From Utricularia gibba (taxonomy: Eukaryota > Streptophyta > Magnoliopsida > Lamiales > Lentibulariaceae), in contig NEEC01000014.1 of NCBI GenBank assembly GCA_002189035.1, positions 1,428,501 to 1,492,500 of the forward strand: 64,000 nucleotides of DNA, in the 5' to 3' direction. Below are positions 1 through 64,000 of the stretch, piece by piece. The translations under genes were made by a program, and so were the position numbers. Position 1 is the stretch's first letter. Each line of letters begins with the position of its first letter. A model generated the notes under the pieces. That model worked only from the letters and a program-made list of their open reading frames with translations. It was not told where the DNA came from and did not search any database.

Positions 1-676
1 GAGGGGCGTTCGTTACAGCAGCCCGTTTCAGGCCATGATCATCGATCCATTTCGTTAGCTTTTGCAACCCCTTGATGGGTTCCAACTTGTCCTCAGCAAT
101 CCTGAAGGGAAACTAGGAACTGTATAGAGTTTCTGATGGTTTGGGAACAGGGTAAAGGGAGAAAGATGATCAAACCTCCTAAACATCGCCTCCTTGTCGT
201 CAAGAAATTTGACACCACGTTCATGATCATCGGGAAAAAGGAAAGATGCAACATCGTCATTGTGCTTTCCGGCGATGTTTTCGACATAGAACTCCTCTGA
301 GATTGGAACGCCACCATTATACCCAATCTGTTACAGAAAAACATGAGACCCAAATACCAGAATGAAATCAAATCATGGGTAGCATTCATCATATTCGGAG
401 ATGAAGCTGAAAGGGAACTTGACGTGCACTTGAATGCACAAACGACAAACGCAATGAAAAAGAAGTGTAAGCGAATGCAGGAATGTAACCCACTTCTTGG
501 AGCATTTCCTGAAATGCGTAGAAGTGAAAGGGATCTGAATCACATAGTGTTCCATCAACATCAAAGAGTATTGCTTCAAGTGGGGCGAGTTGAAGAAGAG
601 TACGAGCTCTGGAGAACAAACAAGTGGACATGAATTCATCATCACGAAGAACAACAAGAATCAAGTTTGCACGCAT
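1..676 (-). CDS. SGPP: HAD-superfamily sugar-phosphate phosphatase, SGPP type (partial, runs off left edge)
   Basis: Minus-strand gene cut by the left edge. Exon 1 is 494-631 (ATG at 629-631) or starts at the in-frame ATG at 676; exon 2 is 176-327; exon 3 begins at 101 and leaves the window. All junctions are GT-AG and in phase. Exon 1 carries the HAD motif I (FDVDGTLCDSD), with nucleophile Asp and acid/base Asp. Exon 2 encodes the cap region (IAGKHNDD, LFPDD). Exon 3 ends in motif II context (KRAAVTNAP). This order matches Arabidopsis SGPP (At2g38740), a broad-range cytosolic sugar-phosphate phosphatase that needs Mg2+. Motifs III and IV lie outside the window. The start is uncertain: MSTCLF at 631 gives a 27-residue leader close to the Arabidopsis length, so I prefer it. 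A TATA-like stretch near 1125-1134 could serve this strand. Confidence 0.85.
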
Positions 677-1692
677 GCGAGTGCTCTGTTGGATTCATAG
701 TTGAGGTTTTCATTGTATATCAGATACATCAGTCGCCTATTCGCCACAACTTGAAGAGCATAACAGACTTATTACCATTACAAGATTCACCATCTGGCTC
801 CTGGAAACAAAGAGCATATTCTATAACAAGCATTTCTTTTCGATCGAGATTTTCCAGAATTTTGCAAAGATGTCCTTGGAATCGAAAACATGTTCTAGTT
901 TCAATGATCCAACGTTTTCTTTGTCCGAAAACCCAACAAACCAAAACCAGTCGTCCGAGATAGCGCCAGTAAGCACAGCCAAGATCATGAAGAAGAAGCG
1001 AAAACAGAATGGGCGCAAATCGAACGGAAAACATACCCATCAAAAGAAGGCGATGAATCTTCGACGGGAGCCATGAATTCTCAGAGGCCGTCTCTCTCAG
1101 CGTGCTCTCGCTCCTACGAACTTCACAATAAATAGGAGCTGTTTCTACGCAGGGTTAACGCCTACTCTCTCCACCAACAAAAAAAAAGAAAAACAAGAAA
1201 AAAACCAAAGCATATTCGCCTCGATTCCACCCGGAACAAAAGTTCTGCGAATCTCATGCCAAATCCTTGCACAATAAGACAAGAAATATCCCATGTCATG
1301 AACATGACATGCAGACCATTTGTCAACCGAGCTCGCACTAAAGCAGCAACCTTTAAGACAAGGCGTTCGTCACAGTAATTGTTATGTGGAAGGGAAGAAA
1401 AGATCTCAACTTTTGATTCTGCAGACGAAGCTTTTTCTATCTGAAGGCTAGAAAATCTACAACAAGAACAGTAATAACCATTTCAATTAAGAACAAACGA
1501 ATGACGAAGCCACTCAGCCTTTACAAAATTTCAGAGATTCTGCATTCCCTCCTCGCCTCTTCTGCCTACTACAACCGAACTTGTTTACACAAGAAAGAAA
1601 CTACAAAAATTTTCTACTGCACCCGGCACCACATATCGAAGCTGCCGGCCGGATATGGTGGTTCCAGATAAATATCATGGTGCATAAGGTTT
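677..1692. other. UTR and intergenic stretch
   Basis: This holds the 5' leader and promoter of the SGPP-type gene (upper side, to about 1130) and then the 3' UTR of the PP2C gene, which also lies on the minus strand. Short open frames here have no recognisable domain. I see no other gene. Confidence 0.6.
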
Positions 1693-4600
1693 TCAAACAT
1701 ACTTGCCAGATGATTTCCAGATCCTGCCTTCGAGAGATACCACCATGACTGTAACATCATCGTGGTACTTGCGTCGATCGCCTTGAGGAATGTCTAGAAG
1801 ATCATGAAAGTCCATTCCTGCCACAGGAAGAAGTGGACAGGTAAAAAAGACTAATTCCAACTTGAATAGAATACATGGAAAGCATGTTCCTCATTTTGAT
1901 CACATATGAGCAGACCGGAGTCACATTACCGGCTTTTCTTGCAGCACGAGACAGTAGCTCCTCTATCAGACTCTGAGCAGGGTCTCCATCAGGGTACTTC
2001 TCCATACAATGCCGAACATGGGAAATCACCTCTTGGTTGCTAAAATACTGATACAATCCATCAGAAGAGAGCACCAAGAACTGATCTCTGGGGCAAAGTC
2101 TGTGGTGATGAAGAGAAGGTACACATGATATGTAGGGAGCTGTGCCAATATAATCATTCCGAAACATCTCTAACAAAGAGTCATTCCATTTCCGCTGCAC
2201 CATCATGCAACACAAACTATTAAAGAAGGGAAATCATATGCAACTGAAGCAAGAAAAAAAAAAACTAAATCATAGAGTCATTATACAGCTATCTGAAACT
2301 CCCACCAGAAGAATATTACTTACGATGAAGTGATACATGCACAACATGTGCTAAAAAAGGTATATAGGCATAGAGAGGAGTATGTTTTATTCAATGATTT
2401 GAGTAGTAAACCTGTTTTAAGAACCCAGCTCCAAATGCTCGAGTAACTTTAAGGCGACCTTTAACTCTACCATTCACAATACAATTTTTGTCATCCGGAT
2501 GTTCTTGCTTGATTCTAAGTACTTCCTGCACATAGTAGAACAAAAAATAGTATATCACAAACTCTTGATCTCATAATGGATCTTCAGTTGGCTGTGATTT
2601 AACAGAAGCGAAGCATATTTATCACGAAGCAAGAGATCAAGAATTCAATCAATATCAGTATGTTTTATGGCAAAAAGGGAAGATACTTTGACTGAAATAT
2701 GACATGATGATGAGAAACAAAGCAATAAGCAGCGTAAAAGCACAAACGACACTAGAAAAATAGTATCCTCCAGCATCCATTCACCAATATCCAGATCTAA
2801 ACCAAAGATAGTTAAAAAAAACAATCTCTTTTATGGAATTTGAAAAATTAAGAGCATTGCACAGAGACCATGAAGGACAGGATTACCTCTTTGATGCTAG
2901 TGCTATGGTCAGTAGACAATTGACGAGCAGTTAACCTCATAGAATGATGATGATGAGCTTGAATCACTGATTCATCCCTCTTTCCATTAACAATACCGCA
3001 TTCTTCAACTATACCATCATTGTCTAGCTCACCAGTTCCACCGACCACCGACTCTTCTGTACCACGAGTAACTCTTCTAGGCACGAGTTGTGCTACAATG
3101 GCTCGACTATCCCCAAGATTCATTACATACACATCTTCATCCCTCATCAACACAACCAACAAGCATGATCCCATTAATGCAAGCTCTGGGTAGCGATCAA
3201 GGACACTGTCAGTTAATTCCAAGTATGCCTGTTCGGTCTTATCAAGAGCTCTGGCCATTGCTCTCAAGACGGACTCATGATCAACAACATGTAACTTTTG
3301 CTTTCTATCAATTCCATTTGTTCTCTCCCTCCCCATTTCCAAATCTGCTATGTAGCTATCCCTGTTTTCATCAGTTGCTTTATGCTTTGACTCCGACCAA
3401 AATCTCCATGGAAACATTCTACCAGTATCCTTGTCCGCATGCCTATTCAAGAAGCCATGTTTAAGCTTTGAAAGCAACAAAGACCTCCTACTTACAGCAG
3501 AACCTGCATTCTTCACACTCAAAGCGTCATCAACAGTGAACGAAAATCTTTGGGAGCCTGATAAATCCAGCCCATCTTCTGGGTGATCATCAACTAAGAA
3601 TTCCCATAGTCTCCTTCTCCTAATCTCCATTTCTTGACCTCCAAACATCACTTTCTTAATTATTTGTGATTCCCCTTCCTGCCTACCCTCGAACAGAGAA
3701 GAATTTTGGGAGACATTTGTAGCATCCGATGCTATACCTGCATCTGCAGTAGTCCAAAATAAACCTTCTAATTCTCTAAACATTGCTTTGTACAAATGGC
3801 TCATCAGAAATTCTGGGGCGTCCGGTCCATTAAATCCATCATAAATACCAACAAACAACCACCCCAACTCCTCTGACACAACCACATGAACTCGATCCTC
3901 GCCAGCTTTCCCCGACGCCCATTGAACATTTCCCTCACAACCGATATCCAGTGCATGTTTGCAGTCATCAATTTCAGAAGAAATATCCTTCCCTGCCCTA
4001 TTTACCAGATTCCGAACCGGAGCCACAGAGAAATTTCTAGACAATGTTTTCCTCATCCTAGACATGCCCTTCTTCTTCCTCCTTTTCGAGGGAATTTCAC
4101 CAAGAGGGGCCGAAAAAGGCACTCCACCAGTATCACCAGAGCAAGCACATTCCAGAGGCCCCGAGACAGCCAAGCGCTCAATTGGCCCAGACATAAAGAA
4201 AGTCCTTTCCTGCTGACCCGAAGAGAGATCCGCGCCGCGAGGCAGCCGCTGCAGTGGCAATGCACTAAACGATGAAGTGCTCTGAAACCCGTCAAGTAAT
4301 ACATTATTCCCAGAAGACTTAGGAATCCCAGCAGGAAAGCCCCTTGTTGTACCACTAGTAGCGCTCAAATGATTAGGGCCCTCGTTGGTATCATCATATG
4401 TGTCAACAAGTTGACTCACAGTTATAGGAGTGGACGAGTTCGCGCTCACCGAAGCTCCGGATATAGCTCGGAATCCCGTGTCCTGAGATAGAGACTTAGA
4501 AGGGGGCTTCTGCTGGCCCGGATCGTCGAAGCGGAAAGACTGTGAAGGGGAAATAAAGCGATCGGAGTGAGTCGGGGACAGGAATCGGGCCGAGGAACGA

Positions 4601-4731
4601 ACGTAGCAAAAAGAGTGCCCAAGGTTTTCGTCAACTGGAGCATTTTCATCCCAAATGGTGTCTGGTTCAGACTGACTTGCGCCATTCACCGGATTGAAAC
4701 ATTGAAAAACCTGCGAAAACCCCGCACCCAT
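1693..4731 (-). CDS. POLTERGEIST / PLL-type protein phosphatase 2C
   Basis: Four coding exons on the minus strand: 2887-4731, 2412-2525, 1930-2194 and 1693-1817. Phases add up to a 782-residue protein. It starts MGAGFSQ, giving a Gly-2 myristoylation site as known for the POL/PLL1 phosphatases that act at the plasma membrane in stem-cell signalling downstream of CLV-type receptors. An N-terminal family-specific region ([21 protein letters not shown]) precedes a split PP2C domain. Visible PP2C signatures are GEDR near residue 278, YDGFNG near 297, MGSCLLV and LGDSRA; then [20 protein letters not shown] and the metal-binding HDDVTVMVV near the C-terminus. An insertion of more than 200 residues between the two halves is typical of this clade. 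The upstream in-frame ATG at 4785 is less likely, because MGAG is the conserved clade start. POL versus PLL1 orthology is not resolved here. Confidence 0.92.
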
Positions 4732-6489
4732 CACATCCGCCGACTCATCCCCGACCCCAGAACCCCTAAACCGAAGTACCCACACAGACCCAAAAAGAAT
4801 GACAGAGGAAACAGCTTTGCTTTGATAATTTTACATCAAATCAAGCACAAGAAATTGGAAATTATCCTTTCCCCCTCCACTATCTGCCTGAAGTCTTCAC
4901 CTTTCCCGATGCACATCCCGAAGAAATTAAGGGATCGAAGAGAAAACAAAGATGGTGGAGAAGGTAGAGAAGAAGAGCAGTTTTCTGCTCCGTTTCTGAG
5001 TAGAGAAAGAGAGAGCATGAGTCAGAGGACCGAAGTAGAAAGAGAACAAGCAAACAACTCTTGGGCTGTAATCCCCTGTGTGCCATCCTTGTCTGTGCAT
5101 CCAAAGTGGTAGGTTTGAATTATTTCTATTTTTTTTATTAGTACATCTTTATTTACTTTAATTCTTTTCTTTTGTCCTTTTTTTTACTTTATAGTTACCA
5201 CAAAATTTCTACATCTCTATTTTGAAGTAATTTAAACATTTTTTTAAAAAAATACTACCTTCTTTTATCATACATTGTTAACTATATGTTCATAATTATA
5301 TAATTTTCATTTATAATTATGCATATTTATGTAAGACTAGAAGTTTAGATAACATTATTTCACATTGATTACAAATAAGAGATAAAATATATTAAAAAAT
5401 AATAATTATTCTAATCTTATTTGATACATTTTTTTTCAAAAAAAAGAACATAAAACCATAAAGATTAAGTGATTTAAAAGAATAATATGGAATAAGAGTA
5501 ATGTAGATCCTCATTAGTAAATGCTATTAAAATACAATAATGCATATATTAATGAACCAGCCATGGGTGATGGATGCGGGTGCAGGGGAGTCGTGAAGCA
5601 TGGGATCGCCGCTCCGCGAGGAGAGAGAGAGAAGGAGAGGGATAGACATTTGAAAACGTTCGTGAGTTGTTGGTTGAGGAGGTGCTGACCTTTTCTTTTT
5701 CTTCCCTTCCATTTTCAAATATTTTGAACTACCGGGCCCCACCGAGGACTTTCTTTTATTTTCTAAAAACAATTGTCCCCGACGCGAGTCGGACACGGAT
5801 CACTGTTCCGGGGTTCAGACGTGTCTCTGTGTATATTTCAAATATTGAGTATTTGGTAAACATATGCAGTATGCACTTTGTATATATTAAATCATTATTA
5901 ATTATGTTTTTAAATAATTTAACTAATTTTTTAGCCTAATTATGAAGTTGAATTGAATTGGATGATTGAATTCATTATTTTAAAAAAAAATGGTGTAAAT
6001 ATTTTTAAAAAACAGTTATTTGATGGAATATTGGATTGTAAAAAAAAAATGGTGGACAGCTCAGAATCGGTACTCGAGAGGTTGATCCTTCTTCGTCTCT
6101 CTTCTGTATCTTCTCTATTGTTTGCGGTGGGAGTTTTGAGGTCCCTATTCGATCCCGATTAGTGCAATTTTTGTGAAGTGCTAACGTTTTTTTCTCTTAG
6201 GGTTTATTATGGAGAAATTTGTGTTTATTGGTTTTGAATGGGGAGACGTTTGATTCATGGTTTTATGATCGATTCGGGAGGTGCTGTTTCTTTTTCATTT
6301 TCAATTTAATTTTTTTTTTTGAATCGGGGTGGAGGAATTACTCAACGACGCTATTCTGTGGATTCGTGTAGCGGGAGAGGAATTATTTTCGATTCTTTTG
6401 TGCAATTTTGAATGGCGTATCATGGGGATATACTTCTGCAGGAATTGAAGAGCTAGGGATTACAAAGGGAAAATATACGATTTTGAAGC
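4732..6489. other. Shared promoter region between head-to-head PP2C and tetraspanin genes
   Basis: About 1.75 kb separate the two start codons. The first 300 bases are the PP2C leader, which contains purine-rich GAGA-like runs near 5005. From 5110 to 5550 the DNA is strongly AT-rich. From 5560 to 5830 there is a GC-richer patch with a GA run near 5620. The tetraspanin leader occupies roughly 6060-6489. No gene recognised. Confidence 0.5.
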
Positions 6490-8227
6490 ATGGCGTGTAG
6501 GGGATTTTGGGAATGCCTATTGAAGCTTTTGAATTTTATTTTACTCCTCGCGGGTTGGCGATGATTGGCTATGGCATATACCTCTTTGTGGAGTACAAAA
6601 CTGCTGGTTCCAGTGGCGATGATCTGCCACTTCCTCCCTCAAGTTCGGAGACAATCTTTCTTAATCGGCCTCTGCTAATGGCTGTGTCTTTGGGTGATAA
6701 CATTTTTGACAAGTTGCCAAGAGCTTGGTATGCGAAAAAATTGGGGATTTTCCATTTTTATTTTTGTAAGCCACATGGTACAACGTTATAATTGAATAAT
6801 CTGTCTGAGAGTAATCATGGTGAAAATGATTAAAAAATTGATGAAATTAAGAATTGTATTTATTTATTTGAGAAAGCAGTTCCTTGCTAACTCCATAGGT
6901 TCTTCGTTCTTTACCTGCAGGTTCATATATCTTTTCACTGGAGTTGGTGTAGTTGTTCTCTTAATTGCTTGTTTTGGCTGCATTGGAGCATCAATGCGGA
7001 TTAGATGCTGTCTGGCTTGTGTATCCCTGCATAAATATAGTTTTAGTATGCTTAATTTAGCTAGCTCTATACTTTGTTGTTCACTGCTCTAGGAGCTATT
7101 GGTTTCTTAACATAATACAGTATTCTGTGTTTGTGGTATTGCTCATATTGCTGGAGCTGGGTTTAGCAGCATTTATATTCTTCGATAAGGGCTGGAAAGA
7201 GGTTAATATCTCCCATTTTTTCATTTCACTCATTATATGTTCAAGTTTAATGACTAATGGATGGCAGGAAATCCCACATGATAAAACTGGAAACTTCGAT
7301 CAAATTTATGATTTCCTGGATGACAACTGGAAAATATTCAAGTGGGTGGCCCTTGGTGTTGTTATATTTGAGGTAATGATAATTATATGCTTTCCAATTT
7401 CATTTTACAGGATAGTGATGCAGAGAATACGTTTTTCTTGGTCTTGATTCTTGTTTCCATTAAACTTTTTTGCGGAATGGATCTCTGTTATTATGTTATA
7501 TATCTTCTTCATGGTGTCTCACTGGACCATGGAATTTGGCCTTCTGGCCTGTATAATAGATTTGGTACAAGGGGTATCGTACTTGTTTGCTCCTAGAGAG
7601 CATATTTTGTGTCTGTTTCCCATGGGAATTTTGCCTGGATCAATGCTTATTTTGTTAGAATGTAGCAATTGCCCTACTGGTTATTTGATTCTTTAGCTAC
7701 TCTCAAATTTCAGGCGCTTCTATTTTTGTTAGCACTTGTTGTTAGGGCAGCAAATAGACCAGCAGACTATGACAGCGACGAGGAATATATATCAGGCCCC
7801 AGGCAACAGATTCGGCAGCCCTTGATAAGCAGGTCAGCTGTTCCAGCCACGGGTGTCCCTGTTACTGGTATCCTGGATCAGCGACCAAGCAGAAATGATG
7901 CATGGAGTACACGCATGAGGGAAAAGGTAATTTGTGTTGATTATTGGCGTTTTACATGCATGCCCTTTTGGTCGTTTGTTGAACTTAAAATGCTTAAACG
8001 GATCGCTTTTCTAGAGCAGATGATGCTTTCTGAATTTTTCTATTCCCTACTCTGAATAGTTCTCACGATGGGGTTATTGGCTTTCGATACTTAGAGTTGC
8101 TTGTTTTCCCGTAAAACAGTATGGACTGGATACAACCGAGTTTACATACAACCCAGCGGATCCAAACAGGAGCCAGCTAGCTGCAACTCAGGCCCCCGAG
8201 GAAAGGAGTCGATGCACTATAATGTGA
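6490..8227 (+). CDS. TOM2A: TOM2A-type tetraspanin, with a one-base frame break in exon 1
   Basis: Six exons: 6490-6727, 6921-7020, 7121-7201, 7268-7372, 7714-7926 and 8120-8227. They join in phase and would give about 281 residues, the family length, if one base were present near 6555. Family landmarks in order are MACRGF, GLAMIGYGIY (TM1), FIYLFTGVGV (TM2), CCLAC, VLLILLELGLAAFIFFD (TM3), WVALGVVIFEALLFLLAL (TM4) and a cytosolic tail with YDSDEEY and QIRQPLISR. The C-terminus CTIM resembles a prenylation box. TOM2A is a tonoplast four-span protein known as a host factor that supports tobamovirus replication complexes. From the ATG at 6490 the frame hits a stop at 6562, inside TM1, because GGTTGG replaces the expected GGTTTGG. 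A shorter start at 6507 keeps the downstream frame but replaces the conserved N-terminus. I take the gene as functional with a probable consensus error. Confidence 0.85.
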
Positions 8228-8399
8228 TGATCATTCCGGTGTGATGCTTTGCTTTCTCTGCATAGTTTCTCTCAGAATTGCTAAATCATGCCCCTGTAAA
8301 GTGCTGTAATCTTCTGATTTCTCATGCATGTTGCCTTCAATCTCAGCTTCCTTGAAGGGGCTACGTATACTTGTAACTTTGTGATTACTGTTGAACCTG

Positions 8400-9092
8400 C
8401 CCTCAAATTGTTTGAAGGTGCCTTCAAGTTTTCGAATTCGGAATCAGAAGATGAAGATATCGTTGAAGCTCCAAGAAAATCAGCACCGGAGCAACGATCT
8501 GCCGCCGCCGCTGCCGCTCATCCTCCGTGCGAAGTTACGGTAATGATATTCAGTCATCCATTTCTGTCTCAGTTGTCCACGGCCACCGCCGCCTCCTCCT
8601 GCTCCTCCGCCGCTACTCCGACGCCCTCTACCCTGACTCTGAAATCAGGGTCCGGTCTATTCGGTTCCCCGAGAAGCCCCCCTCGTCATCTCTGCCAACT
8701 ACCCAAACCCCACCTTCTCCCTCGTCTTCAAACCCCAATTCGGCTCATTCTCCCTGCGGAAATCCACATTTTCTCACCCGGAACCGTTTCCGACAGCGAA
8801 CCCGCAAATCGGTTTCAGATTCGATTTGGTTCCCAGAGATGATGGTAGCGTTGATGCCAAGCCAAGAAGAATGGCGATGGAGAGCTAGAGGCCTTGAAGT
8901 GCATCTGAAAACTGTAGGCGTTCGAAAAAGAGATGAGAATGGAGTGAAACCCGAAGCTTCTAGATCAAATCTGGAGAAGAGCAGCAGAAACAGGGTGCTG
9001 TGCCGCCATTGCTGCTGCTGATTTGGAAAATGAGTTGCAGAGAGCTCTACAAGCTGCCGCACAGCAATTCCCTGGACTGCGGCTCAGGCGAT
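8400..9092 (+). pseudogene. Disrupted gene related to a plant-only outer-membrane-like family (At3g57990 type)
   Basis: Coding-like sequence is spread over all three plus frames. One frame gives LTLKSGSGLFGSP (near 8635). The next gives ISANYPNPTFSLVFKPQFG with FSLRKS (near 8680-8755). A later frame gives ENELQRALQAAAQQFPG before a stop near 9092. These pieces recall an uncharacterised plant family with a beta-rich core and a C-terminal coiled coil (At3g57990/At2g42190 type, from memory). The full conserved N-terminus is not seen, and several stops and frame changes interrupt it. It lies in the same direction between the tetraspanin and the GMD gene. It is either a decayed copy or a real gene damaged by several sequence errors. 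Confidence 0.4.
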
Positions 9093-9231
9093 AAAAACTG
9101 TAATTAAAAAATGTTAAATTTTTATTGGAATATTTTGCAAAGGGAAAAAGGGAAAAGAAAAATAAGAAAATGCGGCTGTGTGTGTTATAACAATCATCAG
9201 TTTTCTGTGTATACCTAAAATTCATTCCCCT

Positions 9232-10338
9232 ATGGCTAACAGTAACCACACCGACGGGAGATCTGAATCGGAGTTGGGGACCGCCGCGCCGAAGCGGAAG
9301 GTGGCGCTCATCACCGGAATCACGGGGCAAGATGGATCGTACCTCACGGAGTTTCTGCTGGGGAAGGACTATGAAGTGCACGGCCTTATCCGGCGGTCGT
9401 CCAATTTCAACACCCAGCGCATCAACCACATCTACATTGACCCTCACAACACCCAGAAGGCGCGGATGAAGCTTCACTATGCGGATCTCACGGACGCCTC
9501 TTCCCTCCGCCGCTGGGTCGACACCATTCTTCCCGATGAGGTCTACAATCTCGCCGCCCAGTCCCACGTCGCCGTCTCCTTCGAGATCCCGGACTACACG
9601 GCGGATGTGGTCGCAACTGGTGCCCTTCGCTTGCTGGAGGCTGTCCGTTCTCACATCGCCGCCACTGGGCGGTCTCACATCAAGTACTACCAGGCTGGGT
9701 CATCGGAGATGTTCGGATCCACGCCGCCGCCGCAATCGGAGACCTCCCCCTTTCACCCCCGCTCACCCTACGCGGCAGCTAAATGTGCCGCTCACTGGTA
9801 CACCGTTAATTACCGTGAGGCTTACGGCATTTTCGCCTGCAATGGGATTCTCTTCAATCACGAGTCTCCTCGCAGAGGCGAGAACTTCGTGACGCGGAAG
9901 ATAACCCGTGCTGTAGGCAGGATCAAGATCGGTCTCCAAAGCAAGCTATTTCTGGGAAATCTTCAGGCCTCGCGGGACTGGGGCTTCGCCGGAGACTACG
10001 TGGAGGCGATGTGGCTGATGCTGCAACAGGAAAAACCAGATGACTATGTGGTGGCGACGGAAGACTCACATACTGTGGAAGAATTCCTCGACATCGCGTT
10101 TGGGTACGTGGATCTGAACTGGAGAGACCACGTAGTAATCGACAAGAGATACTTCCGGCCAGCGGAGGTCGACAATCTGAAAGGTGATGCAAGCAAGGCG
10201 AAGAAGGTGCTGGGATGGAAACCCAGAATCGGATTTGAACAGTTGGTGAAGATGATGGTTGATGAAGATATTGCACTAGCCAAGAGGGAGAAGGTTCTGG
10301 TTGATGCTGGTTACATGGATGCTCAGCAGCAGCCTTGA
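9232..10338 (+). CDS. GMD: GDP-mannose 4,6-dehydratase
   Basis: Intronless open frame of 368 residues. GDP-mannose 4,6-dehydratase makes GDP-4-keto-6-deoxymannose, the first step of GDP-L-fucose synthesis for xyloglucan, pectin and N-glycans in the cytosol. It is an extended short-chain dehydrogenase. The NADP-binding motif [11 protein letters not shown] lies at residues 28-38. The catalytic Tyr-x3-Lys is Y180/K184 in [13 protein letters not shown], with SSEMFG at 157-162 supplying the Ser-Glu of the active site. [17 protein letters not shown] binds the nucleotide sugar. The start at 9232 (MANSNH) is preferred over the in-frame ATG at 9178, which would add an unlikely hydrophobic leader. Single-exon structure and about 370 residues are normal for plant GMD1/MUR1. 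The gene is GC-rich compared with its flanks. Confidence 0.96.
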
Positions 10339-11833
10339 TGACAAAAAAAAAGCTTCAGTATTTAGGATTCTTATACAAATCTCTGGTTCAACTCGGGTAT
10401 CCCTGACCATAGACATGAATGAAACTGAAAACATCAATGAGTAATGTCCCTTTGTGATTCTTAAGAGCATCTGATTCTCATTTCTTGCTATGTTCAATTC
10501 TACTTCTTCCCACTTGGTGATGGAAGGAGATGCTTTCGTGTGAGCTTGAAATGGTTCAAGGTACGGCGCTCCAGGAATCCTCTTTTTCCCTCTGTTCTTC
10601 TCATTCATGCATATTCACTTGATGCATTTGTTAACTGTGGCATCATCTCTGTGTTGCATTTCGGCATTGTATTCCTTTTGCTGATCCTGAAGCCTAATCA
10701 AGTGAATGAAAACAAGCTATCTGAACTCTACGTGAACTTGGGAAGTTTATCATACAGAAAATCTACATGATGGTTTCTTTGTTTCCCCCAAGCTGTTGTG
10801 TTTTCATTGGTTTTCTGAGTCTGGCAGTCATTAATCTGCGCCTCTGTTAATTCATCATGCTGCTAATCACATCATCTTAGCTTTGTTTGTTTCATAGGTG
10901 TTTTAAATTTTCATGAATTTTTTTTATATTTAAAACCAAGAACGGATAAACAAAATTTCATGAATTTCGAATCACAACATTTGGATCATAGCATGTCTTT
11001 TATGAATGTTAACATAAATTTATCTTTAGAACATCAAGGATTCATAAGACTATTGGATTTCATAGATCAATATGACTATCTTGAAACGAGTGTCGAAATA
11101 ATATGTTGTGATTAGTTTGAATTATAAATATTTGAAAGACATTGTATTGTAAATTCAAAAATTTAAATTATTGATTTTTTAAAATATTTATTTTATTGAT
11201 TAAATAAAATATTACTTATAAAAATTATAATATATTAAGTTTTAACATATATAATTTATTTTATTAAATTTTATAATATAATACAAAGTATTATTATGAC
11301 ATTATATTGGTTATATTCATATAATTTTAAAATTAATTTTATTCTATATAATTTGAATCAAAGCTTAAAAATACAAATCAATCTCCAAATACACCAAAAT
11401 TTGTTGTATTCTTCAAAATTTTTATTTTTTTTTATCAAAATTTTAAAATTAGAAAATGAATTTGGAACATTGGTTAAGGCACCCGGTTTTGACGTGATGT
11501 AGACTACTAGACTCAACTTAAAATTGATTATCATAATATAAATCATAAATAAAATTCTGAAATTAATATTTTTATGATAAGAAATAAGATATGTTTGTGG
11601 AATATTTTCGATTTGGATGTATATTAAAATATTTATATTTATGTAACAAATAAATAAATAAATAAGACGAATAATAATAATTTATATACTTTAAAAAATA
11701 GGTTGAAAAATAAAAATTGAGTTAAAGCTGGTTGTCTAAAAAGGCGCGATTGCGTCCAAGTTTCCATCTTCTATCTGTTCTGTTAGAGGGGAGACACAAC
11801 AAGGCGGCAGCCGGGTAAGAAAAGAGAGAGGCC
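10339..11833. other. Intergenic, AT-rich
   Basis: The first few hundred bases are probably GMD 3' UTR. From 10900 to 11720 the DNA is very AT-rich, with an (AAAT)n stretch near 11647-11666. Short open frames at 10540 and 11296 have no domain and AT-driven composition. The last 100 bases are the leader of the next gene. Confidence 0.5.
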
Positions 11834-14040
11834 ATGGAGTCGTTGATTCTGCCTGCGCCGAAGCCATCGCCGGCGTCGTTGAGCGTCTCCGTTCCCTCGT
11901 TGGGGCTGCGTCGCCTCCATTGTTCTCGAAGCGTCTCACGGAATCGTATTGTACGCCCTAGGACTTTCTTGTTATTTTTCCTCTTCTTCTGATTGCCTCG
12001 CCTCAAGTTTTGATTTTTAACGGATGCACGTTGCTGTCGCGTTGTGGGTTTCGCGGATTTGGAGTTTTGGTTTTCATGGAGTTTCCCTTTTTGTCGTGTC
12101 TTTTGTTTCCTAATGCAGGCATGTGAGTTGACAAAGCCGATTCATTATGCGAGGCATCATGTTCCGATTCTCAACCAGCAGACACTTCCGAAACTTATGC
12201 ACGCCCAACGCCTCGAGAACGCGGTGAATACGAAAGGTGGTAACAAGATTAAGATATTTTCGGGAACAGCCAATCGCGGCCTCTCCGAGGTGAACATGGG
12301 AAATTTTTATGAAGTCCGTTCATGTAATGTTCTGGTTGGATGTTAATCTCTGCTTATCTTGGGAATTCGTGTGATGGGTTAGGAATTGCAAGGTCGTAGG
12401 CATCATAGATTCTAACGTTTAGATAAAGCAAAGATCAGATGAACTGCCTCTCTTTGATATTGAGTTTTTTTTTTTCCCTACTAGAATGATGGTTTTTTTT
12501 ACCTTATATTGGCATGGATTCTTAGTTTCTTGAATGTTAGAGTTGAATGGATTAGTAAAGCCTAGACTCATACTCAGGAATTGCTTCAATTTTTAAATTT
12601 GAATCTGCATAATAGAAGCAGCTCTTTTTATCTGGCCTCTCACTATGGGATTTATGGAGTAGCCAGTGCCCTTGAGTTTTAGTTTGCTTCTTTCAGGAAA
12701 TTGCATGTTACTTGGGCCTTGATCTTGGGAAAATACAAATCAAGCGCTTTGCGGATGGAGAAATCTATGTGCGGCTTCAAGAAAGTGTTCGTGGTTGTGA
12801 TGTTTACCTAGTCCAGCCTTCGTGCCCTCCAGCAAATGAAAATCTTATGGAGCTTTTAATTATGATTGACGCATGTAGAAGGGCTTCTGCAAAGAATATA
12901 ACTGCAGTGATTCCATATTTTGGATATGCTCGAGCTGATAGAAAGGTAATTTTCTTGCATTTATGTGTAGCAAAGACAGCAAGGGGTACGTTTATTAGGA
13001 GAATTGCATTGAAATGTATGCTTTCATTCTACTGATACTCTTTTGTCAAAATGATCAACAGTCCCAAGGGCGTGAAGCCATTGCTGCCAAATTAATGGCC
13101 AATCTTATCACTGAATCTGGTGCTGATCGTGTTCTTGCTTGTGATCTACACTCCAGCCAGTCCATGGGATATTTTGATATTCCGGTGGATCATATCTACT
13201 GCCAGGTTCAACAAATAACCTTCCTACTTTACCCCATTCCATGTGTCAATATTCTGGGAACTAAAAAGAAGAGTTTTAACTTCTCTGTTCTTGTTGCCAT
13301 AGCCTGTCATCCTTGACTATCTTGCAAGTAAGAAGATATGCTCCAACGATTTAGTTGTGGTCTCACCTGACGTCGGAGGAGTTGCACGGGCGCGCGCCTT
13401 TGCAAAGAAGTTGTCTGATGCACCACTAGCCATAGTCGACAAAAGGCGCCATGCCCATAACGTCGCTGAGGTACATTTGCCTTTTCAGATTAGCTCTTTC
13501 TAGAAGGTGATCTTAATTCTTACATGTTTTTACTCTGTTTCTGCAACTTCATATTCCAGGTAATGAACTTGATTGGTGATGTTAAAGGGAAGGTTGCAGT
13601 TATGGTGGACGACATGATCGACACAGCAGGCAAGTGATGTTATCACTTGCAAGCAAATTCCACTCCTCTAAACACCAAAACCCAACCCTGCTGCTCTCAT
13701 GTAGGAACCATAACCGAAGGTGCGGCCTTGCTGCACAAGGAGGGAGCTCGCGAAGTGTACGCCTGCTGCACTCACGCAGTATTCAGGTGACCATCGTGAT
13801 TTGAATCTCCTCTTCCCAGCCAGCCAACTTTCTCTAACCAGCGAGCACTGTGACTGCAGCCCCCCTGCGGTTGAGCGACTGTCCAGCAGCCTGTTCCAAG
13901 AGGTCATCGTGACAAACACCATTCCGCTGCCGGAGAAGAACTACTTCCCACAGCTGACGATTCTCTCGGTCGCCAACCTGCTGGGGGAAACCATCTGGCG
14001 AGTCCACGACGATTGCTCAGTGAGCAGCATTTTCCAATGA
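11834..14040 (+). CDS. PRS: Ribose-phosphate pyrophosphokinase (PRPP synthetase), plastid type
   Basis: Eight exons: 11834-11950, 12119-12289, 12697-12945, 13062-13205, 13303-13470, 13560-13629, 13705-13786 and 13860-14040, giving 393 residues. The enzyme makes PRPP from ribose-5-phosphate and ATP for purine, pyrimidine, His and Trp synthesis. Exon 1 is a Ser/Arg-rich leader of about 40 residues that fits a chloroplast transit peptide. Catalytic landmarks are [11 protein letters not shown], the flexible loop [18 protein letters not shown], the PP-binding [10 protein letters not shown] spanning exons 6-7, and the C-terminal end SVSSIFQ. Intron 6 uses a GC donor (AG then GCAAGT); every GT alternative breaks the frame. 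The gene converges on the NPF gene, whose stop codon is only 395 bases away. The last two exons are the source of the duplicated fragment at 19183-19477. Confidence 0.95.
13704..13705 (+). other. GC-AG intron boundary in PRS (intron 13630-13704)
   Basis: The donor at 13630-13631 is GC followed by AAGT, and the acceptor is TGTAG at 13700-13704. The flanking codons GCA G / GA ACC rebuild the invariant Ala-Gly-Thr of the PRPP-binding loop. GC donors are a known minor class of U2 introns. Confidence 0.8.
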
Positions 14041-15368
14041 AGAGCAGCCATTGCCGCCGCCCCAGTCGAATAGAAATAGCTCTCCCTTCGATTGCATTTG
14101 AAGCCGCCGGCGCAGCCAGGGCCGGGACTCAGTCGTTTGGCTGACACCATCCCCAGTGCTTGCTTCCCAGAACTAGAGTTGTATTTTCTGCATGCACGAG
14201 TTTTAGAATAATTTATATATAAATACACTTAATTATTAAATAATAAAACCTAAATCTTAAATTTTTATTTATAAAAATTATATAAAAATATTATTTATAA
14301 AATAAAGCCTATTTTCGATTTAATTATGGATTTTAATTGGACAAAATAATGATTTACAAGAATGAAAAATTATATTTATTTATTTTTAATATTATCAAAA
14401 AAAAATTACATATTTTTTTATCTTGTTTTCTTTTTTAATTATTGAATTTCTTGTAGGTGTAGGAGTTGGAGAAGAAGAGGAAGGCGGCGAGGTTGAGGAA
14501 GCTCAAGAGCGCCAGGAGGTAGAAGTAGTAGTCGAGGTGGCCGAGGTTGAGGTTATCGGGGATCCATCCGGGCCGCCCGTCGCCGGTTGTTATCTGGTTC
14601 ACCATGGCGACGATTAAAGAGCTCATGAAGTTGCCCAACGCCATCGTCAGGAGATCCAGAGCCGCGCACAGGCTTCTCATCGACTCCGGCGCTTGATCGT
14701 AGAAGAAGTCGCTGCGCCCGATCATCACGAACACCTCGGCGCAGCCGATGATGAAGTACTGCGGAATCTGCCACAGAATGGACATGGGAATGGACTCCAT
14801 CTGGTAGTATCCGTGTCTTTTCACGTATTGAAGTCTGATGAACTCCAGGATCCCGGCGGAGAGCATCCCAAGGATGGATATCAGGAGGCCGATGCCCATG
14901 CGCTGCAGCTGAGTGATGCCGTTGTTTCTTCCGGTAAGCAGCCGAGTGACGGGGACGATGCATCGGTCGTATATGGGTGTGAAGAGGACGATGCTCAGAT
15001 TATTGAACAGGATCATCGTGACTGTGGGGATTTGGAAGCCGGAGCTGCCGATGCTTGTATCCATTGCCAGACCTTGAAGCAAAAAAAGGTTCTGGATTTG
15101 ACAGTATATGCAAGAGAAGGTGATCCCGGTGGCCCAAATCGGCAGCAGCCTTATGACGGCCTTTGTTTCTTCCACCTGAGTCACCGTACAGAGTCGCCAT
15201 GGATCTGCTGATAACTCTAGCTTATCTTCCTCCGTCACCACCGCAGCCTTGTCAAGGAATCTGCAAGTAAACATGGATTTAGTACTCCATTGGTGCTTCA
15301 TTCTAACAGAAAAAGGCAACATACGGAAAGCTTGTAGTGTGCTGAATCCTTCTGCTTCTCTTGGTAGC
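13752..15368. repeat. Tandem partial duplication, copy 1 (PRS end plus NPF exon 4 and the end of exon 3)
   Basis: Direct-repeat partner of 19183-20806, in the same orientation with an offset near 5.43 kb. From 13860 to 15257 I read only a one-base difference in an A-run near 14400 and a CAAGG/CGAGG change, AT-rich intergenic spacer included. Edges are less similar: small indels in the PRS intron near 13830 and substitutions around 15270-15300. Confidence 0.95.
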
Positions 15369-16432
15369 AGAAGCTTCAACGTCGGCGGCTTCATGCAGAA
15401 ACCTGGCGTCTTCAGGAACCCGAGCGTTAAACTTCCTCAGTGATGCTGCAAGAACTTGACAAAGTCGTGCAACAGGATTCCCATCAGGTCGTTGGTAGCG
15501 GTAGAATCGAGTTCCGCAGCCGAAGATGACGATAGCCAATCCGACGAGCATTGCCGGTATTCCGAATCCCCATTTCCAGTTAACGTTCCATTGCACCCAA
15601 GCGATGACCGTGCAGCTGAGGATGCCACCGATGTTGCCGGAGAAGTAGGTCCAACTGAAGAAAGAGCTTCTGCTCCTCAACTCCGTTTCGTCGCTCTCGT
15701 CGAACTGGTCGCCGCCGAAGGATAACACGCAGGGGCGAACTCCGCCGCTGCCAACCGCGATCATGTAAAGGGCCGTGAACAAGACCGATGTCTGTACCGG
15801 AATCGACGCCGATAACGCCAGCAAAATCATCCCCTAAACACACAGTAACAACATCGGAAAAAGGAAAGAAAATGTGTGAGAATTACACATCCACAAAAAA
15901 CATGCACGATTGCATTTCTGCGGACAAGACGGTGAATCCACCCGCTTACCAGAAGGTATATGACAAAAAAGATTAGCGTGCTCCAGTATCTCCCCAGATA
16001 TGAATCCGCCATGAATCCTCCGATCAGGGGAGTTACAAAGGAGGTGCCCATCCAGTTAGTCGCACTCACAGAAGCACCAGAACTGCTTAACCCAATCCTG
16101 CTCTTGAGGTAGACCACCATACTCCCCAGGATCCCATAAAGCCCCATTCTCTCAAAGAACAACTGCACTGCAACAACAACACATAGCATTCAGATGAGAA
16201 TGCAAATCACCTCCAGGATGTCTTTTTGTTTCGAACAACAGCAATGCATCAACTCCAAAAGTAAACGATTACTGGACGAGATATAATAAGGTAGTTGGCG
16301 ATTCAAAAACAACAAAGAAAACCGACCCAAAATGAAGATGGAAGCCTTCCAGGAACCCGTTTCCTTCTTCTTCGCCGGACTGCCGCGGAAATCCAATGTC
16401 CCATCGTTGGTGAACACCTCATCGTCCGACAT
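14435..16432 (-). CDS. NRT1/PTR family (NPF) proton-coupled transporter, NPF8-like
   Basis: Four exons on the minus strand: 16327-16432, 15950-16167, 15325-15833 and 14435-15260, giving 552 residues, the usual NPF length. NPF proteins are 12-helix MFS carriers for nitrate, di/tripeptides, hormones or glucosinolates. Landmarks are TGSWKASIFIL before TM1, the TM1 FFERMGLYG, WMGTSFVTPLIGGFMADSYLGRYW (motif of TM2-3), GSGGVRPCVLSFGGDQFDE, FSGNIGG, the family hallmark FLDKAAVVTEED with WRLCTVTQVEE, IWATGI, WQIPQYFIIGCAEVF and the end GWIPDNLNLGHLDYY. The overall pattern is closest in memory to NPF8/PTR peptide transporters, but subfamily and substrate are inference. The proton-coupling ExxER motif of TM1 reads L-F-F-E-R, so its first Glu is missing. 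The 3' end converges on PRS; exon 4 is copied at 19873-20698. Confidence 0.9.
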
Positions 16433-16498
16433 GGCCTCTTCTTTTTTCTTTTCTTTTTAGAGTTGTGTAGGTTCAGTGCCCGCCTCCTTCCGGTCTCC

Positions 16499-16509
16499 AT
16501 ATATATACT
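16499..16509 (-). promoter_or_regulatory. TATA box of the NPF gene
   Basis: An alternating TA tract, read on the minus strand as TATATATATG, lies 67 bases upstream of the NPF ATG at 16432. It would place transcription start near 16470 and give a leader of about 35-40 bases. A pyrimidine/purine tract (TTCTTTTTTC type) lies between it and the ATG. Confidence 0.5.
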
Positions 16510-19182
16510 GCAGCGGCGTTGACTTCTTGATGTTAGGATACCAGATCCGTACTTGAAACCTAATGACCGTTTTTATGGATGAAACCCTTGTTTTTTTTAA
16601 ACACAATTCAATAAAAATTCATGATTTTTCGAGTATCAATTAAATTAAATATTTGAATCTGATAATATCGTATACTAAAAAATTAGTCATAATCCTTTAG
16701 TATCAAACATAAATCCTGTATTTTGAAAAGTAATCATCATGGTTTTCTATCATTAATTTATTTCACATACACTACAATCAATTTTTTATCATCATAACTT
16801 TATCGATGACCAATTTTTTTGAAATCGTTAATTAAACGCACCAAGTGCATAGATGCGTCCTCAGATTCGCTGTAGGGTGATTTTTTAATTTTAATATTTT
16901 TAATCAATAATTTTAATAATATTATTTAATTATTTATTTATTTAACTAGTCAAAACTCTAACTTATTCACCTGATTTTTTCATGTTTTTACCCACCTTAA
17001 TCTCGATGATCATAAGTCATCAATTGACATTGCTGTTCAGCTTTCAAAGTCTAATAATCATCATACATCGATTATCGCATTAATTCAAAGTCATCAATTT
17101 ATTTTTTGAGAATGTTGAATTTTTTATTTGAAATTTATGTTTGTGAATTTGTGAATATGATGTTATGATAAATATAGATTATTTCATTTATTTGGTTAAG
17201 ATTATAGAAATATATTCTTATTCTAGTGATAATAATACAAATAGTGTGTGAAAATTTATTTTCAAAACTCTAATTGGATCTATCTAAATAGAAAATACAC
17301 ATATTAGCTATAATATTTGTTTCATTAATTTTTCATTTAGAACTTAATTTATTTTAGTATTTTTAAAAATAATTTAATATAATTTAAATATTATAATTAT
17401 ATATCCTAACTAATTTTCTAATATACCTAACACAAAACTACAATGATGTGATAAGGCTTGTCAGTGGGAAATGTAAAAGATCAAATTTAAATAATTATTT
17501 TTAATAATATTTTTGCAATAATTTCAAATTTAATTCATAATCCAAGTTATTATCCTACAATCATTCTAAACATTTCTAAAAAAATCTCCATCTCATTACG
17601 CTCGATCAAAGCATGATATATTAGTTAACGCATCTCATAAACAACTTATTATTATTATTATTATTATTATAAATAAATTTATCAAATAACTTCTAAATAC
17701 GCATGAAATAGCGTGATTCGAAAGCACCTTATTGATAAATTAACCTTTTCTTTTAAAAAAGTAGATGCTAATCCCTAGGAGCAATAGCTTCATACTAAAT
17801 TGCGTTGAATAAAAAAAAAAGACTACTTGATGTAATAGAATCCTATATGAGAGAGATAATGTCTGTTAGAACTGAATGTTCTTCCGCCTGAATCTTCACA
17901 AATGGGGGCCCCACTTTTTATTGCTAGTATTTTCTAACTTGCATGCATATAAAAAATTGTGTGGTAAATAAAATGTATTATCAATTATGAGTGTATTGAT
18001 GGTATAACTGAATGTTCTATTTATGAGGAAGATGACCTTCCTTTTGATTCAGCTACGTGGCCTTGGTCAACTTTTTCATTATCTTCGAATAAATCTCAAA
18101 AATTCAGAATATGTAATTAAACTTACATTTTATCACCCAAGAATCATAATCTCCTTTGCCATCAAATATAGGAGGTATGCGTTGGAGATCAGCCTCAATC
18201 CAAAGGTTGAAGGTGATTAAAAACATTAATCTTGTGTCATAATGTCATGTTTTAGATAAAAAAAAGTGTTGGATTCGAGCATGAAAGTGTTGGGTTCGAG
18301 TTGCTGAGCTTTTGTGTGTTTTTAATGATTTTGGCTCACTGTTGGGTAACCTAGGTATTGAGTATATATAAACTTTACTAAGAATGCGTGTCAACGAGGT
18401 TTTCGGTCATTCTTATTGTTCATGAGTCGTTTTTCATCCAAGGTGATCTCATAAGCATTATTTTTTTGTTAATTCTCAATACTCTATCTTTCTTACATCA
18501 ACATTATGAAGTAAGAAGCGGAGCCCATTTGAACACATGCCAACAAAAACGCGCAGAATAACAAGATAAAGAACTGAGCTAATTGTGATATCTTAACTTG
18601 ACTTGGTGTCTTAATGAAAGTATCCCATAATTGTTACTATGAAAGAATCTATAATCACAAACTAAGAGTATTAAGTTTGAGAATTTGAACTTGTGTATAA
18701 CAGAAAAAAAAGTTATAGAGTTTGTGTACAAATATGTATTTATAGTTCTTGAAAATGATGGCTACTAGATAGGAAGATGACCGTTGTTCAGGTTGCCGTT
18801 GATGTAATTTGAACTTCCTTCATCTCGGGACTCTAATTTGGTAATTTGGCTGCTTGGGCCTAGTAAGTGAAATAATCATTTTCTCATCTTGAAATTCATG
18901 ATCAGATGAATCGGGATGATCGCACACGTAATGTTCAATTATATAAGAAATATGAATTACAATAAAAAAGATTAGTTACAATCGATTATTTTTTATATTT
19001 AATTTATTATAACTGACTATTACACTATCATTTTAATATGTGGTATTATCTATTCTAATATATTAATTATTCTTCATCCTCCAACGCCAGTAGTTACAGT
19101 AGTAGTTCGAGAAGGGTCTCACCACTTGTTAGTGGTTTGAGTAAGTTAACTAGAGTTATCTCATCACTGAATAACAGTCTGG
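16510..19182. other. Intergenic, AT-rich
   Basis: About 2.7 kb without a convincing gene. The segment 16623-16790 (NPF upstream DNA) has a diverged match at 20829-21013. A trinucleotide run (TTA)n occupies about 17646-17670. At 18266-18302 a GTGTTGGRTTCGAG motif occurs twice in tandem. The open frame at 18023-18220 has no domain. I saw no terminal repeats or transposase. Confidence 0.5.
17646..17670. repeat. (TTA)n microsatellite
   Basis: About eight uninterrupted TTA units inside AT-rich intergenic DNA. Confidence 0.85.
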
Positions 19183-19477
19183 GAAGTGTACGCCTGCGGC
19201 ACTCACGCAGTATTCAGGTGAGCCATCGTGATTTGAATCTCCTCTTCCCAGCCAGCCAACTTTCTCTAACCTAACTAACGAGCACTCTGACTGCAGCCCC
19301 CCTGCGGTTGAGCGACTGTCCAGCAGCCTGTTCCAAGAGGTCATCGTGACAAACACCATTCCGCTGCCGGAGAAGAACTACTTCCCACAGCTGACGATTC
19401 TCTCGGTCGCCAACCTGCTGGGGGAAACCATCTGGCGAGTCCACGACGATTGCTCAGTGAGCAGCATTTTCCAATGA
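19183..19477 (+). pseudogene. PRS 3' fragment (part of exon 7 plus exon 8)
   Basis: The last 35 bases of PRS exon 7 (19183-19217), the intron and all of exon 8 (19297-19477, stop at 19475-19477) are present. Exon 7 carries a Cys-to-Gly change (TGC to GGC) relative to the complete gene. There is no start codon, no ATP- or ribose-binding part and no promoter, so this cannot encode a working enzyme. The intron copy has a small insertion (CTAACTAACG for CAGCG) relative to copy 1. Confidence 0.92.
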
Positions 19478-19872
19478 AGAGCAGCCATTGCCGCCGCCCC
19501 AGTCGAATAGAAATAGCTCTCCCTTCGATTGCATTTGAAGCCGCCGGCGCAGCCAGGGCCGGGACTCAGTCGTTTGGCTGACACCATCCCCAGTGCTTGC
19601 TTCCCAGAACTAGAGTTGTATTTTCTGCATGCACGAGTTTTAGAATAATTTATATATAAATACACTTAATTATTAAATAATAAAACCTAAATCTTAAATT
19701 TTTATTTATAAAAATTATATAAAAATATTATTTATAAAATAAAGCCTATTTTCGATTTAATTATGGATTTTAATTGGACAAAATAATGATTTACAAGAAT
19801 GAAAAATTATATTTATTTATTTTTAATATTATCAAAAAAAAAATTACATATTTTTTTATCTTGTTTTCTTTT

Positions 19873-20804
19873 TTAATTATTGAATTTCTTGTAGGTGTAG
19901 GAGTTGGAGAAGAAGAGGAAGGCGGCGAGGTTGAGGAAGCTCAAGAGCGCCAGGAGGTAGAAGTAGTAGTCGAGGTGGCCGAGGTTGAGGTTATCGGGGA
20001 TCCATCCGGGCCGCCCGTCGCCGGTTGTTATCTGGTTCACCATGGCGACGATTAAAGAGCTCATGAAGTTGCCCAACGCCATCGTCAGGAGATCCAGAGC
20101 CGCGCACAGGCTTCTCATCGACTCCGGCGCTTGATCGTAGAAGAAGTCGCTGCGCCCGATCATCACGAACACCTCGGCGCAGCCGATGATGAAGTACTGC
20201 GGAATCTGCCACAGAATGGACATGGGAATGGACTCCATCTGGTAGTATCCGTGTCTTTTCACGTATTGAAGTCTGATGAACTCCAGGATCCCGGCGGAGA
20301 GCATCCCAAGGATGGATATCAGGAGGCCGATGCCCATGCGCTGCAGCTGAGTGATGCCGTTGTTTCTTCCGGTAAGCAGCCGAGTGACGGGGACGATGCA
20401 TCGGTCGTATATGGGTGTGAAGAGGACGATGCTCAGATTATTGAACAGGATCATCGTGACTGTGGGGATTTGGAAGCCGGAGCTGCCGATGCTTGTATCC
20501 ATTGCCAGACCTTGAAGCAAAAAAAGGTTCTGGATTTGACAGTATATGCAAGAGAAGGTGATCCCGGTGGCCCAAATCGGCAGCAGCCTTATGACGGCCT
20601 TTGTTTCTTCCACCTGAGTCACCGTACAGAGTCGCCATGGATCTGCTGATAACTCTAGCTTATCTTCCTCCGTCACCACCGCAGCCTTGTCGAGGAATCT
20701 GCAAGTAGCCATGGATTTACTTCTTCCATTTGTGCTTCATTCTAACAGAAAAGGCAACATACGGAAAGCTTGTAGTGTGCTGAATCCTTCTGCTTCTCTT
20801 GGTA
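19873..20804 (-). pseudogene. NPF 3' fragment (exon 4 intact, 42 bases of exon 3)
   Basis: Exon 4 (19873-20698) is intact and identical at protein level to the parental exon 4, stop included. Only 42 bases of exon 3 (20763-20804) remain; exons 1-2 and the promoter are absent. Read through the former splice acceptor, an ATG at 20710-20712 (M-A-T-C-R-F-L-D-K) opens a 279-residue frame covering the C-terminal half of the carrier. With half the helices missing, transport is not expected, but a transcript could act as a decoy or regulatory RNA against the parent. Most simply it is a fresh pseudogene. Confidence 0.85.
20705..20724. repeat. 20-base direct repeat, unit 1
   Basis: GTAGCCATGGATTTACTTCT occurs here and again at 20802-20821, exactly at the deletion junction of duplication copy 2. 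Copy 1 has a diverged version at the equivalent site. It looks like a template-switch scar. Confidence 0.85.
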
Positions 20805-20821
20805 GCCATGGATTTACTTCT
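20802..20821. repeat. 20-base direct repeat, unit 2 (deletion junction)
   Basis: Second unit, 97 bases after the first. It bridges the point where similarity to NPF exon 3 stops and similarity to NPF upstream DNA resumes. Confidence 0.85.
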
Positions 20822-20829
20822 CTTTGTTG

Positions 20830-22462
20830 ATTTTTCGAGTATTAGTTAAATTAAATATTCGAAATCCATAATGTGGTGCAATCAAAACATAAATCGTAAC
20901 ATTTAGTATCAAATATCAAACATAAATGGAGTATTTTGAAAAGTAATCATTATGACTTTGTCTCATGACTTTCTCTCATTAATTTATTTTATATACACTA
21001 CTATTAATTTTTCACGCATATTTCAACTTACGCAACCCATGAGTTGCCAGCCAGCCATCCCATTGATTACACAGCCTCCGCTACACAACAAAGGCTAGCC
21101 TCCTGATAGATCTGCAACAGGATTAGGAATGCCGTAGTTCCAGATACATGTAATGATCGTATGCGGTAAATCAACAAATTAAATCATAAGATAGCGTAGC
21201 GCTTCCTAACTATCGCATTCCGATCAATCCATGACGGTGAAGATCCAGTTTACCGTACCTTAATGCATTCCATTCCGACTGTACGCCGATCCTCCGGCCA
21301 ATCAGTTTCGACGCATCTTGCCACATTCCCATCCTCGGTTTCAACCGATCTTCCAAAAATACATTAATTTGTTTAGAACTTTAATTATATGATTTAAGAT
21401 AAAATATGATTCATAAATTTATATTTTAAACGTATTTAATAAATGAATTTAAATATATTAAATTAATACATATTATAAATCATATTCTTTCACATGTTCT
21501 TGATAAATTTATCTTAATTAAATTTTAATTTAAATTTTATTGCCAAAACAGTTTCTCTTTTTCAGAATTAAAAATAATAATAATGAAAATTACTTATTCC
21601 TCCGTGGGCATTGGTTGGGGGTATCATGGTAAATGAACAAGGTCAATGCGACAGGGTCAAAGCGCGTAACCAGCTGGGGGTGTATTGCGTAAGCGTCAAG
21701 GGCACTCCAGAAGTCAAAATCGGTGGCCGCCGCCGGTCAAAATCTCTGGGCTGCGTCAACCAGGAGGAGGAGGCTGAAGCCGGCGACTGGAAGAGCCGGC
21801 GAGATGAATCAGGGCATTGGATTTGCAGCAGCCGCGAGCCACCTAATTATTGGAGCCGGCGGCGGTTGGGATGGGCAGATAACCAGAGCCCACAAATCAT
21901 TAGCAGCCGGCTTGGCGCAAGCCTCCTCCACGTGGCGTTCTGGTTGACTTTTCCAAATATTTCTTTTTTTAAAAAGGAGATGATTGACACACGAACTACG
22001 CGCTTGAGTTGACGCTTTGAACTTTGAAGAAATTGAAATGAAATTTTTTCGAAATTTGTGATTTTATATTTTTTTATAAATAAACATATTCTAAAATTTA
22101 TTAAAAGTATAATTTAAAAGTGAAGAAATCATGGATTGAAAAAGGATAAAGAAATCTAAACTAGGCTCGGGTGTAGGTTCGGAGCTGGGTTTGGCAGTTA
22201 GCAGCTTCGGATACGTGTTTAGTGTGAAGATAAGAACGGGAGCCCCCCCGTCACCGAACTTCCTCCGCGTCTCTCTCTTTCTTTTTCTTTCCTCTGCTTG
22301 GACTTTCCACAGCCACTTTCTTTTCCTTACCTCACAGCCGTACTGTTGGCCTGACTTCCTCTCTATTGGAGAATTTTTCGGAGTTTCGCCATTTGGTTAA
22401 AGCTGGCGATTGAGAAACAGAGCACCCCGGTTCGTGAAATCAGGCCTTTTAATCGGAGAATC
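20830..22462. other. Intergenic and PLATZ leader
   Basis: 20829-21013 is diverged similarity to NPF upstream DNA. 21350-21600 is AT-rich. 21611-22012 has a 133-codon open frame rich in Arg/Gly/Ser/Glu, overlapped by a 74-codon frame. Neither shows a domain, and I regard both as chance frames in a GC-richer patch. About 22190-22462 is probably the PLATZ 5' leader. Confidence 0.45.
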
Positions 22463-23318
22463 ATGGTAGAGGTCTTTGCTTTCTGGGTTTTTTTTGTTAT
22501 TTGGATTGTTAGAATGGGTCTGAATAATTTTTGTTGATAGGGAGCTGGAGCGCCTGATGGAGAAGACAACCGATGGCCGCCATGGTTGAAACCTTTGTTG
22601 AAAGAGCAATTTTTTGGTCATTGTAAATCCCACGCTGATTCCCATAAAAGCGAACGGAATATGTACTGTTTAGATTGTATGGATGGTGCTCTTTGCTCTC
22701 TCTGTTTGGTTCATCACAAAGAACATCGTGCCATTCAGGTGAGGAACGCAATTTTCGCTTTCTGGTTTTTGTCCTTTTTTCAGGAATCATCGTTTTCGTT
22801 GGTTTACAGATAAGGAGATCATCCTACCACGATGTGATCAGAGTTGCTGAGATTCAAAAGTATCTGGATATCAGCTCTGTTCAGACATACATAATCAACA
22901 GCGCAAAAGTCGTCTTCTTGAACGAACGCCCCCAGCCCAGGCCGGGAAAAGGCGTAACCAACACCTGCGAAGTTTGCGATCGCAGCCTTCTTGATTCCTT
23001 CAGATTCTGCTCCCTTGGCTGCAAGGTTTCACCTTTTCACCAATTTCTTTTCAGCTGGAAGAGTTTAAGTTGACCTTTTATTGCACCTTTTTGATTCAGA
23101 TTGCTGGTACATCGAAGAATCTTCACCAAAAAGTCAAGAACACATCGCCCGAGAACAGAAAGACGGCGGTGGCTGCGGCCGAGTCAGAGGACTGGCATAG
23201 CAGTCGGAGTTTCACACCGTCGACCCCGCCACCCACCTCCATGAGCTACCAGTCCGCGAAGCGGAGGAAGGGCATCCCCCACAGAGCTCCAACTGGTGTT
23301 CTCAACATCAAAAACTAG
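22463..23318 (+). CDS. PLATZ transcription factor
   Basis: Four coding exons: 22463-22465 (the ATG alone), 22541-22738, 22810-23025 and 23100-23318, giving 211 residues. PLATZ proteins are plant zinc-dependent, AT-rich-DNA-binding repressors. Exon 2 gives [17 protein letters not shown] and a B-box-like C-x2-C/H cluster ([24 protein letters not shown]). Exon 3 gives the conserved [20 protein letters not shown] and a second Cys cluster ([19 protein letters not shown]). Exon 4 is a Ser/Pro/Lys-rich tail with the basic [11 protein letters not shown]. The ATG-only first exon (ATG then GTAGAG; acceptor at 22540) is supported by the family start M-G-A-G/A-P/x-D. It falls between the NPF duplication and the importin gene. 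Confidence 0.93.
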
Positions 23319-24450
23319 ACTCAGAGAAGCAGGCAGCTACATTAGCCATAAAGCCATAGAGAAAGGGTGAGAAACAAGAGAATACAGAACTATAAACAGC
23401 AAGCTTGAAGCGTAATAGCGAAATGCCGGTCTGGGTTCCGAGCTTCGGATCTAAGCACTGCGCCATGTGGTTTCAGTTTCCGGTCCTTTGTTCTTGTTTT
23501 GTCAGAACCGAAGAAGGTCGCAAGTTAGTGTAATGACACAAATTATGAAACTGAAGGTTTGTCTGTGTGTCTGTTGTACTGATTTCCACACCATGTACAT
23601 GTCTTGTTTAAACAACAGCAACATGAAAACATGTGGGGTCAACGTCTGACGTGCCATGTAACAACAAATAATATGATCAAAAACCATATTAATAATTTTG
23701 CTATTTTCATTTTAAAAAAATATAAATTTAATAACATGACTTATGAATTAAGTTCAATTCGTATAAATATAAATAAATTATGTATAAATTAGTTTGAATT
23801 TTCTGACTCTCTCATCGTCTAATAAGTTCTTCGATACTATTCATCACACGTTTGGAGAGCCATTGTGTGTTTCAATAGGGGACGAAGGTTTTTAATAAAC
23901 TAATATAATATTACAATTTTTAAATTAATATAAAATAAAAAAATATTATAACAATTCGGATCAACTCACGATTCAGAACGAATCTAGCATATCCGTAGAA
24001 ACGTAATTTTTTATGATAATTCAATAAATTCGACTCATAGTCGGTCAAATCTTATTTGTGTCCACTTTTAAATTAATATAAAGAAGATGAATTCGGGCCT
24101 TTTGTTGGGCTGGGCCGAGGGAATGCTCATTCATTTAAGCCCGTACGAGTGTCAGATTGGATGGAGGCTCTGAAAGGCGGCTCACGCAGACTGGCGCGTG
24201 TCAGCACGTTCCTTAAAGGGCGGTGAGGTGAAGGGTTTGAGAGGTAGTTGGGGACAGGGTCATTAGAAAGAAACCCTAATAAGTTGAATTGCCCTGCCCC
24301 TTAACACACGCGCACGCACTTCGCTGTCGCTTCATGCATCTCCAATCATCTGCATCTAAACCCTAGAGGAAGGTTCCAGTCGCTCGCTGTTCCCCCTGGG
24401 CTTCTTTTACTCCTTGTTCCAATCTTTCCGGGTTCGAGAACCGGAATTCG
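23319..24450. other. PLATZ 3' UTR, intergenic and SAD2 promoter
   Basis: 23319 to about 23640 is probably PLATZ 3' UTR. 23680-24080 is AT-rich without genes. 24095-24450 is a GC-richer promoter/leader carrying the elements listed separately. Confidence 0.5.
24106..24368 (+). promoter_or_regulatory. Site II and telo-box elements upstream of SAD2-type importin
   Basis: TGGGCT and TGGGCC-type site II elements lie at 24106-24116. Telo-boxes AAACCCTAA (24271-24279) and TAAACCCTAG (24357-24366) follow, about 180 and 95 bases before the ATG. Site II (TCP-bound) plus telo-box is a known pairing in promoters of plant growth, ribosome-biogenesis and nuclear-transport genes. Function here is inferred. 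Confidence 0.45.
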
Positions 24451-27400
24451 ATGGATCTTCAGAGCTTGGCCGTTATCCTACAAGGTGCACTCAGTCCAAA
24501 TCCTAATGAGCGGAAAGCTGCTGAAGAGAGTCTTAATCAGGTTTTTCATCTTGTCATTCACTACTCCAACTCGACCCTTTTGTTGGTTTTTGCTAGATTG
24601 AAATAAAGCGGCTTCTTTTTATCATCGAATTCCGTTGAAGCGGCTACCTTTGATAAACTTTTATTGATATTCTGAGTTGATGTCGTTGGATTCAATTGCG
24701 CTTCACTCTTTTGTTTGTGTGATTGCGCAGTTTCAGTATGCGCCACAGCATTTGGTCAGGCTTTTGCAGATCATAGTGGAAGGAAGTTGTGATATGGCTG
24801 TTAGGCAGGTTGCCAGCATATCTTTTAAGAATCTTATAGCCAAAAACTGGTGTACGAATGATCCTGGTACGCTCTCAATATTTGTGGATTATCTAGACGT
24901 AGTAGTTGGATTCCTGTAGTTGTTTTATGAGAGCATTATTGCAGGCTGACCTAATTATTGAATAATTAAATTGCGTGAATTAGAGTGCAAAAGTAGATTA
25001 AATTTCAACTCTTTTGCTCGAGTGTGTGAACTGATATTTTGCCACAGATAATTCATGTGTCAGCAAGATAACATACAGCTTGAAGCACTGTAATCTTACC
25101 TGAATGTTTTTCTACGTTCTCCTCTGGTTTGCGTGCTTTCTTTATGTGTTGGTTGTATTCTCAATAGTAACATTGTGCATGCTTCTTGGTGCTGAATGGA
25201 ACAAAGATTTGTGTCCCTCATTCCGTGGCGTAAATGTGTATGTATGCGATAAGCTGTTATAACTCTAGCTGATCGTTTTTTTCTGTTGGTGGAAAATTAG
25301 GTGAACCGTCAAAGATTCTTCCAGAAGACAAGGAAGTTGTGAGACAGAATATTCTTAATTTCGTGATGCAAGTCCCGCCACTTTTGAGGTATAAATAAAA
25401 TTTAGTGCCAGATCTTCCTTTTTATCTGTAAAGAAGTCTAAATCCTAGAACTTTTTTTGTATTGAAAAGAGTGCAGCTTGGGGAATGCTTGAAAACAATG
25501 ATACAGGAAGACTATCCAGAACAATGGCCTGCTCTTCTTCATTGGGTGAAGCATAATTTGCAGGATCAACAAGTTTATGGAGCTTTGTTCGTTCTGCGTA
25601 TTCTTTCCAGAAAATATGAGTAAGTTCCATGTGAATGTCCTTTTTTTGTATCATTTTTTTCTGAGGATTTTGTAATCTAATCGTTGTTTTAAACGGTAGG
25701 AAATATTTATGCATTTTGTGGATTATGTTTCTTTTCTTTGATAAATTGAAAGTTAGTTTTTACAAACAGAAAAATTCTCTTATCAACTTGGCTCACTGAT
25801 GTTTGGGAAATTCCAGGTTCAAATCTGATGATGAGAGATTACCTGTGCATCACATTGTTGAAGAAACATTTCAGCAGCTGCTCAGCATATTCAACCGGCT
25901 CATCCAAATACCCAACCCTTCTGTTGAAGTAGCTGACTTGATCAAGCTGATTTGTAAAATATTCTGGTCATCAATATATGTATGTACATGCGTTTTCAAG
26001 ATTTATATTACATTTTCTCACAAAAGCTTCTTGCCACTTCTAAATTTAGGATCTAAGATTTTCACACTAAGCACCCGTGATCAAGTTTCTACCTTTTAAA
26101 TTCTTTATATTATGTCTTCGTCTTCTCAGTTATATATTCCAGCAATGTTTGCATTTCTAAACTCCATTTTCTTCTGCTTGGGCCTTTTAAAAAATGGTAG
26201 CTCCCTTTAGTACATTTTCCCAGAGACTCTGGTTGCTCTTGTTGAACATACCTAATGCATTTCCTTCTTACAGTTGGAGCTTCCAAGACAGTTATTCGTT
26301 CCCAACATTTTTGATGCATGGATGATCCTTTTCTTGACTGTGCTGGAGAGACCTGTTCCTCTAGAAGGGCAGCCCGCGGATCCCGAGCTGAGAAAGTCAT
26401 GGGGGTGGTGGAAAGTGAAAAAGTGGACTGTCCACATATTAAACCGTCTTTATACACGGTGTCCTTGTCTTTTTCCCTTTTCCATTTTGTGGTTTTTTTG
26501 AGCATTTTTATTACCAATCTCACCCTTTGGTCGCCTGGTATAGGTTTGGGGATGCAAAACTTCAAAATCCTGACAACAAAGCTTTTGCACAGAACTTTCA
26601 GAAAAATTATGCTGGAAAGATTTTGGAGTGCCATTTAAACTTGTTAAATGTGATACGTGTTGGTGGTTATTTGCCAGACAGAGTAATCAATCTAATTTTG
26701 CAGTACCTCAGTAATAGGTTTGTCGACTTGAATCTAATTTCATTTTTATCTTTCTCTTCGATTAGCTGTTATATATTCTTTCTTAACTGAATGGTTGATC
26801 CAAAATTGTGTTCGCCTGTGCAGCATTTCAAAAAGTGCCATGTACCACCTGCTGCAGCCAAAAATCGACATTGTTCTTTTTGAAATAATATTCCCTCTGA
26901 TGTGCTTCAATGATAATGATCAAGTACTCTGGGACGATGACCCACATGAATATGTGCGGAAAGGATATGGTATATTGTTTCTCCTCTATGCTAATACTTG
27001 GTTTCATTCTTGCACTCCTGCCTCGAGTCACACTGCCAATTTGATCCATATGTTTTACAGACATAATTGAAGATTTGTATAGTCCTAGAACGGCTGCAAT
27101 GGATTTTGTGTGTGAGTTGGTCAGAAAGCGTGGAAAGGACAACCTGCAGAAGTTCTTGTTATTCATTGTGGAGGTTTTTAAGAGGTTAAATTTTGCTACT
27201 AACTTGATTTTCATACCATAACTAATCAGATAATGAGCTTCTTTAATGTGTCCATTTTTTAACTAGGTATGATGATGCACCAGCAGAATATAAGCCTTAT
27301 AGACAGAAGGATGGTGCCCTTCTCGCTATTGGATCTCTTTGTGATAAACTAAAGCAGTCCGAGCTGTATAAACATGAACTAGAGCCAATGATTGTTCAGC

Positions 27401-30400
27401 ATGTATTCCCTGAGTTTAGTAGTCCAGTGGGACATCTTCGAGCTAAGGTAGCTTACCCACTTGGTAATGAATATGCTTTTCCGTGGCCTTCACGCTGACT
27501 TGATCAATGGATTTGAAAGCGTTAATTTGTATGCTATTTCATCAAGTTCTACTAAAACGCTTGTTTACAAAATGGTCTTCTATGATTTTTTTTTCTTTTG
27601 TTTCTATGGAATCTGGCTTTGCATCTATTAGTTGTTTGAACATGAACTAGTCGCCTGGCAACTTATTGTTTGGGTAGTTTAATTTGAGTGATGAGCTTAT
27701 ATCATTCTTGTGCAATCCAAAATGAGCTTTTAGGCAGCATGGGTTGCTGGTCAATATGCTCATATTAATTTCTCGGATTCAAATAACTTCCGGAGGGCCT
27801 TACACAATGTTGTTGCTGGGATGCGTGATCCTGAACTCCCTGTGCGTGTCGACTCCGTATTTGCTCTACGTTCCTTTGTGGAAGCCTGCAGTGGTAAAGT
27901 GTCCATCCGTCAAGTTTTTTGTTTTATCCTTTTCACTATTATATCTAATACCTGATACTAAAATATAACTGTCTGTGCAGATTTATCTGAAATCAGACCA
28001 ATTCTTCCACAGCTTCTTGATGGTATTGTATTATTCATGGAAGCCCCACCTCTATGATGAGTGGAATCTAATATTCTGATTGCTTTCCCTAAATGTCTTC
28101 AGATTTTTTCAAACTCATGGATGAAGTTGAAAATGAAGACCTTGTTTTTACCCTTGAGACCATCGTGGACAAATTTGGGAAGAGATGGTTCCTTACGCTC
28201 TTGGCTTATGCCAAAATTTGGTGAGGATAATTTTTTTCTGTCATGCTTTGATGAATTGGCAAGAGTTCTTCTCCTTTGGCGAACTAATTTTGATCCCCAG
28301 GCTGCTGCATTTTGGAAATGCATGAATACTGCTGAAGCAGATGAAGAAGGTGATGATCCTGGTGCTTTAGCAGCTGTTGGCTGCTTACGTGCCATAAGCA
28401 CAATTCTTGAATCAATTAACAGAGTGCCTCATCTGTTTGTACACATTGAGCCTATAATGTTCCCGATAATGTCGAGGATGCTGACTACTGATGGTCAAGG
28501 TGAGCTTTTTTCTTGTGGAAACTGTTTATTTGTATTTTCAGCTTTTATTATCACATCCTTTTGAATATCCTGAAATCTGTGTTCCTTGACATTTTGTTGG
28601 CTAGTTCTTTTTTTTGGATTGTAAATCACAGAAGCATGACGTGCAATATCATCCCCATATTTGATCATAGACAATGATTTTAAATCAAATGAGTTGCTCA
28701 GAATACATACTCTGGTGCTGAAAATACTAACTCCTAGTGCATAATGACCTTTTATAACCTTTTATAACGCCATTTGCTTTCAGGTCCAGTTTCATTTTCC
28801 TCCTTATTTTTTGTACTTTTATGGCGTTTGTTTCAACTGTATTGGCGGTCCTAATGCCATTTGGTGTCTCTGTTGTTGCGTTCTTGCGTAGCATGCTAAT
28901 TTTGAATCATCAAACACTTCTACAGAGGTCTTTGAAGAAGTACTGGAGATTGTATCCTACATGACCTTCTATTTACCAACATTATCACTGGAAATGTGGA
29001 GCCTGTGGCCGTTGATGATGCAAGCTTTGTCCGACTGGGCTATTGATTTTTTCCCAAGTATGCTGCAACACCTTAAATTGTCCTTACCACGCATCATTTC
29101 TTTCTTCTTCTATGTTTTTCTGGCGCATTTTACTTTTTTTGGCATATCAGCTCTCTGATGATTGTGCTTATATGTTATTTCATTGATGATGTCAACTTCT
29201 GCCATTTTGTAATTTTTCGACCGTGCTTTCAAGTTGGTTATAATGTTTTTTTTTTGCAGATATACTGGTTCCATTGGATAATTATATATCCAGAAGCACT
29301 GAACATTTTCTCGCATGCAAGGAACCAGATTATCAGCAAAGCCTTTGGAATATGATATCATCTGTTAGTTGTTATCGTGTTAATTGTGGAGCCTGATAAA
29401 GTGAAGCCATGTAACAAATGTATTATTCTGTTCTGGCAGGTAATGGGAGACAAGAATCTCGAAGATGGTGATATAGAACCTGCACCCAAGCTCATCCAAG
29501 TGGTATTCCAAAACTGCCGGGGAAAAGTTGATCACTGGATTGAGCCTTACTTGAGAGTCACTGTGGAACGTCTACGTCGTACTGAGAAACCATATTTAAA
29601 GTGCCTTTTGATGGAAGTCGTGAGTAAATTCTGCACAACCTAAATGTTTTTTGAAGCTAATGTGGAGATAGCTATCTGAAATGTTGTTGGAACAATATTT
29701 GAAGTGCATGATTTTTTTTTCCAAGAATGATTGAATAACAAGAAAATGACTTCCTTTAGGTTGCTGATGCTCTGTACTACAATGCGTCCTTGACACTCAG
29801 CATTCTTCAGAGGCTTAATGTTGCCACAGAACTTTTCAACCTTTGGTTCCAGATGTTGCAGCAGACTAAGAAGAGTGGAGCACGTGCCCATTTTAAGAGG
29901 TGCTAGTTTAATGATGTACTTGAATTTGCATATTGTATTTTGCTAAAATGATATTGCTTATTAATTTTTAAGCATGAATATGCAGGGAGCATGATAAAAA
30001 GGTGTGCTGTCTAGGCTTGACATCGTTGCTTCCTCTCCCTGCTGAACAGTTGCCAGCAGAAGCATTGGATCGTATTTTCAAGTCCACGCTTGACCTGCTT
30101 GTGGCATACAAGGGTCAACTAGCAGGTTTTGTACACTTTTTATTTGTCTGCAATGCATTGTGGTATACTTATGTGTTGTTTGTGGATTTGGTATATTTTA
30201 TATGGTTACTTATTGCAGAGGCTGCTAAAGAGGAGGAAGAGGGTGAAGATGATGACGATACAGAAAATTTTGAAAGTGATGGTGATGAATATGATGGTGA
30301 TTCTGACAAGGAGATGGGGATTGAAGCCGAGGATGGAGATGAAGCTGATAGTCTTAAGCTTCAGAAATTGGCTGCCCGGGTTGGTGTTTCTCGTGCATTT

Positions 30401-31113
30401 TTTTCCATCTTCATTTATTAGAAGTCTATATAAAAAGTTATTACATGCAAATTTTGGCCCACATTTTGAAATGCGTTTTGTTTAAAATTTCATGCGAGAA
30501 TAATTGCAATTATTGTGGTTGTTTCAGTATAAGTTGTTTATCCATCTTGATCTTGCTTGGATTTGTAGCTGGAAAAATATTTTGGCGTATATACACACCT
30601 TTTACAAAATCTTGTTACACAACTTTTTAGCATGTGTTGCAAGGCCACCCAACGTCATTTGTGTTGCTGGGATGTTTCCATATCCACTAGTTTCTGCTTT
30701 TTTGTGAAATATTTTCACTGTTCCCACTGCATTCTCAGGCAAAAGCGTTTCGCAACTCTGATTTGGATGATGACAGTGATGATGATTTCAGCGAGGATGA
30801 CGAAGAATTGCAGTCACCTATTGATGATGTTGACCCTTTCGTTTTTTTTGTGGATACCATCAAAGGTACTCTTCTCGTCCTGGATTAGTAATAACTGGTA
30901 TCATCAAGTTTCTGGATTTTTGTGACTCAGAATTTCTATGCTGCAGTTTTGCGAGCTTCAGATCCTTTGAGATTCGAGAGACTCACACAGACTCTAGATC
31001 TTCATTATCGAGCACTTGCTGATGGAGTTGCTCAGCATGCAGAGCACAGAAGAGTGGAGATTGAGAAGGAAAGGATTGCCAAAGCTGCCGAGGCAGCAGC
31101 TGCCCCCTCATGA
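24451..31113 (+). CDS. SAD2: Importin beta-like protein, SAD2 / importin-7/8 type, one-base frame break in exon 13
   Basis: Twenty-two exons: 24451-24540, 24731-24866, 25301-25388, 25470-25619, 25817-25979, 26274-26458, 26544-26717, 26824-26969, 27061-27184, 27267-27447, 27734-27893, 27981-28022, 28103-28220, 28301-28499, 28926-29057, 29260-29363, 29440-29619, 29760-29899, 29986-30125, 30219-30379, 30739-30865 and 30947-31113. They total 3107 bases, one short of 1036 codons. The product is a HEAT-repeat karyopherin with an N-terminal Ran-binding region (FKNLIAKNW) and a long acidic stretch ([10 protein letters not shown]) near residue 900, typical of importin 7/8. In Arabidopsis SAD2 imports MYB4 and affects ABA, drought and trichome phenotypes and ARGONAUTE1 function. 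Exon 13 has GGG where GGGG restores the conserved [17 protein letters not shown]; as given it reads into a stop. The neighbouring junctions fix the phase, so one base is missing. Confidence 0.93.
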
Positions 31114-32438
31114 TGCGCTTCTCTACAAGTCATCTGAACTAGCAGCACTCCTCTCGCAAAACATTAAAATAGTCTGGCCAGGTTTAAAATCAGCCCATGA
31201 GGATTGGATCATAGGAGTCCGGAGTGCACTAAGATATTTTGGTGTCATTGTGTCCAGATCGTCATCCAAAATGCTGCCTTGGGTGCAGTTTCGGACGGTA
31301 GGGAAGTGATCAGGGAGTCACGTTCCTGAGTCAAGTGGTTCTTTCTGCATAAGAAGGTCCCCCGGTTTTCAGTTTCTATGTCCGCCATGATGTTGTACCA
31401 ATTTTCTGTCAGCCAGAGTCAGCATGCTAAGGAAGTCTCTCTGATTCCGCAGATGGGAGGTTGAGAGTGTTGTCAAAATTTTGTCATACATACATGAGCA
31501 TTGGTTGTTAGCATTCTTTCCCTTGGTCGGATTGGTTCATTCCTTGTGTTGTTGCGGGGGGTTGTGTTGGTCTTTGTGCATAAGTGCATGAATTTTGTAT
31601 ATCAGACCCCATTCGTTCCTTATATTTCTCAACAGTCATCTCTGTTGGGGCATCCCTCCTGCTCTTCCTCCCACCTCTGCCTCGTTTGTAATGGTGGAGT
31701 GCCAGTCCCACTCTTTTGTGCACTCTCCTGAGCATGTAAAAAACACCCAACCAACTTTGTAGGTTATTCATTTGGTTTCAATACTGGAAACTGATGAATC
31801 GGGTTGATTGGTAAATTGAATTGCTCCTTTAAATTCTACAGTGAAAGTGGAGTAACCGGACTTGATGTGCTGCCATCATTCCAAAAACATCAGCAATGAA
31901 GAAAGTTGTGTGCAGTGACTAGTGATTGTGTTATAGAGGCTATAACTGTAGCAAGTAGAGAGCAGACTGCCCATGCTGGTTTCCTGCTTGTGGGCTTCCA
32001 TGACTTGATATTCATATGGCTCCTGAAACTCTCTGTACTTTCTTTTCTGCTTGTTTCTGATGAGGGGGATGAAATTCTGGTGGCTTAGGACTGACTGCAT
32101 TAAATTAACTTGCAACTGTTCAGCATGTTTGTTGGATTCTTCTTTTGATATCTTATCCATATCCCCCATCTGTCAACCTTTTACACCAAACAGGATTTGG
32201 AAGACTTTTCAAAGGTCTACACCCCAAAGATTTGGCTCTAAGCAAACAGTTGATGGCTTCCAAAAAGACCAACTACTTCTTGATCAGCAAAAGTCACACC
32301 AGCTGATAGCGAAAGCCTGTTATACTCAACTTTTCTGTGTGCGCGTTCCCACTCTGAGTGCAGAATCCACTTCCAAAAGAGAACTCATTACCATACACTA
32401 TTCATTCATTCTCCAAAACTCAGCTTTTTAGAGTAGCC
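31114..32438. other. SAD2 3' UTR and RALF promoter
   Basis: SAD2 3' UTR probably extends to about 31750. The rest is the upstream region of the RALF gene. No other domain-bearing frame seen. Confidence 0.5.
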
Positions 32439-32771
32439 ATGGCTGCAAAGTTCACCAGCTTTCTCCTCTACTTCATCTTCTTCTGCTTCTCCTTGTTTGC
32501 TGGTTCCAGGATTGCTGAGTCGTCTATGGCGGATTCCATGGCAAGCTACGGCGGGGATGACTTCGAGGCACTGATGGAGTCACAAACCAGCGCAAGATTC
32601 CTTCAAGAGCAGAGAAACTACATCGTATACGATGTCCTGAAGAAGGACCGGCCCATCTGCCGTGGGGAACCGGGATCACCGTACTCCAGAGGCAGCGGAT
32701 GCCTTCCTCCGCCCTCCAACACATACCATCGGCCCTGCTACACGTACTACAGGTGCAGGGTCTCCAAGTGA
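32439..32771 (+). CDS. RALF-family secreted peptide precursor
   Basis: Intronless, 110 residues. RALF peptides are apoplastic signals perceived by FERONIA-type receptor kinases and cell-wall LRX proteins; they alter extracellular pH and growth. The precursor has an N-terminal signal peptide (about residues 1-27, hydrophobic FLLYFIFFCFSLFAG), a short propeptide and a basic C-terminus. The C-terminus has the four conserved cysteines (RPIC, GSGC, YHRPC, YYRC), enough for two disulfides, and ends in RCRVSK. A YIVY motif replaces the usual YISY near the start of the mature part. The RRxL site for S1P cleavage is reduced to ARFL. The start at 32439 (MAAKF) is chosen because the upstream in-frame ATG at 32358 would bury the signal peptide. 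It converges on the minus-strand remnant that follows. Confidence 0.88.
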   Translation: MAAKFTSFLLYFIFFCFSLFAGSRIAESSMADSMASYGGDDFEALMESQTSARFLQEQRNYIVYDVLKKDRPICRGEPGSPYSRGSGCLPPPSNTYHRPCYTYYRCRVSK

Positions 32772-33106
32772 AGTGTCTGCTACAGCATGTAAACTCTATT
32801 TTCCTGTGCTTCAAAGGGACCAAATAAAAGTATGAAAATGGACAGGGTGCACAGCCCCTTCATTTCTGTGTATATGATGACCATTTCATGAGAATCAGCC
32901 GCATCATTAACTATATAAAACCAGTCTACACACTCTGCAAATGCCAAGGAGAGAGGCCATTCCATCCACCTTTTGTAGAAAACTACAAACTTGCTTTGGA
33001 GAGTAGAAACATCATTTGGCTTTAAGTTCCCATACTCCTGTAGAGGTGAGTACTATCATCCAAAATGCGCAATGTGGAGAGAAGGGTAGAGCAAGACACA
33101 GCAAGG

Positions 33107-34148
33107 TTACGAATGAGTGAAAAAGGTTGAGCTTACCATGGTTTCCTCTCCATGGAAACGATTAACTAAAGCCACATCTTTGGAAAGATGTGTTTTATGC
33201 TTGTCATCATTCCTCCATGGTTTACAAAAGCTTCCACTCAAACGGCAAACAGAGAAAACATCTTCAGGTAATCCCAATGTCGCTAAAACTTGCTTTCCCC
33301 TAAGAGACAGCATTCCTTCCTGAACCTCAGAGTAAAGAGCTTTAATTAAGTCTAGTGAACCCACAAATGGTTTCAACCCAACTGGTCAATGCACAGTATG
33401 GCACTTAGCATTTTATATTGCGTAGATTCCATGAAAAGATACAGAGGATGATCATATAAATCATGTCAGATATCCAGAAACAATTACAGATATTGCAGAA
33501 GTTAACTTATATTTACGAGGTACCAAATCTGAATTCGACAAAGAAAGTACATGGCAAGTGCTTACCCTTCCCTGTCATACAGGCAGAATGAAACTACTTC
33601 AAGTCACAGCATTCATTGCCATTTAAAACAATCCAAGACATTTTCCCGTGCGTTTGAAAGAGAGGTTAGCTGCATATTAACAGAAAATTAAACAAAACTC
33701 ACCTACATCAACAGCAAGGAAGTTAAAAAGTTGCTATCAACAAGCAAAAAGGCTTCAACTTTACGGAGAATTCTTGAATAAAAAATAGCCCGGCGACATT
33801 AACAGGATCCAAGTGGCACTTCGTGTCTGCCCCTATTACCTCCGATGCCAAAATTTCGACAGGCGGCGGTGGGGGCCGAGGAAGGGGTTTTTCAGGGAAG
33901 CCGAGAAAGCTCGAACCCGACGCATTTGTGACATCAGAAAAGACGGAAAATTTTCTTCTTTTGACGCGTTGAATTGATTTGAACCCACTGCAGTTGACCA
34001 ACGAACCGCAGAAAAGTATGCCTGATGTTCCTCTAGACTTGAGGATTACTTCACCTTCAATTCTAAATCTTGTTTGATTTTGTGAAAAATAAAACATAGA
34101 AAAAGCGGCGGCGTTTGTGAAAGGGGGGCAATCGCTCAATGGGTTCAA
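33107..34148 (-). pseudogene. Remnant resembling a plant SAM-dependent methyltransferase (At2g43320 type)
   Basis: Two coding-like blocks on the minus strand. The upper one (about 33760-34148) has a Ser/Arg-rich leader, then PEKPLPRPPPPPVEILASE and KCHLDPVNVAGL. The lower one (about 33125-33380) begins at a good acceptor with GLKPFVGSLDLIKALYSEV and SLRGKQVL. These match, in order, the N-terminal Pro-rich segment and the start of the Rossmann fold of a plant methyltransferase family, from memory. The glycine-rich SAM motif expected right after GKQVL is not there (ATLGLPEDVF instead), and the rest of the catalytic domain is missing. The linking exon is not recognisable. It overlaps the first bases of the HSF gene head-to-head. 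A strong donor (ATG then GTAAGC) near 33135 hints that part of it may still be spliced. Confidence 0.4.
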
Positions 34149-35710
34149 TGGACGGAGGAGCTTCGGCCGGTGGCGGAGGCGGAAGCCCTGCGCCGTTCCT
34201 CTTGAAAACCTACGAGATGGTTGATGATTCCAAGACGGACGCCATCGTGTCGTGGAGCGTGAGTAATAAGAGTTTCACCGTTTGGGATCCGCCGGAGTTC
34301 GCGCGCGTTCTTCTTCCGACTTACTTCAAACACAACAATTTCGCCAGCTTCATCCGTCAACTCAACACATACGTATATTTACCTCTTCTTGGAATTGAAT
34401 GTGTTCTTGGTAGTTTACTTGGATTTTGCATCTTCTGCTGAATTTGAGATGGAAAATGTTCACAAACCCTTCTTGTTGACATGATTTTGTGAGAATTCTG
34501 AAACCCATGCTACTTTTCTCAAGGATATTACCTTCTGTTGATCTAGGGATTCAGGAAGATTGATCCGGAAAGATGGGAATTTGCTAATGATGATTTTATG
34601 AAGGACCACCAGCATCTTCTTAAGAATATTCATCGTCGAAAGCCCATTCACAGCCATAGCCAGCCTCCAGTTTCAATTGATCCAGAAAGAGCTGCCTATG
34701 AAGAAGAAGTAGATAAGTTGGCTCATGAAAAGGGTGTTCTTGAAGGAAAAATATTGAAATATTTGGAGCAGGAATCTGCAACAAAGGCTCAGTTGGAGAT
34801 TCTGATACATCGTGTAAGTTCCATTGAACAAAGGCAAGAGAAATTACTTGCCTTCATGGACAAAGCATTGCAGAATCCAGACTTCGTTACTGAACTAGCT
34901 CTGAAACTCGAATCCATGAATTTTTCGGCATACAAGAAGAAAAGGAGAATTCTTCATCTGGAAAACGCAGAAGCAGCTCCGGAGGATCCTGTAATTGGAT
35001 ATCGCAGCAGTAGTTTGTCTGAGCTTGGAGACTCTTCACAGCAAAACTTGAGCAGTATACTTAGGCTGGAGCTATTGCCTGCAGTTTCAGATGTTAATCT
35101 GATTTCTAGCATTGTGATAAGCCCCAATGACAATGAGGCGAGCACTGGATGGAGAAGGGAGAGTGTGTCGAAAGATGCCCATGCCAAAGGTGCAGCTTTT
35201 TTCCGTGCCTCTGAACTTTCAGACCATGGGGCTTCTTTCAACTTGAATGCAAATTCTCCCTCACCAGGAAGATTGGGATCTGACAGCCCCGTGCTGCATT
35301 CCATCCAAAGCTCAGCTTCTATTGACGCAGGTGGCGATGATCACCTTTCCCACCTTCTAGATCTTACACTTGCATCTTCATCTGTGGAACTTTCCCGAAG
35401 TCAGAAACCTGTTGAAAGTACTCAGCCAAGTGAGGATATGTTTGCAGTGGCTCGCCTTGACTCTAATGCTGATGCAAGTGGTGATGAGGGTCCGTCTCAG
35501 GACAGCGCAGTGGACAACACCCCAACCTTATTTGCATCCTGTGATGCACCAAGCAGCGACCCTCCTGCACTGGCAACGGTGTCTGCTCGAGTGAACGATG
35601 TGTTCTGGGAACAGTTTCTAACAGAGCGGCCCGGTTGCTCGGACAACGAAGAGGCCAACTTTAGCCATCTAACGAACTACAACAGCCGAATGGAGCGTCT
35701 CACCCTGTGA
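34139..35710 (+). CDS. HSFA5: Heat shock transcription factor, HSFA5-like
   Basis: Two exons, 34139-34372 and 34547-35710, giving 465 residues. The intron sits at the conserved position inside the DNA-binding domain (RQLNTY / [12 protein letters not shown]), as in all plant HSFs. The winged-helix DBD spans about residues 17-110. An HR-A/B coiled coil follows (about 125-190), with the class-A insertion and the signature [18 protein letters not shown]. The basic YKKKRRI is the likely nuclear signal. [11 protein letters not shown] and the C-terminal AHA activation motif [12 protein letters not shown] are typical of HSFA5; known HSFA5 binds HSFA4 and represses it. A second in-frame ATG lies nine bases downstream. 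The 5' end faces the methyltransferase-like remnant with overlapping leaders. Confidence 0.94.
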
Positions 35711-36423
35711 AGCGCCTGAAAGCTACACTCTGCTCTGTATTCTAGGACCATTCTGTGAAGCATTGCACCATTCATTCTGTAAAGAATCTCTATTCTCGTA
35801 GTTTGCTAAGCTTCATTCGCAGTGGATTAGCTATACGAATGAAGGGCACCGTTTTTGCTTGTTGAGATGCATAGTGAAAAAAGACTGATCTTTGATGTCT
35901 TAGCAAACTGGACGATCCATCGCACATGGAAGATCTGTAGATCCAGACAAAGCATGCGTTATTCAAAATAGGTTCATGGGGAAGTGGGAACCAGACACAG
36001 GAAGGAGATACCATTGGATACCATTCCAATGGCGAATCTGGTGTCAACCCAACTCGTCTGTACAGTCCCGTATTTAATTGCTTCTGGAGTCCCGATTCCT
36101 TTCCGGAACCCAACTCCTCTGTACAGTACACCTGTAAATGGTAGTCCCCTCTCTCTGCAAATCAAACGCAGCCTGTTGCAGATTGTGATTTTCTACCAAG
36201 AACCTTGGTTTTCATTCTGAGTTTTCCGTTGCCCATCTTGGCATACATCAACCCAATTGTTCCGGGTTTGGGGTTTTTTCCCAGTTTCAGATCTCGTGTG
36301 AGTAGGGTTTCTCCGCTGACCACCCCCGCCCCCCTCTCTCTCTCTCTCTCTCTTTTGGGCATTTTGGTATTGCGTAGATTCATACGGCTGGGGTATTTCA
36401 AGAGAACGCCTGAAACGCCAAAT
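35711..36423. other. HSFA5 3' UTR and GIF promoter/leader
   Basis: A (CT)n run occupies about 36333-36353, roughly 75 bases before the GIF start, as is common in plant leaders. A CTCCTCTGTACAG-like motif near 36115 is partly repeated from about 36055. No further gene. Confidence 0.5.
36333..36353. repeat. (CT)n tract in GIF leader
   Basis: About ten CT units following a C-rich stretch, probably in the 5' UTR of the GIF gene. Confidence 0.75.
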
Positions 36424-37358
36424 ATGCAGCAGCCCACGCCAATGTTTCCTCTCATGTCATCACTTCCGCCTACTGTCATAACCACCGAACAGATTCAGAA
36501 GGTGCTTCCTTTTTCTTCGCTGGGTATTTTATGGCTGTATTTGCGTAGGAGTATGGCGTGTTCCTATTTTTTGTTGCCTTTTTTTGTAGTATTTTCAAGG
36601 TATTTGTTAGAACTGTGCTTCTGTGATGAATTTCGAGTACTTATTGCTGCTGTTGACGATCCTCCATGCACTTGCCATTCTTAATTTTTTCTCAAAATCT
36701 TGTATATCCAGCAGTTAAACCGTAGTAATTTGTAATCATGCAGTACCTTGATGAAAACAAAAAATTGATACTGGCGATCTTGGACAACCAGAATCTTGGC
36801 AAGCTTGCTGAATGTGCGCAGTAAGTCTGCTTTTGATTGTTTTACGGGGAGGAAAAGAGGGTCTTGTCCTGTCCAGTTAACTGTATTTCAAACTAAGAAC
36901 CATTTTTGGCTCTTACTTTTAACTCGGGGATGATCAGGTATCAGACCCAACTTCAGAAGAATTTGATGTATTTGGCTGCCATAGCAGATGCACAACCACA
37001 GCCATCAGTGAGTGATCTCTTTACCAATTGCCTTGGAATAGCTCAATCAGACAGAATACTGAGTCATAAATCTTGAAAACAGTTGACTCCTCATCCTGGA
37101 ATGCAACAAGGAGGCTTTCTCATCCAGCATCCTCAGGCTGATGCCATGGCTCAGCAGATGAGTTCCATACCCCCGAGAGCACTGTTCAGTATCCCGCACC
37201 AACTGCAAGGTCCACAGATACATCAACACCTACAACCACTCAAACCAGGACCAATTAACACACATGAAGGTAATCCTAGAGATAAATCAGGTGGTGCTGC
37301 TGGTGAAGGGCGGGTAAACTCCACCACCCATGGCGGTGGAGAGTCTGAAGGAAAATAA
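36424..37358 (+). CDS. GRF-interacting factor (SSXT/SNH coactivator), GIF2/3-like
   Basis: Four exons: 36424-36501, 36744-36820, 36938-37007 and 37083-37358, giving 166 residues. GIF proteins are nuclear coactivators that bind the QLQ domain of growth-regulating factors and recruit SWI/SNF remodelers to promote leaf and floral growth. The SNH domain (about residues 19-74) is complete: ITTEQIQKYLDENKKLI, ILDNQNLGKLAECAQYQ and KNLMYLAAIADAQPQ. The tail is rich in Gln, His, Gly and Pro and ends THGGGESEGK, like the ends of GIF2/GIF3. It is somewhat short for the family (about 195-225), all in the low-complexity tail. All introns are GT-AG and in phase. Confidence 0.92.
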
Positions 37359-38352
37359 CTCATCATAGACCATGTTGTTATCTATTTCTGACTGACTGGA
37401 AAAGACTAGCCCTTCATGCCCACTACAAAGTTGGGGCTCTTTTTCAACCAAGTGATGTATGGATTCATTAGACGAAATTATCAGTCTTTTTGATTGCTGC
37501 AGACATTCGCCAGTCTAATGTAGGATGCTATGAAGCTCCCAGAGGAAACAATCAATCAATTCATGCTCATTTGAGGGCTCCATTGCTTTGCGGTGTACCC
37601 ACAAAAAAACTTGATGGAATAAGTGGAGTGGAGCAGGTTGATAGTTTCAAACTTTTCTATGAGAGCGGGTGAAACTTCCCTCGACCCTTTCGTCCCCTGC
37701 TGGATATAAATTTTTCAACTGAACTGGGGGGCATCGGTAATCCCTCTGCTGTCACCCACTAGGCCGTACAGAAGTGCCTTCCGGTGCCAGAAAAAACCTC
37801 GTCTCTTCTGGCTTTCACCAGAAATCTGACGTAGCTCCCACATCAGAAAAGTAGCCGTTGCATTTTCGTTTGAGGAGAGAGAAGTATTTAATACTAAATA
37901 ATAGCCGTTATAATTTTAGGCTTTCACAAACACCATAATTCAATATAAAACTATTTTCCAATATATTAGAAATTTTAATGTGTGTTATGGTATAAATATA
38001 TTTTTAAAATACATAAAATTAATTAATATATTATTTAATTATTAAAACAAATATTCAAAAATTTCATTAATTTATGAAGTTATTTAAATTGATGATTTTA
38101 TTACACATAAGAGCGTCTTAATAAATAGAGGTTAGTTTAAAATTAATCTTTTATCCCGTAAATATACATTCTGGAATCGCATCGTTGACTCCTGTATTCA
38201 TCCTGTTATTTTAGTGCGAAATGCATTGTAAAATCAAGCCATGCAGCAGCCAGGGACTCAGACATTCTGGAGGGCGTCAGCAACAGTAACCCTGTGCTTC
38301 TCTTCTTCCTTCTGGGGGAGAACTTTGTTCTCTTTCGGTTTCTCCAATTGTT
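37359..38352. other. Intergenic between convergent GIF and ALMT genes
   Basis: GIF 3' UTR probably reaches about 37680. A 60-codon open frame at 37490-37672 is judged non-coding. 37900-38160 is AT-rich. No other feature. Confidence 0.5.
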
Positions 38353-39935
38353 CTACTCGGAACTTCGCCTTGCCCCCAACTCATCAACCGCCTCTGCAAT
38401 TTTCAAAGTTCTTTCTGTGATCTCTATCAGCAAGAAGCACACTTGAACCGTGGGTAGAATTTCCACGGCAGGGAGAATGGAGATATTTGATGCGTTTTCC
38501 TCCTTCCCTTCTTGCCCATCCCCGGAATGGAAGACTTTCCTGTGCTCAAGTATGGTTACTTGTATCGTCTGCTGAGAAAGGGATCTCAGGGTGCTGCGCA
38601 GTTCATTGGCGGAATCGGTTGCCTCCTCGATTACAACGAGTATGTTGGATGACTTGGTCATTGTGTGCATAACTTGAACCAGCTCCTTCAGCACTGCGGA
38701 GGAAGCTGAGCATAGGTTCTTGCAGATCTTGATGAGATGATCTTTCGTGGGAGATGTTTCGGGAGTCTGGATATCGAGGGTTCGGTTGAGCTGATCCACC
38801 GAAGCGGCGCAGCCCCGGATCAGATCCCCGATCTTCAGGTACCCTTGCCATGGATGGCCGAAGCGGAAGCTCCCATGTGTAGGCTCCCACCTCCCAAAAT
38901 TAGCCTGTTGCAACATCGCAGAAGAAGGGCTCCATCAAATCACATGTGTTTCCAGTGTTTTGATTAGTTCAGTGTAAGTTCAGGAGGGGTGGAAATACCA
39001 GAGACTCCTCAGTGACTCTTGAGTGAAGGAAATCTTCATAGTTCAAGTGCTTCTTCTCCGACGAGGGACTGGGCGTGGCTTCACCGGGATTCGCAGAGCA
39101 TCCTTCTATGCAGGCTGAGCATGTTTCCAAAGAACAACACTTAGTAACACAGAAACTAGGGTTTTGGAGTTCTAGGTTATGTATGTAACTTACCATCTAG
39201 TGAATCACTGAGGCTTTTCATCTTCCTTTTGACAGTGCCATGGATCTCATCTCCTGCCCAAGTAGGGTAGACAAGCACGTTGGTGAGTATGCAGATGAAA
39301 CACCCTAATGCAGTTGTGATCACTCTGTCACTAGCCAGATCCCGCAGCTCATCTACCCGATACCCAGAAACAGAAACCATGGTGAATGTGATCATAAGAA
39401 TGGCAGCCCCGTGATCCAGGTGTGCTTTTATCACTGGAATGAAGCGCAGGAACGTCAAGGAAGACACTGCACGGGATATTCATCACATCATTCTGCATTC
39501 TCCACACTCTTTCATGTGAACAAACTGCCAAGAAATCAGGCTAGAAGAAGATGGAGATCTTCCAGACCTCACAGTACACAGCTCGATATTTTTAAAGAAA
39601 AAGTTCAGGAGTTACCCAAGAGAAAGACTGAGGCTTGAAGGAGAATGGGCTGAAACTTGTCACCTAACCGGGTAGCCATGGAATGAACCCCAAGTCCTAG
39701 CGCTCCGCCGAAGGCACCTCCAAGCATTCTATTCAAGCACTTTCCGATGGTGGCTCCGACGGTATACTCAAACACCACGATCACCGTCAAGATCGCCCAC
39801 ATGACGCTCTCCCCCCCCCTCATACAGAGGATTCATGTAGTAAAACAAAGACACCATAGAAACCGCCATCCCCGCTTTGAAGCAATGGACTACTTTCTTG
39901 GGCTCCCCTTCGCCAAGCCACAAGCTTTCCCCCAT
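38353..39935 (-). CDS. Aluminum-activated malate transporter (ALMT) family anion channel, frame break in exon 1
   Basis: Four exons on the minus strand: 39616-39935, 39194-39466, 38999-39114 and 38353-38904. The protein would be about 419 residues. ALMTs are plasma-membrane or tonoplast anion channels (malate, chloride, GABA-sensitive). The six-helix N-terminal half is visible: KVVHCFKAGMAVSMVSLFYY, MWAILTVIVVFEYTVGAT, SSLTFLRFIP, ILMITFTMVSVSGYR and the conserved YPTWAGDEIH. The cytosolic half has the family WEPTHGSFRFGHPW motif and a Glu/Leu-rich helical tail. Pattern and WEP context recall the ALMT2/ALMT10 clade. Exon 1 contains a run of nine G (plus-strand C, 39811-39819). The frame before it (from MGESLWLG at 39935) and after it (GGESVMWAIL) agree only with eight or eleven G. 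The splice phase also demands 319 or 322 bases rather than 320. Confidence 0.88.
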
Positions 39936-41048
39936 ATTTCAGCTCCACAAAACCTAACAATCCTGCTCCCAGCCATTGAATTGCCTCAGTGCAATGTGGC
40001 AGCCATTCAATGGATGTTTGAAGCAGACAGCAGTTCCCTTGTACTTATATCCTTTTGCAGAGCAGTTGGTGTACGCTGAGTTAGCTCTCTTTCACCATCC
40101 AGAGATTGCCTATTTGGCTGAACTGGGATGACTCAAAAGGCAGTGTATGGCTACCTGTGCATGAACTTTCCACTCTCATTGCTTCTGAGGTCATCCTCAG
40201 TTTGCAAGCCGTATAGGGAACTAGACTTTCATAAGTAGGTAACCAATTACTTGTTTTCAGTTCAACACCACAACTTATTCTCCCATGATCCTATTTGTTA
40301 CATTTGTTTCAACACATCTCTTAAACCGAATGATTTGTTTGATATGAAAGTATAAGATTGATTTATAATATATTTAATAAAATTACGTTGTTTGATATAT
40401 AGGTATAATTATATCAACCATATGAGTATAATGATCATTTATTATAATTATATACACATATTACTTTCATATATAGTTATTTATATACTCAAATGGGAAT
40501 TTCAACATTTTTATATCTATATATTTGAATTTGTCTAAATCCTAATGATTTAAGTCCATCAAAATCTAAATCAACTAATCAAACAAAGTCGAATATGTTA
40601 AAAACTATGTTTATGATAAACATGTTGTTTAATTATAATATATAACTCCTTAATCATGTTTGTAAAAGTATTTTTGAATCGAGCAATTAATTATTTATTT
40701 ATTTTGAATACGTGTATCATATAATATTATTTTAAATATGTCTTTGTAGAATGGTTGAATGTTTAAAAATAATAATTAATTGAATATTACTTTCAAATTT
40801 ATTTAATAAAATATTAATTATTTTGAGAAATAAATTTACCTCCCGCCCAAAGTATCGGGTTGGCAGACTAATGGGTCGCACTTTACGGGTCGGGTAATCG
40901 TTTTGATGTGAATTTATTTGACTTATTTTTAAATAGAATTAGGGTCAGGGAAAAAAGGAGTTAATAAAATTAATTCGTTTTTGTAAATAATGCAGGTCTT
41001 GGAAATGGAGGTGGGCGAAATTCTCCGATCAATTTCGTGTTTGGGAAG
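39936..41048. other. Intergenic, ALMT promoter and PPOX promoter
   Basis: Head-to-head spacer. 40300-40840 is very AT-rich; 40840-41048 is GC-richer and should hold the leader of the next gene. No gene seen. Confidence 0.5.
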
Positions 41049-42378
41049 ATGAGCAGCATGTTGGGCGCGGGGCCGCCATGGAAGAATCTTCTTCTTAGCT
41101 CACTCCAGGCCAATTCGCATCTCAAGCACTCTTCATATTTCCAGCTAGTAAGTGTAGCGATGGGGCACCGATTCTGAATCTGGTTCTAATTTATTTTTTT
41201 TTGCCGATTATCTGCTTCTTTGCACATTTCAGGCGACGGTTACTCCCAACGGCAGACCTTCGAATCGCACAGTTGTTTTCAGGTTGCTTTCCAGATTTTC
41301 TGATTTAGTGGCTTGTTAATGAGTGCTTCCGCGTGTCTTAATCAGAGGGTTTCAAGATGATACTGATAAGATTCTGATCAACACGGATACTCGCACTGGT
41401 AAGGTACCCTGTTTCCCCTCCTGAATTGGGGCATCTGGATTCGAGGTTTTTGTTGGGTGGTGATGAAATGTGTATGCTTCGTCAAGTAGTTTACTCTCGA
41501 GCATCCAGCGCAAATTACGTTTTGAGGCTCTTCAGTTCTTTCACACTGCTTGATAATTTATTCTATTTGAGGTTTTCTTGGCAAGTGTTGCGTGGGTTCT
41601 TCTGGTTCACGTGACAGAAAGTAGTAAAGAATATTTTATCGTTGAGTGATGAAAAGTTGCTGTAATCATCGCAGATTGATGACCTGAAGCATTGCTCCTT
41701 TGCTGAGGTTAGCAAAATTTTATCCACATTCTGCCCTTTGCATAATACCTTGGGGGTTCTTGAGTTGAACATAGCATTAAAGGTGTTGCCTGGACTTGTG
41801 CATTTTTTCTTACAGATTTGCTGGTACTTCACTGAGTCATGGGAGCAATTCCGCATCAGCGGGCAAGTCGATATGATTGATGCATCGAATTCAAATCAAT
41901 CAAAGCTTGAGGTGATTTCTCTTTTTGATCAAATAGAAGTCTCGTTACTAGAGTCATCACTCTATTGGCTGCACTTCTCACATGCCCCATCTTGTACATG
42001 TTGCAGCAAAGAGAGAAATCATGGTTCGCTTCTTCTCTTAAATCAAGACAGCAATACATGGCACCTGCACCAGGGATTCCATCTTTGAATGATGATGGCG
42101 AACCTCAGTTGCCGTCGCCCCCATTGGATCCCTCAGTTGGTCCTGTTTCTACATTTTGCCTGCTTGTGATGGACCCTCAGCAGGTCAAGGAACTCTGCTC
42201 CCCTTTGGAATTTCTGCTTGAATTTATTGGTTGCTTCCATCCTCGAGTTTCTGAAAAAGTGACTTGCTTGCAGGTTGATTACCTTAACTTAAGGAGCAAC
42301 GAGAGGTCAGTTTTCACTTCGAGCGTGAGTGGTAGCCATGAGGTGAAGCTTTGGACTTCACTCAAAGTGAATCCTTAA
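41049..42378 (+). CDS. Pyridoxamine 5'-phosphate oxidase-family flavoprotein (PPOX2-like)
   Basis: Seven exons: 41049-41147, 41233-41282, 41346-41403, 41675-41707, 41816-41911, 42007-42183 and 42274-42378, giving 205 residues. Members bind FMN in a split-barrel fold. The closest remembered relative is Arabidopsis At2g46580. That protein carries only the oxidase-like domain, unlike the bifunctional PDX3, and its in vivo reaction is unsettled. Landmarks are the FMN-phosphate-binding GRPSNRTVVFRGF, the short exon KIDDLKHCSFAE, CWYFTESWEQFRI(S)G, QREKSWFASSLKSR, the Pro-rich PGIPSLNDDG region, VDYLNLRSNER and the end LWTSLKVNP. Length equals the family. No targeting peptide is evident, suggesting a cytosolic location. 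Confidence 0.93.
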
Positions 42379-43296
42379 TGTGATTATTGCTACGCGGACA
42401 CCCTATTTATTGCACTGCTGTTGCTTGCTCTTAACGACAATAATGATGATCTTGTTCTTGCATTTTGTGATCAACTACTGAGAAAATGATTGAATTGTCG
42501 CATGTCCCGAGTACTCACTATGAGGTCATTTTCACTCTTCCCTGCATCTACATCAACGCTGACATCTATTTTGGAAGAGAAACATTCAAGGCCTCATCTT
42601 TTTTCGCAATTTTAATTTTTTAAATTTGTATGAAGCCAATAGTCTGCTAGGGTCAACAATTTCTGGAGTATTGGAAGTACTTTTTCAAGTTGCGTATGGA
42701 TGAGTATGAGATGAGAAATATCATTGCAACAACCAAGGAATCTACATCTTATCCCATTTGTCTTCATCTGCTTGGGTGTGAATTGTGATAACGGTGTCGT
42801 ACAGAAGTCCCACTTAAGCGCCACCCGTTCGCACGCGACTTGGGTAGCAAAACCGGCCCTTTGAGTATGACGGAGGAATCTGCAGGATCTGGCTGACTTC
42901 TCGGACCAAGGTTTAGAACCAACCCATTGATTCTCTCACAGCTGCATGATAGAGTTTCTTCGCTTAATGAAGATTGTGTCGTCGAACTTGCTTTCCCTTT
43001 TACGCTTCAGTGATGTAGATTTCGTGACATATGATTTTTTATGCCGATAAGTTCTGATAATGGAATCGCACCAAAACCTGTAGATAATTGCGATGATTCT
43101 TTATACTAACACTCTATGCCGTTCGTTATTGAGGTTGGAATTGTGTGGGTTCTTTGTGCTTGACGTGAACGAATTATTCTCTTAAAGATTGTCAATTGGT
43201 TTGAGATGAATTTAACAAGCATTTTGTTTGGATGTGGTCCTATTCCTAAGAAAATTTTTTTTTTGGGTAGAGTTGTTACTGAGATAGTGAAGAGAA
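42379..43296. other. Intergenic and leader of the next gene
   Basis: PPOX-type 3' UTR, then the promoter and 5' leader of the membrane-protein gene; an intron in the leader is possible. No domain-bearing frame on either strand. Confidence 0.5.
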
Positions 43297-44898
43297 ATGG
43301 CATTTGCAGAAGCTAGAGCTGCATGGCAGAGGGCGGCCAACAGGTGTTTTGTTCAAGAAGATGCAAAAAGAGCTCCAAAATTGGCATCATCATTTGCCCC
43401 ATCAGCTATCGAAGCTGAATTGGAACCGTCAAATGCAGCTGCCAGTCAACAAATTGCTTCTACTGTATTTGTGCTGTTTGATCCCGAACCTTCATATTAC
43501 AACTTATCCCCACTAGTAGGTGGTGGCTAAAAATGCAGCCGGACTATGGATGTGGCAGGGGCTCATTGGATAAACAGCTCAATGTTGTGGATGGTGATGA
43601 AGGAAGGTGCCTGTTCAAAGAAACCTCGGAAAATTTTTTAAGTGGCGAAAGTGATTTTGTAATGGTGGATCAGCTCCCAACTGTTGAATCTGCCTTTGGT
43701 GGAGATTGTTCTTCCAAGGAGGAAAACTTCAGGACATCATCATATGGCATGGACTGCTCCGTTCATCATAAATCGGGTAATGAAGTGACTTGCAGGAATA
43801 AAGGAGAGGGAGTAATTGAGGCGTTAGTTAGCAGCAATGATAAATTGTTTGATTTGGATGCTTCTTGGGGTGGGGTTGAGAAAAGTGGTCCATGGTGGCG
43901 AACAGATGCAGAGGAGCTTGCTTTATTAGTCTCACAAAGGTCTCTTAGTCTGGTGGAGAATTGTGACCTCCCATTTCCTCAAAATTCATATGCAAGGAAG
44001 GGTCTCAATGCTGACAGAAACTCCTTTTGCCAACATAAATATTTCACTTCATCGGTTCAAGAGAGCTTAGTAGAGCCTTCCAGGTTTTTGAGTTCTAACG
44101 ATTCTACAGGAGGGAAGATGGCTGGTTGCATTTCTTTACCGAAGCAAAGGCTACCGTCAGAGAGCCAATCTGTGTAATCTCTTTATTTTCAGTTCTCGTT
44201 AACTTTCAACTTCCATTTTCTACCATTTCTGGTGCATTTAGCAACACCATCATTCTTTTGACTCAATGCAGTCTTTGAGTTTATTCTAGTTTTTGAGTTC
44301 TGATGATACTGTTTGTTTCCATTTCTTTGATCATGCGGGTTTTCTCTGCCTTCATGGATTCAAGAAAAAAAATGTGCTAGAACAAAGAGCAAGTTTTCAG
44401 TATGAATGTATCAACCAGCTTTACTGATCTCACTTGTTCTTTTACTCCCTCTGCATACAGAACAACCAATGGAGACTCTCCAAATACCAACAGACTCGGA
44501 GAGGATACTGCTAAGCTACTAGAAGCCTTACGCCATTCCCAGACCCGTGCGAGACAATCTGAGAAAGCGGCAACCGAAGCTTATGCTGAGAAAGAGCACA
44601 TCGTCAAGCTTCTACTGAGACAAGCTTCTCATCTCTTTGCATACAAGCAATGGTTCCAACTTCTCCTGCTGGAGAACAACACATATTTGCAGGTCCAAAG
44701 TCACAAAAGTCAGGCAGCCTCTCCCCTATACCCGGTTGCATCACCCCATTACAAGCCCCCTCGAAGCGGCGAAAATCACCACAACACAGTGCCTGGGACA
44801 TTGGTAAGTATGCAATAGCCTTTGCATGGGGCATAGGTCTGGTGAGTGCTGGATTGATCCTGGGTTGGGGCATTGCCTGGATCCTCCCTCCCCTGTAA
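43297..44898 (+). CDS. Plant-specific membrane-anchored protein (At2g46550/At1g01240 type), two one-base frame breaks
   Basis: Two exons, 43297-44173 and 44461-44898. They total 1315 bases; two more give exactly 439 codons. The function of the family is not known to me. The N-terminus MAFAEARAAWQRAANRCFVQEDAKR is strongly conserved, as is a following RWWLKMQPDYG. Then comes a Ser-rich middle with SGPWWRTDAEELALLVSQRSL. Next is a helical segment ALRHSQTRARQSEKAATEAY...EHIVKLLLRQASHLFAYKQW. Last is a single C-terminal membrane helix (YAIAFAWGIGLVSAGLILGW, ending WILPPL). It looks like a tail-anchored protein with a cytosolic coiled coil. Breaks: near 43508-43516 (CCCCACTAGT, one base short before RWWL) and in the C5 run 44756-44760 (C6 joins the coil to the membrane anchor). 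As given, the anchor is out of frame. Confidence 0.85.
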
Positions 44899-45326
44899 GC
44901 TCATGTTACCTTAGTTCATTGCATCATGTAAATACTTCTCCCCCTGCCGCATGCTGATGATGAATGAGCTGCAGCATTAGTCCTGAATAGTTCCTGGTTT
45001 ATTATCTCCAAGTTATTGCAGTGAATGATGGGAGCAGCTCCTAATGGGGAATAATGGTGTAGGTGGAGGCATCGGTCATCCCATAAATGCTGCAGTAAAA
45101 AGGAGCAACTTCCCGTTAACTCTCACAGCGGTCTTTTGCTTTTTGCGTGCCTGAATTGGTGTGTGTGTTTCCGCCTGGTTCACAACCCGGCAACGTGCCC
45201 AAACGCCAATAGCGTGTGAAGATGAGAGGGAGCCAAAATCGACCGCGTGTGAGCTTCTGTGGAATCTTGAACCGCTTTTAAGAGGCCCGCCGGGTACTGC
45301 TTCCATCTCCGTCTGTTTCATCTTCA
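44899..45326. other. Short intergenic region, aspartic protease promoter
   Basis: 428 bases between the membrane-protein stop and the protease ATG. The second half is GC-richer. Nothing else recognised. Confidence 0.5.
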
Positions 45327-46709
45327 ATGGCCGCCCAAGTTTTGCTCAGCCTGCTCCTGCTCTCCTCCGCCGCCGTTGCGTTCTCCGATTCTCCCCATTG
45401 CCAGACCTTTGTTCCGACCTCCCTCCCTCACCCCCAGCTTGAATTCTCCATTTTGGAACGGTATGATGATGACACTTACTCCGAACCCGATTCCTTCGGT
45501 CTGTTCCACATCGATTCGCTCTCTTCTCCGGCTAACTCCACCCCGGAGTCCCTCTTCCACCTTCGGCTCCGGCGAGATGCTGCCAGAGTGAAATCACTCT
45601 CTGCCGCCGCTGCCGCTTCTATAGATTTCAGCAGCTCCGTCACTTCGGGGCTCGCGCAGGGCAGTGGCGAGTATTTCACCCGCATCGGCATCGGGACGCC
45701 GCCGAGGTACGTGTACATGGTCGTCGACACTGGAAGCGACGTCGTTTGGGTGCAGTGCTCCCCTTGCACCAAATGCTACACCCAATCCGACCCGGTTTTT
45801 GATCCGAAGGCCTCCTCTTCCTTCCTCGGCGTCCCTTGCGCTTCGCCGCTCTGCCACCGCCTCGACTCGTCGGGATGCAACAGCCGCCAGAAGTGTCTCT
45901 ACCAGGTTTCCTATGGCGACGGTTCCTTTACTGTTGGGGAATTCTCCACTGAAACGCTGACGTTTCGTAAGACGAAAGTGGATAATATTGCTCTAGGTTG
46001 CGGCCACGACAATGAGGGCCTTTTCATCGGCGCCGCCGGGCTGTTGGGGCTCGGCCATGGCAAGCTCTCGTTTCCCACCCAGGCCGGCGATCGATTTGGA
46101 AAGAAGTTTTCATACTGTTTGGTGGACCGCTCCGCCGTCGCGAGGCCGTCGTACATGGTGTTCGGCGAATCGGCGGTGTCGAGAAACGCGGTGTTCACGC
46201 CTCTGTTGACGAACCGGAAGCTGGATACGTTCTACTACGTAGGGCTCAACGGCCTTTCCGTCGGCGGATCTCGGCTCCCCGGCGTCACGCCGTCGCTCTT
46301 CAAGATGGACTCCGCCGGAAACGGCGGCGTGATCGTGGACTCAGGTACGTCGGTGACTCGGCTCTCCCGACCCGCATACGTCGCGCTGAGAGATGCTTTC
46401 CGTAGCGGCGCGTCGCACCTGCCACGCGCCCCAGAGTTCTCCCTCTTCGACACGTGCTTCGACCTCGCCGGGAAGACGGAGGTGAAAGTCCCGACGGTGG
46501 TACTCCACTTCGACGGCGCCGACGTCTCTCTTCCAGCATCGAATTACCTGATTCCAGTGGATCTCTCCGGTCGCTTCTGCTTCGCCTTCGCCGGAACGAA
46601 CAGCGGCCTGTCTATCATCGGAAACATTCAGCAGCAGGGTTTCCGGGTCGTATTCGACCTGGCGGCCAATCGGGTCGGGTTCGCCCCGAGAGGATGTACC
46701 GCCGGGTAA
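45327..46709 (+). CDS. Nepenthesin-like (A1) aspartic protease, APF2-like
   Basis: Intronless, 460 residues, GC-rich. An N-terminal signal peptide (residues 1-18, LLSLLLLSSAAVAF) and a propeptide precede the mature domain at about 113. The catalytic motifs are complete: DTGSD at 134-138, the flap YGDGS at 196-200, and DSGTS at 338-342. The nepenthesin-type Cys-rich insert (CSPCTKCY, CHRLDSSGCNSRQKC) lies between the first Asp and the flap. The C-terminal half has TFYYVGLNGLSVGG, FDTCFDL and NIQQQGFRVVFDL. Wording matches the Arabidopsis At1g01300 (APF2) group, an apoplastic protease. Its position next to the At1g01240-type gene mirrors the Arabidopsis order. The start is fixed by the signal peptide. 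Confidence 0.95.
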   Translation: MAAQVLLSLLLLSSAAVAFSDSPHCQTFVPTSLPHPQLEFSILERYDDDTYSEPDSFGLFHIDSLSSPANSTPESLFHLRLRRDAARVKSLSAAAAASIDFSSSVTSGLAQGSGEYFTRIGIGTPPRYVYMVVDTGSDVVWVQCSPCTKCYTQSDPVFDPKASSSFLGVPCASPLCHRLDSSGCNSRQKCLYQVSYGDGSFTVGEFSTETLTFRKTKVDNIALGCGHDNEGLFIGAAGLLGLGHGKLSFPTQAGDRFGKKFSYCLVDRSAVARPSYMVFGESAVSRNAVFTPLLTNRKLDTFYYVGLNGLSVGGSRLPGVTPSLFKMDSAGNGGVIVDSGTSVTRLSRPAYVALRDAFRSGASHLPRAPEFSLFDTCFDLAGKTEVKVPTVVLHFDGADVSLPASNYLIPVDLSGRFCFAFAGTNSGLSIIGNIQQQGFRVVFDLAANRVGFAPRGCTAG

Positions 46710-47461
46710 ACAACAGCAATGATGCCCCAGTGGCTACTGCATTTATGTCCCTTTCCTCTGCCCCCATTAAAGCGGGGTTTAATGCCCAACGGTCACCCAT
46801 TTCAATTAAACTACGAATCTATCCACCATAATAATAAATAACATTAATTTTTAATTATTATTTATTTTACATAAATATTATAACTAAATATTATTAAAAA
46901 AATTATAAATGCTATATTTCTTACTTTCTAAAATTGAATAGGTTTTTGGATGGTCACTAGATCATATAAATCCCTAAAGTCTTAAAATTGATACAATCAA
47001 TCTCCAATGTTAAATAAAAATGGTATAATTAATCCTTTATTGACATATTTGATCTCCAAATTTTATGTATTTGGTATATTTAATTCTCAAATTTTGATAA
47101 TCAAACATAATTAGTTACAATTTTTCTACTTCAATTATTTTTTAGATTAGTTCTTATTATTTTAAAATTAGATATATTTAATATTCATTATTTATTTATT
47201 TAATATAATTTATATTCATCTTCTTCGACCACCGTAGATCGCCGTCGATCGTCGCCAGCCACTGCTGCCAACCACCGCCGCCATTGACGTGCGATTAAAG
47301 AAAGTAGTCTTAACTAAAAATAATTGTAACGTGTGGGATAATTAAGAGTGGATGGGCATGGATCACCAGCCCCTCCATCGGACTTCATTCCATGATGGAA
47401 GCTTTGATCCCACGTTAACTTTGATTTATGACCATCTCCCTTTTCTTGTTGTCCACTCTCG
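46710..47461. other. Intergenic, AT-rich with a GC-rich island
   Basis: 46830-47215 is strongly AT-rich. 47222-47290 is a GC-rich island with CACCGCCGCC-type repeats and no open frame that leads anywhere. The remainder is the leader of the next gene. Confidence 0.5.
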
Positions 47462-48946
47462 ATGGAGGAAGGAGGAGACGGGCGGCGCTGCAAACTGGGC
47501 TTCATTTTCTTCCTGGTGGTTTCTCTTGGTCTGACGACGTCGGCCGGAGGAGCTCGGGATGAAGAAGAGGTGAGGCGATCATGCGATAGGGATCTGAGCC
47601 TTGTTCTTCCTTATCCCTACAGCAGTTTGCCCAACATGGTCTGCAGATCTCTTTGGAACTCCTACTTGTTGAGAGTAAGTGTGCTGCTGTTGAATTACGT
47701 ACACGATTCAGGAATAACTCCGCATTTGCAGTACTCGAGATCGAGAAGCAACGAGCTGACGATCGTGGTGTCCACGATATACACCAGCGGATGGGTGGGC
47801 ATCGGATTCTCGCCGGACGGGAGGATGCTGAACTCGAGCTGTATGGTTGCTTGGGTGAACGGTGAGGGGCGGGGAAGGATACGGCAGTACAAGGTGAACG
47901 GATTGATTCCCGGCGAGATCAAACCGGATGAGGGGCAACTGCCTCTCACCAATGTTCCGCCCTACATGGCTCTCAGCTCCGCCACCATTTACTTGGCGTT
48001 TCAGCTCGATCTCAACCGGTCGCCGGAGCACCACATTACGCATCTTCTCCTGGCATTCAGCACCAAGAATCCTCACCATCTCCGTCTCACTCTTCACGAC
48101 GATAAAGTTAGCATCGGCTTTGATTTCTCATCGGGTACGTGTAGCTCATCCTGCAACCCGCTCTTTGCAAAACAGCATGCAATGGCGTGCGTATTGATTG
48201 AAAAACCTTGGTGAATACCTCTCCTGAGCAGGGGAAACAAAGGCAAGTGGAGCAGCTGATTCTTCTTCTTCATCATCATCATCATCATCTGCTGCAATCG
48301 TGAATGACATGAGGACAACTCATGGAGCACTGGCTATCTTAGGATGGGCTGTTTTTCTTCCTCTGGGTACAATTTTCGCAAGGTACCTGAAGAAGAGAGA
48401 GCCCTTTGGTACTATCTTCACGTCTTGATTCAGTTCGTCGGGTTTCTCCTCGGAGTCGCTGCCATCGTCGCCGGAGTGTCCCTCAACAACATACTCCCTG
48501 TTCCCGTCCCCACCCACAAGGGCGTAGGAGTTTTCATCCTTGTCCTCACCATTCTCCAGGTATGACACAGAAGATCTGCGCATTGATCATGATAACACGC
48601 CAATGAATCTGGATTTCACAGTCGGCTCCACTGAAATCATGAATCTCAACATCTCATCATTCAGGTTTTGGCTTTCTTTGGGCGGCCGAGCGACGGGAGC
48701 AAGTACCGCAACTGCTGGAGTCTGGCGCACCACTGGATGGGCAGAGTCTGCCTTGTGATGGGCGGCGCCAATATTGTTATTGGGCTCCATGTCGCTGGCG
48801 CTGGGACGCCGTGGAAAGCAGTCTGTGGGATGCTTGTGACTTCAGTCCTGTTAGCGGTTGTTGTTCTTGAAGTAGCACTGCGTCTGGAGAGGAAGAGAGC
48901 CAAAGCAGCAGGCGCCATGCAGCACCATGAAATGGCTGTCAAGTAA
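47462..48946 (+). CDS. DOMON and cytochrome b561 domain protein, one-base frame break in exon 3
   Basis: Four exons: 47462-47674, 47732-48134, 48232-48559 and 48665-48946. With one extra base they give 408 residues, the family size. Order: signal peptide (FIFFLVVSLGLTTSAGG), DOMON/AIR12-like heme domain (WVGIGFSPDGRMLNSSCMVAW, then ATIYLAFQLDL), a poly-Ser linker encoded by a (CTT)n(CAT)n run near 48261-48291, then a b561 core with helices in HGALAILGWAVFLPLGTIFARY, YLHVLIQFVGFLLGVAAIVAG, GVFILVLTILQVLAFFGRP, HHWMGRVCLVMGGANIVIG and a last helix near VTSVLLAVVVLE. Heme-ligand His are seen in HGALA, YLHV, THKGVG and HHWMGR. Such proteins are trans-membrane, ascorbate-linked electron carriers of the plasma membrane. 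The frame breaks at CCCTTTGG (48402-48409), where TTTT restores KREPFWYYLHV. Confidence 0.9.
48261..48291 (+). repeat. Trinucleotide run encoding poly-Ser linker
   Basis: (CTT)n followed by (CAT)n inside exon 3, read in frame as about ten Ser between the DOMON and b561 domains. Confidence 0.8.
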
Positions 48947-50343
48947 GTGGGATTAGGAAAACCGGTGTTTTGTTTTATTAATTTCTTGAAATAATTTAGA
49001 TTAAAATTTTAAATATATCAATATTTAATCATTATATAATAAAATTAGAAATCAGATTTTATTATTAATTTTAGAAATTATTGAATTTAAAGATTAAATA
49101 AAAGATTAATAAAAAAATCATATTATTTATTTTTTTACTTATTCTAAAAATACATTTATATTAACATTAAATTATACAATATTTTAATATATTAAAATTT
49201 ATAAAATATATTTTATTTTATTAAATGTTATATATTATAATTTTATATTATTTTATAAAACAATTTTATAATTTCTAATTGATTACATTTACATAATTTA
49301 AAAATTGACTATATTCTACATAATCTAAAACACAACTTTAAATTCAAGAAAAAATCCCATGTGTGTTTTTTGAAGCATGTGTAAGGAAGAATGGTGATAA
49401 AACTATGTTTTAAAATCCAACATCAAATATGAAATTAGATTTGGTATAATTTGAATCAATGATTTTTTTTTTTATTTTGATTCTATAATTTTTATAAAAA
49501 GTTATTTTTTTGAAATTTAGAAATTTTTAATTTGAATCATTATTTAGTTTTCATTACAGTATTTTTCATAATGCATTGGAATAGAAGTATGAAAATGGTA
49601 ATTGGGGAAAAGTTGGTGGCGCACAAAGGGATACATGTAGTAGGCCCATGGCATTATAAAACACTGCCTCTTTTCACAAGCTGGTGTGTGTGTACTTTCA
49701 AGCGGGTTGCATACACAAATATTTATAAATAGGGCCCAAAATTATTTGTTTTTTACATTTGGAGCTTAGCGGCAGCCTATTGGGAGGCGACAGGTGGTCA
49801 GTAGTACCACTCCGAGACCAAAAACCCTTCCCTCCTGTCCTGGTACGATCGTCCTACTCTATACAAACACACTATCGCCTCTCGTCCTCTCCGGCGACTT
49901 CGCTCCAAATCGCCGCATCTTTTCCTCCTCCGCGGACTCCAAATCGGAAATGTCTACACTGTAATATCGTGTGTCTGCTGCTGTTACGTTTTCACTGTAG
50001 ATTCCTGCAAACTCGTAGCGATTTTCCGGTGCCGTACTCGTCTCGTCTTATTTCCAGGTATTGACAACGCTGAACTCATACACTTGCTGCGACGCGAAGC
50101 TTTGTTTCTTTATTTGCTTCCTAGGGTTTCTGATTGCATGTTCTTGGGTTTTGACTCCTAGGATAGTTAGATTTCATACGATTACCAAATCCAAACGCTC
50201 CGAATCAGTCGTTATTTTGCTAGGGAGTCATTGGACCAAATTTCGATAACTGTATTTATTTACTCTTCCCTGACGAAGATGATCCCTTGCCTTTTGTTTC
50301 TGCGGCTATAAGATTGTTAAGAGACTTGGAATTATTCCTCAGG
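48947..50343. other. Intergenic and 5' leader of the MADS-box gene
   Basis: 48970-49560 is very AT-rich. From 49724 a promoter and leader are likely. The region 49760-50340 contains possible splice sites (GGTATTG near 50057, CTCAG at 50341), so the leader may be spliced. No separate gene. Confidence 0.5.
49724..49731 (+). promoter_or_regulatory. TATA box, likely of the MADS-box gene
   Basis: TATAAATA followed by GGGCCC, in a context of otherwise irregular AT-rich DNA. It would put transcription start near 49760, where base composition changes to leader-like. Confidence 0.5.
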
Positions 50344-52655
50344 ATGGGGAGGGAGAAGATCGAGATCAAGAAAATAAGCAATGCAGCCGCAAGGCATGTG
50401 ACATTTTCAAAGAGACGTCAAGGTCTTCTGAAAAAGGCTCGAGAGCTATCGATTCTCTGCGAGGCGGAGGTGGCGGTGATCATCTTCTCGCAGTCCGGGA
50501 ACCTCTACCAGTACTGCTCAAGCTCCAAGTAATGACATTGCCCCGCTCCTTCCTTTCTTTTACTATAATCTATATAATGTGTGCTTTTGGTCTAACCCTG
50601 TGCTTGAGCCAAATGCATCATCTCTCCCCATCAACTTGCTTCACGATATAGAGACTCCTTCATTCATGCTCCACCTTCTTTTCCTTTTTAACGAGAGGTG
50701 TGTGTCTGCATGGCCTACGTGAATGTGTGTATCAAAAAGAGGCATTTCGACACAATAGTGTAGTTTGATGGGCTGAGGCGGCGCACCACCTTGGGCCTGG
50801 TTTGTGACTTGCGGTAGGAGGGAAACCGTACATGTTTTACCAGAATCCCCACTTGGAGTAGATCAGCTAGTGGATAAAGAGTAAATGTACATGGTTGGGG
50901 CTCCTAGATGGCTACAAGTGTTGATCTGACACGGAAACTGTAAAAAAAATGCCTGGTTTATATTATCATCACGCTTAATTGTAGAACTGAAAAAGCGAAT
51001 TACTGTTGGAAATGACAACTAGCATGATGTTGATATGGGGTGTAGTGCATTTGGCAATCCATGTAGATATAGGAACTCTTTAGGGGCTTTAAATGATCTC
51101 GCTAATAAACATACGAGTTATCTGGAGAAATTGCCACGCGGTGGTCAGCGGATAGATGAGCAGTAGTATTAAGAAGGATTTGATTTTGGGTGTATAGCGA
51201 CATTTTCATCCCACATCATAGGATGCAGGCACTTGTAGATGTTAAACATGGCCACCAGCTGGGCGGGGTTCTTTTTTAATTGGTTAGGAGAAATCTTTAG
51301 GGAGATTGTTTTCGCCGAGTTTCTCTTTAGTTACTAAGAGCTCCGTGGTTGTCTGAAGCATGGAGGATACACTCAATAAGTTCTCAATGCACATGGACTC
51401 GGAGCAGCAGCCGGTAAGTTCACTGGTACCTGTCCCATGTGCTCATTTTTTTTTTCTTCTTTGTAGAAAATCCAAAGCATATCTCTCTACCTGCCTTCTT
51501 TTTTCTTGTTTCAGGAAGGGAGCACAAGGCAGAATCAAATGAACAGGGGCGTTGAAGATGTGATGGATTACCTCAGGTTTGAATCACAGATACACCGCCC
51601 CACAACTTTTACATGCTAAAAAGGTTGCTTCAACTCAACTCCTGCAATGTTTAATTGTCATCGGAGCAGGCAAATCAATACTGAAAATTTTCTGAAGTTG
51701 AGCGAGGAAGAACTTACAAAGCTTGAGGTGAAGCTTGAAGGAATACTTGCATTAGTGAAGAATAGAAAGGTTCTGATCATCTGCACTTTAAAATTCCCAG
51801 TGATCTTGATATCAATCTTTACATGGTCAGCAGGTTTAACTTCTCATAGCATGTACTCACCGACAAGCAAAATGCAATTAAGTAGATAGTTTACCATAAA
51901 GGACCTTTTTCTTTAGGAATATCTACGCATTAGTATCTTTGCATCTGAAAGCTTTCAATGATCCTGCCAAATAATTTCAGGATTCTCACACCAACAATGC
52001 AGTCAGATGCCAATCAAGCGAGCTAAGTCACATACCTCATGAAGGTTCTGATGCAATGTCAGGAATCAGTACCAGAGGACTGTATTTCAAATACCAGCAA
52101 TTACAAAATGGTGGCCACTCAGAAGTAACTACTTATCCTGAAAGATGGACACCACCACCAACCGGTGTTTACAAAGTGAATTTTGCTGGAGTCACTATTA
52201 GTGATATGAATGTTTCTGGAGTGGGTGTGGGGATAGTGGTAAGGAACTGGAGAGGAGAATTCATGGCTGCTCAAGCAAAGTTCTGGCCTGAGTTGATGGA
52301 CGGCAGCACTACTTGTCTGTTTGCTGCTAAATGTGCTCTGGAATTTGCAGTATGCTATTCCTTCGTCCATATTTTGGTGGAAGGAGATGACCCAAGCACC
52401 ATCTACACTCTACAGAATATGCTGCAAGATCACTCTGTAGAATCTAATAATATAATCCAGGAAGCCAGAGGCTGCATGAGGCAACTTAGCAGTTGCGTCT
52501 TTTCACATCTACAAACATCAGGCAACACTGCTGCACATATGGTGGCACTATATGCAAAAAACGTTGCTGATGAAGATGTCTGGCTCATGGAAGAACCTGA
52601 TTTCCTTGTTGACATCCTTCTGACTGATAGCTCGGTTGAACCAATGATTCGCTGA
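50344..52655 (+). CDS. MIKC-type MADS-box protein fused to an RNase H-like (RVT_3) domain
   Basis: Five exons: 50344-50528, 51359-51413, 51515-51576, 51670-51769 and 51981-52655, all GT-AG, giving 358 residues. Residues 1-61 are a full MADS domain ([46 protein letters not shown]), closest in feel to the SVP/AGL24 group. Exons 2-4 hold a shortened I region and the first part of a K box ([16 protein letters not shown]). Exon lengths 185, 62 and 100 are the canonical MIKC ones. Exon 5, instead of the usual 42-base K-box exon, is a 675-base exon in phase. It encodes a linker and, from about 188 to 350, an RNase H-like fold of the PF13456 type: [54 protein letters not shown], then [17 protein letters not shown]. 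Only one of four catalytic acids (D270) remains, so it is probably a binding or structural module. Alternative: two genes or a read-through; one intron chain argues against it. Confidence 0.8.
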
Positions 52656-53437
52656 AAGAAGTCTGCGGGCTCCTTTGTTCAAGGAAATGTAGTTTCCAAA
52701 ATTTATGTTTTCATACTTGCAGCATTCCTGCCAAATGTTTGTAGACGCGAAAAGACTCTCAAATGCATACTCTGGTCCCTAGTTTCAGAACTATTATTGA
52801 CAAGCCCACTACCACATTTTCAGTACTCTTAAAACAATATGCCAATCCAGCTGCACATTGCATGTCATCAAGGTCATGCGGTATCCAAATCCATAGTAGA
52901 GTATTGCTATCGAAAAACATCAACTCCATGCAAAACCCAGAGTGATCCTCCGTTCCTTAATTCAAACTATGATAAAGTAAAGTAATCATCCTCCTCACCA
53001 CTGAGTGCTCATTCTTGCAGGTCCCTCTATATGTTAAAGTTCTATTTTCTAGGAACGAGTCGATACCATTGGCTCTTGGGAATGGGAGAAACTAATACTG
53101 GGGATTAAATGTTTCCCCTAAACAGAATTCCACAGCCCCTATTGGCGGGTGAGAGAGAATAATAGGATGTAAAACACCAATAAAATGGATCATTTTGTCA
53201 GTGTAAGCAATCCTCTCCTAATGTGGTGCATATAGAGAACTCAGGAAAGCGCAGTTCATTATAAATGCTAAAAGCCATAATACTGCTCTATCTAACAAGA
53301 TCATGTTCCTTAGGAAGACAACCAAGTCTAACTAAGAACTGAAAATAAATTTTCAAAGCATGGAAGATTAATTTCAAAAGAAAGAAACTTACCTCCACAC
53401 GGTCTTCAGCAATATGCTCATGATCATCACCTTGTCA
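52656..53437. other. 3' UTR and intergenic
   Basis: Probable 3' UTR of the MADS fusion gene followed by unassigned DNA. No domain-bearing frame on either strand. Confidence 0.45.
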
Positions 53438-54103
53438 TCAGCGATTTGTTCGTGATATCCTCTCATAGGCTGAAAGCGAGGCAGTCAGGTTACTCCTTTG
53501 GGAGGAAGATGCCGACTTGAAGAAAGTGACGGTTAAAATCTGAAGTAGTTAAGGAAAAAAGAGATTAATGAGTAAACAAAAGCATTGACAGAATCTACCA
53601 TAGCATGCCCGTATTCATATGCAATACAACATGCGACTGGTAGTGGTGGCTTCGTAGGCTGCAGCTAACAAACTAATTCCATTTTTGTTCTGGATGGAAA
53701 GCAGTCCCATTTCAATAAATATCTCTACTTTCCTTCCCACGACAACGCCTCCGCCTCGACAACCCTATTGTGAACTTCTTTGAGTATTCTAAGTCAGCAG
53801 CACTCACCAGCTACTACTCATCGGTAGCATGAAACCGCAGTAATACACGAGGTAGTGGAAAAAAGTAGAAAGAAACTAGACATCGTCGACCTTCCGTCAA
53901 TCCTATTAGCAGCAAACAAGGAGACCAAATCTAGTCTTCAACTCGTGTTTGTGAGCAAATCTAAAATAAACCAACGTACCTCGCCCGCGAATCCCCTCAC
54001 CATCCTTTTTCCAAGCAGCGCTTTCAGCCGGCCACAAAACCTTCCTGAAATACATGTTCAGGAACTCCGACTCAGATGCTGAATCCGATCGCCATTGCTG
54101 CAT
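53438..54103 (-). CDS. Possible small two-exon gene (about 51 residues), unknown function
   Basis: On the minus strand an ATG at 54103 opens MQQWRSDSASESEFLNMYF and continues to a good donor at 53979-53978 (GAG then GTACGT). A fitting acceptor (TTTCAG) at 53471-53470 starts an exon that closes the frame ten codons later with a TGA at 53438-53440. The result is a basic, Ser/Glu-containing peptide with no recognised domain. The upstream DNA (54240-54300) is AT-rich. Another intermediate exon cannot be excluded. I do not recognise a family, and this may be a leader exon or chance. Confidence 0.25.
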
Positions 54104-54644
54104 CCGCTCTCATTCGAAGGTTTCGCTCGTTCGCCGCACAGAAAACGCTCGCCGTCTAGGGTTACGCGAAGGAATCTTGCTTCCCTACGAGAGTAAAGGG
54201 GGGTTTTTTTTTCTTCTTTTCGTGATCCCGTCTCAGAGCATGGGGTTAAACTTTCCCTTTACAGGTACATTATTATTATAATCATATGGTACGGGTCAAA
54301 ATGTTGGTATGTTTAGGTATCCAAGTTAAAAATCGTACTTCTTTTGAAGCCACATAAACAGTAACCGTACACTCGTCCCTTTTTGACAATAATTAATAAT
54401 ATTGGGAAATATCAAAATTCGGTACTTTTATTTCATTAAAAATTATTCATTTATAATATTTTTATTATTTTATATGATATATAAAAATATAATAATTTAT
54501 ATTAATATTATTCTATATTAAGTAAGATGAAAAAAATTTTCTCCATATAAAATATTTTTCTATTTCATCCATAATTGATATATGATTAGTTTAATATCTT
54601 TACATTTAAGAAAATAATCTATTTAACATCCAAAAAAAACAAGT

Positions 54645-57314
54645 TCATGAAGGCAAGAAGGTGCACCCTTTGGCCTTGAGTTTTTTCTCTAAACCGAAGA
54701 ACTTGATTCCAGACAACACCGCCTCTGCAGCAGACTTCTTCATCTGCTCGCCGAGCATCTCCTCAAGAACAATCACATCAGCTTCGCGAAGCAATCCCGA
54801 CTCTTGCATCATGGAAAACACCCTCCTCGCCTCTTCTGTGGTTCCATGCTTGCACATGCCGTATATGATGGCAGAGTGAGTGATGCTGGTGCGCGAGCAT
54901 TCTTGTTCCGCCATTTCCTTCACAACCTCAACGACCCTCGCCGCGTCGTTCGACTTGCAGACATGGATGATCTTGATGGCATACTTGAACTCCATGGGGC
55001 TATCATCCACGTTAGCGAGACAGTCGTGAATCAGTGTGATTGCAGCATCTACCTCACCTTTCTCAGATGTGGCCTTGGCGAGGGAATGGTAGGCAGTAAC
55101 TGAAGGGAGTAAACACCTTTCCTTCATCAGGTTGTAGCAGTTGCAGGCTCCTTGTACATCTCCAGCTTTAGCAAAACACAAGATTGCAGTGCTGTAGGTC
55201 GTGGAGTCGAGCATCAGATTGGAGGTTTTGAGTTCATGGAAGAGACTGAGTGCGCTGGTGACTCCCCCTTTTCTAAGACAGCCATCCATAAGAGTGTTGT
55301 ATATTGGAATGCTTACATACTTTTCCATCTTCAAGTGCTGGAAGATCTCCAGAGCCACAGCTACTCCATTGTTCTTCTCCATGAGGCAAGAAAGGAATTT
55401 CGGTAGACCATCAACAACAGAGACTTTCATCCGTTGCATCTGTTCTATAACTCCATCAAACTCCTTGATCTTTTTTGATTCAACATAAGCAACTAGTATC
55501 GGATTAACCGTATTGAAATCTGGGAGGAGGTCTTGTCTAACAATCTCAAGGAAAAGTTTGGAGGCTTTTCCAACAAGCCCTGCATTGCACAACCCAGAAA
55601 TAAGGGAGCTGTATATTGTCAAATCGGCCCTATACCCAGAGTCCATCAAATCCTTGAGCATACCACAAGCCAAACCAATTCTCCCATCAGCTACATAGGC
55701 ATCAATCAATGATCCGTAAATCGCCCTACCAATCAAATATTTCCTTGCTTTCATCTCAGTAAACAGTTCATAAGCCTTATCTGCAAGATTTCTCTTGCAA
55801 AGAGCCATGATCAATGTTGAGTAAGCCATGACATCTGGTTCAATACCATCCTTTCGCATCTCCTCCCACACCTTGAAACAATCATCCAGGTTACCCTGTG
55901 AAACCAACACCTTTATCATTGCTGTGTAGGCAAAGACATCGGGTTTGCACCTGTTTCTTCTCATCTGATCCATAAGTTCCAAAACATCTTGGATTCGCCC
56001 CTCTTTGCACAAACCTTTAATCAGAATCATAAAGGTGATATTTTCCTCAAGTAAACCTTCATTCTTGAAGTCACTGTAAACAGACAAGGCCAAATTCATA
56101 TGATCTGTCTTAACTAATGCATCTAATATTCGATTGTACAGGAAGACCCTTGGTTTCACTCCATATTTCTTCATCTTTTGATACACATGGTATACCCTCA
56201 GACCCCTGCCTGCATCAGCATGCATTCTAATCAATATCTCAAACTGTTTCTCGCTGGGTGACTTCCCTTGCATATGCATCAGCTCAGGCACCTGGTCAGC
56301 ATCACGAAAGTGATTTGCACGGTTCAAAAAATATGCGAAGGCATTATAGCATGCAAAATCATGCCTATACCCTTTCTGTTTTCCTATAAAAAAGACGAAC
56401 CAAATCGTAAGCTCAAATAACAAATGATGAACATGCATGCTAAATAGAACATGTTGGATCTTCCCTAATTCTTATATCCTTAGAAGGGAGGTTAGGGAAG
56501 AGTGTACTAAAACGAAATGCAAACCTATTCATTCACATGTTGCTCTGATGTACACAATGAAATCAACCTCATTCCTGTATCCTCTATGACTAAACTTCAG
56601 CAAGAAATCTCATTCACAAATTCAGTAAGCATCATGGAATCGTGAATTCAATGTCACAACCTGGACACATTAGTTCCACCTGACTCCCATATTCTCTATC
56701 TTAGAGAACATAATTAGACACCTGCAAATCTACTCACTCCACAAGCAAAACACCTTGCCAAATTCATTTGATTTGAGGTGGCAGTGTTAAGCTAACTTCT
56801 AAAAGAATACTCAGTTCAAGCACATGAGATCAGATGCAGAGAGAAGGGAATCTGATTATAAGCAATGTAAGTTCTCATTTACCAGCCCAATGGAAAAGCT
56901 TGGAGGACAGCTTAGGATCAACGAGCGGAAACTGAAGAACCTCTGCCACCAGTTTCGGTGTCACCCGGCGGAGCCGATTAAGGTCCGTTACCAATTCGAG
57001 GTTCCAATGCTTGTGTTTTCTAAAAGCATCAACTATGTATCTGGCTATAGGAGACAGCTTCTTCGCCAACAAGAAAAATTTCTCAGATGGGTCTGTTCCA
57101 AGAGGTGGTCTTTGGTTAAGTTTTTCATCCGGGTCCCATTTCTCAAGGTCGAAAAATGGCTGCGAAACAGCAGTTGGTTGACTAGAGTTCCTGGGACTTT
57201 GACGGTTGGAGAAAAATCCGCCTCTGACGGTGGGCGATTCTGGGTTGGTTTACGGTGGCCGTAGAAGAAGTACGGCTTCTGAGGCCTGTTGAGCACCGCC
57301 TTGGCTGGTGGCAT
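54645..57314 (-). CDS. P-class pentatricopeptide repeat protein (At4g20740 type), one-base frame break in exon 1
   Basis: Two exons on the minus strand, 56883-57314 and 54645-56383, with an intron of 499 bases. With one extra base in exon 1 the product is 723 residues, matching the Arabidopsis homologue. The N-terminus MPPAKAVLNRPQKPYFFYGHRKP is the conserved family start, followed by a basic, possibly mitochondrial leader. At least a dozen 35-residue PPR motifs follow (for example KPRVFLYNRILDALVKTD, KPDVFAYTAMIKVLVSQG and EPDVMAYSTLIMALCKR), ending FFGLEKKLKAKGC. P-class PPRs bind organellar RNA; the target is unknown. The frame breaks at A5/T3 (57074-57081), just before LLAKKLSPIARYIVDAF. 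Splice phases around the intron agree only if one base is missing there. Confidence 0.93.
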
Positions 57315-58862
57315 TTGAATTTAATCTACGCTGCAGCGGCGGTTTTGCCAGGAAAAAGGAGCCCAACTCTCATATTCTGCAGTATGGAGATGTGGGAGTC
57401 CGGCGGTGTCTGTATATTGTCAACAGAAGGTCAGATTTTCCAACGAACACGACATGTATGTAGAAATGCCTCAAAGATTCAAACAATGCTTTCAGAAGAA
57501 ATACACCAATAAGGACGAACACCAGTTGAAGCAACCAACCCTAATTAAAGCCGAAGAGCAATCATGAATTTTTCCTCGATCGAAATTGCCACAAAAATCA
57601 ATTCCCAAAACCGAATGACCAATCATCGACAATTTTAGATGCAACTAGAGCATATAACCCTCCATGATGGAGATTCTGTGCAACGCCCTGCGGCCGGGAC
57701 GGCTTCTCGCGATCGGGTTGCGCTGACGGCGAGATGATTCATAAACTGACCCCTGTCGACTAAAGCCACGGAGAACCTGGCTAAATTGTGTGTTCGATCT
57801 GGAGAGCCTAAGAAAGCAGCTGTACAGAGTAAAGTTAGAGAAGTTGAAGACCAACTGCCTTCGAAAAAGAAAACTGCCAGGCAAGTAAACAAGACGGAAA
57901 ACACAGTCAACCGCCGACTTCACAACACCAAGAGTAACTAAACTGCTAAACCGGGGTAAAGAGGTCGGCATATCGGTGTTCTTGATGATGCATAGTCTTC
58001 TTGTCCCTCCCATCCACGTAGGAGACCACCGTGAATCCGAAATATACCAAATATTGTGCAGTTGAAGGGAGGCGGTTGAAGCAAACCAAGAGGAAAACAA
58101 CAGTTGAAGGGAATGGTTGATTTTAGTATGATTTTTTTAGGCACCTGAGTCAGGGGAGTCGGGTAGCTGCGGATCATCCATGGCCATTGACTCAGCAGCG
58201 TTGTTCTTTGGAGCCAGTTTTGGTTTCAACCTCTGTGGCAAGCCGTTCTTAGAAGATGCCTCCGATCAATGTCTTACTTCCCGCATAATGGTTTTGCACC
58301 GGAGCCGAAGAAAACACATCTCAAACAGCATCAGGCTCAAGGGAATTATGGGACATAAATAACCGGATAACCACGAGGGCACTTCCATTCTCTTACCTGC
58401 ATGACCATGATCAACATCCCCAGGCATGACAATGCCGGCAGATCAACAATGAAATGAAAGCGCAGAATCCCCCATTCTTGTCAAGATCTCATTTTTCCCC
58501 TTATGATGCACCACTGACAGTGTACAGTGGGCGCTAACACTGATCTGCAGAAGGTGACGCACGTCGGAACTAACTGAAACTGTATAAATCCGAATCCACT
58601 TAAAAAATTAATGATCTTTTATTTTGGATTTGACTCGAGCTGCCCAAAATTTGTGTTTGCAAACAAAGGGAAGTATGAAGGGTCCGTGGGTCGCGGTGGG
58701 GGTAGGTCGGGTTTTGTTTGCTCTTCAGCAAGTGCTCGTGGAGCATGCGCCTAGCATTTAGTAGTCATAATCTTTTTGTCGGCTCTCGGGTGGCGGTGTG
58801 CTACAATTCGGTTTTATAGGGAACCAGAATCACTGTATTCAGGGCTGAGAGAGGAATTAACG
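57315..58862. other. Region without an assigned gene
   Basis: Bidirectional spacer between the PPR gene and IspD. A 151-codon minus frame (57645-58100) and a short minus start at 58181 (MDDPQLPDSPDS, followed by a GT donor) hint at a spliced small gene. I could not connect exons convincingly or recognise a family. 58620-58862 holds the IspD promoter and leader. Confidence 0.4.
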
Positions 58863-61115
58863 ATGGTTTCGACGCTTAGCACTGCTTCTTTGGTCTCTGC
58901 TTGCTCCAATTCCGTTTGGCCTTCGTCTATCCCAGCCTTTCCAGGGAATAGTGTCTGGGTGCCCATTAAATTCTGGCACCCGTTTTCGTGCAATGAGAAT
59001 TTCTGTTTAACGAGAAATTCTCGTTCGGCTGGTGCTGATAAGAAGGTTAAAGCACTGGGGAATCGAGGATTTTCTGCTGCATTTACTTGTTCTGCGGATG
59101 CAGCTTCGGTATGTATATGTCAATGTTTGCATGTATATTGCGCATTTTGATGAGATGGGTTCCTCGGAATCTTACATTTTAGCTGTTTTATGGCCGCGGG
59201 CAGGGTTCCAGGGAAGTGCTGAAGGCTAGAAGTGTTTCTGTTATACTGCTTGCTGGAGGCAAGGGAAAACGAATGGGTGTAAGTTTCAATGGTTTTAGTT
59301 GCTTCAAATTAGACTAAATAATCTGCTAATCGAATTCTTGTGACTGGTTAAATCAGTTTTTTGTGAATATGGTATATTTTATCATGCTAGCTAACCTCCA
59401 GTTTTCCTAATAGTAGCTTATTTGTTTCACTTACTTTTGTTAGCCTGATGATTACCCTATTTATTTCCATAGGCAAGTATGCCAAAGCAGTATCTTCCTC
59501 TTCTCGGGCAACCAATAGCGTTATATAGGTGGGTGCCAAAGAAACTAACACAGTCAATTTCTTTGAGATACGAAATTCAATACATTACAACTGACATATC
59601 TTTGTATGGCTTATCATGTGTAGTATTTTATTCCTTTTTGTAGCTTAAATTTTAGAATGAAACATCTTGCAGTTTTTACACTTTTGCTGAGATGTCTGAA
59701 GTGAAGGAAATTGTTGTAGTGTGTGACCCTTCTTATCAAGATATATTTGAAGGTCTGGAAATTCCATAATGGTGTGTATATACATAATGCTTTCCGAGCT
59801 TGCTTTTCTTCTAGATGAAGTGGAATCATTATCCTTGTGTTATTTCAAGGCGCCAAGGAGAATATCCATGTGGATGTGAAATTCGCATTACCTGGAAAGG
59901 AGAGGCAGGACTCGGTTTACAGTGGTTTACAGGTGCATAGCTTTCTCTACTAACTGAAAGTTTTGATTTTTTTTTCCCTGATGGTGCAGATCGGCTATAT
60001 TCTTTAAAATCAAGCCTTAAAGGTTGCAAATAGTTCCCTTGTAGATTTTCCTCCTCACTTCACATGAGATTATTGCATAAAGCTCAATGATTTCACAACA
60101 TATTCTTCTAACATGATGACAGGCAAAATTTTGTGGTTGTTTATTGGAGTCAACCTCTGAATTAGCGTTTAATTTATGATGAACTTTGTGTTTCATAATA
60201 TTTCCAACATGTGTGGAAGGCTGTTCTCAGGAAATTGATTCAAATGCTGAGCTAGTTTGTATACATGATTCAGCTAGACCTTTGGTTTCAGCTGGCGATG
60301 TCATAAAGGTGTTAGTATCCGACTCTGTAATTTGTAATGATCAACAATTGATTCCACAACCCAAAAACAAAAAAAAAACAAAATAATTGATGTTTTATCA
60401 TTTGGACTTTGAACTTGTCCAGGTTCTTCATGATGCTTTGCACATCGGTGCAGCTGTACTCGGAGTTCCTGCCAAGGCTACCATCAAGGAGGTGGAAATG
60501 AAACATAATAAAATCATAGAAAATACTTTTGTGTGATGAAACATAGCAATTCTGAAATGTTTGTGCTTCAGGCAAATAGCGATTCTTTTGTGGTGAAGAC
60601 ACTGGACAGGAAAACACTGTGGGAAATGCAGACTCCACAGGTTCTTTTACATGCACAGCTGTTGAACATGTTGGACCGAGTATACCTTAACTACAATTTA
60701 AACAGGTTATCAAGCCCGGGTTGCTCAAGAAAGGCTTCGAACTTGTAAACAGGTAACTGTATTTGAATACTCCTTTGGCTGTGATGCTTTTCCCAAAAGA
60801 TAATTTCATGCTTCAAAAATCATGCACCAAAAAAATCACATACTTGTCAACTTCGTAGAGAAGGGCTTGAAGTGACTGATGATGTGTCTATAGTGGAGCA
60901 CCTCAAGCATCCTGTCTACATCACTGAAGGATCTTACACTAACATTAAGGTTGTGCGCAGACTTTCTCGCCTGCATCACGTTTGCTGAAACTTCATCGTC
61001 TTCCTGATGTGCTGTAAGGTTTCAATATTGTTTTGTTTTCACACAAATGCAGGTTACAACCCCGGATGATATGTTACTTGCTGAGAGAATACTGAACACA
61101 ACTACTGCTGCATGA
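58863..61115 (+). CDS. ISPD: 2-C-methyl-D-erythritol 4-phosphate cytidylyltransferase (MEP pathway), plastid
   Basis: Eleven exons: 58863-59108, 59204-59278, 59473-59528, 59673-59752, 59850-59932, 60231-60308, 60423-60491, 60572-60640, 60706-60752, 60859-60949 and 61053-61115, giving 318 residues. IspD couples MEP to CTP to form CDP-ME, step 3 of plastid isoprenoid synthesis feeding carotenoids, chlorophyll phytol, gibberellin and ABA. Exon 1 is a Ser/Arg-rich chloroplast transit peptide of about 80 residues. The nucleotide-binding loop is [19 protein letters not shown], then VCDPSYQD and DSVYSGLQ. The catalytic HDSARPLV and the dimer arm AKATIKE with WEMQTPQV follow. The end [15 protein letters not shown] is diagnostic. 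All junctions are GT-AG and in phase, and no base is missing. Confidence 0.96.
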
Positions 61116-62027
61116 GATTGAAAATGGTGGCTTCTTTTGCTCCTGCCGCGCGTCCCAGGGGAGCTCCTTCCACATTTTTTTTATGTTGCATGGGGCTGCT
61201 GTATCCATGTTGTGTCCATTTACAAGAATCTATCACCTTGTCCACTGATTTTGACACCTTGACAACACTGAAGAAGGGGTCGAAAACTGACTCGAAGCTT
61301 GCAGCATAAAACCACAGAGATACTCACACCAGCAGACAGGCATGGGAACACTGTCATCGTGACTTGACATCATAATTAAATCTGGTCTGAATCCATGCTC
61401 TGAATTGGATATCATGGTTGAAGGTTCACTTACGTGGAGGCTTATATTAACTACTCCTTCTGGAGAGCCTCCCGTTGTATTGTTGGGTGATGAGAAAATT
61501 CAAGAGCAAGGCACCCATTATGTACTTGGGAGTGCAGGGATGGAAACATGTCCCAAGTATCCAAATCCAACGAGTGATTCAGCTCCCATCCCTCTAGAGT
61601 TCGATGATGACTTGAAAGAAAGCTCTACTGCTGCGTTGGTGGCGCATTGTTCAATGATAAGTATGCTTCTCGGCTGTCAACAAAGAAGTATACTTGTCGA
61701 AGGAAAAGAAAGTGTAGCGCAATATGGAATCCAGAAATATGAGTTCCCATGACTCGCATTAAAAAGACACAAGGTAAGATGGTCAGAGTCACATGAAATA
61801 ACAAAAAGAAACAAGCGTGCGGCGTTTACAGAACCATCAACAGGACCAACAAGACTACTAACCAGCACTTGAACTTTGCATCAAGACCTCGATCTCATGG
61901 GCAGCAACCTGGTAGCAGTGAAATAACAACGCACATTTCACAAAGCCAGGCAACGATGGTGTGTGCATTGAAACTGCATGAATTATATTACATTACCATT
62001 GCTAGGCGTTGCTTATCTTGGATGCAT
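61116..62027. other. IspD 3' UTR, an unassigned open frame, and 3' UTR of the SR gene
   Basis: Convergent spacer. A 115-codon plus-strand frame at 61405-61752 (contains TTPSGEPPVVLLGDEK) has fairly balanced amino-acid composition but no domain I recognise and no visible splice partner. 61870-62027 is the likely 3' UTR of the minus-strand SR gene. Confidence 0.4.
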
Positions 62028-64000
62028 CTACCTTCTGTGCCGCCCACCTTCAGGACTCCTGGCCCGATCGTACGAAGGGCCATTGTACCTATCATAGATG
62101 GGGCTTCTGGGACGACCATAATCAGGGCTAGGTCGGTTCCTCCTGTATCCAGGGCTTGGTGATCTCCTATAAGGACTATCTCCACGTCTTCCACTGGGGT
62201 TCCTTCTAGGACTATCATTCCCTCCACCTCTCTCATCATCATCCCTCAAAGCATACTCAACGGAAACGACTCTATCTAATACCTTGCTGCCAAAAAACAA
62301 AAGATTTTTCTAGGAGTCAAATTTGGAAAAAAACTGAATCTGAAGCTCAGAGATAAGTGGAAAGGAAAACAAAGGACGACCTAGGGTGGGTACCCCACAG
62401 GAAAGATGCATATAAAGGCTGGAACTAGCGTACTACGCCCACCGCAAATTACCTCATGTGGGTGCATTCGAGTGCTCTTGTAGCATCATCCTGGGTTTCA
62501 AACTGAACAAATGCAAAATTTCTCCGGATGCGAACATTAAGGACCTTCCCATAAGGTTCAAAGTGGCGCTCTATATCACTAACCCTGGTTCGAACAGGAT
62601 CGAAGTTTATAACAAAGAGGTTTTTGTGGGCCTCTGATTCGCTGCTCTTCCATCTCGATGCCTGCCGCGTTCACCCTGACACAATATTGTTTTAGTAATA
62701 CAGATTAACAGTAGTGAAATATTCAAAATAAATAGGTATACCAGAATAACAAGGCAAACATCAAATTTCTAACCTTTGCCCACTCTACTGATAATCTACG
62801 CCTGTCATACCCAAAAGGCATGTTGTCAAGATTACGAATGGCATCCTCAGCATCACGCTCATCATTGAAGTACACAAATGCAAATCCTGATTGTGAAATA
62901 AATTGAATTAGAATCAAGAATAACATAAAATTTATCAAATAGAAACATCAAATGGACAAAGCAATCAGAATTAAATGGCCAGCTTCACAATAACTCGAGA
63001 AATCAATTTTCCCTGTTCAAGTAAGTAAAATCCTTCACCTGCAAGCATGTGAAGAATCTGATGAAAGTAAGGAGCCAGTAGACCTTGCAATGGGAACTAA
63101 AAAAAGATGACAACGATGGAGACAATTTAAGGACAGAGCACGGTGACAGTTGGGCAGTCAATTCAAGTCAAGCTTCATCTACTCAGACCACAAATTCAGA
63201 AAATGTCTGGCATGGCATGTCAGAGCTCATCATCCGCCTTAAGATTAGTGTGGGCAGGCAATGATGAACCGAAAAATAGATCCTTTAGTTGTTGTTGGCA
63301 TAGCACGATGAACTAGGGTGTATCCATTATCTCTATGTAGGCCACAGCATAATTTCAAAACCAGCATTTAACTCTAGTGAGATGGCAATTTTAATCACTG
63401 AAGAAACTGAAAGGGTGTGATTTTGTGCAAGGCATGTAGAACATTTCCATCTGCAAGTAGGAGTGCATGTAAGCATGTAGATTTCCTTTGCATTATGGAT
63501 TTTAATGTAGAGAAGATGGCAAGCCAAAATAGATCATTATCCCTTAGCAGAAGCTCCTGCGTCAAAATAAACGCTTAAAATACAAATACCAATATGTTCT
63601 GCTAATTAAGTTTTTAAGTCGTCCATTTTTTTTCTTTTCGCATTCCTTCGCAGGACATACATCAGTAAAAAAAAAAGGAACAGCTACCAATCCAAAAAAA
63701 AAAAAGAAAAAGAAAGAAGGCAACGGGAAGTCAAAAAGCAAGCAATCGCAGGAACTTGCGCGCACAACAAGCTTTGACCTTTCTATGTTTTAAACTCCGG
63801 TATCCCTAAATATTTAAGTATAAAGACGTACAATCCTCAAAACATAGATATCCCCGCCGGTTCATTGAGCTTAATTCCATCGAAGAGGAAGCATTGCTAC
63901 CAAACACACATACTAATAAATTACACAAAATCAAATGCAATAACGGCCTATTTACCAGATTTCATGTCAACACGTTCAACTCTTCCGTACTTGGAGAACA
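62028..64000 (-). CDS. SR splicing factor, RS31-type (partial, runs off right edge), one-base frame break
   Basis: Minus strand, four exons visible: 63956 to the right edge, 62774-62886, 62453-62675 and 62028-62286. RS-subfamily SR proteins have two RRMs and an Arg/Ser-rich tail and direct spliceosome assembly in the nucleus. RRM1: [21 protein letters not shown], then [17 protein letters not shown]2: [23 protein letters not shown] then [20 protein letters not shown]. The tail has [21 protein letters not shown] and ends GGRHRR. The first RRM1 strand lies beyond the window. Exon 62453-62675 is 223 bases where 224 is needed; the break is at A5/C2 (62619-62625), giving a stop right after RPTKTSLL instead of the expected LFVINFDP. 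The intron after the RRM1 start is long (62887-63955). In Arabidopsis RS31 such an intron is alternatively spliced under light control. Confidence 0.9.

Follow-up and report, generated by a model that had tools for sequence, protein, structure and literature searches.

A MADS-box gene that continues in frame into an RNase H-like domain was identified in Utricularia gibba by computational analysis of a 64,000-nt stretch of DNA (the window, to which positions refer unless a contig is named). The fusion is conserved in other plants, its RNase H part is under selection, and the domain keeps the predicted fold of RNase H but has lost two catalytic residues. We consider it rather likely that this is a MIKC-type MADS gene, probably of the SVP/StMADS11 group, in which a dead RNase H fold provides a novel surface for docking or oligomerisation, and that the fusion had one origin before several Lamiales families diverged. 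According to this model, the exons past the first half of the K box would have been replaced by a single terminal exon encoding an RVT_3 domain of the retroelement kind. The MADS part would still dimerise and bind CArG-type DNA, and the K-box stretch by which dimers assemble into tetramers would be absent, so that the usual tetramer contacts could not be used. The RNase H domain, with its fold kept and its active site gone, would offer a new C-terminal surface for docking or oligomerisation, and this surface would determine the partner proteins that are recruited by the MADS dimer to its sites.

Structure of the Fusion Gene

The spliced model of the window gene consists of five exons (Table 1) separated by four introns, all of them GT-AG, and its predicted frame comprises 1077 nt, i.e., 358 codons plus stop, exactly as given in the original prediction. 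That prediction had also described an in-frame fusion of a MADS-box factor with an RNase H-like domain. This was borne out by the spliced protein, in which both domains scored above the Pfam cut-offs in the HMMER scan, PF00319 with 84.8 bits (cut-off 26) and PF13456 with 51.9 bits (cut-off 21.6). The K-box match reached 18.7 bits, below the cut-off of 30, so a complete K box was not found.

Exon 5 lies where ordinary MADS genes carry the exons that follow the first half of the K box. In the Pfam scan of this exon, RVT_3 was the only significant family, and no joined reverse transcriptase, as in a LINE, was present in the exon. PF13456 is listed as a reverse-transcriptase domain in PMC8641386. 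A search with tblastn, using 115 non-RVT_3 MADS proteins, for remnants of the ordinary MADS C-terminal exons beyond exon 4 gave chance-level matches among the best ones listed (best E 0.059). When five fusions were aligned with ordinary MADS proteins, the MADS homology was seen to end past a K stretch terminating in LQ.K; work on SEP3 is said to place the tetramer interface in the K-box part beyond that stretch. The original prediction is supported in that the fusion, the proposed loss of the 3′ K-box exons, and the proposed RNase H fold (see the fold match below) all hold. A spliced fusion transcript is presumably made in U. gibba.

Upstream of the fusion gene, at 47462-48943 on the plus strand, is a gene which we take to be of the DOMON/cytochrome b561 type; its first open stretch carries a DOMON domain (PF03351, 34.3 bits, cut-off 32.7) and its third scanned stretch had no Pfam match. 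At 54648-56471 on the minus strand, an open frame of 608 codons encodes pentatricopeptide repeats (PF13041, 232 bits).

Table 1. Features of the fusion gene in the window and of the additional K exon in the second copy.
Feature	Position	Strand	Basis or remark
Exon 1, complete MADS domain (PF00319 at residues 10-57)	50344..50528	+	Pfam, spliced model
Exon 2, intervening (I) region	51359..51413	+	Length (55) and phase same as in second copy
Exon 3, first K-box exon, 62 nt	51515..51576	+	Spliced model, Pfam, alignment
Exon 4, second K-box exon, 100 nt, phase 0 at its end	51670..51769	+	Spliced model, alignment
Intron 4	51770..51980	+	42-nt K exon of second copy not recognisable here
Exon 5, linker, RNase H-like domain, and stop	51981..52655	+	Spliced model, Pfam, selection, fold
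PF13456 (RVT_3) match inside exon 5	52182..52547	+	Pfam, 52 bits (cut-off 21.6)
First catalytic Asp position, Ala203 (Ser in second copy)	52185..52187	+	Alignment
Catalytic Glu position, Cys246 (Ser or Thr in the other nine fusions)	52314..52316	+	Alignment
Third catalytic position, Asp270 (kept in 10 of 10 fusions)	52386..52388	+	Alignment
Fourth catalytic position, His320 (Tyr in second copy; His in the Quercus non-MADS protein)	52536..52538	+	Alignment
In-frame K exon, 42 nt, RDVLMSEVPALQSK	L011:6213-6254		Second copy, intron 4; AG/GT borders

A Second Copy and Selection on the RNase H Part

The genome searched (100.09 Mb in 516 contigs) contains a second copy of the gene. The MADS exon has a partner at C328:1315489-1315668 with 82% identity, and the sole other genome match of the RNase H exon (E ≤ 0.01) is found about 2.3 kb beyond it on the same strand, with 55% identity. 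The second-copy model encodes both domains in 339 codons, its five exons and their phases (2, 0, 2, 0) are those of the window gene, and the phase-0 junction between exons 4 and 5 is common to both copies. The first Met of the exon-5 frame of the second copy sits inside the RNase H domain; therefore, the domain cannot be a separate ATG-started protein there. The 42-nt K exon of this copy is probably an optional cassette, since it resembles a segment of the Buddleja protein and, to a lesser degree, one found in Gesneriaceae proteins. A candidate remnant of this exon in intron 4 of the window gene was rejected, as its alignment to the second-copy K exon was matched by 202 of 500 shuffles.

Flanks of 31 kb or more on either side of the two copies were compared (open frames of at least 40 codons; tblastn, E ≤ 1e-8), and no conserved neighbourhood was seen; just two matches were obtained beyond the fusion gene (E 8e-11 and 7e-16), and these are on the upstream side in one copy but on the downstream side in the other. 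An origin of the pair by genome duplication is neither shown nor excluded. In the unrooted MADS+K tree the window copy is the first to split off, ahead of the second copy and of the remaining fusions included (96/82), but the exon-1 tree leaves its branching order open.

Omega values were obtained by a likelihood fit on one pair, the window copy and the second copy. Exon 1 gave 0.064 (60 codons, p = 4.4e-12), and exons 2-4, with 0.384 (70 codons, p = 0.028), are under weak constraint. For the linker before the RNase H domain the value was 0.655 (46 codons, p = 0.35) and the constraint was not significant, while the RNase H part gave 0.280 (163 codons, p = 1.5e-8). The RNase H part has been maintained by selection since the duplication.

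Distribution and Origin

The database search reached proteins of suitable length having short exact words in common with the query. Of 187 candidates scored with exon 5, eight proteins reached E ≤ 0.001, and PF00319 and PF13456 occur together in every one of the eight. There is one in Buddleja alternifolia (Scrophulariaceae), one in Andrographis paniculata (Acanthaceae), and, among Gesneriaceae, two in Primulina eburnea and one each in Henckelia pumila and Primulina tabacum (family assigned via the genus); the two others come from contigs of 2007 bases (357 codons) and 1240 bases (331 codons). The 1240-base contig, which has the whole fused frame, is read as spliced RNA because introns as large as those observed would not fit beside 331 codons; for the 2007-base contig this is less clear. 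As the diverged copy on C328 has the same pattern and eight of eight database matches are fused, it is confirmed that the fusion is more than chance. The original prediction had left it to such comparisons whether the fusion is conserved and under purifying selection, and both were found. Judging from the predicted proteins, the fusion is common to several Lamiales families.

A profile search with exon 5 yielded 15 proteins at E ≤ 1e-5 (1115 candidates), the same eight fusions coming first, followed by seven proteins without a MADS domain. The latter are RVT_3 proteins, including those of Quercus and Juglans, and the disrupted-looking P0009, P0011, P0012, and P0013, which are short, match part of the fused RNase H exon only, and look frame-disrupted around the match; these four look like decayed members in some species. 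For Olea, Paulownia, Salvia, and Forsythia, which we assign to Lamiales, MADS matches were present among the matches listed and no fusion turned up. Because of this, and of the four decayed-looking proteins, the fusion gene seems dispensable in some lines.

In the MADS+K tree of 43 rows, the eight of ten fusions that were used formed one clade (100/99), which is what a single origin predicts, and most likely the fusion arose once, before several Lamiales families diverged. The U. gibba genome has at least 81 RVT_3 (PF13456) matches, many of them with stop codons. Despite these, the exon-5 protein found only the two fusion copies and no source copy in its own genome (E ≤ 0.01). Among the closest proteins lacking a MADS domain are predictions from Quercus and Juglans with RVT_3 only, and it is not settled whether the domain came directly from a LINE or from an RVT_3 gene that had been domesticated before.

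The MADS Part and Its Subfamily

Among the ten fusions, all match PF00319 and PF13456 and nine match the K-box (all E ≤ 0.01). Arg17, Lys23, Arg24, Lys30, and Lys31, presumably the DNA-contact residues, are present in all ten, and since they are, DNA binding by the MADS part is likely to have been kept. It is likely, if not settled, that the gene belongs to the SVP/StMADS11 branch. In the exon-1 tree, for which 40 MADS matches were taken out of 89 in the own genome, 39 of them being used, the fusions stand beside SVP-type rows (89/88; exon 1 only, 62 columns), and among solved K domains the K part was best matched by the SVP structure 7xgs. The MADS+K tree, being unrooted, does not decide the SVP grouping. 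Two observations speak against the SVP placement: AGL15 or AGL18 is the commonest subfamily name (visible in 42 of the 115 non-RVT_3 matches listed, counted by eye with 120 of 414 listed), and three Salvia SVP/JOINTLESS rows were at 107, 108, and 112 of 115 in the K-profile ranking. The best AGL15/AGL18 row in that ranking was below six SVP-type rows (two Pyrus DAM and four conifer) and above the three Salvia rows, and in the exon-1 tree AGL15/AGL18 proteins lie across a weak branch (25/91) from the fusions. With the SVP/StMADS11 proteins (SHORT VEGETATIVE PHASE, JOINTLESS, DAM) the fusion shares the MADS domain, the I region, and the first half of the K box; unlike in these, its K box ends after exon 4 (or the 42-nt exon), and an RNase H-like domain stands in place of the usual C-terminal exons.

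The RNase H Domain and Its Possible Role

The first catalytic Asp is Ala or Ser in nine of nine fusions (P0008, the tenth, is without the segment) and the catalytic Glu is Cys, Ser, or Thr in ten of ten, while the fourth position is His in nine and Tyr in one. The series Asp, Glu, Asp, then Asp or His of an active RNase H was thus found in none of the fusions, and RNase activity appears unlikely because two catalytic carboxylates are gone. By structural match, the predicted model of the domain has an RNase H fold. The matched structures include 2qkb, the human RNase H D210N mutant complexed with hybrid, and the archaeal-type RNase H1 of Halobacterium salinarum (4e19), which is 20% identical to the fused domain and, unlike it, is an active enzyme whose carboxylates are intact. 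A model of the complete protein, built for Buddleja P0001, was too poor to use (mean pLDDT 41.7). Apart from its variable positions, the C-terminal motif VWLxxEPxxLxxILLxD is invariant in all ten fusions. A C-terminal stretch alignable to VW..P..L..L/D is present in Quercus lobata LOC115990962 (P0010, RVT_3), which is of the same family and retains the first Asp and the Glu that the fused domain is without.

The RNase H fold by itself would suit a working RNase H tethered to DNA via the MADS domain; given the loss of the first Asp in nine of nine fusions and of the Glu in all ten, this is hardly credible. It is also highly improbable that two adjoining genes, or a short MADS gene with a retroelement remnant next to it, have been joined by prediction alone. 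The named database fusions are indeed gene predictions, and exon 5 of the window gene has a possible start codon ahead of the RNase H domain (52056). Against this stand the same phase-0 junction in both copies, a second copy that has no start codon ahead of the domain, the selection on the domain, and the fused state of all eight database matches, one of them a 1240-base contig with the whole fused frame.

A bolder alternative to docking is that the domain binds RNA:DNA hybrids (R-loops) without cleaving them, the factor then being guided by its DNA motif together with local transcription. The fold, the one catalytic Asp kept, and the mutant human RNase H-hybrid complexes (2qkb) among the structural matches are consistent with such a reader of hybrids. 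However, two metal-binding carboxylates have been lost, which takes away part of the site holding the scissile strand, and we regard it as unlikely. Distinctly unlikely is a Lamiales-specific MADS class in which the dead RNase H senses hybrids and directs the factor to genes where nascent or antisense RNA occurs at its binding sites. A duller possibility, to which we give a small but appreciable chance, is a dominant inhibitor, whose truncated K box would tie up SVP-like partners in non-tetramerising dimers, with the RNase H domain as a stable cap. The K-box part lost in the five aligned fusions fits this, as does the fact that exons 2-4 and the linker are less tightly constrained, but both the omega of 0.28 over 163 RNase H codons and the invariant C-terminal motif in ten of ten fusions exceed what a mere cap would need.

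Comparison with Known Systems

In transposon-derived factors such as FHY3, the element typically supplies the DNA-binding part. Here, in contrast, the element-type domain is a C-terminal part added to an existing MADS factor. A mobile-element domain within a transcription factor is what the fusion has in common with FHY3 and the others named in the abstract of PMC10027918.

Fusion-type predictions are already present in public databases, for example under the name 'MADS-box transcription factor 47-like'. In a literature search of open-licence papers, no description of a MADS-RNase H fusion was found among the titles and abstracts listed. According to PMC4350169, SVP-like genes have expanded in U. 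gibba, with five members of one orthogroup, and its text contains neither 'RNase' nor 'fusion'; MADS is not mentioned in the accessible text of PMC3985635, and that of PMC10282084 has nothing on a MADS-RNase H fusion. The architecture, a MADS factor with a domesticated domain of the mobile-element type, appears to be a so far undescribed variation on a known kind of protein.

The architecture of the text-book MADS family (MADS, I, K, C) is generally considered very stable in seed plants. The fusion is probably a conserved kind of gene regulator, and the exchange, in which a mobile-element fold takes the place of the half that forms tetramers, would be a natural experiment on the purpose of that half. 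It also shows clearly how a protein of the retroelement type can be incorporated into a host regulator and, with its enzyme site lost, still be maintained by selection.
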